The notes under the pieces are model-generated. The model searched no databases, was not told the DNA's origin, and saw nothing but the letters and a program-made list of their open reading frames with translations. DNA of 64,000 nt from Gordonibacter massiliensis (ex Traore et al. 2017) (GTDB taxonomy: Bacteria; Actinomycetota; Coriobacteriia; Coriobacteriales; Eggerthellaceae), in NCBI GenBank assembly GCA_900170005.1, contig LT827128.1:1116001-1180000 (forward strand). Direction: 5' to 3'. Position numbers and translations under genes: made by a program. This document shows, piece after piece, positions 1 through 64,000 of this stretch (within the stretch, counting starts at the first letter, position 1; each line of letters opens with the position of its first letter).

Positions 1-17
1 CGAAAGGACCCCATTGG

Positions 18-352
18 CTGTTAAACCACCGTTAACATTACGCAAGCCGGCGCCTTGTCATCCTGGGCGAGCGGAGCATTCGACAGTCCGGCGGACCGTC
101 GAACCCCCGAGCACGCGGAGCGGGCATAGGAAGGCCCCGCGAAGCAGGGACGAAGGATCCCGCGCGGCGCCAACCGGAGGCGTCTCGGCTGCCGCCGCGC
201 GGGATCCTTCGGCTCCGGCGGCTTTCGCCGCTCATCGCTTCGCGATGCCTCCCTGCGCCCGCTCCGCGTGCTCGGGAGTGCAACAGTCCAGTGGACTGTT
301 GCATGCTCAGGATGACAACCCGGCCGGATGCATGTCAACGGTGGTCTAACAG
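18..352. repeat. Long palindromic intergenic repeat, family A copy 1
   Basis: An imperfect palindrome of about 335 bp with no convincing gene. The outer arms match over about 20 bp with two mismatches (GCTGTTAaACCACCGTTaACAT against its inverted copy near 330-350). Inner arms repeat GTCATCCTG, GAGCACGCGGAGCGGGC and GAAGGATCCCGCGCGGC in inverted order. Short nested dyads such as ACAGTCC/GGACTGT lie inside. The same words recur at 2477-2668 and 35868-36014. It lies just past the 3' end of mtaB and may act as a transcript-end hairpin. Apparent ORFs on both strands here are repeat translations. Confidence 0.75.
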
Positions 353-381
353 CGGCGGCACGCCATGGCGGCGGCTCCCGC

Positions 382-1578
382 CTAGCCTCTGGGGAACGTC
401 ACTTCCACGAGCGAGCCTGCCGGCGCGCCCTCGGGCGCGGGGAGTTCGAAGTAGCTTTCGGTGAGGGCCGTCCTGCCCGGCTCCACAACCGCGAGCTCGC
501 GCGTGCCCGCGCGGCGCGCAAGCTCCTGGGAGCGCAGCACGCGGCCCGTCTCGCGCAGGCGGCGCGCGCGTTCGGCCTTGACGGGCGCGGGCACCTGGTC
601 GCAGCGCGCGGCCGCCGGCGTTCCAGTGCGGATCGAGTACGGGAACGCGTGGATCTTGGCGAAGCGGCAGCTGCGCACGGCCTCGAGCGTCGTCGCGAAG
701 TCGTCTTCGGTCTCGCCGGGAAAGCCCGCGATGACGTCCGTTGACAGCGAGAGCTCGGGCACGGCGGCGTAGAGCCCGTCGACGAGCTCGCAGAAGCGCT
801 CGGCCGTATAGGGGCGCGCCATCTCGGACAGCACGCGCGTCGACCCGGACTGCAGCGGAAGATGCAGGTGGCGGCACACGCGCCCCTCGGCCGAGGCCAG
901 CAACGACACGAACGCGTCGTCCACGTCCATGGGCTCGACGCTGGACACGCGGAAGCGCGCGTCGGGGCCGCCGCTGCGGGGTCCCAGGCCGCGCGTCTCG
1001 TCCAGCAAGCGCTCCAGCAACCCCGCCAGGCGCAGGCCCTCGTCGTCGTAGGAGCCCAGGTTGATGCCCGTGAGCACGACCTCCCGCACGCCGGCGGCGA
1101 TCAGGGCCCGCACCTCCGCCGCCACCTCGTCGGCCGGCCGGCTGGTCGCGCGCCCGCGCGCCACGTGCACGATGCAGTACGTGCAGGCGTTGTCGCAGCC
1201 GTCCTGCACCTTCACGCCCACGCGCGTGCGGAAGCCCTCCCCCGCCCGCAGCGCGGCGTCGTTCGGCGCGGCCGCCGCGAGCTCGCCCTTGGGCACGACC
1301 TCCACGCGGGGGTCCATGGACGAGAACGCGTCCGCGTCGAGCGCGGCGGCGCATCCCGTGACCACGACGCGCGCCGCCGGGTTCGCGCGCAGGGCGTGGC
1401 GCACGGCCTTGCGCGTCTTCTTCTCGGCCTCGCCGGTGACGGTGCACGTGTTCACCACCACGAGGTCGGCGTCCTCCTCGGCCGCCGGGACCCCGCCGCG
1501 GGCCATGAGCGCGGCGGCGAATGCGTCCGATTCCACGCGGTTGACCTTGCAGCCCAGGTTGACGACGGCGAACCTCAT
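382..1578 (-). CDS. mtaB: tRNA t6A37 methylthiotransferase MtaB
   Basis: A radical-SAM enzyme expected to methylthiolate N6-threonylcarbamoyladenosine at tRNA position 37. The 398-aa product begins MRFAVVNLGCKVN, the UPF0004 N-terminal cluster region. It carries the radical-SAM motif CDNACTYC, followed by RGRATSRP, and ends in a TRAM-like segment (LAVVEPGRTALTESYFELP). The open frame continues far upstream, but the ATG at 1578 is chosen because it gives the family N-terminus and overlaps the rsmE stop by 4 nt (ATGA). It is the last gene of the dnaJ-rsmE-mtaB run and is followed by repeat A. Confidence 0.93.
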   Translation of the reverse strand: MRFAVVNLGCKVNRVESDAFAAALMARGGVPAAEEDADLVVVNTCTVTGEAEKKTRKAVRHALRANPAARVVVTGCAAALDADAFSSMDPRVEVVPKGELAAAAPNDAALRAGEGFRTRVGVKVQDGCDNACTYCIVHVARGRATSRPADEVAAEVRALIAAGVREVVLTGINLGSYDDEGLRLAGLLERLLDETRGLGPRSGGPDARFRVSSVEPMDVDDAFVSLLASAEGRVCRHLHLPLQSGSTRVLSEMARPYTAERFCELVDGLYAAVPELSLSTDVIAGFPGETEDDFATTLEAVRSCRFAKIHAFPYSIRTGTPAAARCDQVPAPVKAERARRLRETGRVLRSQELARRAGTRELAVVEPGRTALTESYFELPAPEGAPAGSLVEVTFPRG

Positions 1579-2447
1579 CGCACGCCCCTTGTCTCGCCCG
1601 CGTGCGCGCCGCCCGCCTCGCGCGGGAACGAGAAGGCCCCTTCCCGCGCCCCTTGGCTTCGCCGCGCGAGGCGGTCGAGCTCGTACAGGACGAGCGCGGG
1701 CGCGACGATGCCCGCCGTCTCGGTGCGCAGGATGGAGGGCCCGAGCGTGACGAGCGAGGAGCGGGGGTTGCAGCCGAGAAGCGCCTCGACCTCGTGCTCG
1801 GCGAGGCCGCCCTCGGGGCCCACCACCACGGCCACGCGGGCATCCTCGGGAAGCGCGCCCGCGCGGGCCAGCCCCTGCGCGATCGCCTCGTCGATGCGCG
1901 CGGTGCGCGGAGCCTCCTCCCAGCACACGAGCAGGACGGTGGCGCCGGCCAGCAGCGCGCACGCCTCCCCGACCGTCGCCGGCTCCGCCACCTCGGGCAC
2001 GGCGCGCTGGCCCGACTGCATGGCGGCGCTCTTGGCCACGGCGCGCCATCGCTCGGCGCGCGCGGCCGCCTTCTTGGCGTCGAGCCTCACGATGGAGCGC
2101 TCGCACGCGAGCGGGACGAACCCGGCCACGCCCAGCTCGGTGGCGTGGCGCACCACCGAGTCCATCTTGTCGCCCTTGGCGAGCCCTTGCACCAGCAGCA
2201 CGGTCGGACGGGGTCCCTCGTCGTCGAGGCGCTGGGCGATGCGCACGAGCGGCACCGCGTCGGAGAAGTCGACCACCTCGCATTCGAAGTAGTCGCGCGC
2301 GGCGTCCACCACGGCCACGTGCTCGCCGGGGGCCAGGCGCAGCACGCGCGCGTGCTTGGCGTCGCCGGGGGCCAGGCGCAGCGGGAACACGCCGTCGGCC
2401 TCGTCGGCGAGCGCCTGGTCTTCGAGATAGAAATGAGGGAGGGACAT
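1575..2447 (-). CDS. rsmE: 16S rRNA (uracil1498-N3)-methyltransferase RsmE
   Basis: A SPOUT-class RNA methyltransferase that methylates U1498 of 16S rRNA. The 290-aa product has the N-terminal PUA-like part (MSLPHFYLEDQ, HARVLRLAPGE) and the C-terminal trefoil-knot SAM site, seen in VVVGPEGGLAEHE and LGPSILRTETA. AAAGGG lies 5 nt before the ATG. In many Gram-positive genomes prmA sits between dnaJ and rsmE; here that gene is absent and a repeat occupies the gap. The stop overlaps the mtaB start, so the two are probably translationally coupled. The last 25 residues are low-complexity. Confidence 0.93.
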   Translation of the reverse strand: MSLPHFYLEDQALADEADGVFPLRLAPGDAKHARVLRLAPGEHVAVVDAARDYFECEVVDFSDAVPLVRIAQRLDDEGPRPTVLLVQGLAKGDKMDSVVRHATELGVAGFVPLACERSIVRLDAKKAAARAERWRAVAKSAAMQSGQRAVPEVAEPATVGEACALLAGATVLLVCWEEAPRTARIDEAIAQGLARAGALPEDARVAVVVGPEGGLAEHEVEALLGCNPRSSLVTLGPSILRTETAGIVAPALVLYELDRLARRSQGAREGAFSFPREAGGAHAGETRGVR

Positions 2448-2476
2448 GGAAACCCTTTCTCCGACGGGTGTTGATG

Positions 2477-2668
2477 CCTGTCATCCTGAGCGCAGGCCGT
2501 AGGCCGAAGTCGAAGGATCCCGCGCGGCGTCAGCGGGAAGCGTCACAGCTATCGCCGCACGGGATCCTTCGCCCCCGCTCCACAGGGCCTCCCTGCGCCC
2601 GCTCCGCGTGCTCGGGAGTTCGACAGTCCACCGGACTGTCGAATGCTCCGCTCGCTCAGGATGACAGG
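2477..2668. repeat. Palindromic intergenic repeat, family A copy 2
   Basis: The ends form a perfect 16-bp inverted repeat (CCTGTCATCCTGAGCG at 2477-2492 against 2653-2668). Inside is a second dyad built on GAAGGATCCCGCGCGGC / CCGCACGGGATCCTTCG, plus ACAGTCCACCGGACTGT. It lies between the dnaJ stop and the rsmE start, where prmA would stand in related gene orders. It may affect read-through from dnaJ into rsmE. Confidence 0.8.
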
Positions 2669-2738
2669 GGTACCGCTTGATGACAGGGGCGCCGCTGCGC
2701 TCGCTCGGACATAGAGGCAGCCAACCGGCCCGCCGGCT

Positions 2739-3872
2739 CTACTGGAACGCGTCGCGCAGCTTCTGCAGCGGCGTGCGCTCGTCGGGCACGTCCTCGCCCA
2801 TGTCGGCGGCGAGCTGCTCCAAGAGCTCGCGCTGCTTCTTCGTCACCTTCTTCGGCACCACCACGTTCACGTGCACGAACAAGTCTCCGCGCGCATCGCT
2901 GCGGAACTTCGGCATGCCGTGGCCCTTCACGCGCACCACCTGCTCGTTCTGGCAGCCCTCGGGAATGCGCACCTGCACCTTCTCGTCCTCGAAGATGCCG
3001 TCGATCTCGATCTCGGCGCCGAGCGTGGCCTGCACGATGGACACGTTCGCGCGCGCATGCAGGCTGTCGCCGTCGCGCTCGAAGAACTCGTGGGGCTGTA
3101 CGCGCACCGTGACGATGAGGTCGCCGGGCGCCGCGCCCTGCAAGCCCGCCTCGCCGAAGCCGGACAGGCGCAACTGCTGCGAGTCGCGGATGCCCACCGG
3201 CACCTCCACGGTCACGCGCTGGCGGTCGGGCACGCGGCCCTGGCCCTCGCACTCGGGGCAGGGGTTCTCCACCGAGCGGCCCGTGCCGCCGCACTTCTTG
3301 CACGTCGTGGCCGACTGCATGTCGCCGAGGAACGTGTGCTGCACCGTGACCACGCGGCCCTGGCCGCCGCACTCGGGACAGGTGACCTCGCGCCCGTCGG
3401 GGCCGAGGCCCGTGCCGTCGCAGTCGGGGCACGGAGCCAGGCGGTCGTACACGATCTCCTTCTTGGCGCCCGCCGCCACCTCTTCCAGCGTGACGCGCAG
3501 GCCCACGCCCATGTCGCGACCCTCGCGGCGCTGCGCCTGACGCGCGCCGCCTCCGCCGAAGAACGAGCTGAAGATGTCGCCCATGCCGAAGCCGCCGCCG
3601 AACAGATCCTCGAAGTCGACGTACCCGCCGCCGTAGGGGCTGCCGCCGCCGGCCGCGCCGGGAACGGTGCCGAAGCGGTCGTACTGGGCGCGCTTGCCGG
3701 GATCCGACAGCACGTCGTACGCCTCGTTCAGCTCCTTGAACTGGTCCTCGGCGTCGGCGGCCTTGTTCACGTCGGGGTGAAGCTCGCGCGCGCGGCGTCG
3801 GAACGCCTTCTTGATCTCGTCTTCCGTGGCGTTCTTCGAAACGCCTAGAACCTCGTACAGATCCTTGGCCAT
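2739..3872 (-). CDS. dnaJ: Chaperone DnaJ (Hsp40)
   Basis: A co-chaperone that stimulates DnaK ATPase and delivers unfolded clients. The 377-aa product has a J domain with HPD at residues 32-34, a Gly/Phe-rich linker (GGGFGMGDIFSSFFGGGG), four CxxCxGxG zinc repeats (CPDCDGTG, CPECGGQG, CKKCGGTG, CPECEGQG) and the two C-terminal beta domains. The ATG at 3872 (MAKDLYEVLG) is preferred over one five codons upstream because GGAAGA lies 6 nt before it. It follows hrcA by 60 bp, which suggests cotranscription under HrcA control. No grpE or dnaK is adjacent. Confidence 0.96.
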   Translation of the reverse strand: MAKDLYEVLGVSKNATEDEIKKAFRRRARELHPDVNKAADAEDQFKELNEAYDVLSDPGKRAQYDRFGTVPGAAGGGSPYGGGYVDFEDLFGGGFGMGDIFSSFFGGGGARQAQRREGRDMGVGLRVTLEEVAAGAKKEIVYDRLAPCPDCDGTGLGPDGREVTCPECGGQGRVVTVQHTFLGDMQSATTCKKCGGTGRSVENPCPECEGQGRVPDRQRVTVEVPVGIRDSQQLRLSGFGEAGLQGAAPGDLIVTVRVQPHEFFERDGDSLHARANVSIVQATLGAEIEIDGIFEDEKVQVRIPEGCQNEQVVRVKGHGMPKFRSDARGDLFVHVNVVVPKKVTKKQRELLEQLAADMGEDVPDERTPLQKLRDAFQ

Positions 3873-3932
3873 TGCTCTTCCGTGCACCTTCCTCGTGAAC
3901 GGCGCCGCCTCCGTGCCGGCGCCGTGCGAATC

Positions 3933-4946
3933 CTATACGTCCTGAAGCGCGGCGGACGCGATGCGCACCGCCCGCAACACCTTCGAGTAGTCCATGCGCG
4001 TGGGCCCGATGACGGCCACGACGCCGGCCGATTCGCCGCGCCCGTAGCGGCTCGCCACCACCGACACGCCCGCCAGCTCCTCCGCGTCGTTCTCGCGCCC
4101 GATGCGCACGCTGGGCGTGCCGTCGGCCTGCTGCACCGCCTCGTCCAGGATGTGCAGCATCACCGTGTCGTTCTCGAGCACCTGCATGACGGGCAGCAGC
4201 GCCTGGGACTGGCTGAACTCGGGCTTCGTCAGAAGCGAGCTCACGCCCAGCCGATGCGCGCGCGAAAGCTCGCTCTCCTGCAAGCACGACAGCACCTCGT
4301 CGAGCGCCATGCGCACGAGCGGGTCGCGGAACGCCTCGGCCATGCCCTGGCCCAGCCCGTCCTCGATCTGCTGGAGCGACTTGCCCGTGAACACGTCGCC
4401 CAGGAACACCTGCACGCGCGCAAGGTCGTCGGGAGCCACCTCTTCGGCGAACTCCATCTGGCGGTTGAACACCTGACCGTCCTCGGTGACGAGCACGACA
4501 AGGGCGCGATAGGGGGAAAGCGAGATGAGGGAGAGCTGCTTGATGTGCAGGTTCAGCACGGACGGCGCCAGCACGATGGACAGGCAGTCCGTGATGCGCG
4601 TGAGCGCCGACGACGTCTGCTCCAACAGCGCGTCGAGCTCGCTCGCGCTGCGGCGCAGCTCGTCCACCACCGGGCGGTACCGTTCGTCATCGCCCGTGAA
4701 GTCGGTCGTGAGCAGGTTGTCGACGAACGCGCGGTACCCGGTGTCGGTGGGTATGCGGCCGGCCGAGGTGTGCGGCTGCGTGATGTAGCCCCCGTCCTCG
4801 AGCACCGAAAGCTCGTTGCGCACCGTCGCCGGGCTCACGCCCAGCTGGTAGCGCTCCGTGAGCGTGCGCGAGCCCACCGGCAGAGCGCGCGCGACGTATT
4901 CTTCTATGAGCGCGGCAAGCACCCGCTGCCTGCGATCCGATAGCAC
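3933..4946 (-). CDS. hrcA: Heat-inducible transcription repressor HrcA
   Basis: A repressor of class I heat-shock genes that binds CIRCE operators. A GTG start at 4946 is chosen (VLSDRRQRVLAALIEEYV) because AGGAAGG lies 9 nt upstream and the 337-aa product then has the usual family length; an ORF extends 17 codons further. The N-terminal winged helix is seen in LTERYQLGVSPATVRNELSV, followed by the GYITQPHTSAGRIPTDTGYR signature. A CIRCE-like site lies about 55 bp upstream over the promoter, so hrcA-dnaJ is probably autoregulated. Confidence 0.95.
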   Translation of the reverse strand: MLSDRRQRVLAALIEEYVARALPVGSRTLTERYQLGVSPATVRNELSVLEDGGYITQPHTSAGRIPTDTGYRAFVDNLLTTDFTGDDERYRPVVDELRRSASELDALLEQTSSALTRITDCLSIVLAPSVLNLHIKQLSLISLSPYRALVVLVTEDGQVFNRQMEFAEEVAPDDLARVQVFLGDVFTGKSLQQIEDGLGQGMAEAFRDPLVRMALDEVLSCLQESELSRAHRLGVSSLLTKPEFSQSQALLPVMQVLENDTVMLHILDEAVQQADGTPSVRIGRENDAEELAGVSVVASRYGRGESAGVVAVIGPTRMDYSKVLRAVRIASAALQDV

Positions 4947-4995
4947 GCCTCTCCACCTTCCTCTCTCGTGTTGTTCCCCGCGAACACTGCGACGC

Positions 4996-5001
4996 ATTAT
5001 A
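4996..5001 (-). promoter_or_regulatory. -10 box of the hrcA-dnaJ promoter
   Basis: On the minus strand the sequence is a perfect TATAAT directly abutting the CIRCE-like dyad. No good -35 hexamer stands at the usual spacing, though the CIRCE arm itself (TTAGCAC) covers that area. Start-site position is inferred only. Confidence 0.55.
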
Positions 5002-5028
5002 TTAGCAGCCGTTGCGCTAGAGTGCTAA
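5002..5028. promoter_or_regulatory. CIRCE-like operator (one degenerate arm)
   Basis: The family consensus is TTAGCACTC-N9-GAGTGCTAA. Here the right arm is exact (GAGTGCTAA, 5020-5028), the spacer is exactly 9 nt, and the left arm reads TTAGCAGCC, matching six of nine bases. It adjoins the TATAAT of the hrcA promoter, the expected place for HrcA autoregulation. Confidence 0.8.
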
Positions 5029-5146
5029 CAAATGCAGAGAATATATGCATAATCACCCGAAAGGCGCACGAATCCGCTTGTTTTTCGAAGAAGGCGAGAG
5101 AGGTTTATGCAAAACCGATCGAGGCCCGCAGAGGGCCGGTGGACGC

Positions 5147-5839
5147 TTAATGCTTTTGAGCGCTGCGAGCGCCGGAAGACGCGTTCGCCCCCTCTGCCCC
5201 ACCGGTCGCGAGGCGCGAGCGATCGTGAGCGGCGCCGTCGGCGATCTCAATGATGTCGCGCAGCAGGCTTTGCGCGAGGCGGCGCAGGTCGAGCTCTTCC
5301 GAGAGGGCCGAAACGGCCGCCCCGTCAGCCACGGCCATGACGATGCGGGGGCCTATCTCGATTCCGGCGTGCTCCAAAATGCGCGTGACGCTCTCGGCTA
5401 TGGCGTTGTAGCCCTTACGGTACTCTTCGACGATCGAGGTATCCCGTTCCACCGAGATCAGCTGGAGATAGCGGGCAATCGGATCCGAACGGCGATCGGG
5501 CAAGCACACGCTGGCGAGCAGCTTCGGACAGGCCGCGCGGCAACGCGCACGAGGCATGCTCTCGGCCGCGCACGCCACTTCGTCCGCATGCCGTATCCAT
5601 AGCTGGATATTGTATTCTTCAGCCTCTCGGAGCAACTCCTCGCACGAATCGAAGTAGTACCCCACCGCCGAGGAGGCCGCTCCCGCCATCTTCGCAACGC
5701 GCCGGTAGCTGACGGATTGCGGCCCCTCCTCACGCAGCAAAGCGGCGGCCGCAAGCACGAGCGACGCATGGGTGATTTGCGCCTTCAAGAATTTGGGCGT
5801 TGGGGAAGCATGGGGAATGGGTTCGTCTATCTTGCTCAC
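5147..5839 (-). CDS. TetR-like transcriptional regulator
   Basis: A probable one-component regulator. The N-terminal helix-turn-helix is recognisable in ALLREEGPQSVSYRRVAKMAGAASSAVGYYFDSCEELL (residues about 35-75); the rest is an unassigned helical ligand domain. The GTG at 5839 is chosen because GGAGG lies 9 nt upstream; an alternative TTG three codons earlier directly touches that GGAGG. It follows the MFS gene on the same strand across a strong hairpin (5859-5885) and may control the transporter and enzyme islet upstream. The ligand is unknown. Confidence 0.75.
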   Translation of the reverse strand: MSKIDEPIPHASPTPKFLKAQITHASLVLAAAALLREEGPQSVSYRRVAKMAGAASSAVGYYFDSCEELLREAEEYNIQLWIRHADEVACAAESMPRARCRAACPKLLASVCLPDRRSDPIARYLQLISVERDTSIVEEYRKGYNAIAESVTRILEHAGIEIGPRIVMAVADGAAVSALSEELDLRRLAQSLLRDIIEIADGAAHDRSRLATGGAEGANASSGARSAQKH

Positions 5840-5858
5840 TTCGATCAACCTCCAAAGC

Positions 5859-5885
5859 GGCTTTCCCCGGCATGCGGGGAAAGCC
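5859..5885. terminator. Perfect 11-bp hairpin between MFS and TetR genes
   Basis: GGCTTTCCCCG (5859-5869) pairs with CGGGGAAAGCC (5875-5885) around a short loop. It lies past the MFS stop and just before the ribosome site of the TetR gene. On the minus strand no T-run follows, so it could be an attenuating or processing hairpin instead of a full terminator. Confidence 0.6.
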
Positions 5886-5937
5886 TTTTGGGAGCAGACC
5901 GAAGCCGGCTCCCCATCTTGCCAGCACCGTCCGCGCG

Positions 5938-7251
5938 CTACACGTCAGCCAGCTCCTTGCCCGCATGCTCATGGGAGAGGACCATCGCGACGAGGGCAAC
6001 GCACGATACCCCTACGGTATACCACGCCGGAGCCAGGTTCGATCCGGTCAATGCGATCAATGCAGTAGCCACCATGGGCGCCGAGCCGCCGAACAAGGCG
6101 TTCGCCAAGTTGAACGACAGAGCGAACCCGGAATACCGCACCTCCGTCGGGAACGTTTCCGCCAAATAGCTGGACAGCGTGCCGTCGTTCACGGTGAGCG
6201 CCGCGCACATGACCAATTCGACAACGAGGACCGCAACGAAGTCGCCGGTGTTCAGCAGCACGAACGCCGGCACCGTGAACACGATGAAGGAAACGCAGGC
6301 GATGATGAGCATCTTCTTGCGGCCGAACCGATCGGACAGATGCCCGCTGCCAAAAATGAAGGCCACATACGTTACCAGGCATATCGTGGTTATGAGGGAA
6401 GACTCGTACGGAGCCATGTGGACCACGGACTCCAAGTACACCGGCAAATACGTGAGCACCGTGTAAAATCCCACGGCGTTCAACATGGCGGCACCGAAAG
6501 AAATCACCAGTTCCTTCTTGTGGTTCCTGAACAACGTTCTGATGGGACGGGGCGCGTCCTCGCTCTTGTCAACCACCTTGGCCATCATGGTGCGGTACGT
6601 CGGCGAGTCTTCCAACCGCGCACGGATGTAATGCGCGATGAACCCGAGCGGCCCAGCCAACAGGAACGGGATGCGCCAACCCCATTCGCTCACAGCCGAA
6701 TCGGGAAGCAGCAAGTACATGATCGTAGCAAACGTCGAGCCTACCAGCAATCCGGTGGCCGTGGACGCCGGCACGATAGAGCAGTACACGCCGCGCTTAT
6801 TCGCAGGGGCGTACTCGGCCAAGAACGTGGCAGCCCCGGCGTACTCGCCCGACGCCGAAAAACCCTGCAGCATGCGCAGCAGGAGCAAGAGAGCGGGTGC
6901 GGCGATGCCGATCAACGAGAAGCCCGGCAGCAAGCCGATGCAAAACGTGGCGCCGGCCATAAGGAATATGGAGGTGGACAGGGCCCACTTGCGGCCCTTC
7001 TTGTCGCCCATACTGCCCCGGAAGATGGCACCGACGGGACGCAGCAGGAACGAAAGCGCGAACACCGCGAACGTCTGCATGAGCGCGAGCGCCGGATCGT
7101 CGCCAGGGAAGAACACGTTGGCGATAACCACTGCAAAATAAGAATAAGTCGCGTAATCGAACCATTCGATGAAGTTTCCAAGAAACGAGGACGCGGCCAC
7201 CTTCCTGATGACGCTCCCCTTGCCTTCTGTTGCATCTGCCTTTGATTCCAT
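5938..7251 (-). CDS. MFS metabolite:H+ symporter-like transporter
   Basis: A 437-aa inner-membrane permease with about twelve helices, typical of the MHS branch (ProP/ShiA-like). Conserved loops are seen: GSMGDKKGRKWAL after helix 2 and GHLSDRFGRKKML at the middle of the protein. The N-terminus SFLGNFIEWFDYATYSYFA is characteristic of the MHS family. AAGGGG precedes the ATG. The substrate is unknown; relatives carry organic acids or zwitterions. It is the third gene downstream of the DMT transporter and the unrecognised protein. Confidence 0.85.
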   Translation of the reverse strand: MESKADATEGKGSVIRKVAASSFLGNFIEWFDYATYSYFAVVIANVFFPGDDPALALMQTFAVFALSFLLRPVGAIFRGSMGDKKGRKWALSTSIFLMAGATFCIGLLPGFSLIGIAAPALLLLLRMLQGFSASGEYAGAATFLAEYAPANKRGVYCSIVPASTATGLLVGSTFATIMYLLLPDSAVSEWGWRIPFLLAGPLGFIAHYIRARLEDSPTYRTMMAKVVDKSEDAPRPIRTLFRNHKKELVISFGAAMLNAVGFYTVLTYLPVYLESVVHMAPYESSLITTICLVTYVAFIFGSGHLSDRFGRKKMLIIACVSFIVFTVPAFVLLNTGDFVAVLVVELVMCAALTVNDGTLSSYLAETFPTEVRYSGFALSFNLANALFGGSAPMVATALIALTGSNLAPAWYTVGVSCVALVAMVLSHEHAGKELADV

Positions 7252-7353
7252 GTCGCACCCCTTGGCATCTCCTCGTTCTTCCCATTGCGGGCTGGGAGGG
7301 CGTGGCCGTCGGGCACGCCCTCCTGGAACCCTGTGATGGAAAACCGCTCGCCA

Positions 7354-7914
7354 TCAGTAGTCTTCGAGCAGGTCGACCTGCGCCTTGCTGGCGCGCAGGA
7401 CGAAGTCGCGCTTCGCCTTCTGGCCGCCCTGGGCGAGCTTGCGCAGGATGACCCTCTTCAGGCGCGGGTACTCGTTCATGCCGTACCACGCGAAGGCGGT
7501 GCCGCCGACGTACGCCTCGACGATGCTGTGCACCGGGGCGTCGGCGTCGCGCTTCGCGTCGAGGGCCAGGTACTCCCGGATCTCCTGCCCGCACAGGTCG
7601 CGGATGACCTCGGGGCTGATCTCCAGGTCGTGGGCCAGCTGCCTCAGCTGGTAGTCGACCTCGGCCTCGTCGGCGTGCGGGAAGTACGTCACGTCGTAGG
7701 CGACCGCGCGCACGTCCGACGCCTTCGCGAACCCGAGCAGCGTGTCCAACGCCACCATCTGCACGTGCTCTTCCGTGCGCTCCGCGATGTCGAGCTCGGC
7801 GGGAAAGCCCTGCAATCCGTTCTCGGCGAACGCAGCCTTCAGCTCGTCCTCGCTCAGGGCGGGCTCGAATTCAACCGCGGTAGCAATGTGGGTCAGGTTG
7901 TTCGTTATCTTCAT
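7354..7914 (-). CDS. Protein of unknown function in the amidinotransferase islet
   Basis: A 186-aa soluble, acidic protein with no signal peptide, no membrane segment and no motif I recognise. It ends FVLRASKAQVDLLEDY. The ATG at 7914 (MKITNNLTHI) is preferred over a GTG three codons earlier because AAAGGAG then lies 10 nt away. It sits 33 bp after the DMT transporter and about 100 bp before the MFS gene, apparently in one operon, so a role tied to the transported or produced compound is likely. The gene is real by frame length and ribosome site; its function is open. Confidence 0.7.
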   Translation of the reverse strand: MKITNNLTHIATAVEFEPALSEDELKAAFAENGLQGFPAELDIAERTEEHVQMVALDTLLGFAKASDVRAVAYDVTYFPHADEAEVDYQLRQLAHDLEISPEVIRDLCGQEIREYLALDAKRDADAPVHSIVEAYVGGTAFAWYGMNEYPRLKRVILRKLAQGGQKAKRDFVLRASKAQVDLLEDY

Positions 7915-7947
7915 ATGCCGCACGCTCCTTTCAAGCGGCCGCAGATT

Positions 7948-9084
7948 CTATTCGAGCCGCTCTCTGGCTTCCTCTTCCGCCAATTTGGCCGCCAATCCTT
8001 CGCGGATCGCAACTTCTTGCTGCAACTTGCGCCCGGCAACCATGCCCTTGATGGACGGGATGGCGCCGCCGCCGATGATGAGGATGGCTCCCAGCACGGT
8101 GTTGATGGACAGCGGCTCTCCGTACACCACGAGCCCAACGAAAATGGCCACGGGCACTTCCCAGTACGCGATGGTGCCGTAGTCGGCGGCCGGCAGGTTG
8201 CGCCCGGCAACCAGCAGGAAGCCCAGGGCGATGGGGCCGCAGATGATCCACAGCAGCACCGCGCCGATCCAGTTGAACGCGGTGAAGTGCACGTTGAGGG
8301 CCCAGTTCTCCATACCGGGCGTGGCGCCCAGCGAGTTCAGGACGATGGTGATGGCGCCCGCGCCCAGCACCCCGAACAGGAAGTTCCACACGCCGCGCGC
8401 CGTGGTGTCGGCGTCCTTGCGGTAGCCGTTGAAGAACAGCGACGTTCCATAGAACACGCCCGACAGCAAGCCGAACGCGTCGCCGATGCCCTTCATGGGG
8501 AACTCGGGCGTCGAGGGCACCAGGTTGAAGTCGACGAAGAAGCCGCTCGGCCCGAAACCTATGAGGTTCTCGCCGAAGAGCATGCCCACGAACACCGCAA
8601 TCAAGCATATCCATTGCAGCTTGGATATGGGCTCCTTGCGGAAGATGCGCGCCATGAGCACGCAGAACACGGGCCCGGTGTAGATGAACAGAACCGCGTT
8701 CGACACGGTGGTCAGCAGCGTGGACGTGACGTAGCACGCCAACGACATGCCGATCATGAGGCCGCCCAGCGCGATGGCCGGGGTGAGCTTCAGCTTCTTG
8801 AACACGTGCACCTTGTGCGTGGCCACGAGCAGGATGATGAAGAACGCCAGACCCATGCCCATGCGGCCCACGGCCATGAGGGAGCCGATGCTGTCTCCCG
8901 CGTTGAAGCCCGCGGCCCCGTCGAACATGTCGGTGCGGGTGGCCCAGCGGCTGAACAGGGGCACCAGGCCCATGCCCGTGGCCGAAACGAGCATGGCGAT
9001 GGTGCCCAGGTTCGACTTCATCTCGTACGAGTCAGAGGCTCCCGCGTTGCCGCTCCCGATTGCCATTCCTTTTTTCTCTGCCAT
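7948..9084 (-). CDS. EamA/DMT-family transporter
   Basis: A 378-aa inner-membrane protein with about ten helices in two EamA-like halves (TIAMLVSATGMGLVPLFSRW near the start; FGLLSGVFYGTSLFF and YWEVPVAIFVGLVVYGEPLS in the second half). The motif VVYGEPLSINTVLGAILIIGG is typical of drug/metabolite exporters. AGGAGG lies 4 nt before the ATG at 9084; an upstream in-frame codon is ignored. It lies after the terminator of the amidinotransferase gene and probably heads its own unit. The substrate is unknown; export of a guanidino product is one guess. Confidence 0.83.
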   Translation of the reverse strand: MAEKKGMAIGSGNAGASDSYEMKSNLGTIAMLVSATGMGLVPLFSRWATRTDMFDGAAGFNAGDSIGSLMAVGRMGMGLAFFIILLVATHKVHVFKKLKLTPAIALGGLMIGMSLACYVTSTLLTTVSNAVLFIYTGPVFCVLMARIFRKEPISKLQWICLIAVFVGMLFGENLIGFGPSGFFVDFNLVPSTPEFPMKGIGDAFGLLSGVFYGTSLFFNGYRKDADTTARGVWNFLFGVLGAGAITIVLNSLGATPGMENWALNVHFTAFNWIGAVLLWIICGPIALGFLLVAGRNLPAADYGTIAYWEVPVAIFVGLVVYGEPLSINTVLGAILIIGGGAIPSIKGMVAGRKLQQEVAIREGLAAKLAEEEARERLE

Positions 9085-9232
9085 TGGTCCTCCTAAAACC
9101 AGTAGCACCTGCCACCTTCCAACAGCTCCGCCCTCTCGACAACCGCAACCGTTTCATACGATGAACGGCGTTCGACAGCAACGATCTAACCGGCCGCGAA
9201 CGGTCGAGCCACCATATGGGTATTTTGGTTGA

Positions 9233-9277
9233 GATAAAAAGGGAGGGGATCCGTCGTACGCGTTGCAGATCCCCTCC
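9233..9277 (-). terminator. Rho-independent terminator of the amidinotransferase gene
   Basis: GGAGGGGATC (9242-9251) and GATCCCCTCC (9268-9277) form a perfect 10-bp stem. Read on the minus strand, CTTTTTAT follows the stem. It ends about 50 bp after the amidinotransferase stop. Confidence 0.85.
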
Positions 9278-9326
9278 ATGAGAGCGTCACACCGTCAGAT
9301 GCGGCGGTCGAGCATACATGGAAAGC

Positions 9327-10475
9327 TTAGTCGTTCCACATCTCCGGGCGCACCAGGGTGGGATCCTTGACGCGGTTCGGGAAGTAGTCGAGGCAGTCGC
9401 CCTCGCGGTAGACGTCGGCCGTGGAGCAGTGCAGGCCGCCGCCGAACGGGTAGGCGTCGCGCAGGTCGCAGGGGATGACGTTCATGCCGAGCTTGTCCAT
9501 CTGCTCCTGCTGGTGCACCTCGGAGGCCTCCACGATGACCGTCTTCGGGTCGAGCACGAGGCAGTTCATGGACAGCCACACGGAGCTGTAGCACAGCGCG
9601 GGCGGCTCGTCGTGCGCCGGGTCGGCGGCCTCGACGATCTGCCAGTCGTTGGCCTCGAAGATGGCGCGCTGCTCCTCGGGGAGCTTGCGGTGCGGGTTGT
9701 TGATGATCAGGCCCGGGCGCAGCGGCACGAAGGTGGCGTCGATGTGGATGGGGTACGGGTCGCCGGGGAAGTTCACGGCGTGCACGCGGTACTCGGGGTA
9801 GTAGCGCTGGAACCAGTCCATGGCCGTGCGGTTCGTGGTCAGGCCGTGCTGGATGAACAGGTCCTTGCCCATGCGCATCACGTCGGCGGCGTCCCACATC
9901 GGCTCGACCTCGGTGGTCACGAAGTCCTTGTTGGCGGTGCGCACGAGGCGCTCCTCCAGCGTGATCTTCTCGTCGTAGTAGTTGTGCTTGTAGGAGGCGT
10001 CGGTCAGGCGGGGACGGGGGGCCTGGGTCCACAGGAAGTCCGGGTCCTCGTCGAAGTACTGCTTCATGAGCGGCCAGTAGGCCAGGTACTCGAAGTAGCG
10101 GCAGCGGAAGGAGTTGGCGGAGGCCATGATCTCGTTGCCGATGGTGAGCAGGATGTCGCGGGGCGGCATGCAGGTCATCATGGAGTCGTTGCGGAAGTCG
10201 GGCGTGCCGATGGCCTGGTTCCACTGCAAGGGCGTCGGGCGGTCGACGACGACGCCGCGGTCCTCGAGGATCTTCACGAGGTTGTCGAGGCACTCGTTGC
10301 CGCGCTCGACGGTCTTGGCGGGACGGAGGCCCCACATGCCGCGCATCTCGGAGTCGACGGGCACCTTCTCGGACGTCGCGGGCTCCTCGGGCGGGATCAT
10401 CGAGTTGTCGCAGCGACCGACGATGACGCGCTTCAGCGGATCCCAGTCGTTCCAAGAATTGACTATCTTCGCCAT
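9327..10475 (-). CDS. Glycine amidinotransferase-like enzyme (L-arginine amidinotransferase)
   Basis: The 382-aa product resembles L-arginine:glycine amidinotransferase, which moves the amidino group of arginine to an amine and releases ornithine. The catalytic triad is visible: Asp195 in EPMWDAADV, His244 in IHIDATFVPLRPG and Cys350 in GGGLHCSTADV. These spacings (49 and 106) are close to those of the vertebrate GATM triad. The acceptor cannot be read from sequence; taurine, GABA, lysine or glycine are all possible. AAAGGAG lies 6 nt before the ATG, with its own promoter and terminator. It stands in an islet with two transporters and a TetR regulator. An arginine deiminase is less likely because the motifs are GATM-like. 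Confidence 0.85.
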   Translation of the reverse strand: MAKIVNSWNDWDPLKRVIVGRCDNSMIPPEEPATSEKVPVDSEMRGMWGLRPAKTVERGNECLDNLVKILEDRGVVVDRPTPLQWNQAIGTPDFRNDSMMTCMPPRDILLTIGNEIMASANSFRCRYFEYLAYWPLMKQYFDEDPDFLWTQAPRPRLTDASYKHNYYDEKITLEERLVRTANKDFVTTEVEPMWDAADVMRMGKDLFIQHGLTTNRTAMDWFQRYYPEYRVHAVNFPGDPYPIHIDATFVPLRPGLIINNPHRKLPEEQRAIFEANDWQIVEAADPAHDEPPALCYSSVWLSMNCLVLDPKTVIVEASEVHQQEQMDKLGMNVIPCDLRDAYPFGGGLHCSTADVYREGDCLDYFPNRVKDPTLVRPEMWND

Positions 10476-10889
10476 GACAGTCTCCTTTCTGTGTGGAAGT
10501 TCCTTCCACGTTGCGGTTGGGCATCGTGCTCGATGCGCGAGCGCATCGCCCGATCACCCTTCGCGTAAGGTATATCACCGCGATCGCTCGCGTGCAACAT
10601 ACCGAACACGTGCTCAAACGGCGTATTCAAAGCAAAACGAAAATCACTTTAATGCACGTGCACTATTTTAAAAAGATGTCGTTTCGCGGTAAACCCGCCG
10701 ATCAAAACGATACGTTCGAAAACGAAGGGAAACCGGAAGCCGTCGTGCGCACCGACACGAAACCTCGTGGTTTCCGCACGGAAATTATGCACTGAAACGA
10801 CTTTTATGGATATCGGCAGGCAACATGCGGCTCTACCGACATCCGCTTTCCAAGGATGTCGTTGACACGGTGTCTTGGGCGCTAGCACC
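10476..10889. other. Intergenic region between hemW and the amidinotransferase
   Basis: About 414 bp with no convincing gene. It is noticeably more AT-rich at 10600-10810 than its surroundings. It holds the amidinotransferase promoter (10569-10597), a leader hairpin based on GATGCG/CGCATC, a TGCACGTGCA palindrome near 10653 and a TTTTAAAA dyad. A regulator site may be hidden here. Confidence 0.6.
10569..10597 (-). promoter_or_regulatory. Sigma-70-type promoter of the amidinotransferase gene
   Basis: On the minus strand TTGCAC (10592-10597) and TATACC (10569-10574) are separated by exactly 17 nt. The start would leave a leader of about 85 nt before the ATG. Confidence 0.6.
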
Positions 10890-11999
10890 TCACGCCAAAT
10901 CGAACAGCGCGCCGTAAAGGTCGTTGCCGCAGAGCCAGCCGCGCTCGGTGGGCCTCCAGCGGCCGTCCTCGTGCACGACGAGGCCCTCCTCCGCAAGCTC
11001 CTCCAGCACGGTCGGGGCGGCGGGCAGCAGCTCCGCCGCGCGCTCCACGTGCTCGTCGGACACGCCGCACGTCATGCGCATACCCAGCATGAGGTCCTCG
11101 GCGGCCATGCCGCGCGCGTCCAGATCGTCGGTCACCTGGCCGTCCTGCACGCGCATGCGGCGCTCCGCGTTCTGGGTCATCGTGGCTGCCGAACGGCCGA
11201 GGCCCAGGTACGGCACGCCCGTCCAGTAGGCGATATTGTGGCGGCTCTGGAAGCCGGGGCGCGCGTAGCTGGCCACCTCGTAGCGCTCGAAGCCGGCCTC
11301 GGCCAGCACGCGCGCGGCGATCTCCATGTGCTCGGCCTCCACGTCGTCGTCGGGCTCGTCCAGCTCGCCGGCCAGCACGGCCGCGTTGAAGGGCGTGTGC
11401 GCCTCGATGGTGAGCGGGTACACGCTCACGTGCGCCACTCCGAGCGAGACGGCCTCGCGCACGCTCTCCTCGAAGCTCGCCGCGCTCTGGCCGGGGATGC
11501 CGCACATGAGGTCCACGCTCACGTTCTCGAACCGCGTCTGCGCGGCCGCCACGGCGCGGCGGGCCGCGTCCGCGTCGTGGGCGCGCCCGAGCACGGCCAG
11601 CACGTCGTCGTCGAAGCTCTGCACGCCGATGGATAGGCGGTTCACGCCGAGCGCCCACACGTCGCGCACCATGCGCTCGGTGAGGCTCTCCGGGTTCGCC
11701 TCCATCGTGCACTCCACGTCCAGTTCGAGCCGCATCGAAAGCGACAGCGTGTACAACAGCATGGACAGCCGCGAGAGCCCCAGATGGCTCGGCGTGCCGC
11801 CGCCCATATACACCGTCTCGATCGCGCCCAGCTCGCCCTCCTTCGCCTTGCGGCGGATCTGCAGGCACAGGTCCTCCACGTACGCGTCGATCTCCGGCGA
11901 ATCGGCGGGCACAGCCGCCGTGGCGAAGTCGCAGTACCCGCACCGCTTCACGCAGAACGGCACGTGCAGGTAGAGCGCCTTGTAGGGATCGTGGGGCAT
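10890..11999 (-). CDS. hemW: Radical SAM heme chaperone HemW
   Basis: A coproporphyrinogen-oxidase-like protein that is thought to deliver heme to respiratory enzymes. The 369-aa product has the radical-SAM motif CVKRCGYCDF near residue 17, then GGGTPS and the HemW pattern YEVASYARPGFQSRHNIAYW. It lacks a genuine oxidase signature. The ATG at 11999 is chosen because GGAAAGG lies 8 nt upstream; an ORF extension would overlap the peptidase gene. In many genomes hemW lies directly between lepA and hrcA; here peptidase and dusB genes stand on one side and an islet on the other. Confidence 0.93.
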   Translation of the reverse strand: MPHDPYKALYLHVPFCVKRCGYCDFATAAVPADSPEIDAYVEDLCLQIRRKAKEGELGAIETVYMGGGTPSHLGLSRLSMLLYTLSLSMRLELDVECTMEANPESLTERMVRDVWALGVNRLSIGVQSFDDDVLAVLGRAHDADAARRAVAAAQTRFENVSVDLMCGIPGQSAASFEESVREAVSLGVAHVSVYPLTIEAHTPFNAAVLAGELDEPDDDVEAEHMEIAARVLAEAGFERYEVASYARPGFQSRHNIAYWTGVPYLGLGRSAATMTQNAERRMRVQDGQVTDDLDARGMAAEDLMLGMRMTCGVSDEHVERAAELLPAAPTVLEELAEEGLVVHEDGRWRPTERGWLCGNDLYGALFDLA

Positions 12000-12025
12000 G
12001 GGAGCAACCTTTCCGAGAGCAACCG

Positions 12026-12736
12026 TCATGCTAAGCAGCGTATCCGATCGACAGCCGTCGGAACGCCCTCGCGCACCTTTTTCCATGCGCCGTACTCAAA
12101 CACCTCGTAGGAGGCGAAGGCGCACGGGAGGCCGGCGGCGCGCGTCAAATCAGGGTCGTCCATGAGCTGGAAGTGCAGATGCGGGTAGTAGGAGTTGCCC
12201 GAATGCCCGACGCCGCCCAACGGCTCGCCCTGCGCCACGACCTGGCCGAGCTCCACCTTCACCGTGGAGGGACGCAGGTGGCAAAGGGCGGCGTACACGC
12301 CTTCCCGGCATCGCAGGACCACGTGGTTGCCCGCCAGCTCGCGCACGTCTCCAACCTCTGGGTCGAAGTTGCTGTTCCTGGCAGCCCGACGCGCGTCGGA
12401 GAGCAGGCGCGCATGCGTGCGCTCGGGCCAATCGGCCTCTACCTCCACCACCGTGCCGTCGCAGGGGGCGTACACCGTCTCCCCGTAGCAATAACAGGAA
12501 TCGATGGGGACGCCCAGCAGGAGGTAGCGCAGGAAGCTGGCACGGTAGCAGGGCCAGCCCGCGCGCTGCCAGTCCACCTGCAGGAAATCGTAAGCGAAAC
12601 GCGAGCCCAGCGCGTCGGTGCCGTGGCTGGGAACCCGCGTCCCCGGCGTGTTGGGAACCGCCCACTCGCCTCTGAGCGGGAACCCGACGACGATCGGGTC
12701 GTCTGCGTCGTGCACGCTCAACGTATCCCCCTCCAC
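12026..12736 (-). CDS. M23-like metallopeptidase domain protein
   Basis: The 236-aa product has a LytM/M23-type core: HGTDALGSRFAYDF supplies candidate first zinc ligands (His, Asp), and HLHFQL supplies the final His-x-His pair. The segment APCDGTVVEVEADW is the usual beta strand before the long insert, and GNHVVLRCREGVYAALCHL fits the central sheet. There is no signal peptide, unusual for a cell-wall hydrolase, so the target is uncertain. A GTG start lies 10 bp after the dusB stop with no clear ribosome site, which implies coupling. Confidence 0.78.
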   Translation of the reverse strand: MEGDTLSVHDADDPIVVGFPLRGEWAVPNTPGTRVPSHGTDALGSRFAYDFLQVDWQRAGWPCYRASFLRYLLLGVPIDSCYCYGETVYAPCDGTVVEVEADWPERTHARLLSDARRAARNSNFDPEVGDVRELAGNHVVLRCREGVYAALCHLRPSTVKVELGQVVAQGEPLGGVGHSGNSYYPHLHFQLMDDPDLTRAAGLPCAFASYEVFEYGAWKKVREGVPTAVDRIRCLA

Positions 12737-12746
12737 GCCCGGGCGC

Positions 12747-13721
12747 TCACTCGGCGTGCGCTTGCGCGCACGCCAACAGCTCGTCGAACACCGCGTCGAA
12801 GTCCTCCACCGACACGCAGGCGTTGATCCGAGCCCGCGCCGTGGCGGCGCCCGGCAGGCCGGCCATGTACCACATGGCGTGCTTGCGCATGCGCACGATG
12901 TTCTTGCCCTCGCGCTCGGCGAGCAGGCGCGCGTGGCGGCGGGCCATGGCCAGGCGCGCCTCCACAGAAGGGGGCGCGGGTTCGGGTTCGCCCGCGAGCG
13001 CGGCCTTCGCCTGGGCGAACACCCAGGGGTTGCCCTCGGCGCCGCGCGCGATCATCACGGCGTCGCAGCCCGTGCGGCGCGTGATCGCCACGGCGTCCGC
13101 GCCCGTGCGCACGTCGCCGTTGCCGATGACGGGCACGCCCACGGCCGCCTTCACGCGCGCGATGGCGCCCCAGTCGGCGCTGCCGCGGTAGAGCTGCTCG
13201 GCGTAGCGCCCGTGCACGGCCACGGCGCACGCGCCCGCGTCCTCCATGCGGCGCGCGAAGTCCACGCACGTCTCGTCGCCCTCGGCCCAGCCGCGCCGGA
13301 ACTTCACCGTCACGGGATGCTCCACGGCCGCGCGAACCGCGCGCACGATGGCGGCGGCCAGCTCCGGGTCCTTCATGAGCGACGAGCCGTCGCCCTTCGA
13401 CACGATCTTGCGCGCCGGGCAGCCCATGTTGATATCGAGGTAGGCCAGCGACTCCCCCATCGCCTCCTCGATCCACGCGGCCTGCGCGGCCATCGTGTCG
13501 GGCTCGTGGCCGAACAGCTGCACGGCCACCTGGTCCTCGCCGGGTGCCAGGCGCAGCAGGTGCCGCGTCTTCTCGTTCGCGTAGGAGAGCCCCTTGGCCG
13601 ACACCATCTCGGTAAAGGCCAGGTCGGCGCCCTGCTCGCGGCAGAGCGCCCGGAACGCCTCGTCGCTCACGCCCGCCATGGGGGCGAGCAGGAGCCTATG
13701 GCTTCGGAAAAAATCGAACAT
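12747..13721 (-). CDS. dusB: tRNA-dihydrouridine synthase (DusB family)
   Basis: A flavoenzyme that reduces uridine to dihydrouridine in the tRNA D-loop. The 324-aa TIM-barrel product starts with LLLAPMAGVSDEAFR, has the active-site Cys101 in NMGCPARKIV, and FMN phosphate-binding strands in GNGDVRTG and MIARGAEGNPW. Length and motifs fit the bacterial Dus family. The gene is between a small membrane protein gene and the peptidase gene, all on one strand. Confidence 0.92.
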   Translation of the reverse strand: MFDFFRSHRLLLAPMAGVSDEAFRALCREQGADLAFTEMVSAKGLSYANEKTRHLLRLAPGEDQVAVQLFGHEPDTMAAQAAWIEEAMGESLAYLDINMGCPARKIVSKGDGSSLMKDPELAAAIVRAVRAAVEHPVTVKFRRGWAEGDETCVDFARRMEDAGACAVAVHGRYAEQLYRGSADWGAIARVKAAVGVPVIGNGDVRTGADAVAITRRTGCDAVMIARGAEGNPWVFAQAKAALAGEPEPAPPSVEARLAMARRHARLLAEREGKNIVRMRKHAMWYMAGLPGAATARARINACVSVEDFDAVFDELLACAQAHAE

Positions 13722-13734
13722 GACGGACCGGGCC

Positions 13735-13929
13735 CTAGGAGGCCAGCACGTCGATCATGTTGATGCCGACGAAGATCAGCAGCACCACGAAACCCACCAC
13801 GGCCACAAGGCAGCCGCATCCGAGCGCGATCTTCGTGCCGCCCGACGTGGCGGCCTGCACCTGCTCGCGCGCCGCCTTCTTCTCGTCGAACGGATCGTCC
13901 AACCAGTCGAAATCGTCTTTCTTGCCCAT
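13735..13929 (-). CDS. Small single-pass membrane protein
   Basis: A 64-aa protein with an acidic, soluble N-terminus (MGKKDDFDWLDDPFDEKK) and one C-terminal hydrophobic helix (about residues 34-58). It lies 13 bp before dusB and follows a second small membrane protein. No family is recognised and the function is unknown. It is kept because of its position in a tight operon and the clear charge/membrane layout. Confidence 0.62.
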   Translation of the reverse strand: MGKKDDFDWLDDPFDEKKAAREQVQAATSGGTKIALGCGCLVAVVGFVVLLIFVGINMIDVLAS

Positions 13930-13994
13930 GTCGTTGCACCTATCGAATCATCGCGACCACCGCCGCGCCGAATGCCGATCGCACGCCGGCTTCC

Positions 13995-14216
13995 TCATAC
14001 CAGTTTCGAAATAACGAAGCCCACCAACACCACGATGACAGCGAGAACGATCAAGCCCGCCACCCTGCGCTTCAGGAACGCCCAATCCTCGTCGTCCATC
14101 GCATTCAGGTCGCGGGGGAACGGCCTGACCGTAAAAGCCTGCCCGCGCCACAGGTACGCGACGAGCGCCGCAAGCGCGATGATGACGAGAACGAGTATGG
14201 CGAGCATGCCGTCCAT
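13995..14216 (-). CDS. Small two-helix membrane protein
   Basis: A 73-aa protein with hydrophobic helices at about residues 4-22 and 50-70, joined by a charged linker (RPFPRDLNAMDDEDWAFLKRR). It starts 3 nt after the lepA stop, so it is almost certainly cotranslated with lepA. No family recognised. Confidence 0.68.
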   Translation of the reverse strand: MDGMLAILVLVIIALAALVAYLWRGQAFTVRPFPRDLNAMDDEDWAFLKRRVAGLIVLAVIVVLVGFVISKLV

Positions 14217-14219
14217 ACG

Positions 14220-16025
<1,806 letters not shown>

Positions 16026-16421
16026 AGTCGCTTTCTTCTATATACGGGCGGTGCACGAGCGAAAAACGTGTTTTCGGGAATTTCCTCGTGAAAACGTACT
16101 CAACGTTTGGTATTCTATCGCATTGTGTATCCAGCGATACGTGCGTGCGATGATCTTATCGCCAAATCTGCAGACGTGGCTGCATTACGGATTCGTCCTC
16201 GCTGGTGACCGGTTGGTCTGCGAAACAGAGAAATCCCGCCTGTTTCCTATGCATCGTCAACGCCCCGCGCGTCTGCGCGGGCGGCTCCTCCGGGGCCTTG
16301 TTGCGAGGCGATCGGTTACCGTGCGACCGCAGGGGCAGGCATCGCCCGCCCGTATCGCTGGAAGCGCAGCGCGATTAGTTTCGCAAGACAAGGCATTCGA
16401 TTTTTTGGAGGAACGAAGTAC
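16026..16421. other. Divergent lepA/rpsT upstream region
   Basis: About 396 bp without a convincing gene. TATATA lies close to the lepA start on the minus strand. The plus strand should hold the rpsT promoter and a long leader before GGAGG; rpsT leaders are autoregulated in some bacteria, but I see no motif that proves it here. Confidence 0.5.
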
Positions 16422-16934
16422 ATGGCGAACATCAAGAGCCAGAAGAAGCGCATCATCACCAACGAGAAGGCCCGCATGCGCAACCGCGCGGTGAAAAGCG
16501 AGCTGAAGACCGCCATCCGCCGCGTGAAGGACGCTGTGGCCGCCGAGAACGGCGCCGAGGCCTACGCCGCCGCACTGGCCGCCTGCCGCCTTCTGGACAA
16601 GGCCGCCTCGAAGGGCGTCATCCACAAGAACCAGGCCGCGAACCGCAAGAGCGGCGTCATGCTGCTCGTGAAGGACGTGGTGACCGACGACGTGCGCGCC
16701 GCCTACGTGAAGCCGGCCAAGAAGGAGCAGAAGACCGGCTCCAAGAAGGCCGCCGCCAAGGCCGAGCGCGAGGCAGCCATGAAGGCCGCCTCCGCCGAGA
16801 AGGCGAAACGCCGCGAGAAGACGCAGAAGGACGAGGCCGCCGCTGCGAAGCGCAAGGCCAAGGAAGCCGAAGAGGCCGCCAAGGCCGAGGCTGAGGCCGC
16901 TGCCGCCGAGGGCGCCGAAGAGGCTGCCGAGTAA
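16422..16934 (+). CDS. rpsT: 30S ribosomal protein S20 with long C-terminal extension
   Basis: Residues 1 to about 95 are a normal S20 ([22 protein letters not shown]...[18 protein letters not shown]). The family is usually about 85-90 residues; this product is 170. Residues 96-170 form an Ala/Lys/Glu-rich, low-complexity, probably helical tail ([20 protein letters not shown] and [20 protein letters not shown]). GGAGG lies 10 nt before the ATG. The frame stays open with strong GC third-position bias and a terminator follows, so the tail is genuine. Confidence 0.95.
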
Positions 16935-16981
16935 GCTCGATGCAACGGGATCGCCCGCGATCCGTCCGCATATCAAGGGAA

Positions 16982-17011
16982 GAGGAAGCCCCCGGAACCG
17001 GGGGCTTCCTC
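16982..17011 (+). terminator. Terminator hairpin of rpsT
   Basis: GAGGAAGCCCCCGG pairs with CCGGGGGCTTCCTC, a 14-bp stem with minimal loop, 48 nt after the rpsT stop. No T-run follows, so its strength comes from the stem. Confidence 0.75.
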
Positions 17012-17311
17012 GCGTTCGGGCACAAAGGCGATATCGCGGCTAAGGCGATCCCGAGGTTGGATCAAAGTGCGTCCGAGGACAAATCGGGACCCATGGTCGA
17101 TTTTACGCACGCAAGGTATAGGGTGCTGCAGTAAAAAGCCTGATGGCGGAAAGCGGTTCGCGTGTTTCCCGTAGTCGAATCGACCACGGCTATGATTTTT
17201 GTCCATGACTCTTACCGTCATATTTATCCAGGAAAGCCAAGCGGGGGATCATCTGGGAACGATCTGCGATTCCACTTTAAACGGACGCGTTTTGACTCAT
17301 AACCCCCATTC

Positions 17312-17415
17312 CGTAGGGGCGATCTCAATCGCCCGTTCCAGCGAAGCCGGAAAAGCAACTGGAACCCGCGCTTTCGCGCTTTGCGCGAACGGGCGATCTG
17401 GAGATCGCCTCTACG
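17312..17415. repeat. Palindromic intergenic repeat, family B copy 1
   Basis: The ends are CGTAGGGGCGATCTC and its near-exact inverse GAGATCGCCTCTACG. Inside are GCCCGTTCCAGCGAAGCCGG and GCGAACGGGCGATC. The same words occur at 39043-39147. It is non-coding. Confidence 0.7.
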
Positions 17416-17444
17416 AGGGGGGGGGTTGCCGAGGCGTCGAATGC

Positions 17445-18437
17445 TCAGCCGGCTTTGCGGACGGTGACCTGGAGCACCCAGTCGAGGAAGGCGGCGTCGG
17501 GGTCCGCGCCGCTTTTCATGGCGCGCTCGGTGTCGCGGGCGGTGACGATGGCGCGGCGCAGTTCCTCGCCGCTGAAGCCGCGAGCCCAGGTGCCGTGGTT
17601 CTTGCACCGCCAATCGGGCATCTTGAGGGCGGCGGCCACCCCGCGCGGGTTGCCGCGTTCGGCCAGCGTGCGGGCGCACACCAGCTCGCGCAAGCGCGAC
17701 GTGCACATGGCGAGCAGCGCATGGGGCGACACCGATTCCATACGGCCCAGGTACAGCAGGCACTTGCGCGCGTCGCGCGCGGCGAACGCGTCCACGAACT
17801 CCCAGGGCTTCACCTCGGCCGTGCGCGTGACCAGCCCCATGATCTCGTGCTCGTTCACGGCGTCGGCGCCGCGGTGCGCGAGCGCTATCTTCTTCAGCTC
17901 GTTGTCCAAGTGGACGGTGTCCTCGCCCACCAGGTCCACGAGCTTGTTCGCCGCGCCCTCCGTGAGCGTGACGCCGTGGCCCACGGCCATGGCGCGCACC
18001 GTCTTGGGCAGCTCGTAGCGCTTGAGCGGGGCGCAGTCGATCACGGCGGTCTTGCCGTGCGCGGCCACGGCCTTGTACAGCCGCGTGTTCTTCGCCAACT
18101 TCTCGGCCACGAGCGCGAGCACGGTGGTCTCGCTCGGCGACGAGAGGTAGGACACGAGCGCCTCGGCGTCCGCCTTCTTGAGCTTGTCGGCCGCGCGCAC
18201 CTCCACGAGGCGCACGGGGCTGGCGAACGGCACGGTGTTGCAGGCCGTGACGACGTCGTCGCCGACGGCCGTCTCGCCGTTGAACTCGTCGGCGTTGAAC
18301 GACAGGTCGCCGAGCGCGGCCAGGCGGGCGCGCAGGCGCTTCATCACGGTGTCGCGCTTGAGCGCGTCCTCCCCCACGATGAGGTAGACGGGCAAAAGGG
18401 GCGCTTCTTGTTTCTTGTTCGTCGGCATGCCCCGCAT
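17445..18437 (-). CDS. holA: DNA polymerase III subunit delta
   Basis: The clamp-loader wrench subunit that opens the beta clamp. The 330-aa product has the HolA N-terminus (PVYLIVGEDALKRDTVMKRL), central SSPSETTVLALVAEKL and KRYELPKTVRAMA, and the C-terminal FVDAFAARDARKCLLYL and RELVCARTLAE helices. It has an AAA+-like fold without Walker A, as expected. The ATG at 18437 is 1 nt from the comEC stop and has GGAGG 12 nt upstream; an alternative ATG is three codons later. It follows comEC as in most Gram-positives. Confidence 0.9.
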   Translation of the reverse strand: MRGMPTNKKQEAPLLPVYLIVGEDALKRDTVMKRLRARLAALGDLSFNADEFNGETAVGDDVVTACNTVPFASPVRLVEVRAADKLKKADAEALVSYLSSPSETTVLALVAEKLAKNTRLYKAVAAHGKTAVIDCAPLKRYELPKTVRAMAVGHGVTLTEGAANKLVDLVGEDTVHLDNELKKIALAHRGADAVNEHEIMGLVTRTAEVKPWEFVDAFAARDARKCLLYLGRMESVSPHALLAMCTSRLRELVCARTLAERGNPRGVAAALKMPDWRCKNHGTWARGFSGEELRRAIVTARDTERAMKSGADPDAAFLDWVLQVTVRKAG

Positions 18438-18438
18438 T

Positions 18439-20787
18439 CTACCGCAGAGCCTCCACGGCGATGCCCTGCGCGGTCAATTTGCACGAAACATCCCCCTCCT
18501 CGTCGGTGCGCCGCACCTGCGCGCCCGCGTCGGCCAGCTCTTGGAGCGTCTTGTCCGCCGGATGGCCGTAGCGGTTGCCCGCGCCCGCGCTCACGAGCGC
18601 GATGCGCGGAGAGAGCGCGGCGGCCAGCTCGGGCGTGAGCGCGTTCTTCGAGCCGTGGTGGCCCACCTTGAGCACGTCGACGCGGCCCACGAGACCCCGA
18701 TCCTCCATCTCGGCCAGCTGCTCGTGCTCGGCGTCGCCGGTGAAGAGCGCCGTCCAATCCGGGTTGCCGTCGCCGTCGGGGTCGGCGCGTGCCAGCAGGC
18801 ACACGCTGTCGGCGTTGCCGCCCTCTTCGGAGAAGGCGCGCGGCCACACCACGTCGAGATCGAAGGACCCCACGCGCAGCTCGTCGCCTTGGGCGAGGCC
18901 CTGCACCCCCTCCTCGCCCACGAGAGACACGGCGTCGGCGCGCAGGCGCGCGCAGGCCTCGCACGGGCAGGAGAGCGCGTCGTTCGCCACCAGCACGCGG
19001 CCCACCTGCACTACGCCCTTCAGCGAGGCGAGCGAGCCCATGTGGTCGTCGTCGCCGTGGGTGACCACGACGGCGTCGAGCCGGTACACGGCGTGCCGGG
19101 CCAGCGCCTCGCGTAGAAGCCGGTCCTGGTTGCCCGTGTCCACGAGCACGGCGGACCCCCGGCTGCGGACGACGAACGCGTCGCCCTGCCCCACGTCGAG
19201 CATGACGATCTCGTCCCCAGCAAGGCGGGGGATGACGACGGCGACCGCGAGGGCCGCGAGGGCGGCCGCGCTCGCAAGGACGGCCGCGGCGCGGAGGCTC
19301 GGGGCGGGCCAAAGCGCCCACAGCACCGCGGCCAGCACGACGGCGCCAGCGAGGGCCGGCACCACGGGAAGGTCGACGGGCATGCTCGCATACGGCAGGG
19401 ACGCGCAGGCGCGCGCCACGGCGCAAAGCGCCTCGGCCGCCAGCGCGGCCGCTCCGAGCAGGGGCCCGCCCGCAACCGGCACGGCCAAGGCCGCGAGCGT
19501 CGCCGCCAAACCGCCCGCGCAGGCAAGCGGGAACAGCGGCGCCGCCGCCGCGTTCGCCAACGGGGCCACGAGCGACACCTGCGAGAACAGGGCCGCAGAG
19601 AGGGGTTGGGCGAGCACGCTGGAGGCGAGGGTGAGCCCGAGCGCCTCGGCGGCGAAGCGCGGCAGGCGTGGCGCGAGGCGCCCGATCCAAGCGGCAGCGA
19701 GACCGGCGAACAGCACGATGCCCAGCGTGGAGAGCACCGAAAGCGCGAACGACGCCGAGAGCGCCGTCGCGGGCGAAGATCCCACGACGGCCGCGACGCA
19801 CAGGCCCACCGCGTTCAGGCTGGCCGGGCGGCGACGCGCGAAGAACGACGTCATGCCCGCGAACGTCATGAGGGCGGCGCGCACGGCCGACACCGGCGCG
19901 GCGGACAGCGCGAGATAGCACAGCAGCAGCGCCGCCTGCACGCCCACGGCCAGCGCCCGCGGCGCGCGCAGCGCCTTGAGCCCGGCCCCCGCGAAGGCGC
20001 ACACGATGACGAGGTGCGCACCCGACACCGCCACGAGGTGCGCGAGCCCGGCCGTTTTGAACGCGTCGTAAACGTCGGAATCATCGAGCGCCGTGCGCGA
20101 GCCGCATACGAGCGCCTGCAGCACGGCGGCGCCCTCGCCACCCGCATCGCCCGCATCTCCAATGACCTCGACGGCGCGGGCCCGCACGCCCAGCAGCGCG
20201 CCGAGTGCGTCGCGCCGCTCCACCGCGTCAAGCTGCCGCAGGGTGGCCGTGGCGGCCGTGCCGCGCTGCCAGCACCAGTCAGCCTCGCGCTCGCCCGGCG
20301 CGGACAGCGACGCCTCCGCCTCAAACACGTCGCCGTAGCGCGGCGCGGGCGCGCCCTCGGGGAAGCGCAGGCGCACGTCCACGGCGCGGCCCGAAGCCAA
20401 TCGGACGCGGGCGGCGCACTGGGCTCCGTACAGGCTGGCGTCGCCGTCTTCGAGCGCCTCGAACCGCAGGCGTCCCGGAGGCTCGTCGGCGGCCTCTTGC
20501 CATGCGGCGTGCAGCGAGGCCGCGCCTCCGCAGCCGCAGGCGGCGCCCGCGAGCGCCCCGAGCACGACGCACCAGGCGAGCACGCCGCGTCGACGGCCAA
20601 GCAGGGCCGCGACGGCACCGGCCGCGGCCGCCAGGCACGCGGCGCCGAGCGCCAGGCACGCCTGCAGGCTCCAAGCCTGCGCGGCGGCGTAGACGGCCGC
20701 GCAGGACGCCCACAGCCCCAGCCCGCATGCGAGCACCGGCGGCAGGGCCGGGCGCGGGGGCATCGGAGGCGCGTATCGGCGCGGCAC
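18439..20787 (-). CDS. comEC: ComEC/Rec2-family DNA uptake channel protein
   Basis: The 782-aa polytopic protein has a DUF4131-like N-terminus, the Competence membrane domain (AGLAHLVAVSGAHLVIVCAFAG and following helices, around residues 230-500) and a C-terminal metallo-beta-lactamase-like domain (VMLDVGQGDAFVV, THGDDDHMGS, FTGDAEHEQ, KVGHHGSKN). ComEC moves single-stranded DNA across the membrane in transformation. The start is a GTG 3 nt after comEA; a downstream ATG cannot be excluded. No other competence pilus genes are seen in this window. Confidence 0.92.
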   Translation of the reverse strand: MPRRYAPPMPPRPALPPVLACGLGLWASCAAVYAAAQAWSLQACLALGAACLAAAAGAVAALLGRRRGVLAWCVVLGALAGAACGCGGAASLHAAWQEAADEPPGRLRFEALEDGDASLYGAQCAARVRLASGRAVDVRLRFPEGAPAPRYGDVFEAEASLSAPGEREADWCWQRGTAATATLRQLDAVERRDALGALLGVRARAVEVIGDAGDAGGEGAAVLQALVCGSRTALDDSDVYDAFKTAGLAHLVAVSGAHLVIVCAFAGAGLKALRAPRALAVGVQAALLLCYLALSAAPVSAVRAALMTFAGMTSFFARRRPASLNAVGLCVAAVVGSSPATALSASFALSVLSTLGIVLFAGLAAAWIGRLAPRLPRFAAEALGLTLASSVLAQPLSAALFSQVSLVAPLANAAAAPLFPLACAGGLAATLAALAVPVAGGPLLGAAALAAEALCAVARACASLPYASMPVDLPVVPALAGAVVLAAVLWALWPAPSLRAAAVLASAAALAALAVAVVIPRLAGDEIVMLDVGQGDAFVVRSRGSAVLVDTGNQDRLLREALARHAVYRLDAVVVTHGDDDHMGSLASLKGVVQVGRVLVANDALSCPCEACARLRADAVSLVGEEGVQGLAQGDELRVGSFDLDVVWPRAFSEEGGNADSVCLLARADPDGDGNPDWTALFTGDAEHEQLAEMEDRGLVGRVDVLKVGHHGSKNALTPELAAALSPRIALVSAGAGNRYGHPADKTLQELADAGAQVRRTDEEGDVSCKLTAQGIAVEALR

Positions 20788-20790
20788 GGG

Positions 20791-21459
20791 TCAGCCGACG
20801 CAGATCGCGTCGGCGAGCGCCGCGAACTTCTTGTCGCCGATGCCCGACACGCGCTTCAGGTCCTCGGCCGTTTTGAAGGGTCCGTTGGCCTCGCGATCGG
20901 CCACGATCTTCTCGGCCGTGGAGGCGCCCACGCCGGGAAGCGCGTCAAGTTCGGCCGCCGAGGCCGTGTTGATGTTGATTTTGCCGCCCGCCGCGACAGA
21001 ACCGGCCTCCCCCGCCGCAGACGAGCCCTGCGCCGCCGCGGCGGCGTCGGTCTCGCTCGGAACGACCACCTGCTCGCCGTCGGAAACGGCCCGCGCGAGG
21101 TTGAGGGCGTCGCGCGCGGCCCCGTCGGCGAAGCCGCCCGCCGCCTCGATGGCGTCGAGCACCCGCGCGCCCTCGGCCAGGTCGTACACCCCGGGCGTGG
21201 ACACCGCGCCGCCCACGTGCACGCGCATCGGCGGAGCCGGAGCCGGCTCGGAACCCGCGCCTGCGCCGTTGCCGGCCTGCTCCGTGCTCTCCGACCGCTC
21301 GACCGCGAAGCCCTCCGACGTCGCCGCATCGAGCAGCAGCTTCCCCGCCCCCGCCATGACTACGATCGCCACGGCGGCGACCCCCGCCAGCACGGGCAGG
21401 CGCGCGCCCGACAAGTGCAGCCGCGCCCGCCACGACTCCGCGCTCCGCTGAAACGACAT
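20791..21459 (-). CDS. comEA: ComEA-family DNA-binding protein
   Basis: A 222-aa membrane-anchored DNA receptor candidate. It has an N-terminal helix at about residues 20-45, a linker, an SLBB domain (MRVHVGGAVSTPGVYDLAEG), an Ala/Ser-rich spacer and a C-terminal helix-hairpin-helix DNA-binding domain (ININTASAAELDALPGVG, then a second hairpin RVSGIGDKKF). GGGGAGG precedes the ATG. It begins the comEA-comEC-holA unit. Confidence 0.92.
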   Translation of the reverse strand: MSFQRSAESWRARLHLSGARLPVLAGVAAVAIVVMAGAGKLLLDAATSEGFAVERSESTEQAGNGAGAGSEPAPAPPMRVHVGGAVSTPGVYDLAEGARVLDAIEAAGGFADGAARDALNLARAVSDGEQVVVPSETDAAAAAQGSSAAGEAGSVAAGGKININTASAAELDALPGVGASTAEKIVADREANGPFKTAEDLKRVSGIGDKKFAALADAICVG

Positions 21460-21756
21460 GGCCCCTCCCCGCTTCCGACCGACACGCCGCAGGCGGACGC
21501 CGCCCGAGTTAGGTAGCGGCGCCCGTACCCGCAGCCCCGATCATAGCGCCGCGACCTTGCACGGCGACCGTCGGAAACCCAACGCGCAGCCAACGCGGAC
21601 CTTCCGCGCATCCAACGCCGCCGCCGTCGAAACCTTGCACGGATCCAACGTGCATCCAACGCGGTTCCAACCAAAACCAAACGCCTGCGGAGTTTTCCAC
21701 AGGCGTTCGGCATATTCGAGAAGAAGGGTTTGCGGGAGCGACCCCGCAGGGGCGGA
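21460..21756. other. Intergenic region with short CCAACGC direct repeats
   Basis: About 297 bp between thiI and comEA. In 21575-21675 the word TCCAACG or CCAACGC recurs at least five times at irregular spacing. The thiI terminator lies at 21680-21707. No gene is supported. Confidence 0.5.
21680..21707 (-). terminator. Rho-independent terminator of thiI
   Basis: AACGCCTG (21680-21687) pairs with CAGGCGTT (21700-21707), extended by GGA/TCC past one mismatch. On the minus strand the stem is followed by TGGTTTTGGTT, a T-rich stretch. Confidence 0.75.
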
Positions 21757-22965
21757 CTAGCGCGCCTTCGGCTTGTAGGCGGGGCAGGCGTAGTCGCGGA
21801 CCTCGACGGCCTCCACGATCTCGGCCACCCAGCGCTCGACGGGCAACGCGGACTCCACCTCGCGCACCACTGGCAGCTTCGCATGTGTTTCGGGGCTGCG
21901 CGGCATGAACAGCGTACAGCAGTCGGGCGCGTCCTGGGACGATATCTCGTAGGAGCCCAGCCGCTGCGCCTCGCCGATGATCTCCAGCTTGTCCGTGCCG
22001 ATGAGCGGGCGGAACACCGGCATGTCCACCGCGTCGTCGGTGGCGCGGATGTTGTCGAGCGTCTGCGAGGCCACCTGCCCCAGGCTCTCCCCCGTCACGA
22101 GCGCGCCCGCGCGCTCGCGCGCGGCCAGCGCCTCGGCCACTTTGAACATGAGGCGGCGGTACATGATCACGCGCAGCTCGGGCGGCACGGCGAGCGCGAT
22201 CTCGCGTTGGTAGTCGCCGAACGGAACCGTGTACACGCGCGCGATGCAGCCGGTGCGCTCCAGCACGCGCGCGATGTCGTCCACCAGGTACTCGCTCGCG
22301 TCCGAGGTCTGCGGCCGCCCGGAGAAGTGCACGCCGATGCACACCGCGCCGCGTCGCGCCAGCTTCCACGTGGCCACCGGCGAGTCGATGCCGCTCGACA
22401 GCAGGCACATCACCTTGCCGGAGCTGCCCACCGGCAAGCCTCCCACGCCCGGCACGGAGCGCGCGTACACGTACGACGCGTTTTGAACCACCTCGACGCC
22501 CACGGTGACGTCGGGATCCTTCATGCGCACGCCCTTGTTGGGATACGCGTCGCAGAGCGCCCCGCCGATGATCCGGTTCATGTCCATCGACCCCGTGGCG
22601 AAGTCGGTGTGGTTGCGCCGCGCCGCCACCTTGAACGTGGAGAATTCCCCCGCCTCGGTGAGCGCGAGCACGGCCGCCTCGACCATCTCGTCCAGGTCGC
22701 GCTCGCATTTGTAGCCGCTCGACACGCGCGCCACGCCCGGCACGCGGCCGATGACCTCGGACGCCGCGACGGACGTGTCCCAATCGGCGCCCTCGCGCAG
22801 AAACACGCACAGCCGCCCCGAAATGCGATGGATCGTCACCACGGGGAAGCCGGCCAGCAGCGCCTCGAGGTTCTTCAGGAGCCTTGTCTCGAACGAGGCG
22901 CGGTTGTGCCCCTTGAGGCCGATTTCGTGGTAGTGGACGAGGATGATGCGTTGGAAGTCAGTCAT
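21757..22965 (-). CDS. thiI: tRNA 4-thiouridine sulfurtransferase ThiI
   Basis: An ATP-dependent enzyme that thiolates U8 of tRNA and, in some species, supplies sulfur for thiamine thiazole. The 402-aa product has a ferredoxin-like/THUMP N-terminus (MTDFQRIILVHYHEIGLKG) and the PP-loop LLSSGIDSPVATW. It ends near residue 400 and lacks the C-terminal rhodanese domain of the E. coli protein, like most Gram-positive ThiI. A terminator follows. Confidence 0.93.
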   Translation of the reverse strand: MTDFQRIILVHYHEIGLKGHNRASFETRLLKNLEALLAGFPVVTIHRISGRLCVFLREGADWDTSVAASEVIGRVPGVARVSSGYKCERDLDEMVEAAVLALTEAGEFSTFKVAARRNHTDFATGSMDMNRIIGGALCDAYPNKGVRMKDPDVTVGVEVVQNASYVYARSVPGVGGLPVGSSGKVMCLLSSGIDSPVATWKLARRGAVCIGVHFSGRPQTSDASEYLVDDIARVLERTGCIARVYTVPFGDYQREIALAVPPELRVIMYRRLMFKVAEALAARERAGALVTGESLGQVASQTLDNIRATDDAVDMPVFRPLIGTDKLEIIGEAQRLGSYEISSQDAPDCCTLFMPRSPETHAKLPVVREVESALPVERWVAEIVEAVEVRDYACPAYKPKAR

Positions 22966-23215
22966 GGAAGTCTCTCATGTCGAACGATTCGCGCGAAGCG
23001 CGTGCGTTGCTTGTGCGAGACGCACTCGATTCGCGCGTAGCGCGAAAACGGCCGCACAGGTTGGCGTAGTAAGTCAGCGAGAAGCCCCACGGTCGTTCAG
23101 ATGCCGCGAAAGCAACTTGAAGCGTGCTTCTGCACGCGAGGGTTGCTTGGAGCGAGCAGCTGGGCGACCGTGGGGCTTCGCAGTGTCGGCAGGTTCCGCC
23201 GAGAACGGCGGAACC
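22966..23215. other. Structured intergenic region between rpoZ and thiI
   Basis: About 250 bp with no gene. It has a dyad built on CGCGCGAAGCGCG / CGCGCGTAGCGCG near 22990-23045 and the long nested hairpin at 23081-23179. Confidence 0.6.
23081..23179. repeat. Long three-stem hairpin downstream of rpoZ
   Basis: GAAGCCCCACGGTCG (23081-23095) and CGACCGTGGGGCTTC (23165-23179) are a perfect 15-bp inverted repeat. Nested inside are AAGCAAC with GTTGCTT and GCGTGC with GCACGC around TTCT. All three helices stack into one rod, so it could be the rpoZ transcript end, a small RNA or a mobile palindrome. Confidence 0.65.
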
Positions 23216-23476
23216 CTAATGGTTCTTGATATCGATGGAGTTCGGGTCGTACGACACCTCGCCGCGGGCGATCTCGTTGAACGCGAGCGACAGCGGCTTC
23301 TTGTCGGCGGCGCGGGCGATCTCCACGGCCGTCTGCAGCTGGATGGCGCGATCGCGCTGTCCGCGCATCATGTCGTTGATGTCGTGCGCGCGCTTCGACG
23401 CCAGGGCGCACAGCAGGAAACGGTCGTTGTCCGTCTTGTTCAGCAGCGCGTCGATCTTAGGTTCGATGATGCTCAT
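23216..23476 (-). CDS. rpoZ: RNA polymerase omega subunit
   Basis: An 86-aa accessory subunit that aids beta-prime folding and assembly. The ATG at 23476 (MSIIEPKIDALLNKTDNDRF) is chosen to give the family N-terminus, not the longer frame that overlaps gmk. The typical helix follows in LLCALASKRAHDINDMMRGQ. It begins 7 bp after the gmk stop, as in other Actinobacteria (mihF-gmk-rpoZ). Confidence 0.93.
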   Translation of the reverse strand: MSIIEPKIDALLNKTDNDRFLLCALASKRAHDINDMMRGQRDRAIQLQTAVEIARAADKKPLSLAFNEIARGEVSYDPNSIDIKNH

Positions 23477-23483
23477 ATATCGT

Positions 23484-24056
23484 TTAACCTCGTGCTTTCT
23501 CAGCTTGCTCGTTGACGTAGCCCACCAACGCGGCGACGGCCTCGTCAAGGTTGTCGTTTACCAGCCGCATATCATACTCCATTTTGTGCGAAAGCTCCAC
23601 TGCGGCCGCCTGCATGCGCTTCTCGATGACCTCGTCGGTCTCGGTGCCGCGTCCCCGCAAGCGCTCTTCGAGCACCTCGAGCGAGGGCGGTTCGATGAAC
23701 ACGAGGTGGGCCGAGGGCATCTTGTCGCGAACCTGGAAGGCGCCCTGCACGTCGATCTCGAGGATGACCTGGTCGCCGCGGGCCATGTGCTCCTCGACGG
23801 TCGCGCGCGGCGTGCCGTAGCGGTTGCCAGCGTAGGTCGCCCACTCCAAAAGCCCGTCGGTGTCCACCAGGTTCTGGAACTCCTCGGCGGTGGCGAACCG
23901 ATAATGCACGCCGTCGACCTCGCCCTCGCGCGGAGCGCGCGTCGTCACGGAGCGCGACACCCAGGCGTCGGGCACCTCGCGCAACAGGCGGGCCACCAGC
24001 GTGCCCTTGCCGGCACCTGATGGCCCTGAAATAACGAACAGATTGCCGTGTCGCAT
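23484..24056 (-). CDS. gmk: Guanylate kinase
   Basis: It phosphorylates GMP to GDP with ATP. The 190-aa product has the P-loop GPSGAGKGT at residues 11-19, the GMP-binding segment SVTTRAPREGEVDGVHYRF and the lid region ERLRGRGTE. It begins 8 nt after mihF and has no strong ribosome site of its own, so coupling is likely. Confidence 0.96.
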   Translation of the reverse strand: MRHGNLFVISGPSGAGKGTLVARLLREVPDAWVSRSVTTRAPREGEVDGVHYRFATAEEFQNLVDTDGLLEWATYAGNRYGTPRATVEEHMARGDQVILEIDVQGAFQVRDKMPSAHLVFIEPPSLEVLEERLRGRGTETDEVIEKRMQAAAVELSHKMEYDMRLVNDNLDEAVAALVGYVNEQAEKARG

Positions 24057-24064
24057 ACGGCGTG

Positions 24065-24373
24065 TTAGCCCAGACGCTCCAGAAGGGCGGTCTGCTGGCG
24101 CTCGCCCAAACCGCGCAGGCGACGGCTCTCGGCGATCTGCAGCTCCTTCATGATCTTCTCGGCCTTGGCCTTGCCGTAGCCCGGCATGGTCTCGATGAGC
24201 GTGGACACCTTCATACGGCCCACTACGGGGTCGTTCTTCATTTCGAGGACTTTCGCCAAGGTGAGCTTGCCGCTCTTCAGCTCGTCGCGAACCTCAGCGC
24301 GCTTGATGCGAGCCGCCTTCGCCTTCTCCAGGGCCGCCTGACGTTCTTCCGGGCTGAGTTGAGGAATAGCCAT
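24065..24373 (-). CDS. mihF: Actinobacterial integration host factor MihF
   Basis: A nucleoid-associated DNA-binding protein with one helix-two-turn-helix domain, unrelated to proteobacterial IHF. The 102-aa product starts MAIPQLSPEERQAALEKAKA and has the conserved KVSTLIETMPGYGKAKAEKIMKEL. The ATG at 24373 is chosen because GAAGGAG lies 9 nt upstream; the longer frame is not needed. A palindrome (24405-24419) overlaps its promoter region. Confidence 0.93.
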   Translation of the reverse strand: MAIPQLSPEERQAALEKAKAARIKRAEVRDELKSGKLTLAKVLEMKNDPVVGRMKVSTLIETMPGYGKAKAEKIMKELQIAESRRLRGLGERQQTALLERLG

Positions 24374-24404
24374 CTGTTTCTCTCCTTCTTCTCCAAAGCG
24401 ATTC

Positions 24405-24419
24405 CGTGATACTATCACG
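24405..24419. promoter_or_regulatory. Perfect palindrome upstream of mihF
   Basis: CGTGATA-C-TATCACG is a perfect dyad 32 nt before the mihF ATG. It covers the likely -10 area (TAGTAT on the minus strand). A repressor site, possibly autoregulatory, is inferred. Confidence 0.45.
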
Positions 24420-24589
24420 CAATTATCCGTCTTGCCTTGTCAATCGCTGTAATTCCAAAAAATTCTAACGCGACGCCACACATTGTATGAGCAGCTTCCC
24501 GATAAAACCCTTTTTCGTCGCCTAACCGTTACATTCCGCCCCGCCCGAGGTCGGAAGCGGGAAACAACCGAGAAGGGGCGGCGCGCAGG

Positions 24590-25315
24590 TTACAGTTCCG
24601 CTACGATGGCCTCGAACGCGGCCGCCGGGTCGGGCGCCTGGGTTATGGGGCGGCCGATGACGAGATGCGAGGCGCCGTTGGCGAACGCCTGGGCCGGCGT
24701 GGCCACGCGGCTCTGGTCGCCCTTGTCGCTTCCCGCCGGGCGCACGCCGGGCGTGACGATGTAGGCGTCGGGACCCAGGATGTCGCGCAGGCGCGCAGCC
24801 TCTTGCGGCGAGGCCACCACGCCCGAGATGCCGGCGCGCTTCGCCTGCTCGGCCAGCACCACCACCTGGTCGGACATGGCGCGGCTCACGCCCGTCTCGG
24901 CCAGCGCGGCGTCGTTCATGCTCGTGAGCACCGTGATGCCGAGCGTGGCCGGCACGTCGTAACCGTACTCGGCCGCCGCGCGCACAGCTCCCCGCTGGGC
25001 CGCCTGCATCATGTCGACGCCGCCCACCGTGTGCATGGTGAGCATGTCGGCCCCGCTGCCGGCGGCGGCGTACGCGGCGCCCTCCACCTGGTGCGGGATG
25101 TCGTGGAACTTGAGGTCGAGGAACACCTTGAAGCCGCGCTCCTTGAGCGCGTACACGATGGCCGGGCCGTTCGCGTAGAACAGCGTCATGCCCACCTTCA
25201 TCCACGCGGCCTTGCCCTGAAGCTGGTCGGCGAGGTCGAAGGCCTCCTCGATGCCGCAGTCGAGCGCCACGATCACGCGATCGCGCGCGGGGACCTTCTC
25301 GAACGAACTTAGCAT
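24590..25315 (-). CDS. pyrF: Orotidine 5'-phosphate decarboxylase
   Basis: The last step of UMP synthesis, decarboxylating OMP. The 241-aa TIM-barrel product has VIVALDCG, the catalytic Lys/Asp run DLKFHDIPHQV and phosphate-binding VTPGVRP and LVIGRPIT. The ATG at 25315 overlaps the pyrD stop by 7 nt, so it is coupled. A longer upstream frame is ignored. Confidence 0.94.
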   Translation of the reverse strand: MLSSFEKVPARDRVIVALDCGIEEAFDLADQLQGKAAWMKVGMTLFYANGPAIVYALKERGFKVFLDLKFHDIPHQVEGAAYAAAGSGADMLTMHTVGGVDMMQAAQRGAVRAAAEYGYDVPATLGITVLTSMNDAALAETGVSRAMSDQVVVLAEQAKRAGISGVVASPQEAARLRDILGPDAYIVTPGVRPAGSDKGDQSRVATPAQAFANGASHLVIGRPITQAPDPAAAFEAIVAEL

Positions 25316-26262
25316 TCCAACGCTCCTATCAGTTCGCGCACGTCCTGTACGCCCTGTTCCTCGCAATACTGCGCTATCCCGTCCACGATTTCAACCGAAG
25401 CGCGCGGATTCACGAAATTCACCGTACCGGCCGCCACGGACGTGGCTCCTGCCAGCATGAACTCCACGGCGTCGATGCCGGTCGAGATGCCGCCCATGCC
25501 GAGCAGCGGCACCGACACGGCCCGATGCACCTCCCACACCATGCGCAGCGCCACGGGCTTCACGGCCGGGCCCGAAAGGCCGCCCACCACGCGGGCGAGC
25601 TGGGGCCGGCGGCGCTTCGCGTCGACGGCCATGCCCAGAAGCGTGTTGATGAGCGACAGCGCGTCCGCGCCGGCCGCCTCGGCCGCGCGCGCGATCTCGG
25701 CGACGTCGGTGACGTTCGGCGTGAGCTTCACGATGAGCGGGCGCTTCGTGGCGGCGCGGCAGCGGCCCACCACGGCCTCAACGCTGTCCGTGCACGTGCC
25801 GATGGTCATGCCGCCCGCGTCCACGTTCGGACACGAGATGTTCACCTCGTAGGCGTCCACCGGCGCGTCTTCCAGCGCCTCGATGACCTGCACGTACTCG
25901 TCGAAGCTGTGGCCCGACACGTTCACGATGACCGTCGCGCCGCGCTCCTGCAGCCACGGCAGGTCGTGCTCCTTCAAATGCGCCACACCGGGGTTCTGCA
26001 GGCCGATGGAGTTCAGCATGCCGCTCGGCGTCTCGGCGATGCGGGGGCTCGCGTTGCCCTCCCAACCGTTCAGCGACACGCCCTTGGTGGTCACGGCGCC
26101 GAGCGAGCCGACGTCCACGAAGTCCCCGTACTCCCGCCCCGCCGCGAACGTCCCCGAAGCCGTCGTCACCGGGTTCTTCATCTCCAGCCCGCCCAGGTTC
26201 ACCGCCATGCTCACCTTCGTGGGGGCCGTCGTCTGCGGCAGCGCGTTTTCTATCTCGCCCAT
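25309..26262 (-). CDS. pyrD: Dihydroorotate dehydrogenase B, catalytic subunit
   Basis: It oxidises dihydroorotate to orotate with FMN and passes electrons through PyrK to NAD+. The 317-aa product has the catalytic Cys in NISCPN, FMN contacts in ASGTFAAGREYG and GMGGISTGIDAVEFMLAGA. Pairing with an adjacent pyrK marks it as class 1B. Its ATG directly abuts the pyrK stop. Confidence 0.94.
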   Translation of the reverse strand: MGEIENALPQTTAPTKVSMAVNLGGLEMKNPVTTASGTFAAGREYGDFVDVGSLGAVTTKGVSLNGWEGNASPRIAETPSGMLNSIGLQNPGVAHLKEHDLPWLQERGATVIVNVSGHSFDEYVQVIEALEDAPVDAYEVNISCPNVDAGGMTIGTCTDSVEAVVGRCRAATKRPLIVKLTPNVTDVAEIARAAEAAGADALSLINTLLGMAVDAKRRRPQLARVVGGLSGPAVKPVALRMVWEVHRAVSVPLLGMGGISTGIDAVEFMLAGATSVAAGTVNFVNPRASVEIVDGIAQYCEEQGVQDVRELIGALEC

Positions 26263-27060
26263 CTACCACACCACCTTCCGCGCGTCGAATACGGGACCGT
26301 CGACGCAGGCGCGCTTTTTGCCGTCAACCGTGTCGACCACGCACGACAGGCACGCGCCGATGCCGCAGGCCATGCGCTTCTCAAGCGAGACCTCGCAGGG
26401 CACGCCCGCTTCGGCGGACATGCCGGCCACGATCTTCATAAGGGGCTCGGGGCCGCATACGGCCAGGTAATCGTATTGCTCGCCCGCCTCGGAGGCTTCT
26501 GCCAGCGCCTCGGCGACAAGCGAGGTGCAGAAGCCCTCGCGCCCGAAGCTGCCGTCGTCGGTGGCGCAGCGCGGCGGCGCGTCGAGCAGCTCCTCGTAGC
26601 GGGCCCGGCACGTGAGCGCCTGCTCGGTCTGCGCGCCCAGCACCACGTCCGTGCGCGCGCCTGCGGCTGCGAGCGACTCGGCCAGCATGAACAGCGGAGC
26701 CGCGCCCACGCCGCCGCCCACGAGCAGCGCGCGTTTCGCGTCGGCGGGATGCCAGGCGCGCCCGACGGGGCCGATAAGCTCGGCGTCGCCGCACTGCCCC
26801 GGCACGAGGCCCGTCATGTGCTCGCTGCCGAAGCCCACCGCCTGGTAGAGGATCTCCAACGTGCCGGTGCGCACGTCGCGCGCGTACACCGAGAACGGGC
26901 GGCGCAGGATATGCGCCTCCATGCCCGGCACCTTCATATGCACGAACTGCCCCGGCTCGATGCCCGCCGCGATGTCGGGCGCATCGAGCGTCATGAGGTA
27001 GAGGTTCGGGCCGACCTTCGCATTCGCAAGGATGCGCGCCCGCTCGTTGACGAGTGCCAC
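26263..27060 (-). CDS. pyrK: Dihydroorotate dehydrogenase B, electron-transfer subunit
   Basis: An FAD and [2Fe-2S] protein that links PyrD to NAD+. The GTG at 27060 (VALVNERARILANAK) is chosen because AAAGGAC lies 4 nt upstream and the product then has 265 residues; the open frame runs about 75 codons further but looks non-coding. FAD site RRPFSVYARD, nucleotide loop LLVGGGVGAAPLF and the cluster Cys in ACGIGACLSC plus a later Cys are visible. First gene of pyrK-pyrD-pyrF. Confidence 0.92.
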   Translation of the reverse strand: MALVNERARILANAKVGPNLYLMTLDAPDIAAGIEPGQFVHMKVPGMEAHILRRPFSVYARDVRTGTLEILYQAVGFGSEHMTGLVPGQCGDAELIGPVGRAWHPADAKRALLVGGGVGAAPLFMLAESLAAAGARTDVVLGAQTEQALTCRARYEELLDAPPRCATDDGSFGREGFCTSLVAEALAEASEAGEQYDYLAVCGPEPLMKIVAGMSAEAGVPCEVSLEKRMACGIGACLSCVVDTVDGKKRACVDGPVFDARKVVW

Positions 27061-27238
27061 GTTCGTCCTTTCACTCCTCGCCGCCGCTCGCAAGAGCGGC
27101 GGCGCGCGTTTCGTCTCTCGGCCGATGATTGTATCATCTGCGCGCGCGACGCGCGGCTGACAAGCCAGAATGCAAGGAATGCGCACGCGGGTACGCGGAC
27201 GCGCCGCTGACGCGACGGACGGGCGAACGGCGAAGGTC

Positions 27239-27886
27239 CTAGCGCCTGCGGCGCTCGGGTACGCGGGCGCGGCGGCGAGGTGCAACTCGGCGTTCCCCGC
27301 GCCAGCGAAGCACTCTCGACACGAGAAGCCACGCGACGACGGCCGCGAGCGCGCCCACGAGGAAGCCGGCCAGCACGTCGGAGGGATAGTGCGCCACCAG
27401 ATAGCAGCGCGCCGCGCCCATGCCCAGCATGACGAGCGAGCCGCCGAGCACCGCCTTCCAATTCCGGTACGCGAGCATGAGCGCCACCATCGCCGCCGAG
27501 GCCGCGGTCATGTGCCCGGAGGGGAACGAGAACCCGTCCTCGGGCGCGGCACCGGCGAAGCGCCACCAGTCGAGGAAGAGCGCGGACGACTCGAACGGCC
27601 GCGGCCGCGCGACGAGGTCCTTGAGCACGATGTTCGTGGCGAGCGCGCCCAAGCAGACAGCGACGAACATGACCGCCCCCGCACGTCGCGTGCGCTTGAA
27701 CGCCATGAGCACGATTGCCAACGCGAAGAAGCACGCGCCCTTCTCGCCTACGAAGCTCACCGCCTCGAACAGGGGCGTGATCGCGAAGCCCCCGCATGCT
27801 GCGAGCGCATGGAACGCTCCCAAGATCGTCGTGTCGAATGCGGCGAACGTATCGTTGAGCCACGCGGCCATCAGGGTCGTTTCCAT
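27239..27886 (-). CDS. PAP2-family membrane phosphatase
   Basis: A 215-aa membrane protein with about six helices and the three PAP2 motifs: KDLVARPRP, SFPSGHM and AARCYLVAHYPSD. The family removes phosphate from lipids such as undecaprenyl pyrophosphate or phosphatidic acid on the outer membrane face. The ATG at 27886 is chosen because AAAGGAC lies about 8 nt upstream. The C-terminus is a very Arg-rich cytoplasmic tail. Exact substrate unknown. Confidence 0.87.
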   Translation of the reverse strand: METTLMAAWLNDTFAAFDTTILGAFHALAACGGFAITPLFEAVSFVGEKGACFFALAIVLMAFKRTRRAGAVMFVAVCLGALATNIVLKDLVARPRPFESSALFLDWWRFAGAAPEDGFSFPSGHMTAASAAMVALMLAYRNWKAVLGGSLVMLGMGAARCYLVAHYPSDVLAGFLVGALAAVVAWLLVSRVLRWRGERRVAPRRRARVPERRRR

Positions 27887-28024
27887 CGAACCGTCCTTTC
27901 GTCTCACGGATGCTGCGAGCCCCTTGCGGGCCCGAGCCTCCATGAAACGATCCGCGCCGGCGTGCGGCAAGCCACGATGCGTCGCGCGGGCGACACGGCG
28001 AGTGGCATAGCGGGCGATCAGGGG

Positions 28025-28642
28025 TTACGAGCGCAGGATGCGATAGCCGATGACGGCTTTCGCCACGAGAAGCGCGAACAGAAGCGTCGTGGCGTAAGGT
28101 TGCATGGTGGCCGTGAGCATGACGACGGCCGCAACCTGCACCGCGAATCCGGCGAAAGCCATCGGGCGCACGATGCGGCGCGCATCGCGCCAAACGCACG
28201 CAAGCTCCACGATGCCCACGGCAACGAGCGCGCCGACGGCGGCGGCGATGCAGACGAACGAGACGCCGAGCCCGACAGACGCTCCGTACTCCGCAAGGCT
28301 CGCCATGCGCACGAACGATCCGTCCCGCACCCCGTACAGCGGAAGGAACGCGAACAGGACAGCCAGCACGTCGAGCAGTCCGAACGCCAAAAAGCCGTTG
28401 CTGCGCGCGGTTGAGCGGCGCTCGTCGCGGGCGAGCACGATGAGGTCGTCGGTGGACAGGAGGTCGTCCACCGACACGTCGAACAAACGCGCGACAGCCT
28501 GCAGCGAATCGAGGTTGGGCGAGCCGCCGCCCGTCTCCCACTTCGAGACGGCCGTGCGCGACACGTACAGCTTGGCGGCAAGCTGCTCCTGGGTCAGGCC
28601 GCGCTCGGTGCGCAGCGCTTTCAGCTTTTCTCCGAAATCCAC
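28025..28642 (-). CDS. XRE-family regulator with membrane domain
   Basis: A 205-aa protein with an N-terminal Cro/C1-type helix-turn-helix (GLTQEQLAAKLYVSRTAVSKWE, residues about 15-40) and four hydrophobic segments after residue 85. This layout is common in small Gram-positive regulators that sense membrane state or peptides. A GTG at 28642 with AAGGAGG about 9 nt upstream is chosen over a frame extending towards the methyltransferase. Target unknown. Confidence 0.82.
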   Translation of the reverse strand: MDFGEKLKALRTERGLTQEQLAAKLYVSRTAVSKWETGGGSPNLDSLQAVARLFDVSVDDLLSTDDLIVLARDERRSTARSNGFLAFGLLDVLAVLFAFLPLYGVRDGSFVRMASLAEYGASVGLGVSFVCIAAAVGALVAVGIVELACVWRDARRIVRPMAFAGFAVQVAAVVMLTATMQPYATTLLFALLVAKAVIGYRILRS

Positions 28643-28709
28643 GGTACGCGCCCTCCTTTCGGCCCTAAGGATGGCCGACCCGCGCCGTCGCGGCAAGACA
28701 CGATTCGTG

Positions 28710-29570
28710 TCATCGACCGTCCGCGCCGGTCGCATGCTTGCGCGCGACTACGGCGATCGTCGGACTGGTCTCGTCGAGCGGTGCGCCCGCCGCGTCGCCG
28801 ACCAGCTCCACCACCTCGAAACCGGCCTCTTCGAGCTCTGCCGAGAGCGCCTCGGGGGTGAAGTACGTGTTCCATAAATGGTAGGACGTCGCGCCCTCGG
28901 GCGCGATCACCGCGATCTGCTCGAGCGACACGGCGTCCGCAAAGCGGCAGCACCGTTGCACCTCGAGATGCGGACCCGCGTTCCAGAACCCGCCCGCAGG
29001 ATGGTCTTCCCACACCGTGCGCTCCTCGAAGGCCTCGAGCTTGCGCCGCGAGAACACGTCGAGCACGAGGGCGCCGCCCGGACGCAAGCGATCGCGGACG
29101 CGGCGCAGCACGATGCGGCGCTCGTCGGTCGACAGCGCACCGAAGTCGCAGTAGATCATGACGGCGACGTCGAAGGCGCCGTCCAGGTCGAGCTCGAGGT
29201 AGTTCTGGCGCCGATAGTCGATGGCGAGCCCCTGCTCGCCCGCCGTGCGGCGCGCGTAGTCGAGCGAGCGGGGCGAGAGGTCGACGCCCGTCACCGCGTA
29301 ACCCGCGCGCGCGAAGCGCTCGGCGTACAGCCCTGGGCCGCAGCCCAAGTCGAGCAGGCGCGGATGCGTCGTCGGAGGCGCCGCGGCGCGTATCCAATCG
29401 GCGGAGCGATCCATGAACGCGAAGCTGCGGCTGGCCCCTTCGAATTCAGGGTCGAGATGCGCCGTCAACATGCTGCGCGATAGGTGCTCGTCGTCCCAGA
29501 ACGCCGCATCGGTCCGCTCGTACAGCGCGGGCGGTTTCAACAAGCTGTGGAGGTCGTCGTACAACGTCAC
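28710..29570 (-). CDS. Class I SAM-dependent methyltransferase
   Basis: A 286-aa enzyme with motif I LLDLGCGPGLYAERFA, the acidic end of strand 2 in VTGVDLSPRSLDYAR, and strand 4 FDVAVMIYCDFGAL. The fold is clear, but the substrate is not; it may act on a small molecule. AAAGGA lies 6 nt before a GTG at 29570; an ATG two codons earlier touches the ribosome site and is less likely. It is divergent from the next gene. Confidence 0.82.
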   Translation of the reverse strand: MTLYDDLHSLLKPPALYERTDAAFWDDEHLSRSMLTAHLDPEFEGASRSFAFMDRSADWIRAAAPPTTHPRLLDLGCGPGLYAERFARAGYAVTGVDLSPRSLDYARRTAGEQGLAIDYRRQNYLELDLDGAFDVAVMIYCDFGALSTDERRIVLRRVRDRLRPGGALVLDVFSRRKLEAFEERTVWEDHPAGGFWNAGPHLEVQRCCRFADAVSLEQIAVIAPEGATSYHLWNTYFTPEALSAELEEAGFEVVELVGDAAGAPLDETSPTIAVVARKHATGADGR

Positions 29571-29663
29571 GGGCATTCCTTTCTTGGCAGTCGTCGCGCT
29601 ATTCTAGCATCTGGTATCATGCTGTGCTCCAGAGCATGTCGCACCTCTGCTGAAGGAGTCCGC

Positions 29664-30161
29664 ATGGAGAAGCTGCCGCCCATCGAAAAAGTGTACGAAG
29701 CGTGGTCCGCCATCGCCGACGGGCGCGTCGCGCTGCGTCCCGACGAGCGGCGCGCGACGGTCGCGTCCTCGAACGGCGCGAAGGCGTACACCGTGGCTTG
29801 GAGCGAGGACGGCTCGACCTATTCCTCGAACGACAACGCCACGTACTGGCAGGGCTACGCGGGCTACCCCGTCATCGCCGTGCTCATGCTGCAAGGCAGG
29901 CTTCCGCTCGATCGCGCCGCAGCCGACAAGTTCGCGCACGTGGACTGGACCGAGCTCAACGAGCGCTTCCGGCGCGACTACGCGGCCGCGGTGCACGCCG
30001 TCGTCGAGGAGCGCGGCCTCGACGCGGCTCAGGTGGAAGCGGCGGCGCACGAGGTATACGCCGCCCTCGGAGCGCTGGAGATCGCGATCAAGCGCGGGTC
30101 GGTCAGACCGCCGAAATCCCAAAAACCGCAAGACGGGGCGCCGGCGAGGCAGGACTCGTAA
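29664..30161 (+). CDS. Conserved-looking protein of unknown function
   Basis: A 165-aa soluble protein (MEKLPPIEKVYEAWSAIADG). GAAGGAG lies 5 nt before the ATG. The middle, AYTVAWSEDGSTYSSNDNATYWQGYAGYPVIAVLML, suggests a small alpha/beta domain, and the C-terminus is a basic, Pro-rich tail. No family recognised. It is kept because of the good ribosome site and because the opposite-strand frame gives no plausible protein. Confidence 0.65.
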   Translation: MEKLPPIEKVYEAWSAIADGRVALRPDERRATVASSNGAKAYTVAWSEDGSTYSSNDNATYWQGYAGYPVIAVLMLQGRLPLDRAAADKFAHVDWTELNERFRRDYAAAVHAVVEERGLDAAQVEAAAHEVYAALGALEIAIKRGSVRPPKSQKPQDGAPARQDS

Positions 30162-30220
30162 CGCCCGCCCGTCGATCCCGCGGTTGCCGGGCGCGACCGT
30201 CCCGCCTGCGCGGCCGCGCC

Positions 30221-30781
30221 TCACATGGGCTTCAGGTTGCGGTCGAGCCGGTCCGTCATCCAGGCGAGGCGGCTCGCGCGACCGGCGTCCGTCTTGGCGT
30301 CGAAGTACGCGCGGGCGTACGTCTTCCTCACCGAAGAGGGCATGGCCAGAAAGTTCGCATGGGCCGGATCACGCCCTTCGAGCAGCGATTCCAAGGCCGC
30401 GATGTGCTCCTCGGTGACGTCCGGCGCCTTCGGAGCGTCCCAGCTTCCGTTTTCCTTGGCGGCTTCCACCGCCCTTCTGCCGGGATCGGCCATCGCACCG
30501 CTCCGCTCGAGTTTCTCGGCGAGCGCCTTGTTCTTGTCCGACCAGACGCTGTTCTTCCGGCGCGGCGCGAAGTACTTGCGGTAGGACCCCTCGTCGATGC
30601 GACGCATCTGCCCGTCGATCCAACCGAAGCACAGCGCCTCCTCCAGCGCCTCGCCCGCCTTGAGCGTGCTCGGGCCACCGGGCTTGCCGAACAGCAGCCA
30701 GACGCCGGAGCTCGACTCGCCGTTGGCCTGCAGCCACGCCCTGAACTCGTCTCTGGTCGCGAACTTCAGCGGCTCGTCCAT
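30221..30781 (-). CDS. YdeI/OmpD-associated family protein
   Basis: A 186-aa cytoplasmic protein with the family run EEALCFGWIDGQMRRIDEGSYRKYFAPRRKNSVWSD, split here over residues about 45-80, and the C-terminal helix pattern ending DRNLKPM. The family's biochemical role is not established. The ATG at 30781 has AAGGAGAGG upstream; a longer frame is ignored. Confidence 0.83.
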   Translation of the reverse strand: MDEPLKFATRDEFRAWLQANGESSSGVWLLFGKPGGPSTLKAGEALEEALCFGWIDGQMRRIDEGSYRKYFAPRRKNSVWSDKNKALAEKLERSGAMADPGRRAVEAAKENGSWDAPKAPDVTEEHIAALESLLEGRDPAHANFLAMPSSVRKTYARAYFDAKTDAGRASRLAWMTDRLDRNLKPM

Positions 30782-30945
30782 GCGATGCACCTTCCTCTCC
30801 TTAAAGAACGTGCGCCCCTGACGCGAAGATGCGCCGGCAGCGATTCGCATCCATTATGGGCCATCGCGACGCCGACGGGCACGGAAGCGTCGACCCTTTC
30901 ACGGCTTCGCCCGCACCGGAACCGCGCCCGCCGCGCCGCACCTTG

Positions 30946-31269
30946 CTAGGAGCCGTCGTGCACGAGCTTGAGGCCGACGACGCAGGCGATGAGGCCCGCG
31001 ATGAGCAGCACCTTCGCCACCGAGACCGGCTCGGTTCCCGAGAACATGCCGTAGGCGACGGTGAGCGAAGCGCCGATGCCCACCCAGACGGCGTACGCGG
31101 TGCCGGTCGGCAGCGTTTTGACCGCATAGGACAGGCCGACCATGCTCAGAACCAGCGCGACCAGGAACACGATCGAGGGCGCCAGCTTGGTGAACCCCTC
31201 CGCGCGCCCGAGCGCCGTGGCCCACACCGCTTCCAAAACACCCGATACGATAAGAACGACCCATGCCAT
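30946..31269 (-). CDS. gdx: SMR-family guanidinium exporter
   Basis: A 107-aa, four-helix small multidrug resistance protein. It has the SMR active Glu in SGVLEAVWATALG and the Gdx-type pattern TLPTGTAYAVWVGIGA, which separates guanidinium exporters (formerly SugE) from EmrE-like drug pumps. The protein works as an antiparallel or dual-topology dimer, exporting guanidinium for protons. The guanidine-III aptamer just upstream supports this substrate strongly. GGAAGGGAG precedes the ATG. Confidence 0.9.
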   Translation of the reverse strand: MAWVVLIVSGVLEAVWATALGRAEGFTKLAPSIVFLVALVLSMVGLSYAVKTLPTGTAYAVWVGIGASLTVAYGMFSGTEPVSVAKVLLIAGLIACVVGLKLVHDGS

Positions 31270-31294
31270 GAGAAAACTCCCTTCCGTAGGTTGC

Positions 31295-31334
31295 GCGCCG
31301 TCTTTGCGTTCCTGGTACGGCTGCCCTCGTCAGG
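31295..31334 (-). ncRNA. Guanidine-III riboswitch (ykkC-III class)
   Basis: Minus-strand RNA reads CCUGACGAGGGCAGCCGUAC then CAGGAACGCAAAGACGGCGC. This lines up with the guanidine-III aptamer pattern CC-GACGAGG-N-GCCGUAC-GG-N-AAGACGGCGC. The first helix is CCUG/CAGG where the studied Thermobifida aptamer has CCGG/CCGG, a compensatory change. The pseudoknot GCCGU/ACGGC is kept. It ends about 10 nt before the ribosome-site region of the exporter gene, so translational control is likely. Confidence 0.85.
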
Positions 31335-31479
31335 GAATCATGGAGAATCACGAAACGCATCCAGTGTAGCAGATCGCCCGTTTTGCGGGAGAACCGTAAC
31401 CTTTCGGTTGCGACTGGCCATTTCGTCGCGCGCGGGGTATGCTTGGCTCCTGATTTCGATGCGATGGGAACAGGGCGCG

Positions 31480-32205
31480 ATGCGAGACGACCTATACGTG
31501 ACTTCGCTGTCAATCGATTGGGAAGGCGTCCCCGAGAGGGGCGTCTACCCGTTCGCCGTTCCGGCCATCGCGAGCATCGAGACGCTTGATTTGGCGAGCT
31601 CCATCACGTTCTTCTGCGGCGAGAACGGCACCGGCAAATCGACGCTGCTCGAAGCTCTGAGCATCGCCTACGGGCTGAACCCCGAGGGCGGCACGCGCAA
31701 CTACACGTTCTCGGTGCACGACGACCATTCGGAGCTCTGCGACCACGTGCGCCTGCTCAAAAGCATCTTCCGGCCGCGCGACAGCTTCTTCGTGCGCTCG
31801 GACACGCTGTTCAACCTCATATCGGAGATGGACGTGCTCGAGGACGACCGCCGCTACTTCGGCGGACGCTCGCTGCACAGCGTGTCGCACGGCGAGGGTA
31901 TCCTCGCGCTCGTGTCGCGTCGTTTCGGCGGCGGCGGGTTCTACGTGCTGGACGAGCCGGAGACGGGGCTGTCGCAGCTGGGACAGGTGGCGCTCCTGGC
32001 CGAGATCGTGCGGCTGGCACAGGCAAGCTCGCAGTTCGTCATCGCCACGCACTCCCCCATCCTGCTCACGGCGCCAGGTGCGGTCATCTACCAGTTCGAC
32101 GACGAGGTGCGCGAGGTGGATCTGCGCCAAACCATGGAATGGGACGCCCTCAACCGCTTCCTGGACGACCCGGAGGGCATGTTGGCGGAGTTCTTGGACG
32201 GTTGA
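31480..32205 (+). CDS. AAA/ABC-type ATPase (COG3910-like)
   Basis: A 241-aa stand-alone ATPase. Walker A is GENGTGKSTLL (residues about 45), the signature-like loop is LHSVSHGEG, Walker B is FYVLDEPETGLS and the switch His is in ATHSP. It resembles the predicted ATPases found alone or in toxin-antitoxin and defence contexts. The ATG at 31480 follows AGGG; an ATG seven codons earlier is possible. A truncated MazF gene follows on the same strand. Confidence 0.85.
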   Translation: MRDDLYVTSLSIDWEGVPERGVYPFAVPAIASIETLDLASSITFFCGENGTGKSTLLEALSIAYGLNPEGGTRNYTFSVHDDHSELCDHVRLLKSIFRPRDSFFVRSDTLFNLISEMDVLEDDRRYFGGRSLHSVSHGEGILALVSRRFGGGGFYVLDEPETGLSQLGQVALLAEIVRLAQASSQFVIATHSPILLTAPGAVIYQFDDEVREVDLRQTMEWDALNRFLDDPEGMLAEFLDG

Positions 32206-32254
32206 CGGAAGGAGCGCCGAACGTCGTTTGCGCCCTTCTCGCGATCTTGCAACT

Positions 32255-32542
32255 ATGTCTATACATAGTTTATACGGAAGGAGGCAGCGTCCGGCACTCG
32301 TCGTCAGCTCCGACACCTTCAACAGGCGCTCCAGCCTGACCGCCGTCTGCCCCATCACTTCGGTGAACAACGGGTACCCTTTGCACGTGGGCATCGAGAG
32401 CGACGACGTGCGAGGCTTCGTCTGCGTCGAGCAGGTGAGGACCATGGATCTGTCGCACCGGAAGTGCAAGTGCCTTGGCAGGGCAAGCGAGAGCGACGTC
32501 AACCTCGTTCTGTCCTACCTGGCATCGGTTTTCGGATGGTGA
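32255..32542 (+). pseudogene. Truncated MazF/PemK-like toxin gene
   Basis: The 95-aa frame contains most of a MazF fold: RRQRPALVVSSDTFNRRSSL, TAVCPITSV, then VCVEQVRTMDLSHRKCK. The family usually begins with a strand such as RGDIVWVDFDPTxGSE; that part is missing and replaced by about nine unrelated residues (MSIHSLYG). No antitoxin gene precedes it. It is probably an inactive remnant, although an alternative start with a short N-terminus cannot be excluded. Confidence 0.65.
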
Positions 32543-32620
32543 GTCCTGTCGCCTGAGGGCTTCCCGACAATGCGGGCGGGGCTTTCCGGCTCCCGCCCGC
32601 CTGTTCGTGTTAGCGGTCCC

Positions 32621-35845
<3,225 letters not shown>

Positions 35846-35846
35846 G

Positions 35847-37415
35847 CTAGTTCGCCTCCTTCGAGTTGTCATCCTGAGCGAGCGGGGCTTCCCTTTTGTC
35901 ATCCTGAGCGAGCGGTACTTCCTTTTTGTCATCCTGAGCGAGCGAAGCGAGTCGAAGGATCTCTGACTCCGAAGATCCTTCGACTCCGGCCTGCGGCCTC
36001 CGCTCAGGATGACAGGTGGGGGACGCTTCAGCGCTCTGCTCAGGATGGCAAGAGACGCCGTTGCCCTCGGCGCCCGCCACGGTGGCGGCTTGCTCGCCGA
36101 ACGTCCAGCCGGCCAGGCGGTCGGCGGCGATGTCGATGTCGAGGTAGTCCTCGCGACCGTCCATGAGCCGTCCGAACGCGGTGAACAGGTAGTGCGCGTC
36201 GGTGGGGCCGGGCGAGGCTTCGGGATGGTACTGCACCGAGAACGCCGGGATGTCCAGGAAGGCCACGCCCTCGGCGGTGCCGTCGTTCAGGTTCACGTGC
36301 GTGAGGCGGATGCGGCCGAACCGCTCGTTGTCCACGACCGGCGCGATGCCGGCTCGCGCCCAGAAGCGCAGGTCGTCCTCATGGCCCTTGAACCCGCCCG
36401 ACAGCTCGGGCACGAGCGCCCCCAAGCTGGGGAACAGCAGCCCGAAGCCGTGGTTCTGCGCCGTGATCTCCACGCGGCCGGTGAGCAGGTTCATGACGGG
36501 ATGGTTGCCGCCGCGGTGGCCGAACTTGAGCTTCTCGATGCCCGCCCCGGCGGCCTTCGCGATCATCTGGTGCCCCAGGCAGATGCCGAACACCGGCACG
36601 CGGCCCAGCAGCTTCTGCACCTGGGAGTACGTTCCCTCCACGGCCTCGGGGTCGCCGGGGCCGTTCGACAGGAACACGCCGTCGGGGCCCATGGCCAGCA
36701 CGTCTTCGGCCGGCGTGTCCCACGGCACGACGGTCACGTCGCAGCCCGAGCGCACGAGGTTCTGCAGGATGGAGCGCTTCGCCCCGCAGTCGTAGGCGAC
36801 GACGCGGTGGCGCGCTGGCGCGGGCTCGGCCACGGCGAACGCGTGGCTCGCGGGCAGCGCGTCCGCCGGGTGCGGCTCCGCGCACGACACGGTGGCCGCC
36901 AGGTTCTGCCCGACGAGGGGCTCGCTCGCGCGCACCTTGGCGAGGAGGCTGGCTTCGTCGACGTCGACGGTGGAGAGCACCGCGCGCTGAGCGCCGTGGT
37001 CGCGCACGTGGCGGACGAGGGCGCGGGTGTCGACGCCCTCGACGGCCACCACGTTGTGCTCGCGCAGGTAGTCGGGAAGGCTCGCGGTGCTGCGCCAGTT
37101 CGACGGCGTGGCGCACATGTCGCGCACCACCAGCCCGCGCAGCGCCGGCTCGTCCGCCTGCGCGTCCTCGGGGTTCACGCCGTAGTTGCCGACCTGGGGG
37201 TACGTCATCGTGATGATCTGCCCGGCGTAGGACGGGTCGGTGATCACCTCGAGGTAGCCCTCGAGCGACGTGTTGAAGCATATCTCGCCGTACACCTCGC
37301 CGGGTGCCGCGCACGCCGTGCCGCGGAACACCGCGCCGTCCTCCAGCACGAGCGCCGCCGGCGCGGGCGCGGGCTTCGACGTGCCTTCCAACAGCTTGTT
37401 CGCTATCTCGCTCAA
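35847..37415 (-). CDS. carA: Carbamoyl-phosphate synthase small subunit with repeat-derived tail
   Basis: The glutaminase half of the synthase. A TTG at 37415 with GGAAGGA upstream is chosen because the frame beyond it crosses the PyrR attenuator; the product is 522 aa. The normal part (CarA domain, then class I glutaminase with FGICLGHQM and [12 protein letters not shown]) ends near residue 440-450. Residues about 465-522 are a translation of repeat A, including 10-residue units [20 protein letters not shown] and [10 protein letters not shown]. Typical CarA is about 360-390 aa. Confidence 0.93.
35868..36014. repeat. Family A repeat inside the carA 3' end
   Basis: GTCATCCTGAGCG occurs at 35868, 35898 and 35928, so the first two units are exact 30-bp tandem copies apart from a few changes. 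An inverted partner (CGCTCAGGATGAC) ends at 36014, and GAAGGATC / GATCCTTC form an inner dyad. Unlike the other copies it lies within an open reading frame, and the 30-bp unit keeps the frame. Confidence 0.85.
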
Positions 37416-37445
37416 AATCTTCCTTCCGCTCGGGCAGCATATACG

Positions 37446-37474
37446 AAAAAACGCCTTCGTCGGGGACAAAGGCG
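37446..37474 (-). terminator. Attenuator of the carA leader
   Basis: Minus-strand CGCCTTTGTC pairs with GACGAAGGCG (one G-U) around a short loop, followed by TTTTTT. It lies between the PyrR-binding loop and the carA start, about 30 nt upstream of the TTG. Confidence 0.88.
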
Positions 37475-37503
37475 CACGTGGTCCTGGGAAAGCTATGCTG
37501 CGC

Positions 37504-37530
37504 ACCTTGTCGGTCTCTCCGTACCGCCTT
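37504..37530 (-). promoter_or_regulatory. PyrR-binding loop in the carA leader
   Basis: Minus-strand RNA contains GGUACGGAGAGACCGACAAG, a hairpin (CGGU/ACCG) with a GGAGAG-type loop and a following ACAAGGU, as in PyrR anti-antiterminators. The same element precedes pyrR at 62322-62349. UMP-bound PyrR would stabilise it and let the attenuator form. Confidence 0.82.
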
Positions 37531-37544
37531 AAAGGTCGCAAGCT

Positions 37545-37550
37545 AGTATA
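37545..37550 (-). promoter_or_regulatory. -10 box of the carAB promoter
   Basis: Minus-strand TATACT lies about 15 nt before the PyrR-binding loop. The -35 hexamer is weak. Confidence 0.5.
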
Positions 37551-37690
37551 CGACTATTTAGATGATTATGCTTGTGATTTGCATTATTTTCGGTGTTTCG
37601 GCAATAAATATGCAGTTTTGAAACAAGCGGAGGAAACCGCCTCGGCGCGGTGCGAACGGAAGGGAACGCGGTTAGGGAGGATAAGGCGGC

Positions 37691-38221
37691 TCAGAAGGCC
37701 GAGATGCGGGGCGCGGCTGCCGTGGACGCGACGAGGCCCGTCAAGGCCACCTCGGCGCATGCGAGCGCGACCGCGACGGCCAGCAGCGCGACGACGCCGA
37801 CCCAGCTCGTGCCGCCATGGGCGCGCACGTACGCGACCGCCTCCCGCTCGTTCGCCGCGCCTTGCGAGAACGCCTTGGCGTGCAGCCGGTCGGCGCGCCA
37901 GCGGTACAGGTACGGGAAGGCGAAGCCCAGCACCACGCAGGTGACCAGGCTCAGCAAGGCCCAGAGAAAGCTTTCGGGCAGGAAGCCCGCAAGCACGTTG
38001 AACGCCACGAGCACGGCCGCCTCCGCATAGCACTTGCGGTACGCCCAGTACAAGGGCCCTAGGAAGAACGTGCACCAGCTGAAGCCGCCGTCGCGAACCT
38101 TGCCCAAGAGCGTCCAGTCGGGAGCGCCGTCCGGACCCGCGACGAGCGCCTCGTAGCGGTCGGCCTCAGGTGGGACCCAGCCCCCTGCGCCGCCCTGCCC
38201 ATTTGTTCGAAAATCGTCCAT
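37691..38221 (-). CDS. DUF2628-like membrane protein
   Basis: A 176-aa protein. The N-terminal part is soluble; the DUF2628-like core (GGFSWCTFFLGPLYWAYRKCY) is followed by about three hydrophobic helices. Function unknown. The start is uncertain: MDDFRTN at 38221 is preferred, but an ATG six codons earlier is possible. Neither has a good ribosome site. TATACT stands 7 nt upstream of 38221, so a leaderless message is conceivable. Confidence 0.7.
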   Translation of the reverse strand: MDDFRTNGQGGAGGWVPPEADRYEALVAGPDGAPDWTLLGKVRDGGFSWCTFFLGPLYWAYRKCYAEAAVLVAFNVLAGFLPESFLWALLSLVTCVVLGFAFPYLYRWRADRLHAKAFSQGAANEREAVAYVRAHGGTSWVGVVALLAVAVALACAEVALTGLVASTAAAPRISAF

Positions 38222-38359
38222 GTCCGCAGTATACGCCATCCAAAACCGGCAGGGGTCGGCAACCGGCGACGCCGGCGCGCCGTCCAGCGGTTTCGGAAGG
38301 CGCGCTCCCGCCCAAAAGCCGCGCGCGTCGAGGGAGCCTGTAACCGGCCGTTTGCCGCG

Positions 38360-38995
38360 CTATGCCGCCGCGAGCGACTCCACCGCCTCGGCTGCCAGGG
38401 CGGCCGTACGGGCGTAGAAGTCGTCGCCCGCCGCGCGCAGGCAGCGGGCGGCCTTGCCGAACCATGCGGCCGCATGCTCATGCGCGAACTGGCGCAGCAG
38501 CTCCGCAGCGCGCTTCGCCGCCTCGGGATCGGCCTGCGCCGCATCCGCCCCTGCACGGGCGAGGAAGGCCATGAACGCCAGCTCGCACGCCATCGAGTCG
38601 GGCTTCAGCGACTTCACGGCCGGAGCGAACCCTTCCATGGCACGGTAGTCGAACCCCACGGCACGGTAGCACTTGAGAACGTGGTCGGCGCGCGCGCCCG
38701 TCGCGGGAGCGTACGTCACGCGCCCGCCCTCCTCCACGGCGCCGCGCACGCTGCTCTCGACGAGCGGCACGTAGAAGGGGCTCGTGGGCACGAAGAAGCG
38801 GTCGGAATATCGTTGCGCGAGCGCGGCGTCGGGCTCGACGGCGTCGAAGCGCTCGTCGCCCAGCGCGCGGGCCACGCGAGCCATATCCCCCACCACCCGC
38901 TCGGAAGGCTCGTTCACGAGCGCCTCGGCGCAGGCTTCCGCGATGACGGAGAAGCCGCGCAGCACGTCGGCCGGCAAGGGTTTTGCATCGTTCAA
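38360..38995 (-). CDS. TorD/DmsD-like chaperone for the molybdoenzyme
   Basis: A 211-aa all-helical protein with the TorD-family pattern (RFFVPTSPFYVPLVESSVRGA, HVLKCYRAVGFDYRAM, DSMACELAFMAFLARAG). Such chaperones bind the Tat signal and aid cofactor loading before export. A TTG at 38995 with GGGAGG 7 nt upstream is chosen. It closes the cluster after the NrfD-like gene across a family B repeat and most likely serves the Tat-exported catalytic subunit at 40777-43896. Confidence 0.85.
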   Translation of the reverse strand: MNDAKPLPADVLRGFSVIAEACAEALVNEPSERVVGDMARVARALGDERFDAVEPDAALAQRYSDRFFVPTSPFYVPLVESSVRGAVEEGGRVTYAPATGARADHVLKCYRAVGFDYRAMEGFAPAVKSLKPDSMACELAFMAFLARAGADAAQADPEAAKRAAELLRQFAHEHAAAWFGKAARCLRAAGDDFYARTAALAAEAVESLAAA

Positions 38996-39042
38996 GGTCG
39001 AACCTCCCAATCGATAAGGAAACGATAGTCGCACCGGTTGAT

Positions 39043-39147
39043 CCGCAGGGGCGGTGTCCCGACAGCCGCCGTGCGCGGTTCGGGAAGGGAAACCGCCGCT
39101 GCTTTTCCGGCTTCGCCGGAACGGGCGATCAGGAGATCGCCCCTACG
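39043..39147. repeat. Palindromic intergenic repeat, family B copy 2
   Basis: It contains CCGGCTTCGCCGGAACGGGC and GATCAGGAGATCGCCCCTACG, matching the repeat at 17312-17415, with a more degenerate left end. It lies between the NrfD-like and TorD-like genes inside the operon. Confidence 0.65.
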
Positions 39148-39213
39148 AAGCAACCAGCGAGAGCGGAGGCGGAAGGGCCTTCCGCAGGCCCTTCCGCCCA
39201 GCAACGCGCGCCT

Positions 39214-40143
39214 CTAGGCGAACGCGACCGCCAAGGCGGCCATGATCACCAGGTAGCGCAGCATGAAGCCGCCCACGAGCACGCCGGCTTCGCCCACGAG
39301 GGCAAGCGCCTTGCCCGAACCCGGAGCGACCGCCGCGGCACCGTCGGCGACTTCGGAAACGGCGGCCTTCGCGGCGCCGGGCTTCCCGCGCCGCGCCAGC
39401 TCCAGCGCGAACGGCAGCACCTGGCCCACGCACACGAACCCGAGCCAGAACGGCACGGCGTACGCACCGGAAAGCAGGTTCGCCACCGAAGCCGACGCCG
39501 CGGCCGCGGCCGAGCCCGACGTGCCGGCCGTCACGCCCAGCAGGGCCGCCACCAGCACGAGCTCCAGCACGGGCAGCACGAGGCCGGCCTTGGAAAGCGC
39601 CGGCAGCGCCTCGGCCTCGTCGGGCGCGACCAGGTGCGTGACGAACAGCACCGCGGCCATGCCGGTGGAGGCCGCCGACACCACGAACAGCACCGGCAGC
39701 AGGGCCATGTTCCACAACGGGAACGCCACCCCCGCATCTCCCAGCAGCACGCCGGTGTAGGCGGCCACGCACACGGCCAGCAGCGCGCCTGCGACGTCGA
39801 GCGCCTTCGGCGTCTTCTTCCGCACCAGCAGCAGCGCCAAGTCGACCACGCTCACCGCCAAGAACACGCTCAGGATGACGACGCCCCAAGCCATGACGGA
39901 GTTCAGGTTCGACACCAGCATGAAGAACCGCAGCGGGTTGTTGAACCCGGCCTTCGCGTCCACCACGAGCACGAGCGTGCCCACGGCCACGGCTACCGGC
40001 GCGATGACGAAGGCGATCTTCTTCATGCGCGGCGCCGGCTTCTTCGCCCAGTTCGAAAGCGCGCCCAGGACGAACGCCCCGGCCCCCAAACCGGCCAGGA
40101 ACAGATAGATTGCTATGAATGCGTCCCAAACCATCTCGATCAC
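39214..40143 (-). CDS. NrfD/PsrC-like membrane subunit
   Basis: A 309-aa integral membrane protein with eight or nine helices (from MVWDAFIAIYLFLAGLGAGAFVLG). This family is the quinol-reacting anchor of periplasmic molybdoenzymes such as polysulfide or tetrathionate reductase. Its start overlaps the ferredoxin gene by 4 nt. An Ala/Gly-rich cytoplasmic loop lies near residues 205-220. It should exchange electrons between menaquinol and the iron-sulfur subunit. Confidence 0.87.
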   Translation of the reverse strand: MIEMVWDAFIAIYLFLAGLGAGAFVLGALSNWAKKPAPRMKKIAFVIAPVAVAVGTLVLVVDAKAGFNNPLRFFMLVSNLNSVMAWGVVILSVFLAVSVVDLALLLVRKKTPKALDVAGALLAVCVAAYTGVLLGDAGVAFPLWNMALLPVLFVVSAASTGMAAVLFVTHLVAPDEAEALPALSKAGLVLPVLELVLVAALLGVTAGTSGSAAAAASASVANLLSGAYAVPFWLGFVCVGQVLPFALELARRGKPGAAKAAVSEVADGAAAVAPGSGKALALVGEAGVLVGGFMLRYLVIMAALAVAFA

Positions 40144-40763
40144 CCCTCGTACGGCCGCATGACGTTGCCGCCGCGATGGATGGCGGACGCAACCGGCATG
40201 GCTTCGGTTTCATTAAGGCCGATGTAGCGCAGCGCGGGATGCAGGCCCAGGTCCTCGTAGAGCACCTCGCCGCCCTTCGCCTCGGCCAGGCGCTTGGAGA
40301 TATCGCTCTCCGGGTCGTTCAAATCGCCGAACGTGCGGGCGTAGCCCACGCACGTGCTCACGCAGGCCGGCAGCAGCCCGACGCTCGTGCGGTGGTGGCA
40401 GAACGTGCATTTCTGCACCTCGCCGGACTCCAGCTGGTAGCGCACCTGGTACGGGCACGCCGCCATGCAGTACTTGCACCCGATGCACTTGTCCTGGTCG
40501 ATCTGCACCGTGCCGTCGTCGGCTCGATAGCTGGCGTTCGTGGGGCACACCTTCACGCAGGGGGCGTCCTCGCAGTGGTTGCACTGCTTGGGCACGTTCG
40601 CGCGCGCGATGCGCCCGTCCGGCCGCTCCACGTCGAAGCTCTCGATCCAGGTGTTGAACGCGCCCAGCGACACGTCGTTCTCGCGCTTGCAGGCCACGGT
40701 GCACGCGTTGCACCCGATGCACAGGGATAGGTCAATCAGCATGCCAAGCTTTTTCTCACTCAT
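40140..40763 (-). CDS. Four-cluster ferredoxin subunit (DmsB/PsrB-like)
   Basis: A 207-aa iron-sulfur protein with four Cys groups: CIGCNACTVAC, CNHCEDAPCVKVC, CIGCKYCMAAC and CTFCHHRTSVGLLPACVSTC. It has no signal peptide and should travel with the Tat-exported catalytic subunit. It links the NrfD-like anchor to the molybdenum subunit. It lies 13 bp after the catalytic gene and overlaps the NrfD gene. Confidence 0.93.
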   Translation of the reverse strand: MSEKKLGMLIDLSLCIGCNACTVACKRENDVSLGAFNTWIESFDVERPDGRIARANVPKQCNHCEDAPCVKVCPTNASYRADDGTVQIDQDKCIGCKYCMAACPYQVRYQLESGEVQKCTFCHHRTSVGLLPACVSTCVGYARTFGDLNDPESDISKRLAEAKGGEVLYEDLGLHPALRYIGLNETEAMPVASAIHRGGNVMRPYEG

Positions 40764-40776
40764 GATCGCACACCCC

Positions 40777-43700
40777 CTATGCCTTCTCGATTTTGAACAT
40801 GCCGCCGCAGCGTCCCGGGCTCGCCGCGTCGTTCTCGGCGATGATGCTGATGACGTCGTCGCCGGTCACGCCCGTGACGGTGGGGTCGAGCATCTGGTGG
40901 ATGCGCACGCCGGCCGCGACGGCCGGATCGCCCTTGGTCACCGCGCCGTCCACCTCGATGTCCTGGGCGCCGTAGTTCTGGTGCCCGTAGCCGAACGCGA
41001 GGGCGAACGCGCCCTTCGTCTGGCCGGCGCGCACCATGGCGATGCCCTCGCTCACGTCGCCGAGCGGCGTGGTGGCGCGAACCTTGTCGCCGTCCTTGAT
41101 GCCGAGGGCGGCCGCGTCCTCGCGGTTGAGCTCGATGTAGTTGTGGCTGCACAGATCCCGCATGACGGGGCTGTTCGACAGCATGGATATCGAGCGGAAG
41201 CGGGGCTTGTGCTCGGAGGCCCCGAACGGGTACTCCTCGCGCGAGAAATGGTCGGTCATGGGCGAGAGGTCGGTGAACGTCTCGGGGTTGTAGCCGAACA
41301 CGCCCGGCAGGCGCTTGCCCGAGTAGCAGTTCTTGTTCAGCGCGCGCTTCTCGCTGTAGTAGTACGTCTGGTTCTCCTTCTCGAAGCCGCGGCTGCGGCG
41401 CCCGTCGGCGTCGTGCACGTAGGACATGGGCCAGTAGCGCCCGCCGCGCGAGAGCACGTTGAGCACCTTGGGCCACTCCTCGGCGGTGACGGCCGCTTTG
41501 AAGCTTTCGGGCAGCTCGTCGAGGGCCTGGACGCGCATCTCCTCGTCGGAGATGTCGGCCACCGGCTCTTCGGCGTACGCGAGGTTCGCGACCGCCTTCA
41601 GGTAGAAGTCGCAGGCGTCGCGCAGGGGCCACGCCTTGCCGTCGGCGTCCTTGATGGCGTTCTCACCCCAACCGGGCAGCTCGCACGCCTGGGCCACGTC
41701 GGCCAGGAACGTCTCCCAGCTGGCATGGCGGCCGTCGTCGAGCAGCATGCTCTCCGGCTCCTTCACCTGCCAGCGCACGGTGGTGCCGTAGCCGGTGAAC
41801 GTGGTGCCCGTGGTGGGCAGGCCGAAGCTCTCGTAGGGAGTCACATCGGGCACGATGTAGTCGGCGTACTGGGCATGCTCGCCCACGAAGACGTCGCACA
41901 CGATGTGCAGCGGCAGCACCTCGGGATCGCACAGGCGCTCCACGACCTCGTCGCGCATGGCGCCCGGCGTGGCCTGCAGCGTGTTGCACATGAAGGAGGT
42001 GAGGATCTTCGCCTGGTAGGGATAGCGGTTCACGATGGAGAGCAGCGCCTGGCTGTCGGACGCCGCGCCGTTGCCGAACCAGGGCATGAGCGGCTTGGGA
42101 TCCTTCTCGCCCGCCGCCACGCGATTCTTGTACTCGTCGGTCTTCTCCCACGCCTTCACCGTGCGCGAAATGTAGGTGGCGTTCTTGGTGGAGACGTCGG
42201 GCTTGCCGGCGATGGTGCCCAGCTTGTAGCGCGCGCCGTTGCCCGCCGTGGTGGGAGCCGGGCTGTTGGGGGCGTTGCCGCCGATCATCTGGTTCGCGCC
42301 GATGATGGCGTGCAGCACCGCCGCGCCCATGACCGTGTCGATGCCGTTGACCGAAGCGGCCGAGCCGCCCTTGTGGCAGATGCCCGCGCGCGTGCCGTGG
42401 GAGGTGTACTCCTTGGCTATGCGCTCCAAATCCTCCACGGACACGCCGGTGATCTCGGAGTACTCCTCCATGGTGTACTCGTTGACCGAGTCCTTGAGCA
42501 GCGAGAAGCCGGTGCGCACCTTCACGCCGTTCACTTCGCCCTCGAACTCGAGCGCGCCCTTGCCGCACGCGGAGTGCACGGCGGGCTGGCCCGTGGCGGC
42601 GTCGATGACGACGAACTGGTCGAGCGCCTTGCCGTCCTTGTCCTTCTCCTCGGGCGCGTCGATGCCGGCGTCGGCAGCGCGCATGAGCTTGAGGTGGTTG
42701 GGATGGCCCTCGTCGACGATGACGAGGTACGTGGCGTTCGTGTAGGCGCCGTAGCCGCCTGCGACGGCCGCCTTCTGCGTGGTGAACGAGAGGGCGTCGG
42801 CGTCGTAGGTCTTGTCCGCGATGATCTTCTGCACGAGGGCCGCGCAGAAGGCCGCGTTCGTGGCCGGCTTGATGGGTATCCAGTTGATGCCCGGGATGGT
42901 GGGCGTGACCGAGCCGTTGGCCAGCGTGCAGTCGATGACGTCGATCTTCAGCTTGCCGGCGGCCAGGTTCGCGAGCGTGCGCTTGCCGGAGCTTTGGAAG
43001 TTGATCATGCTGCCGCCGGGGAAGGCGCCCAGCCAGATTGCGTATTCGGCCTCTTCGGGTTCAGGTGTGAGGCCGTTATCACCTTTTGATGCCAGCGAAC
43101 TCGCTGAGTTGGCGACCGCTCAACTGCTGGCGTGCCCGTAGGCGTTGATCGTGCCGAACGTCGAGGCGAAGCGGCTCGAGAAGTTGCCGCGGCCGTCGGA
43201 ACGGCTTCCCAGCATGATCAGCTGGTTGGACACGGGGCCGAGGCTCGGCTCTTCGGGGTTCATGGGCGTTTCGGTGTCGTGCAGCGCCTTGAAGCCCATG
43301 ATGTCGCGGTCCTCTCCGATGTCGGCGAACAGCTTGCCGCCCTCGGTGACCTCTTTGATAAGCTGGTCCCAGCCGATGGCCTTCCACTTGCCCTCGCCGC
43401 GCTTGCCGGCGCGCTTGAGGGGCGCGGTGATGCGGTCGGGCTGGGTGTAGCCGTCGAGCGTGCCGTTGCCGCGCCCGCACACCGTGCCGCGCAGCAGGTT
43501 GCCTTTGCCGTTGGCGTAGCTGAGCGACTGGTAGGCCTCCGTGAGCGGCGCCTCGAAATCGAGGAACGGGTACGCGTCGGCCGGGTTGTAGGGGTTGCCC
43601 CCCACGCCCAGCACGCTGCCCGTTTCCCGGTCGAGCTTCACGCGGTTTCCGCACGAGCAGTAGCAGCCCACGCAGCCGGAATAGCGCACGACCACGTCCT

Positions 43701-43896
43701 CGTTGACGGCCACCTCCCCCGTCTTGGGGTCGACGCTCGCCTCGACGGGCTTGCCCTTGGCGGGCGCCGGGAACGCGGACTCCGCAGCCACGGCGGCCGT
43801 GGGCTGGGTCCCGAGGGTCGCTCCCGCAACCGTCAAGGCGCCGAGCGCCCCCATCGCCTCGACGAACGTTCGCCGGTCGATGTTTTTCGATCCCAT
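40777..43896 (-). CDS. Molybdopterin oxidoreductase with probable selenocysteine ligand
   Basis: A periplasm-side catalytic subunit of the DMSO-reductase superfamily, 1039 codons including one in-frame TGA at 43120-43122 (codon 259). The ATG at 43896 follows AAGGAGGAGG. The N-terminus has a Tat signal (RRTFVEAMG), then the [4Fe-4S] pattern CVGCYCSC with a later Cys in GTVCGRGNG. Before the TGA stands FGTINAYGHASS, which matches the PsrA/PhsA-type run FGSPNTFSHAST-Cys; the TGA is exactly the Mo-ligand position. The frame then continues intact for 780 codons (EEAEYAIWLGAFPGGSMINF, C-terminal MopB domain). Read as selenocysteine; a nonsense mutation is the alternative. Substrate unknown; tetrathionate, polysulfide or an organic oxide are possible. 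Confidence 0.82.
43093..43106 (-). promoter_or_regulatory. bSECIS-like apical hairpin after the in-frame TGA
   Basis: Minus-strand CAGCG-AGUU-CGCUG is a 5-bp stem with a 4-nt loop. The loop starts 18 nt after the UGA and has G in its second position. Published bacterial SECIS models require an upper stem of at least about 4 bp, a loop with G in its first two positions, and 16-37 nt from UGA to loop. A lower GCC/GGC pairing is possible. Confidence 0.6.
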
Positions 43897-43979
43897 ACTC
43901 TCCTCCTCCTTCGTTGTAGCGATCGAACACAACGGTTGGTAAGTCTAGGCGGGAGGAAGCGCCGCTTCATCACCTGAAC

Positions 43980-44030
43980 GAGGCGTTTTGCCCCGGTAAC
44001 CTCGTCTAAACGCCTCACCTGATCCAGGTG
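43980..44030. promoter_or_regulatory. Operator-like dyads in the divergent molybdoenzyme/LuxR region
   Basis: GAGGCGTTT (43980-43988) and AAACGCCTC (44008-44016) form an inverted repeat. They are followed directly by the palindrome CACCTG-ATC-CAGGTG (44016-44030), and CACCTGA also stands at 43971. These lie between the molybdoenzyme start and the LuxR gene, a natural target for that regulator. Confidence 0.55.
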
Positions 44031-44113
44031 AAGTTTTCGTTTTCCCCGTTCAAGTACGAGTTGAGCGAAAAGAGCCCGCTTTCAGGGCGTGGCGGGGCGC
44101 ACCGGCCATGCTC

Positions 44114-44119
44114 TATAAT
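44114..44119 (+). promoter_or_regulatory. -10 box of the LuxR-type regulator gene
   Basis: A perfect TATAAT 24 nt before the ATG at 44143. No good -35 is visible at 17 nt, consistent with activator dependence. Confidence 0.5.
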
Positions 44120-44142
44120 CGACAGCGGGGGTGGAAAGTAAC

Positions 44143-45648
44143 ATGAAGGAATACTACCGGCGGAACCTGCCGCTGTACCGTCACGAGACCATCGGGTTTG
44201 CGCTCTTTTTGGCGTGGGTGTTCTGCACGCTGTTCGGGTGCGGCCTGGCCACGCACGACACGGCCATCGACGGCACGTTCACCACGTACAACCTGGAGCG
44301 CATCTGGATGGTGAGCGGCCTGTTCGAGGGGCTGGGAGGCGCGGCCGGGCTTATCGCCTCGCGCTTCGTGCGCGATCCCGACCGCCTGGTGCGCCGGCGC
44401 GCCTTCGGGGCGGCGGCGCTCGCCTGCGCCGTCTTGGGCAACGTGCTCACCTGGTTCGCGTGGACCGACCGCTTCGGCGCGGCCTGGGCGTTCCACGTGC
44501 CGGGCGGCGCGCTCACGGGCATCGCCGTGGCGCTGTTCGCCATGCTGTGGAGCGACCGTCTGGGATCCTACGACGAAGCGCACGTGGAGTTCGCCATACC
44601 CTTGTCGTTTACGGTGTCCTTCGTGCTGTACTCCGTGCTGCTGTTCACGAAGCGCGGGTCCATCCCGTTCCTCGCGCTGCTGCTGGCCATGATCGCCCTC
44701 TCGTTCTGGCTCGCCTGCCGCCGCCCGCCCGAGGCGCGCCCATGCGGATCCGAGGCGCGCGCGACGCTGCCGCCCCATCGCGGAATGCTCTCGTTCTGCC
44801 TGCTCGTGTGCTTGTCGTGGGTGCAGGTGGCGTTCTTCCGCGTCGTGTCCACGCCGGCCATCATGGGAGACCGCGTCACCCACTTCCTCATACCCTTCTC
44901 CTGCGCCTGCGCGCTCTCCATCGTCATGCTCGTGCTATGCCTGCGCATGTCGCGCTACCTGAACCTGTCGCTGGCCTACCGCTGGAGCCTACCGCTGTTC
45001 ATGCTGAGCTACGTGCCCATCCTGGTGGACTACGGCAACCCCATGCTGCGCCTGGCGGCGTATTCCATCAACTTCCTGGGCATGTTCGGCGTGCAGTTCG
45101 GCTGCTGGCTGGGAGCCTGCAAGTACCTGAGGCGCTCGGGCAGCGGGGCGCTCGCAGTGTTCGGCACCTACGCGCTCGGCGAAGGGATCGGCATTTTCGT
45201 CGGCTGCCTGGTGGGGCTGTTCGCCATGGAGTCGCTGGAGACGAAGGGGCTCGTAGTGCTGTCGGCCGTCATCATGACGATCGTGCTGTTCACCATCATG
45301 GTTACGGGCTTCAACCCCAATTGGGTGCTCAACCGCACCCGCGAGCGCGGGGATGCGGACGATGCGGGAACGGTCGCCGGCGACGGGACGCCCGACCTGA
45401 CCGCGCTGTTCGAACAGGAGGCGTGCGCGCTGCAGGCCGCCTACGACCTGACGAACCGCGAGACGGACGTGGCCGCGCTGCTCTTGGCCGGCCGCAGCCG
45501 TCCCTACATCCGCGACGAGCTCACCGTTTCCATCAACACCGTGAGCTCGCACGTGCGCAGCATCTTCTCGAAATGCGGGGTGCATTCCCAGCAAGAGCTC
45601 ATCGACCTCGCGCGCAAGGGTTCGGGAGAAACGGACGGTAAAGCGTAG
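44143..45648 (+). CDS. Membrane-bound LuxR-type regulator, divergent from the molybdoenzyme
   Basis: A 501-aa protein with about twelve hydrophobic helices (residues about 15-400), then a linker and a LuxR helix-turn-helix (LTNRETDVAALLLAGRSRPY, VSINTVSSHVRSIFSKCGVHS) at residues about 430-490. This fusion of a permease-like sensor with a DNA-binding domain is common in Eggerthella-type genomes. It probably senses a substrate in or at the membrane and controls the divergent molybdoenzyme operon. GGAAAG precedes the ATG at 44143; a GTG four codons earlier is less likely. Confidence 0.88.
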   Translation: MKEYYRRNLPLYRHETIGFALFLAWVFCTLFGCGLATHDTAIDGTFTTYNLERIWMVSGLFEGLGGAAGLIASRFVRDPDRLVRRRAFGAAALACAVLGNVLTWFAWTDRFGAAWAFHVPGGALTGIAVALFAMLWSDRLGSYDEAHVEFAIPLSFTVSFVLYSVLLFTKRGSIPFLALLLAMIALSFWLACRRPPEARPCGSEARATLPPHRGMLSFCLLVCLSWVQVAFFRVVSTPAIMGDRVTHFLIPFSCACALSIVMLVLCLRMSRYLNLSLAYRWSLPLFMLSYVPILVDYGNPMLRLAAYSINFLGMFGVQFGCWLGACKYLRRSGSGALAVFGTYALGEGIGIFVGCLVGLFAMESLETKGLVVLSAVIMTIVLFTIMVTGFNPNWVLNRTRERGDADDAGTVAGDGTPDLTALFEQEACALQAAYDLTNRETDVAALLLAGRSRPYIRDELTVSINTVSSHVRSIFSKCGVHSQQELIDLARKGSGETDGKA

Positions 45649-45718
45649 CGCGGCCCCGGACGAACGTCGAGCGCTCCGCTCCGGCGAAGGCGGGTCGGAG
45701 CGCGCTCGCCGCATCTTT

Positions 45719-45735
45719 GTTGCACTTTTGTTGTC
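45719..45735 (+). promoter_or_regulatory. Shared 17-nt promoter motif, copy 1
   Basis: GTTGCACTTTTGTTGTC lies about 105 nt before the surface-protein gene. It is identical to 50186-50202, which precedes the small membrane-protein gene. Both are followed by CCCCTT and, about 20 nt after TTGCAC, by a TACCAT or TATGGT hexamer. A binding site or -35 region for the adjacent response regulator is inferred. Confidence 0.6.
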
Positions 45736-45839
45736 ACCCCTTCCTTACCATGGTGCCCAGGTATCACACGGCTGAAGCGCGAAGCGCCGAGGAGCCGGTC
45801 ACGGGCTTCGGGCGCTTTCGAGGAATGGGGAGGTACACG

Positions 45840-47753
45840 ATGGGATCAGCGAGGAAAATCGGGTCGTTCGCCTGCGCGGGACTGCTGGCGTTCTCGCTCG
45901 GCGTCCCGTACGCCTGGGGTGAGCCGGCGGAACCGGCCGAGCCGGACAGCGGGCAGCCGAAGGTCGCGCAAGAGGAGTCGGACGGCGGCGCGCTGGGCGC
46001 CAACCAGGCCGAAGGGACAAACGGCGCTTTGGGCGAAAACGGATCCGCCGTCGAAACGGCGCCGACCACCCTGTCGAACGACGTTCTGTCCGAAGGTACG
46101 AACGGCGATTCGAACGGGATCGAGCCCGCTGACAACGAGGCGTTCGATCCGTCGCAGATTCCGGCGGCAACCGAAGGCGACTCCCGTGGCGTGTGGGTTC
46201 ACGTGGCCCAAGACCCGAACGACACCAGCGCCGTGATCGTTTCGGCCATGCTTTCGGATTCAGCCCCCAGCGACTGGACCGGAGCTGTCGCCGTCGACAA
46301 GGAAAAAGGCTTGGCGAACGCGGATTCCTCCGTCGCCTTGGGCCGCGATCTTCACCTCGTGATCGATGCGGTGCCATCGAAGGCCAGCGAGCCGGACGGC
46401 GAGTCGGTGTCGCATGCCGTCGAGCTCTACTTCGGCAACCTCAACCTGTCGGGCAGCACGATGTCGCTCGCGTTCAATGCGACCCTCCCGGCAGGCGAGG
46501 ATCCGAGTCTCTCGTTCAACGCCGCGGACGGCGGAACCCTGCAGGTCGGCCGCCTCGACGGGTTCGGCGATGCCGGCGTCATGGTCGGCTGCCCGCTCGT
46601 GCTGGGCTCTGCAGCCGACAATGCGGCAAGCGAGGTCGGCCAGCTCATCGTCATGGACCTCGCCGGCATGGGCGACGCGATGAAGGACCTGATCGGCGAT
46701 ATGGGCGGCTCCGGCGAGAGCGGCGGTTTGGGTGATTTGGGAGACCTCGGCGGCTTGGGCGGCCTCGGCGGCGGAGACGGTTCGGGAGGCCTTGGCGGCC
46801 TCGGCGATCTGGGCGGCATGTTCCTCGGCTTCTCCGGCTCGCTCACCAACAACGGGGCCCTGCGCGTCGGGTCGGCCATATTCCTCGGCTCGCCGCTGGT
46901 CAACAACGGCTCCATCGTTGTGAGCGGCGCCTGCCAGGCCATGATGGGCGGCAACGTGGAGAACAGCCGGAACGCCCACTTCGTGTGCGAGGAGGGCTCG
47001 CAGTTCCAAGCGCAGCTCGCCAAGATAAGCAACAACGGAACCATGCGTTTCTCCGGCAGCGTGGCGCAGCTCATGTACGCGCCGGTCGTCAACAACGGCG
47101 AGCTGCGGTTCGCCGCGCAGATGCAGTCGTTCGGCAGCGTTTCCTCGGGCGACATGTCCAACATGCCGGCAGGGTTCATGACGAGCATCCAGAACAACGG
47201 CATCATGACCGTGTCGGGCAAGACCCGTTTCATGAAGGACGCCCCTGTGACGAACGCCTCCGGCGCGGACCTCACGCTCGAGGGAGCGCCTCTGGACGTG
47301 TACTCGTACCGGTTCGATAACGCCGGCACGCTGCGCAATGCAGGCGAGCTGAACCTGTACGGGCCGCTTGTCAACGCGGGGTCGTTCGACAACGCGGGGC
47401 TCATAACCCTCAAGCAGAACTTCAACGACGAGACCGGCGCGCTCGACTCGGTCGGCTCCATCGTCGATGAAGGCGGCACGTACGGCAACGGCGAAGGCAA
47501 GGGCCGCGTGGTGAGCGAGGTGCCGGTGGGAGACGCCGAGCGCGCCATCCTCGAGCGCCTGGGCGCGTTGACCGTGCCCGCTGCCGAGCCTGCCACCGAC
47601 ACCGCCGCCGATACGAAGAAGCTGGCTTCCACCGGCGACGGCGCGACCCCCTTCGTTGCGGGCGCATCCGCCGTCGCGGCCCTCGCCTGCGGCGCAGCGG
47701 CCTGCCTGCTCTCGAAGAGGCGTTCGGACGCCATGCCGGGCGCGCGCCGCTAA
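45840..47753 (+). CDS. Sortase-type surface protein
   Basis: A 637-aa secreted protein. It has an N-terminal signal peptide (MGSARKIGSFACAGLLAFSLGVPYAWGE), an acidic Ser/Asn/Gly-rich stretch, a Gly-Leu-Asp repeat patch (GGLGDLGDLGGLGGLGGGDG, near residue 300) and a region of short strands with NNG turns (VNNGSIVVSG, SNNGTMRFSG, VNNGELRFA, QNNGIMTVSG) suggestive of a beta-solenoid. The C-terminus has LASTGD, a hydrophobic helix and KRR, a sorting signal of LPxTG type with a variant first half. GGGGAGG precedes the ATG. Confidence 0.85.
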   Translation: MGSARKIGSFACAGLLAFSLGVPYAWGEPAEPAEPDSGQPKVAQEESDGGALGANQAEGTNGALGENGSAVETAPTTLSNDVLSEGTNGDSNGIEPADNEAFDPSQIPAATEGDSRGVWVHVAQDPNDTSAVIVSAMLSDSAPSDWTGAVAVDKEKGLANADSSVALGRDLHLVIDAVPSKASEPDGESVSHAVELYFGNLNLSGSTMSLAFNATLPAGEDPSLSFNAADGGTLQVGRLDGFGDAGVMVGCPLVLGSAADNAASEVGQLIVMDLAGMGDAMKDLIGDMGGSGESGGLGDLGDLGGLGGLGGGDGSGGLGGLGDLGGMFLGFSGSLTNNGALRVGSAIFLGSPLVNNGSIVVSGACQAMMGGNVENSRNAHFVCEEGSQFQAQLAKISNNGTMRFSGSVAQLMYAPVVNNGELRFAAQMQSFGSVSSGDMSNMPAGFMTSIQNNGIMTVSGKTRFMKDAPVTNASGADLTLEGAPLDVYSYRFDNAGTLRNAGELNLYGPLVNAGSFDNAGLITLKQNFNDETGALDSVGSIVDEGGTYGNGEGKGRVVSEVPVGDAERAILERLGALTVPAAEPATDTAADTKKLASTGDGATPFVAGASAVAALACGAAACLLSKRRSDAMPGARR

Positions 47754-47774
47754 GCGACATCGCTTGAGACCTTT

Positions 47775-47808
47775 CGACGGGGCGGCTGCAAACGCGGCCG
47801 CCCCGTCG
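47775..47808 (+). terminator. Terminator hairpin of the surface-protein gene
   Basis: CGACGGGGCGGC (47775-47786) pairs perfectly with GCCGCCCCGTCG (47797-47808), 22 nt after the stop. No T-run. Confidence 0.7.
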
Positions 47809-48019
47809 CCGTTGCGGCGCCTCCGCGCTGCTACAATGATCACCGTTCGAGGCACCCGCTTTACGCGCAACGCCTTGCCGTCGCAAGGTCGCCCCAAGCG
47901 AACGGGACGGAGCGCTAGGGCCCGCGACCAGCCCCATGAGAAGGGGCCCTCGACTCCGCAGCGCGTTCATTTGAAACGGCGAGCGCGCTGCGCCTCACGA
48001 CGCCGGCAAAGGAGGAGTG

Positions 48020-49327
48020 GTGCATCAGTTCAACATCGCGCTGGACCTCTACAGCGCCCTCTTATGCCTGGTACTGGGCATTTACGTGCTGGTCAGCGGG
48101 GACCGGCGCGATCGCGCGAACCTCTGCTTCGCCGGCATCTGCGCCTGCAACGCCGTCATGGCCCTGGGCGACATGGCCTCGTGGATGTTCGCCGCCCCGC
48201 TCGACGGCGTCGAGCACGCCGTGATGCTGGTCGGCACGTTCGCGTTCTACGTGGCGCCCGCTCCCCTGTTCATGTTCTTCACCAGCTACATCACGGCCTA
48301 CCTCGGCAAGCGCACGACCCTTCCCCACGACTACCTGCGCCTCTCCGTCGCGCTGTTCGCCCTCTACACGGCAGGCTGCGTCGTCTCCCTGTTCAACGGC
48401 ATGTTCTTCCGAGTCGACCCCGCGACCGGCTACGAGCGCGGGCAGTTGTTCTGGCTGGCGCAGGTGGTGCCCGTGATACTGCACTTGCGCAACGCCTGGA
48501 TAGTCGTGCACCATCGCGGCTGCCTCGAGCGCAAGGAGCTGCTGGGCTTCGCCAGCTACATCGCCCTGCCCATCGTGGCCGAGGTCGTGCAGGTGGCCTT
48601 CTACGGCATCGCGCTCATGAACACGGCCGTGGCGCTGGCCATCCTGCTGGTGTTCCTGAGCATCCAATCCGAGCGCAAAGCGCTTCTGGCCCAACGCGAG
48701 CGCGAGCTGGCGGAGGCGCGATCCGACATCATGCTGAGCCAGATCCAGCCGCACTTCCTGTACAACACGCTGGCAGCCATCCGCGAGCTGTGCGCGAGCG
48801 ACCCCGTCGAGGCGGCGCGCACGGTGACGGACTTCTCGTCGTTTCTGCGCGAGAACATGGCTTCGCTCACCAGCAAGCAGCCCATCCCCTTCGAACGCGA
48901 GCTACGGCACACGACAACCTACCTCAACCTGGAGCAACGCCGCTTCGGCGACCGGCTGCGGGTGGAGTTCGACATCGCGTCGCGCGACTTCGAACTGCCG
49001 CCGCTCGCCGTGCAGGCGCTGGTCGAGAACGCCGTGCGCCACGGGGTGTCGCCGCGCGAGAAAGGCGGATGCGTGCGCGTTTCGTCGCGCGACGACGGCG
49101 ACGAGCACGTGGTGGAGGTGCGCGACGACGGCATGGGGTTCGACTCGACCGCCGCGCCGGACGACGAGCGCATCCACGTGGGCATCCAGAACGTGCGCGT
49201 GCGGCTGGCGGAAGGCTGCGGGGGAACGCTCGACGTGCGCAGCGCGCCGGGCGAGGGCACGGTGGCCGTCATCCGCATCCCCCGCACGCCGCGGGAACCC
49301 GAGCATACCGACAGGAGGCATCCATGA
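48020..49327 (+). CDS. LytS/YehU-type sensor histidine kinase
   Basis: A 435-aa membrane kinase. About seven N-terminal helices (residues 5-220) are followed by a coiled segment and a His_kinase domain with the phospho-acceptor His in SQIQPHFLYNTLAA, the N box LVENAVRHG and the G box DDGMGFD. A GTG at 48020 with GGAGG 4 nt upstream is chosen; the preceding GTG touches the ribosome site. Its stop overlaps the response-regulator start (ATGA). Confidence 0.9.
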   Translation: MHQFNIALDLYSALLCLVLGIYVLVSGDRRDRANLCFAGICACNAVMALGDMASWMFAAPLDGVEHAVMLVGTFAFYVAPAPLFMFFTSYITAYLGKRTTLPHDYLRLSVALFALYTAGCVVSLFNGMFFRVDPATGYERGQLFWLAQVVPVILHLRNAWIVVHHRGCLERKELLGFASYIALPIVAEVVQVAFYGIALMNTAVALAILLVFLSIQSERKALLAQRERELAEARSDIMLSQIQPHFLYNTLAAIRELCASDPVEAARTVTDFSSFLRENMASLTSKQPIPFERELRHTTTYLNLEQRRFGDRLRVEFDIASRDFELPPLAVQALVENAVRHGVSPREKGGCVRVSSRDDGDEHVVEVRDDGMGFDSTAAPDDERIHVGIQNVRVRLAEGCGGTLDVRSAPGEGTVAVIRIPRTPREPEHTDRRHP

Positions 49328-50127
49328 ACGTCATCGCCATCGACGACGAGCCGCTCGCACTCAAGGACCTCGTTCGCACCCTGCACGGCGTGATGCCCGC
49401 ATGCGAACCGCTCACGTTCGCCACGCCGAGGGCGGCGCTCGAGCACGCGCGCCGCGAACCCGTGGACGTGGCGTTCCTCGACATCGAGATGCCGGGCATG
49501 AGCGGGCTCTCGCTGGCGAAGGAGCTCAAGGACCTGCACCCCGACCTGCACGTCGTGTTCGTGACGAGCTACAGCCAGTACGCGGTGGACGCGTTCGCGC
49601 TCCACGCAACCGGCTATCTGCTCAAGCCGGTTCATGCCGAGGACCTGGCGCGGGAGCTGACGTTCATCTACGAGCATCGTGCGAGCAACCCGCGCAAACG
49701 CGTGCGCGTTCAAACGTTCGGCGGCTTCGAGGTCTTCGTGGACGATGCGCCGCTCGCCTTCAAGCGATCGAAATCGAAGGAGCTGCTGGCGCTTTTGGTC
49801 GATCGCCACGGCGGCAGCGTGTCGGCGCGCGAGGCCTGCGCCCTTCTGTGGGAAGATGCCCCGCACAACGCGTCGCAGCGCAGTTACTACCAAACCATCG
49901 TCGCCGACCTGCGTTCCGCGCTCGCGAGCGCCCAGGCGGACAACGTGCTGGTGAAGGCGTGGAACAGCCTGGCGATCAACCCCGACGTCCTCGATTGCGA
50001 CAGCTACCGCTTCCTCGAGGGCGACCCCGCCGCGATCAACGCCTATCGCAACGACTACCTGCCCTCGTATTCGTGGGCCGAGTTCTCGGTGGGCGCCTTC
50101 CACAAAGGCGTGCGGCCGAGCGCCTGA
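49324..50127 (+). CDS. Response regulator with winged-helix output domain
   Basis: A 267-aa protein. The receiver domain (residues 1-115) has IDDEP, the phospho-acceptor Asp in VAFLDIEMPGMSG, TSYSQYA and a C-terminal KPV Lys. The output is not LytTR: residues about 125-220 (VQTFGGFEVFVDDAPLAFKRSKSKELLALL) fit an OmpR/SARP-like winged helix. A LytS-type kinase normally pairs with LytTR, so the combination is less common. Likely targets are the flanking genes that share the 17-nt motif. Confidence 0.9.
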   Translation: MNVIAIDDEPLALKDLVRTLHGVMPACEPLTFATPRAALEHARREPVDVAFLDIEMPGMSGLSLAKELKDLHPDLHVVFVTSYSQYAVDAFALHATGYLLKPVHAEDLARELTFIYEHRASNPRKRVRVQTFGGFEVFVDDAPLAFKRSKSKELLALLVDRHGGSVSAREACALLWEDAPHNASQRSYYQTIVADLRSALASAQADNVLVKAWNSLAINPDVLDCDSYRFLEGDPAAINAYRNDYLPSYSWAEFSVGAFHKGVRPSA

Positions 50128-50185
50128 CCCGTCTGCGCCCGGTTTTGAGCCATCGGGCAACTGTGGCCTTTCCTCACTGCCACGT

Positions 50186-50202
50186 GTTGCACTTTTGTTG
50201 TC
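50186..50202 (+). promoter_or_regulatory. Shared 17-nt promoter motif, copy 2
   Basis: Identical to 45719-45735 and placed 55 nt before the small membrane-protein ATG. The following bases (CCCCTTTCTGTATGGT) are also similar to copy 1. Confidence 0.6.
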
Positions 50203-50256
50203 CCCCTTTCTGTATGGTTGCGTCTGTCTATCAACCAACCAAGAAAGGAGACAACT

Positions 50257-50502
50257 ATGAGAGAGCTTTCAGGAGCGGCGAAGGCAGGGTACTTCCTCAT
50301 CGGTTTGTTCGGGAGCTTTCCCGGCGTGCTCTTCGCCTGGCTCATGGGAAAAGACGGATGGGGCTGGAGCGAGGGCGGAAAGATGTTCGCCTGGATCGGG
50401 TGCCTGTTCTTCGTCATCCTCTCCATCATCATGATGCTGACCGGCAGCTTGGTGGCCGTCTTGGCGCTGCTCACCGGCAACGGCACCGTGACTATATCCT
50501 AA
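50257..50502 (+). CDS. Small two-helix membrane protein in the kinase regulon
   Basis: An 81-aa protein with two hydrophobic segments (residues about 9-30 and 42-72) and a short Gly/Trp-rich loop (KDGWGWSEGGK). AAAGGAG lies about 6 nt before the ATG. No family recognised. The promoter motif shared with the surface-protein gene suggests both answer to the adjacent two-component system. Confidence 0.72.
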   Translation: MRELSGAAKAGYFLIGLFGSFPGVLFAWLMGKDGWGWSEGGKMFAWIGCLFFVILSIIMMLTGSLVAVLALLTGNGTVTIS

Positions 50503-50517
50503 ATCCTAAAAAGCCGC

Positions 50518-50537
50518 CGGCGCGGATTCCCGCGCCG
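50518..50537 (+). terminator. Terminator hairpin of the small membrane-protein gene
   Basis: CGGCGCGG-ATTC-CCGCGCCG, 15 nt after the stop. No T-run. Confidence 0.65.
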
Positions 50538-50552
50538 CGGCCGTCAGCGACC

Positions 50553-50602
50553 GGTTCGCGAGCGACCAAAGCGCGGTCCATCGGCTTGCCCGCTCGCGAA
50601 CC
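50553..50602. terminator. Inverted repeat between convergent genes
   Basis: GGTTCGCGAGCG (50553-50564) and CGCTCGCGAACC (50591-50602) are perfect 12-bp arms just past the stop of the LuxR gene on the minus strand, so it may end both convergent transcripts. Confidence 0.55.
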
Positions 50603-50616
50603 GCTTCCTGCCGACC

Positions 50617-52122
50617 CTACGCCGGGAGCACCGGGGAATCGGCATCTTCAACGTAGGCTTCCACGAAGTCGATGACCTTCTGCTGGGTGTGGATGTCCAG
50701 CTTGGTGTACACGTGGTACATGTGGGTTTTCACCGTGTACGGAGACAGGACCAGCTTGTCGCGGATATAGGCCGCGTTCCTTCCCTTGGCCATGAGGGAG
50801 AGAACCTCCGTCTCGCGGGCGGACAGCCCGAACCGGCGGGCGATGAGCGCGATGCGGCGTTGGAACGCCTCGTCCTCGCTCGGCCTATCCGCCGCAGCCG
50901 GCTTCCCCCCAGCCTGTTCGGCAGCTTGCGGGCCCTCCGCTTTCAGGTGGTGGTTGTCGACCGGGAAGAACACCATCACCACCAGCACCAGCACGATCAC
51001 CATGGCGAGGAACAGCAGCGTGAACTCTCCGGCACCGACGCCGTACAGAACCGTGAAGCCCGCCGCCAGGGCCCATCCTGCCGCGAAACCGGACGCGGCG
51101 AAGATGACCCTCTGAGGAAGCTGGCGGAACACCGGCACGTCGTATTCCAGCATGCCCTTCTTGACCATGTGCTCGTAGTTCACGGACAGGAACGCCGCCC
51201 ATGATGCGACGACGCAGCAGGCGCAAACCGGTTTCACCCCTTCGGGCACGAAGGGGTACACGACGCAGGTGACTACGTCCGCCGCCAGAAGCAGGCGCTG
51301 AAACACCACGATGTTGGTCTTCACGCCCAGGCAATCGAACACCAGAACCAGCAACGCGCCCGCCATCGCGCTGGCCAAGCCGAGGAACAAGACGAGCATC
51401 TCCTCGTTCGCCAGCACGCAGAAGCCCAGGCCGAACACCATGTTGAACGTGACGAGCGACGGCTCGATCTCGCGCACGTTCTGACGCGTCCACGTGTCGA
51501 CGGGCGGATGGCTTGCCCGGGGGCGGCTCTTCACCTCGTCGCGCGAGGCGACGAAGTGCAGCAACCCGACGGAAGCCAACCCGAAAACGGCGCTGAAGGC
51601 CGCTTGGGCGGCAAGGGGCAAGAAGGTGACCGACGCGAACAGCGCGCATCCGCTCAAAACGCCGAGGGAGTAGAACCACGCCAGGCGCTCGCAGCGGAAA
51701 AGCGAGGGCGCATCGAGCCAGCCGTTGGTGACGAAGGCGGCGCCGACGCCCGCCAGGAAGCAGGCCGCGGCCTGGATCGGAGCAGAGGGGATCGTGCCGC
51801 ATGCGACGCAGAGCGCCGTCGCCGGGACGAGCGCCAGGCACGCCGCGTCGAACAAAAGGACGGCGGGGCGATACGGGCTGAAGCGCGGGCTTTTGGCCAG
51901 CATCCACTGACCGGCATAGCCCGCCGCAAGCCCCAGGAACGCGAACAGCTGGACGACGCCGCGCAACCCGGCGTCCCCTTCCCTTCCAGCCGCTTCGAAC
52001 GAAACGGGCACGAGCCAATAGAAGGCGCAGAACATCCACGCGAAGAAAAGCCCGCATCCGCAAAGAGCGAGGAGTTCCAAGGAGCTGATCTGCTGTTTCG
52101 AAACAGTCACATCGCCGCGCAC
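50617..52122 (-). CDS. Membrane-bound LuxR-type regulator of the second molybdoenzyme cluster
   Basis: A 501-aa protein with about twelve hydrophobic helices and a C-terminal LuxR domain (FGLSARETEVLSLMAKGRNA, LVLSPYTVKTHMYHVYTKLDIHT). It has the same architecture as the regulator at 44143-45648 but is clearly divergent. A GTG at 52122 is chosen because GGGAGG lies 7 nt upstream; a TTG two codons earlier is too close. It stands at the downstream end of the transporter and molybdoenzyme genes, all on one strand. Confidence 0.87.
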   Translation of the reverse strand: MRGDVTVSKQQISSLELLALCGCGLFFAWMFCAFYWLVPVSFEAAGREGDAGLRGVVQLFAFLGLAAGYAGQWMLAKSPRFSPYRPAVLLFDAACLALVPATALCVACGTIPSAPIQAAACFLAGVGAAFVTNGWLDAPSLFRCERLAWFYSLGVLSGCALFASVTFLPLAAQAAFSAVFGLASVGLLHFVASRDEVKSRPRASHPPVDTWTRQNVREIEPSLVTFNMVFGLGFCVLANEEMLVLFLGLASAMAGALLVLVFDCLGVKTNIVVFQRLLLAADVVTCVVYPFVPEGVKPVCACCVVASWAAFLSVNYEHMVKKGMLEYDVPVFRQLPQRVIFAASGFAAGWALAAGFTVLYGVGAGEFTLLFLAMVIVLVLVVMVFFPVDNHHLKAEGPQAAEQAGGKPAAADRPSEDEAFQRRIALIARRFGLSARETEVLSLMAKGRNAAYIRDKLVLSPYTVKTHMYHVYTKLDIHTQQKVIDFVEAYVEDADSPVLPA

Positions 52123-52357
52123 GTCCAACCCTCCCGTAGCAAGAGCATTCGCGACCGCGATTCGAACCCCCGGCTTGCCCCCTCGAGGGATCTCGTCAAA
52201 ACAAATACCGCGGCGTTCGAAGCGAACAAGCTGATTCTACTACAGAAGAGACCGTCCACGTTCCGTCTATTTCAAAGAACTCCCTGCTTATGCACGAGAA
52301 AGCAAGGAAATCGGAGGGGCTTTGCCGGCGGCGTCCCGCCTCCCGAAGGCGATAGCC

Positions 52358-52383
52358 GGGGGGCGCGGTCGCCCGCGCCCCCC
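52358..52383 (-). terminator. Terminator hairpin of the molybdoenzyme cluster
   Basis: GGGGGGCGCG (52358-52367) pairs with CGCGCCCCCC (52374-52383), 16 nt past the MFS stop. It separates that operon from the LuxR gene. Confidence 0.7.
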
Positions 52384-52399
52384 TACCTTGCGCGCCGCT

Positions 52400-53836
52400 T
52401 CAAGCGCGGGCGCCATCTCCTTCAAAAGCTTCGACGTCATCCGAAGGCGCACCGCGCCCTTCGTCCTCGTCGAACACCGGCGGCTTCGTGGCCACGTAGA
52501 CGATCCAGCAAACCAGGCCGCACACCGCCGTGACCGCGCACAGCGGCGCCACGTTCGTCCACACCTGGGCCTCGCCGATGACGTAGCCCACGACCGGCGT
52601 GCACAGCAGGTTCGAGATGCCCTGGAAGAAGATGATGATGGCCATGCCGATGGGCATGGTGACGCGCTTGGGCATGGTCACGGGCACCATCGACCACACC
52701 ACCCCGCTCGTCCAGCCGCTCTCCAGACCCAGGAGCACCAGGTAATAGGGCAGGTACTCGTAGGGAATCAAGAAGGCGCCGATGTAGAAGAACGCGCACA
52801 GCGCCGCTATGATCACCATGACGTTGCGCGACTTGATGGTCTGGAACTTCCCCAGCAGAAACGCCGTCACCAGCGCCATGGGGATGGAGGCCGCGAAGCC
52901 GAGCGAGGCCATCGAGCCTCCCGCGACCCCGGCCTGCGCCTGGGCCGCCGCCATGTCCATCCCGCCCGCCACCATCTTGCTCAATTCGATCTCCTGCACG
53001 TAGCTGGGCACCCACGTGAGCACCGAGAGCGACGTGAACATGAGGAAGCAGAAGCCCAGGCCGAACAGCCACATGCGCTTGACCTTGAACCCTTCCAAGA
53101 GGATGGAGGCCGGGCGATGGGCGGGCCGGCCCGTCTCGCGCTCCTTCTTCGCGGCGATGCCGCGCCCTGCGTGGGGCACGCTCACGAACAGCGCGAACAC
53201 CACGAACGCCACGAGGGCGAGCACGTCGGAGAACCACCACCACGCGTGCCAGTTGTGCGGGTCTCCCGTGAGGGCCAGGGCCACGGGCACGCCGATGTTG
53301 TAGGCCAGCGTCGAGCCCACGACGTACCAGAGGTTCCAGATGCCCATGGGAAGGCCGGCCTTCTCGCGGGGGAAGTACATGGAGATGACGGTGGTGGCCA
53401 CCACGCCCATCATGGCCACGCCGATGCCCTCCAGCAAACGGCCGACGATGAGCTGGGCGAAGGAGGTCGCGGGCGCGCCGACCGCGCACCCGACCACCAT
53501 GAAGGCCAGCCCGAACAGGCCTATGCGCTTCGGGCCGAAGCGGTTGAGCAGGAACGCCGACGGGAAGGCGGTGACGATGCCGGCGACGGCGATGACCGAC
53601 ATGAGCCAGCCGGTGGTGCCGGGGTCGGTGTGGAAGTCGTTCATGAGCGCGCCCATGAACGTGGGAACCTTGAACTGGTTCATGATGACGATGATGCCGC
53701 AGAACAGCATGGCGAACAGCACGATCCAGCCCTTGCGCTGGAGGCTCCGCGCCTCGTCGGACGCGGGCGGCCGCCCACTCGGGCCGGTATCGGCAGGATC
53801 GGGTGTTTTAAGGGTGCTCGAATCGGTATTGCTCAT
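52400..53836 (-). CDS. MFS transporter of the second molybdoenzyme cluster
   Basis: A 478-aa permease with about twelve helices. The loop LNRFGPKRIGL after helix 2 and SMYFPREKAGLPMGIWN are typical of anion or organic-acid symporters. The N-terminal 30 residues are soluble. It probably imports the substrate or exports the product of the adjacent molybdoenzyme. The start ATG lies 72 bp after the small Cys-rich gene. Confidence 0.85.
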   Translation of the reverse strand: MSNTDSSTLKTPDPADTGPSGRPPASDEARSLQRKGWIVLFAMLFCGIIVIMNQFKVPTFMGALMNDFHTDPGTTGWLMSVIAVAGIVTAFPSAFLLNRFGPKRIGLFGLAFMVVGCAVGAPATSFAQLIVGRLLEGIGVAMMGVVATTVISMYFPREKAGLPMGIWNLWYVVGSTLAYNIGVPVALALTGDPHNWHAWWWFSDVLALVAFVVFALFVSVPHAGRGIAAKKERETGRPAHRPASILLEGFKVKRMWLFGLGFCFLMFTSLSVLTWVPSYVQEIELSKMVAGGMDMAAAQAQAGVAGGSMASLGFAASIPMALVTAFLLGKFQTIKSRNVMVIIAALCAFFYIGAFLIPYEYLPYYLVLLGLESGWTSGVVWSMVPVTMPKRVTMPIGMAIIIFFQGISNLLCTPVVGYVIGEAQVWTNVAPLCAVTAVCGLVCWIVYVATKPPVFDEDEGRGAPSDDVEAFEGDGARA

Positions 53837-53908
53837 AACGGATCCTTTCTCCTCGCACGGTGCGGGGATACAGGCGGATTTGCCGGATGCGAATGCGAGG
53901 GAACGGCA

Positions 53909-54265
53909 TCACGCACCGGGCGGCACTTGGCGCACTTCCCATTTCATCGGATCGCACGGCGGGGTTCCGCAGCCGCAGCCGCAGCGAACCGTTTGAGCCA
54001 CCACCTTGTCCCAGTAATTGCGATCCGTCTGATAGACCAGCTGAATCTCGTCGAGCGTTCCCGTGATGGTGTGCCACCATTCCATGCTCGGACCGTAATG
54101 GCTGAACCTGCCGTCGGTGGCAGGCTGGTTGCACACGGTGCAGTAGATCTCGACCGCGCCCTCCCCTTCGGGCTTGGGCCTCGCCGAATGCCTCAGCGCT
54201 TGCGCTTGGTCCGGCGGAACGGACGGGGCGGGTACGATCACCCCAACATCCTCCTTGCTGATCAT
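53909..54265 (-). CDS. Small Cys-rich protein of the second molybdoenzyme cluster
   Basis: A 118-aa protein. It has CTVCNQPATDGRF in the middle and RCGCGCGTPPCD near the C-terminus, two Cys groups that could bind zinc or an iron-sulfur cluster. No signal or membrane segment. The ATG at 54265 overlaps the zinc-ribbon stop by 4 nt and has AAAGGAG 10 nt upstream. I do not recognise the family; maturation or electron transfer for the molybdoenzyme is a guess. Confidence 0.68.
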   Translation of the reverse strand: MISKEDVGVIVPAPSVPPDQAQALRHSARPKPEGEGAVEIYCTVCNQPATDGRFSHYGPSMEWWHTITGTLDEIQLVYQTDRNYWDKVVAQTVRCGCGCGTPPCDPMKWEVRQVPPGA

Positions 54266-54489
54266 GTCGATCGATCTCCTTTCCGAGAACTCCCCTTGGG
54301 CAGGAACGGAAGCGCCATCTTGGCGCCGGGGGCCTGCGGGATGGCCGCGCCGCAGCGTTCGCACCGAAGCGCGTCGGCGTCGTTCTCGAAACCGCAGCGA
54401 ACGCACCGGCCGAGGACGTTCAGGGGGCGAGGAGCCACCTTCCCGCATCTGCCGCACTGCACGCACACCCTGGTATAGCCTCCGCACAC
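54262..54489 (-). CDS. Small double zinc-ribbon protein
   Basis: A 75-aa protein with CVQCGRCGK, CVRCGF and CERCGA, that is at least two rubredoxin-like or zinc-ribbon knuckles. A GTG start at 54489 has GGGG 7 nt upstream. It overlaps the next gene by 4 nt. Function unknown; its place between the ferredoxin and the Cys-rich gene links it to the molybdoenzyme. Confidence 0.7.
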   Translation of the reverse strand: MCGGYTRVCVQCGRCGKVAPRPLNVLGRCVRCGFENDADALRCERCGAAIPQAPGAKMALPFLPKGSSRKGDRST

Positions 54490-54553
54490 GAGCGCACCCC
54501 GTCCCTTTCAATCGAGAACAGAAGGGATATCAAAAGCATCGTCGGAGCGTTTC

Positions 54554-54584
54554 CGTAGGGCAAGGGCAGAGCCCTTGCCCTACG
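54554..54584. repeat. Perfect 14-bp hairpin repeat, family C copy 1
   Basis: CGTAGGGCAAGGGC and GCCCTTGCCCTACG around AGA. The left arm recurs at 57777-57790. It lies between the ferredoxin and zinc-ribbon genes and may lower expression of the downstream genes. Confidence 0.7.
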
Positions 54585-54647
54585 ATACGATGCCGAGAAC
54601 GCGCCTTTCGACAGCCTTGATACCCCTCCCTGCCAACGAGCCGTATC

Positions 54648-55007
54648 CTAGTCGGTGCAACCGGCCTTGGGCACGAACAGGACGTGCTTCGTCTTGGCCG
54701 AGGCGATCTTCGCCGCCAGCTCGTCAACCGCGCCGTACTCGATGACCAGCGCCTGGCAGTGCTTCGCGCACGTCGGCTTCTGACCCTTCTCCAAACGACC
54801 GGCGCACAGATCGCACTCGTCGGTGGGGATGGGCACCATGTCGTTTTGCCAGCGCTTGCCGTCGATCTTCCACGGACCGGTGCAGGACAGCTTGATGCCG
54901 AAGCGGCCGAGCGGTATGCCGTGCTCTACCGAGCAGGCCATCTCGCACGCACGGCATCCCGTGCAGTATTCGTAGTTGATCAGAAGCCCGCATGCCTTCT
55001 CAGCCAT
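54648..55007 (-). CDS. Ferredoxin-like small subunit of the second molybdoenzyme
   Basis: A 119-aa iron-sulfur protein. CTGCRACEMAC near the N-terminus and CDLCAGRLEKGQKPTCAKHC near the middle give ligands for two [4Fe-4S] clusters; the two groups typical of longer four-cluster subunits are absent. It begins 2 nt after the catalytic gene. It should carry electrons to the molybdenum subunit. Confidence 0.9.
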   Translation of the reverse strand: MAEKACGLLINYEYCTGCRACEMACSVEHGIPLGRFGIKLSCTGPWKIDGKRWQNDMVPIPTDECDLCAGRLEKGQKPTCAKHCQALVIEYGAVDELAAKIASAKTKHVLFVPKAGCTD

Positions 55008-55009
55008 CG

Positions 55010-57421
55010 CTATGCCTCCCTTTCCGCTTCGTAGGTAAAGTTACGGAAGCTGCCCTCGGCGAATCGATCCTTGGGGTCGGCGGCCGTAGGCAAAGGGATC
55101 TCCTGAGGCTCGCAGGGGTACACCTTGCACATGAAGCACTTGCACTGGTCGCCGAAGCCCGTGTCGCCGCAACCGGCCGGAACCACTTCGTTGATGTTGG
55201 TCGCGTAGGTGGCGAAGCAGCCTTCGCCCTGGTCTTCGGGGTCGGCCTCGGGGAACCACCAGGCATGGTCGGCCTGCACGACGCGCGCGTCGATGATGGG
55301 CGTGATGTGCGCCGTCAGGCGCGCGCGTCCCACGGGGCTCTCCAGCCAGCACCACTGGCCCTCTTTGATGCCCAAGTCGGCTGCCGCCTCGGGGTTGATC
55401 TCGAACCACGGGTCGGGATGCATGGCGCGCAAGCGGTCCATCTGGCGATGCTCGGAATGGAACGACGCGTAATGGCGGGCGCCGGTGGTCAGGATGAACG
55501 GGTACTCCTCGACCAGCTCGGGCCGGCTGACGGGGCTCATGGGCGGCTCGTGGTAAGACGGCAACGGCGCCTGCCCCCACTGCTGCAGCAAGAGCGAGTA
55601 CAACTCCACGCGGCCCGTGATGGTGTTGAAACCGGGCTGGTGGTCGGGGCGCTGCTCGCCGGTGCGGTACTTCTGGTAGTGGAACTCGGGGTAGACCCAG
55701 TTGGCCTTGCGGCTCTCGTCATAGGTGAGGTTGGCTTCCTTGATGAGGTGGCTGAAGTAGTCTTCCAGCGTGTCGCCCGGCCACAGGTCCTTGTTCCAGC
55801 GACGGCCCAGCTCCCAGTTGATCTGGAAATCGTCCTTCGCCTCGCCGAGCGGCTCGCAGGCCTTGTTCGTGTTCTGGATGTAGTACCACACCGAGCGCAG
55901 GCCCTCGCGCTCAGGATAGAAGCACAGCGGCAGCACGATGTCAGCGCAGGCCATGGCGGTGGGCGTCATGAAGCACTCGACGCACACGACGATCTCGCAG
56001 TTCTTCAAGCCCTTCTCGATGCGGTTCTTCGGCTCTTGGCCGCAGCAGGCCAAGGGGTTGGTGGACTGCAGCCATGCGCCGCGCACCTTGTAGGGGCGTC
56101 CGGTGATCAGCTGGTCCACCATGGTGTCGGCTTGGCATTGGACCATGCCGGAGTTCGTTATCATCTCGTACACGCTGCCGATGCGCTGCTTCTCCTCTTC
56201 GGGGGTGAAAACCTCCTTGGGGTCGGGAGGCAGCCACACCTCGGTGTTGTACGGATCGTGAACGGTTATCATGCCGCCCGGGATGTCGATCTGGCCGGTG
56301 ATGGACCACAGGTTGACGACCGCCTGGGAAGCGTTGATGCACTGGAGGTTCATATCGATGGCCAGGCCCCACTGCACGCACGACGGCTTCTGCGCCATGC
56401 GTTCGGCCGCCTCGACGATGTCCTCCTTCGAAAGCCAGGTGATCTCGGAGGCGGTGTCGAGGTCGTAGGGCTTGCAGGCCTCGTAGTACTCCTCGAAGCC
56501 GTAGCACCAGCTTTCGACGAACTCGTGGTCGTACAGATCGTTCTCGATGATGTACTTGCCCATGGCCAGGGCCAGCATGGAGTCGGTGCCCGGTCGGATC
56601 TGCAGCCACAGGTCGGCCTTGGTGCCGAGCCACGTGGCGCGCGGATCGACCACGATAAGCTGCGAGCCGCGCTTCATGCAGTCGACGACCCAGTGGCCCA
56701 GGTTGCCGTCGGCGTTGGCCACCAGCGGGTTGTTTCCCCACACGAAGATGTTCTTCGGCGCGACCCATTCCGGGTTGTCGTAGCGGTCGGGGAACTGCAT
56801 GGAGAAGTCAGGGCAGGTGTAGCAGCCCATGATGGTGTTGGAGGCGGCCACGCGCGGCACGTAACAGGCGTTGCCCGAGAGGAAGTACGAGTACTGGATG
56901 GAGCCGAACGCGTACCCGAGGCGCGCGTTGATAGGCGGCGTCACGCGGCCGGTGCCCGACGCGAATATGATCGACTTGCCGCCGGACTCCTCGCGGATCT
57001 TCGTGAACTCGCGGTCGATGGTGTCGTACGCCTCGTCCCAGCTGATGCGCTTGAACGCGTCGGCCTTGCCGCGGTCCTTGCGATCGCGGATCATGGGGTA
57101 CAGCAGGCGGTCGGGATGGTAGATGGCCTCCGCCACGTCCAGGCAGCGCGAGCACAGGCGCCCTTGGTAGTACGGGTTCTCTTCGTCGCCCTCGACCTTA
57201 ACGAACTTGCCCGTCTCCTTGTCGGTGTAGATGACGACGCCGCAGCCGTCATGGCACCCCGGCGCCGACCAGGCAGCCGAACGGGTGCACACCATGCCGT
57301 CCTCTTCCCACTGCCACGGAACGTCTCCCCCGGTGTACATGACCGGCGGCTCGTTGAAGAAGGTGGGGCGAACTTCCTTCGTCGCGTCGCTGTCATGAGT
57401 TATGTCAACTTTAAGCGTCAC
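55010..57421 (-). CDS. Acetylene-hydratase/catechol-dehydroxylase-like molybdopterin enzyme
   Basis: An 803-aa DMSO-reductase-superfamily enzyme without Tat signal, so probably cytoplasmic. N-terminal Cys45, Cys56, Cys60 and Cys90 (VCTRSAAWSAPGCHDGC and RLCSRC) should bind [4Fe-4S], with an unusual ten-residue gap between the first two. The Mo ligand is probably Cys186 in SGNACYVPR. MGD-binding strands include FVWGNNPLVANADG, VVDPRATW and the C-terminal ILTTGARHYASFHSEHRQ. The overall sequence resembles acetylene hydratase and the catechol dehydroxylases of gut Eggerthellaceae. The GTG start at 57421 has GAGGAA upstream. Substrate unknown, perhaps a dietary or host phenol. Confidence 0.85.
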   Translation of the reverse strand: MTLKVDITHDSDATKEVRPTFFNEPPVMYTGGDVPWQWEEDGMVCTRSAAWSAPGCHDGCGVVIYTDKETGKFVKVEGDEENPYYQGRLCSRCLDVAEAIYHPDRLLYPMIRDRKDRGKADAFKRISWDEAYDTIDREFTKIREESGGKSIIFASGTGRVTPPINARLGYAFGSIQYSYFLSGNACYVPRVAASNTIMGCYTCPDFSMQFPDRYDNPEWVAPKNIFVWGNNPLVANADGNLGHWVVDCMKRGSQLIVVDPRATWLGTKADLWLQIRPGTDSMLALAMGKYIIENDLYDHEFVESWCYGFEEYYEACKPYDLDTASEITWLSKEDIVEAAERMAQKPSCVQWGLAIDMNLQCINASQAVVNLWSITGQIDIPGGMITVHDPYNTEVWLPPDPKEVFTPEEEKQRIGSVYEMITNSGMVQCQADTMVDQLITGRPYKVRGAWLQSTNPLACCGQEPKNRIEKGLKNCEIVVCVECFMTPTAMACADIVLPLCFYPEREGLRSVWYYIQNTNKACEPLGEAKDDFQINWELGRRWNKDLWPGDTLEDYFSHLIKEANLTYDESRKANWVYPEFHYQKYRTGEQRPDHQPGFNTITGRVELYSLLLQQWGQAPLPSYHEPPMSPVSRPELVEEYPFILTTGARHYASFHSEHRQMDRLRAMHPDPWFEINPEAAADLGIKEGQWCWLESPVGRARLTAHITPIIDARVVQADHAWWFPEADPEDQGEGCFATYATNINEVVPAGCGDTGFGDQCKCFMCKVYPCEPQEIPLPTAADPKDRFAEGSFRNFTYEAEREA

Positions 57422-57857
57422 TGTTCCTCACTCCCTGTCCTAATACGATCCGTTGTTTGCATCGAGTCGTTTGCGCGGCGTCCGATCCGCTCCCCCTCCT
57501 TTCTCAGCTGCTACGATTCGGAAACCGGCTTTATGTTCGCAAAGAGGCAGGGGTGCCGGTAATCGACCCAATTTAGACTTTTTGAAGAATAAATATTTTG
57601 CTGCGAGGCACGGCAAGCCGTTTCATACCGATTTACTACCGGACCAGCCAGTTCATCCTGAAGTTACTACCGCCGACTTGGCCTAAACGGCGTATAATAA
57701 ATGGTTCACGTGTGCATGTGCGCAATGCGCGAGAAGCGCGAAGACGCTTGCGGCAAAAGAGCCTTTTCGGCAGCGCCGTAGGGCAAGGGCTCTGCCCGTG
57801 CCGCCTTGCATGGGGGCTCGGGCCGTCCCAGAAGGCGCGGCTATCCGTCGGAACCCC
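57422..57857. other. Upstream region of the second molybdoenzyme operon
   Basis: About 436 bp without a supported gene. It is AT-rich around 57560-57720, with TATAAT on the plus strand near 57695 and AAATATTTATTC on the minus strand near 57590. It should hold the molybdoenzyme promoter and the activator site. A degenerate family C repeat is at 57777-57805. Confidence 0.5.
57777..57805. repeat. Family C hairpin repeat, copy 2 (degenerate)
   Basis: CGTAGGGCAAGGGC is identical to the left arm of copy 1; the right arm GCCCGTGCCGCC has diverged, so the stem is shorter. Confidence 0.5.
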
Positions 57858-58847
57858 TCACTCGTATCCTACGGGGAGCCCCAACTGCCGCCGAAGTCGC
57901 AGCTTGCGTGCATGGTGGTCCGACACGTGCACCTGCGTGCGCTTTCCCAGGTGGCGGCGTATCGTGTTCGCTATCGCATCGGTGGCGGCGAGGCTGTCCA
58001 ACTCGTCGTTGGTGACGCCCACGACCGTCCATCCCATGGTCGCGAGCGCGTTCGTCCTGCGCGAGCCCTCGAGGCGCTTCGCTTCGCCCTCGTGCGCCCA
58101 GCGGCTCTGGTACTCCACGTCCAGCTTCGCCTCCGGCCAGCAGAGGTCGCACCGGAAGAACGCCTTGCCCGTAAGGGCCCGGGCCGCCGGGCTCGCGCGC
58201 ACCTCGTAGTTCATCCGGGGAATGCCCAGCCCGTAGCCACCGCGCGCAGGCGGCAGCCCCAGCACGAGCGCCTGCTTCGTCTCGCGCGGCGACGCGGACC
58301 CGTCGGCCGCATAGCGCAGGATGCGAGCGACCTTGCGTGCGCCGTCGAGCGACGGGTTCCGCGATACAAAATCCCGTAGATCGCGAACCGACGCGAGAGA
58401 GGTCGCGTCGTAAGCAGAATCAACCCCCGTTCGCCGCGTTTGATATGTTCCGCACACCTCGTAGGCCAACTCCAGCAGGGCAACCTCGCTCTTCTCTCGC
58501 GCAGCAAGTTGCACGAGAACGAAAGCAGGCGCCGCCGCGTACGCGCCTTCCGTGAGGCGATAGAACGATCTACCCGCCAAAGGAGCAGACACCACGTGTT
58601 CCTTGCAAGCGTTTGAGAAGCGGCGAAGCTCGTCAGAACCCACCAGTACATGGATAGGGTAATCGATGCGCATGCTTGGATGAGTCGCCTGCAATCGCTC
58701 GATGGTTTTAGCAAGCTCTTCGTCGCTTGGCGCTTGATCGGGTAGCTTGACCGGGCCGCTCCGCACCGCAAAACGGGAACAGGGTCGCGTCGTGCGCAGG
58801 AGTTGAAACACCGTTCGATGGCCGAAATAGAGTCGCAAACCGTTCAT
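57858..58847 (-). CDS. Protein with DUF559/Vsr-like endonuclease-fold C-terminus
   Basis: A 329-aa protein. Residues 1 to about 200 match nothing I know (LAGRSFYRLTEGAYAAAPAFVLVQLAA). Residues about 225-300 (KAFFRCDLCWPEAKLDVEYQ, HEGEAKRLEGSRRTNALATMGW) follow the PD-(D/E)xK layout of DUF559 and very-short-patch endonuclease-like domains: LDVEYQ, then Arg and a GWTVVGVT strand. GGGAG precedes the ATG. Such genes are frequent, lineage-specific accessory genes; nuclease activity is not proven. Confidence 0.72.
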   Translation of the reverse strand: MNGLRLYFGHRTVFQLLRTTRPCSRFAVRSGPVKLPDQAPSDEELAKTIERLQATHPSMRIDYPIHVLVGSDELRRFSNACKEHVVSAPLAGRSFYRLTEGAYAAAPAFVLVQLAAREKSEVALLELAYEVCGTYQTRRTGVDSAYDATSLASVRDLRDFVSRNPSLDGARKVARILRYAADGSASPRETKQALVLGLPPARGGYGLGIPRMNYEVRASPAARALTGKAFFRCDLCWPEAKLDVEYQSRWAHEGEAKRLEGSRRTNALATMGWTVVGVTNDELDSLAATDAIANTIRRHLGKRTQVHVSDHHARKLRLRRQLGLPVGYE

Positions 58848-59016
58848 GGCGCAAGACTCCCCTCACACGCCCTTAGGCTGAGAGGATCTTGCAAGCGTGG
58901 GAGGGGGAAACAAGGGCGTCGGTTTCCACACTGGGCAGCTTCTTGGTACGAAGAGCGCCTGCATCGGCTCTTTGATGACGCCATAGTAGCACATGCTTCC
59001 GAATTCGGACCAAAGT

Positions 59017-59205
59017 CACGAAAATCACCGCTGTGAAGCTTTCGCGCGACGTTAAAGGCGCGAAAAAGGGCGCCAGAAGCGTCGCCGGCTAAAGGAGCTA
59101 TGAGTCTTTCGAAATCCCAAGGCTGTGAACTGGTGTTTTGAAAATACGGAGACAGAGGGTTTCGTCCATACGTTGCACTGCGGCTTCACAGCGGTGATTT
59201 TCGTG
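59017..59205. repeat. 189-bp element with perfect 23-bp terminal inverted repeats
   Basis: The left end starts CACGAAAATCACCGCTGTGA (59017-59039); the right end is its exact inverse (59183-59205). The 143-bp interior has no ORF with a start signal. No clear target-site duplication is seen. A MITE-like remnant or a regulatory cruciform are both possible. Confidence 0.65.
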
Positions 59206-59275
59206 CGTTTCGAAGGGAAGAAACTGCATGAAACCCTGCGGGCTCTGTGAAAGAAACCGTGCGTTTCACGCAGAG

Positions 59276-59307
59276 CGGCCCCGCACCGTGGTGTCGATGC
59301 GGGGCCG
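59276..59307 (-). terminator. Terminator hairpin of the pyrRBC operon
   Basis: CGGCCCCGCA (59276-59285) pairs perfectly with TGCGGGGCCG (59298-59307), 28 nt past the pyrC stop. No T-run. Confidence 0.7.
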
Positions 59308-59335
59308 CCAGGTGCGGGTCGTGCGGGTTTCGCGT

Positions 59336-60628
59336 CTATTCGACGATGGCGCCGTCCTCCAGGGTGGCGTAGCCGCCCACGTAGACGTCGGTGGCGCGGC
59401 CGGTCAGCTCGGCGCCGATGAAGCCCGAGTTCACGGCCTTCGACTGGAAGTCGGCGGCGTCCACCGTCCAGGCGGCCTCCGGGTCGATGACCGTGAGGTC
59501 GGCCACAGCGCCCGGCTCGAGCGCCACGCGCTCGACGCGCAGGATCTCGCGGGGACGCACGGCCATCAGCTCGACGGCGCGCTCCCAGCTGATGACGCCC
59601 GGCGCCACCAGGTTCGTGATGACGAGCGAAAGCGACGTCTCCAGGCCGATCATGCCGAAGGGCGCCAGCTCGAACTCGGCGTTCTTCTCGAAGTCGTTGT
59701 GCGGCGCGTGGTCGGTGACGATGGCGTCCACCGTGCCGTCCGCGACACCCTCGACGAGCGCGGCGGCGTCCTCGGCCGTGCGCAGCGGCGGGTTCACCTT
59801 GAGGAAGGTGTTGTAGTCGTCGCCGATGGCGTCCTCGGTGAGGAACAGGTGGTGCGGCGTGACCTCGCAGGTGACCGGCAGGCCCTCGGCCTTGGCGGCG
59901 CGCACGAGCTCCAGGCCGCGGGCCGTGGTGAGGTGCTGGATGTGCAGCGGGCAGCCGGTGAGGCGGCAGATGGCGATGTCGCGGGCGATCTGGATCTCCT
60001 CGCCCTCGGCCGGCCAGCCCAGCATGCCCAGGCGCGTGGACACGACGCCCTCGTTCACCTGGCCGGCGCCGACGAGGTCCTCGTCCTGGCAGTGGCTCAT
60101 CACCACGCGGTCGAACTGCGCGGCGTAATCCATGACGCGGCGCATCATGCCCGCGCCCTGCACGCCGCGGCCGTCGTCGGTGAAGGCGACGGCGCCGTGC
60201 GCCACCATGTCGCCCATCTCGGACAGCGTGTCGCCCTTGAGCCCCTGCGAGCAGGAGCCCGCCACGTGCACGCGGCACTTGCCGACGGCCGCCGCGCGGG
60301 CCTTCACGTACTCCACGCCCACGGCGTTGTCGATGACGGGCTTCGTGTTCGGCATGCAGCACATCGCCGTGAAGCCGCCGTGCGCTGCGGCGCGCGTGCC
60401 GGAGGCGATGTCCTCCTTCAGCTCGTAGCCGGGCTCGCGCAGGTGCACGTGGATGTCCACGAGGCCGGGCACGACGACCTTGCCGCCCAGGTCGCGCTCG
60501 ACGCCCTTCTCCATCTTGAGGTCCTGGCCGATCTCGACGATCTTCCCGTCGCGCACGAGGATGTCGGCCGTTTCGTTCAGACCGACCTGCGGGTCGATCA
60601 CATGGGCGTTCTTAAGCAGTAAGGCCAT
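59336..60628 (-). CDS. pyrC: Dihydroorotase
   Basis: A zinc amidohydrolase that interconverts carbamoyl aspartate and dihydroorotate. The 430-aa class I enzyme has the metal motif DIHVHLREPGYE, MCCMPNTKPV, HIQHLTTARG and the catalytic Asp in TDHAPH. The ATG at 60628 has GGAGGGAG 5 nt upstream and overlaps pyrB by 17 nt. Confidence 0.95.
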   Translation of the reverse strand: MALLLKNAHVIDPQVGLNETADILVRDGKIVEIGQDLKMEKGVERDLGGKVVVPGLVDIHVHLREPGYELKEDIASGTRAAAHGGFTAMCCMPNTKPVIDNAVGVEYVKARAAAVGKCRVHVAGSCSQGLKGDTLSEMGDMVAHGAVAFTDDGRGVQGAGMMRRVMDYAAQFDRVVMSHCQDEDLVGAGQVNEGVVSTRLGMLGWPAEGEEIQIARDIAICRLTGCPLHIQHLTTARGLELVRAAKAEGLPVTCEVTPHHLFLTEDAIGDDYNTFLKVNPPLRTAEDAAALVEGVADGTVDAIVTDHAPHNDFEKNAEFELAPFGMIGLETSLSLVITNLVAPGVISWERAVELMAVRPREILRVERVALEPGAVADLTVIDPEAAWTVDAADFQSKAVNSGFIGAELTGRATDVYVGGYATLEDGAIVE

Positions 60629-61556
60629 CTTCGCTCCCTCCAAGCAGCAGGTACATTTCGGCCATGCGGGTGAGGATACCAGCATAGACCTGATCGAGAA
60701 TGACCGAGCGCTTCGGGTGGTCGGCCATGTAGCTATCCAGTTCGACGCCGCGGTTGATGGGGCCGGGATGGCAGATGAGGGCGTCGGGTTTCATAAGGGG
60801 TTCGCGGTCCTTCGTCAGGCCGTACAGCATGTTGTACTCGCGCAGCGACGGATACGGCGCGCCCTCGAGGCGCTCGCGCTGGATGCGCAGCATGTACACC
60901 ACGTCCAGCTCCGGCAGAGCCTCGTCGAGCTTCGTGGTCACGTGGTCGGCGCCCAGGATGTCGGGGCGGGCCGGCATGAGCGTAGGAGGGGCGATAACCG
61001 TCACCTCGCAGCCCATGATCTTGAGCGCGGGGATGAGCGAGCCGCACACGCGGGAGTGCCCGATGTCGCCCACGACGCCCACCTTGAGGCCGTTGAGGTT
61101 GCCTTTGACCTCCCAGATGGAGTACAGGTCCAGCAGCGCCTGCGTGGGATGCTGGTGCTTGCCGTCGCCCGCGTCGATGACGTGCGCGCCGGAGACGTCG
61201 GCGATCTTGCGGGGCACGCCGGCGTGCTTGTCGCGCACGATGATCATGTCGATCTTGTAGGCGCAGAGCGTCTCCACCGTGTCCACCAGGCTCTCGCCCT
61301 TCACCGTGGAGGTGGAGCTGCCGCCGAAGTTCAGGCTGTTGGCACTCAGGCGCTTCTCGGCGATCTCGAACGAGGAGCGCGTGCGCGTGGACGGCTCGTT
61401 GAACATGTTCACGACCGTGACGCCCTTGAGCGTGGGCACCTGCTTGATGCGGCGCTCGTTGACCTCCTTGAATCGGACGGCCGTCTCGAGGACGGTCATG
61501 ATGTCGTCGGCGGAGTACTCCGTGATGTCGATCAGATGCTTGTGGTTGAAGGCCAT
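60612..61556 (-). CDS. pyrB: Aspartate carbamoyltransferase catalytic subunit
   Basis: The committed step of pyrimidine synthesis. The 314-aa product has the carbamoyl-phosphate site FNEPSTRTRSSFE, the aspartate-domain motif DAGDGKHQHPTQALLDLYS and RIQRERLEG. No pyrI regulatory gene is adjacent, as in PyrR-regulated Gram-positives. GGGAGGTG precedes the ATG. Confidence 0.96.
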   Translation of the reverse strand: MAFNHKHLIDITEYSADDIMTVLETAVRFKEVNERRIKQVPTLKGVTVVNMFNEPSTRTRSSFEIAEKRLSANSLNFGGSSTSTVKGESLVDTVETLCAYKIDMIIVRDKHAGVPRKIADVSGAHVIDAGDGKHQHPTQALLDLYSIWEVKGNLNGLKVGVVGDIGHSRVCGSLIPALKIMGCEVTVIAPPTLMPARPDILGADHVTTKLDEALPELDVVYMLRIQRERLEGAPYPSLREYNMLYGLTKDREPLMKPDALICHPGPINRGVELDSYMADHPKRSVILDQVYAGILTRMAEMYLLLGGSEDGLTA

Positions 61557-61559
61557 GCC

Positions 61560-63145
<1,586 letters not shown>

Positions 63146-63255
63146 ATAATCGACATGACGAACGCGTTGCATGAAGGAGGCTTGCGAATGGAACCTACAT
63201 GGTTCGACATGAATTGGGTGTGGCTGAGAAGCCGATGAAGCGAGGGTGACGTGAC

Positions 63256-63930
63256 ATGAACAATGTTAAGAAGGCGCTCAGCGTATGGTGCGACAAGGCG
63301 TGGCTTGCGGCGGTGTACGCTTTGGGCCTTGCAGCGCTTGCCGTCCTCGTTTTCAACTGGGGGAACCTGAGCGTTGCGGAGAGGATCGCCTGGGCGCTGG
63401 CGGTCGGCATACCGATGCACGTGTTCGAGGAGAACACGTGGCCGGGTGGTTTCTTCTACATGAACAACCTGAGCTTCGGCTCGACGGAGCCGCTCGTCTA
63501 TCCGCAGAACCGCGCCACCAACATGGTCACCAACCTCGGCGCGGAAATCGTGTTCGTGCTGATCGCGGTCAGGACCGACGCGCTCGGAGCGACCGCCGTG
63601 ACGGTTGCGGTGTTCTTCGGATTCGTGGAGCTGCTCAACCACACGCGCGAGGGCATCGGCATGTACCGGCGATTCAAGGACAAGGGGAAGAGGACGATAT
63701 ACGCCCCCGGAGAGGCGACGTCGCTGCTCGTTTTGGCTCCGCTCTCCGTCTTCGGCATCGTCTGGTTGGCGAACAACGCCTTTGAATGGACGCAGGTTTT
63801 GGCGGGGCTCGGGATATGCCTGGGCGTCGCCGTGCTCCTCATCCTCGTTCCCTTCGCCTTCAACCTGCGCGTCAAGAGCAAGACGTTCGCTTTTGAAGAT
63901 GCGAAGTATTTCGAGAAGTACCTCGGCTAG
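63256..63930 (+). CDS. HXXEE-domain membrane protein
   Basis: A 224-aa protein with about five hydrophobic segments. The motif HVFEENTWPGGF, near residue 55, gives the family its name (His-x-x-Glu-Glu) and Glu-rich and His residues recur in VELLNHTREG. The family's role is not established. It is divergent from a TetR gene and probably its target. The ORF ends 70 bp before the window edge; nothing is supported after it. Confidence 0.8.
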   Translation: MNNVKKALSVWCDKAWLAAVYALGLAALAVLVFNWGNLSVAERIAWALAVGIPMHVFEENTWPGGFFYMNNLSFGSTEPLVYPQNRATNMVTNLGAEIVFVLIAVRTDALGATAVTVAVFFGFVELLNHTREGIGMYRRFKDKGKRTIYAPGEATSLLVLAPLSVFGIVWLANNAFEWTQVLAGLGICLGVAVLLILVPFAFNLRVKSKTFAFEDAKYFEKYLG

Positions 63931-64000
63931 CCAATAAACGGGAGGGACGCTACGAGCATCTTCCCGTGCGACGAGCAAGCCAGCACAGCCAACACGACAA

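Follow-up and report, generated by a model that had tools for sequence, protein, structure and literature searches.

Ellagic acid, which berries and nuts contain, is the source of urolithin C. Urolithin metabotypes have been explained by genus: Gordonibacter forms urolithin C, which is taken on to urolithin A together with Enterocloster (metabotype A), and Ellagibacter forms isourolithin A (metabotype B) (PMC9999415). Urolithin C is the reported end point for Gordonibacter sp. 28C, G. pamelaeae and G. urolithinfaciens, and Ellagibacter is reported to continue to isourolithin A (PMC12771579; PMC9999415); G. faecis is also reported as a urolithin C producer. The enzyme of the continued step is Eadh3, the 'additional' enzyme of Ellagibacter, which was purified and assayed in 2025 and converts urolithin C to isourolithin A (Bae et al. 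2025, PNAS, PMC12771579); it accepts several compounds bearing a C8 hydroxyl (PMC12771579). In the literature searched, Eadh3 was not reported from any Gordonibacter.

Here we describe a locus in the genome of Gordonibacter massiliensis, contained in a window of 64,000 nucleotides (the whole stretch of DNA that was analysed). We consider it likely that this locus is a stand-alone Eadh3 module, which would convert urolithin C to isourolithin A in this Gordonibacter. The kind of enzyme is already known; what is new is the presence of an Eadh3-type module in a new genus and in a new arrangement.

Layout and boundaries of the locus

Six co-directional genes, all on the minus strand, occupy positions 50617-57421 of the window. 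The features of the locus are:

50617..52128, minus strand: membrane LuxR-type regulator; of its matches in the genome, the LuxR of the eam cluster is the closest (42%)
52400..53836, minus strand: MFS transporter; the eam (ellagic acid) cluster of this genome encodes an MFS with 88% identity to it
53909..54265, minus strand: CysR, a 118-residue Cys-rich protein of no known family
54262..54489, minus strand: ZnR, a small zinc-ribbon protein with CxxCxxC and CxxC...CxxC motifs
54648..55007, minus strand: ferredoxin of 119 residues with two [4Fe-4S] motifs, putative electron-transfer subunit
55010..57421, minus strand: catalytic subunit, of the Eadh3-type catechol dehydroxylase class as judged by sequence, 803 residues, GTG start
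57633..57672, minus strand: candidate activator site upstream of the enzyme gene, a direct repeat with two copies of CGGTAGTAA 31 bp apart
50506..57856, no strand assigned: whole module; Gordonibacter sp. 28C has other DNA instead

The enzyme gene is followed after 2 bp by the ferredoxin gene, and the end of ZnR overlaps CysR by 4 bp; this spacing points to a single operon. An antisense open reading frame of 856 residues runs along the plus strand (54992-57562). Because long antisense frames of this kind occur in GC-rich DNA such as that found here, the length of an open reading frame is by itself weak proof. The minus-strand reading is shown by the orthologs of about 80% identity, which keep the gene order enzyme-ferredoxin-ZnR-CysR as far as their contigs reach. 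The boundaries of the unit were placed at 50506 and 57856, where synteny with strain 28C breaks: the two genomes align up to 50505 and again from 57857, with colinear flanks and different DNA in between. An operator common to the module and eam promoters was also considered and ruled out, as the CGGTAGTAA repeats occur in the module only; the repeat stays a local candidate.

The molybdoenzyme and its relatives

Pfam and NCBIfam profiles identified Molybdopterin, Molydop_binding and Fe4S4 domains in the 803-residue enzyme, Fer4 in the ferredoxin, MFS_1 in the transporter and GerE/LuxR in the regulator. The [4Fe-4S] motif of the enzyme comprises C56/C60/C90/C93, and the near-invariance and position of C186 make this residue the probable Mo ligand. 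The ferredoxin contains two sets of four cysteines (C15/18/21/25 and C65/68/80/84) and is 69-77% identical to the ferredoxins of Eadh3 orthologs. Neither a twin-arginine motif, which was looked for in the first 40 residues, nor a signal peptide was found in the enzyme. The protein has the features of a Gordonibacter-type dehydroxylase, namely a cytoplasmic catalytic subunit of the DMSO reductase family in the range of about 770-800 residues and a small, adjoining Fe-S partner, and it groups with Eadh3, with Eadh1/2 in the same larger group; the Tat signal, large catalytic subunit and membrane anchor of the Eggerthella type are absent. By sequence, it is a cytoplasmic catechol-dehydroxylase-type molybdoenzyme. 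More than 30 related cytosolic paralogs are encoded in the same genome, which is consistent with published counts for Gordonibacter.

These results agree in part with the sequence-only reading of this DNA. Its six genes on one strand (enzyme, ferredoxin, zinc ribbon, Cys-rich protein, MFS transporter and LuxR) are borne out by the coordinates and the Pfam and NCBIfam assignments, as is its signal-less, 803-residue molybdopterin enzyme. Its proposal of a catechol-dehydroxylase type accompanied by ferredoxin, transporter and membrane LuxR is matched by the nesting of the enzyme among dehydroxylases in our trees, and the placement with arsenate or formate enzymes that it had named as contrary evidence was seen neither in these trees nor in the NCBIfam scores. 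The comparators it suggested proved apt only in part: Dodh exemplifies the Gordonibacter type (PMC11887054), but Dadh, Hcdh and Cadh represent the Eggerthella type, whose enzymes are larger and have three subunits.

Scanning named genomes yielded about ten full-length relatives with 76-81% identity, one of them from Ellagibacter isourolithinifaciens DSM 104140; another group, from G. pamelaeae and Raoultibacter, had about 60% identity. In trees in which the eam enzymes were the characterised dehydroxylases placed by name, the window enzyme lies within the first group, in one clade with the Ellagibacter eam enzyme (SH 1.0 in a tree of 138 molybdoenzymes; UFBoot 100 in a 58-sequence IQ-TREE). 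The two proteins are 80% identical, above the 75% homologue threshold of PMC11887054. The eam region of Ellagibacter encodes exactly three such molybdoenzymes; the ortholog of the window enzyme, at about 56.9-59.3 kb of contig_001, is located about 8 kb from the gene of the ellagic-acid decarboxylase Eah, and the other two are 91-92% identical to the Gordonibacter eam enzymes Eadh1 and Eadh2. We therefore take the third enzyme to be Eadh3, an identification made by elimination and not by a locus-tag match.

The same comparison bears on whether the chemistry has shifted within the pathway, such that the enzyme would act on a urolithin but with another preference or position (for example on urolithin M6 or D, or at a different catecholic hydroxyl). 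Between the same two genera, the window enzyme (80%) is more diverged than its Eadh1/2 partners (91-92%), and (+)-Eldh1 and (+)-Eldh2 are 74% identical yet differ in site selectivity (PMC11887054); regiochemistry or substrate could thus have shifted. The breadth of Eadh3 towards compounds with a C8 hydroxyl would also allow for this, as would the fact that the enzyme for C3-dehydroxylated urolithins is still missing. Nevertheless, the grouping with the Ellagibacter Eadh3, the 23 invariant residues specific to this clade and the presence of the same two accessory proteins make such a shift unlikely.

Transporter, regulator and accessory proteins

The genome carries its own eam cluster, with orthologs of Eah and Eadh1/2, at about 717-737 kb. 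A distance of 435 kb separates it from the module, and the two are thus not linked as they are in Ellagibacter; we regard linkage as an Ellagibacter trait and not as one that defines the enzyme. A single paralog of the window MFS occurs in the genome, namely the 88% identical protein within the eam cluster; the four other Gordonibacter genomes each contain one copy of this type, close to Eah, and Ellagibacter contains none. For the regulator, 55 matches were obtained in the genome (itself included), with the eam LuxR at 372 bits and the next match at 92 bits. It has a C-terminal HTH, and a crude hydropathy analysis gave 9 segments, as compared with the 10-12 N-terminal TM helices of the known class; inducibility of the module via this membrane LuxR is plausible. 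In Ellagibacter and other animal-gut genomes, the LuxR and MFS proteins beside Eadh3 are of different types. Across the sequences compared, the core of enzyme, ferredoxin, ZnR and CysR is conserved, and transporter and regulator vary, being eam-like here.

Enzyme, transporter and regulator are three separate parts that point to ellagic-acid metabolism, and in this respect we depart from the sequence-only reading, which had called the cluster uncharacterised and assigned it to another dietary or host aromatic compound; the ortholog, identified by elimination, is the purified and assayed Eadh3 (PMC12771579). A catechol dehydroxylase that acts on some aromatic unrelated to ellagic acid might be expected among so many paralogs, mostly of unknown substrate, in a group of enzymes in which substrate specificity is frequent. 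We consider this very unlikely, however, because the three parts each trace independently to ellagic-acid clusters and because CysR co-occurs with Eah. Among 138 Eggerthellaceae genomes, the CysR marker was present in 11, Eah in 18 and both in 8; Eah was thus found in 8/11 genomes with the CysR marker versus 10/127 others (Fisher p 2e-6, without correction for the relatedness of the genomes). CysR and Eah lie on one contig in three genomes, and the Eadh3-marker genomes in which Eah was not detected are G104, G142 and G150.

The four other Gordonibacter genomes examined contain no CysR. The presence of the module in only one of five Gordonibacter genomes would fit a module that is non-functional, or that is not co-expressed with the eam genes, in which case no isourolithin A would be made; yet all module frames are intact, ribosome-binding-like sites precede most of the genes and the catalytic motifs of the enzyme are kept, so that we see only a very slight chance of this. 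An acetylene hydratase, formate dehydrogenase or arsenate reductase can practically be dismissed: the closest solved structure is indeed acetylene hydratase (254.7 bits), but this is the enzyme that catechol dehydroxylases in general most resemble (PMC7028382), the window enzyme is nested within dehydroxylases in trees that contained no acetylene hydratase sequence, and its scores are far under the curated NCBIfam cut-offs for Fdh (260 vs 666 bits), ArrA (74 vs 1600 bits), PhsA (196 vs 694 bits) and DmsA.

ZnR and CysR are present beside every Eadh3-type enzyme for which downstream sequence is available. ZnR scored 22.5 bits against Zn_Ribbon_1, under the 25-bit cut-off. Its family of small proteins, with a CxxCxxC and two CxxC motifs, recurs near cytosolic dehydroxylase genes, and of the 14 proteins that match it best in this genome, 12 are encoded at most 6 kb from one; a rotation test of this genome-wide clustering (15/5000) was weaker than the raw counts because the loci themselves are clustered. 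CysR proteins of different genera share 63-72% identity and have a highly conserved core; among the loci examined, no other dehydroxylase had a CysR beside it. Pfam gave weak chance matches only. Assignment of a CysR function was attempted by profile search, in which the best PDB profile was an unrelated LysM protein (E 0.021), and by structure, in which the AlphaFold model (pLDDT 71) had no significant Foldseek match; none was assigned. A literature search of partial coverage retrieved no mention of either protein. Our guess is that ZnR and CysR act in maturation or electron transfer. We raise the possibility, which we hold to be less likely than not, that the two are additional components (subunits or maturation factors) dedicated to the Eadh3-type enzymes and that ZnR-like proteins serve many Gordonibacter-type dehydroxylases; if so, such enzymes would no longer be the two-subunit systems that have been described.

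Predicted pathway and comparison with known systems

For the substrate, regiochemistry, transport and induction of an Eadh3 module in this genome, we infer the following scheme. Eah from the eam cluster would open and decarboxylate ellagic acid, and Eadh1 and Eadh2 from the same cluster would carry out two dehydroxylations to give urolithin C. Urolithin C would then be imported into the cytoplasm, for which the module MFS is the candidate importer. The two-cluster ferredoxin would supply electrons to the 803-residue Mo-bis-MGD enzyme, which would take the catecholic C8 hydroxyl off urolithin C to yield isourolithin A. The membrane LuxR, as a relative of the eam LuxR, probably senses a catechol derived from ellagic acid and turns the module on, perhaps through the candidate site formed by the direct repeat.

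On this scheme, the Gordonibacter studied here probably makes isourolithin A, which is not known as a product of its genus. If this is true, the combination of Eah, Eadh1/2 and an Eadh3-type module in one Gordonibacter would break the genus rule, and metabotype would track an accessory module instead of the genus; the four core genes of the module would then be a marker for isourolithin A capacity in metagenomes. The locus also draws attention to ZnR and CysR as two conserved small proteins.

Compared with Eadh3 of Ellagibacter isourolithinifaciens DSM 104140 (PMC12771579), the module shares an orthologous clade at 80% identity, the enzyme-ferredoxin-ZnR-CysR core and a cytoplasmic enzyme; it differs in its distance of 435 kb from the eam cluster, in its MFS (25% identical) and in having a LuxR of another type. 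Eadh1 and Eadh2 of the eam cluster of Gordonibacter sp. 28C (PMC12771579) are of the same class, belong to the same predicted pathway and are accompanied by a similar MFS and LuxR. However, these enzymes are 43% identical to the window enzyme and act at C4 and C10, and ZnR and CysR were not found adjoining them.

Dodh, Gp Hcdh, Gs Vadh and Eldh (PMC7028382, PMC11585353, PMC11887054) likewise have a cytoplasmic catalytic subunit (770 residues in Gp Hcdh, 803 here), a small Fe-S subunit and a transporter or regulator nearby, but their substrates are other than the one predicted for the window enzyme. The Eggerthella-type enzymes Dadh, El Hcdh and Cadh share the superfamily and reaction class; unlike the window enzyme, they are larger (1193 residues in El Hcdh), are exported by the twin-arginine route and consist of three subunits with a membrane anchor. 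Finally, the regulator resembles the membrane LuxR activators DadR, HcdR and CadR (PMC9734109) in its predicted multi-TM N-terminus, its C-terminal LuxR HTH and its dehydroxylase neighbour, but differs from them in belonging, by sequence, to the eam LuxR group (35-42%).

The module's site and its repeated palindrome

The chromosomal slot that the module fills is a variable site: in Gordonibacter sp. strain 28C (L177 7777-10011) it carries other cargo, namely a 390-aa ORF and an ORF resembling a GntR-type regulator. A REP-like palindromic element, GTAGGGCAAGGGC...GCCCTTGCCCTAC, occurs at two sites in the module and also close to other dehydroxylase genes of the genome under study (loci L042, L043 and L054):
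window 54553-54584, REP-like palindromic element
window 57776-57802, REP-like palindromic element

Relatives and partners of the Eadh3-type enzyme

The sister clade of Eadh3 (the about 60% group; loci L032, L080 and L078) occurs in Gordonibacter and Raoultibacter; its genes sit in regions dense with dehydroxylases and are not accompanied by CysR. The ellagic-acid decarboxylase Eah was not detected in G104, G142 and G150, three genomes carrying the Eadh3-module marker, which possibly consume urolithin C produced by others or possibly have assembly gaps.

Separately, a family of ~60-80 aa Cys-rich/zinc-ribbon proteins repeatedly adjoins cytosolic catechol dehydroxylase genes in the genome under study, G000 (alignment A2), for example:
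G000 332831-333125, two convergent, overlapping copies
G000 273544-273738, family member
G000 2143032-2143220, family member

A TtrA-type gene with an in-frame TGA

window 40777-43926, minus strand, exported tetrathionate-reductase-like (TtrA-type) molybdoenzyme gene, containing an in-frame TGA

The TGA (window 43120-43122, context GHASS*AVANS) coincides with the apparent site of the Mo ligand. As it is conserved in orthologs, 91-92% identical, from two further Gordonibacter genomes (L178, L179), and the adjoining paralog has Cys at the equivalent position, it is probably a selenocysteine codon.
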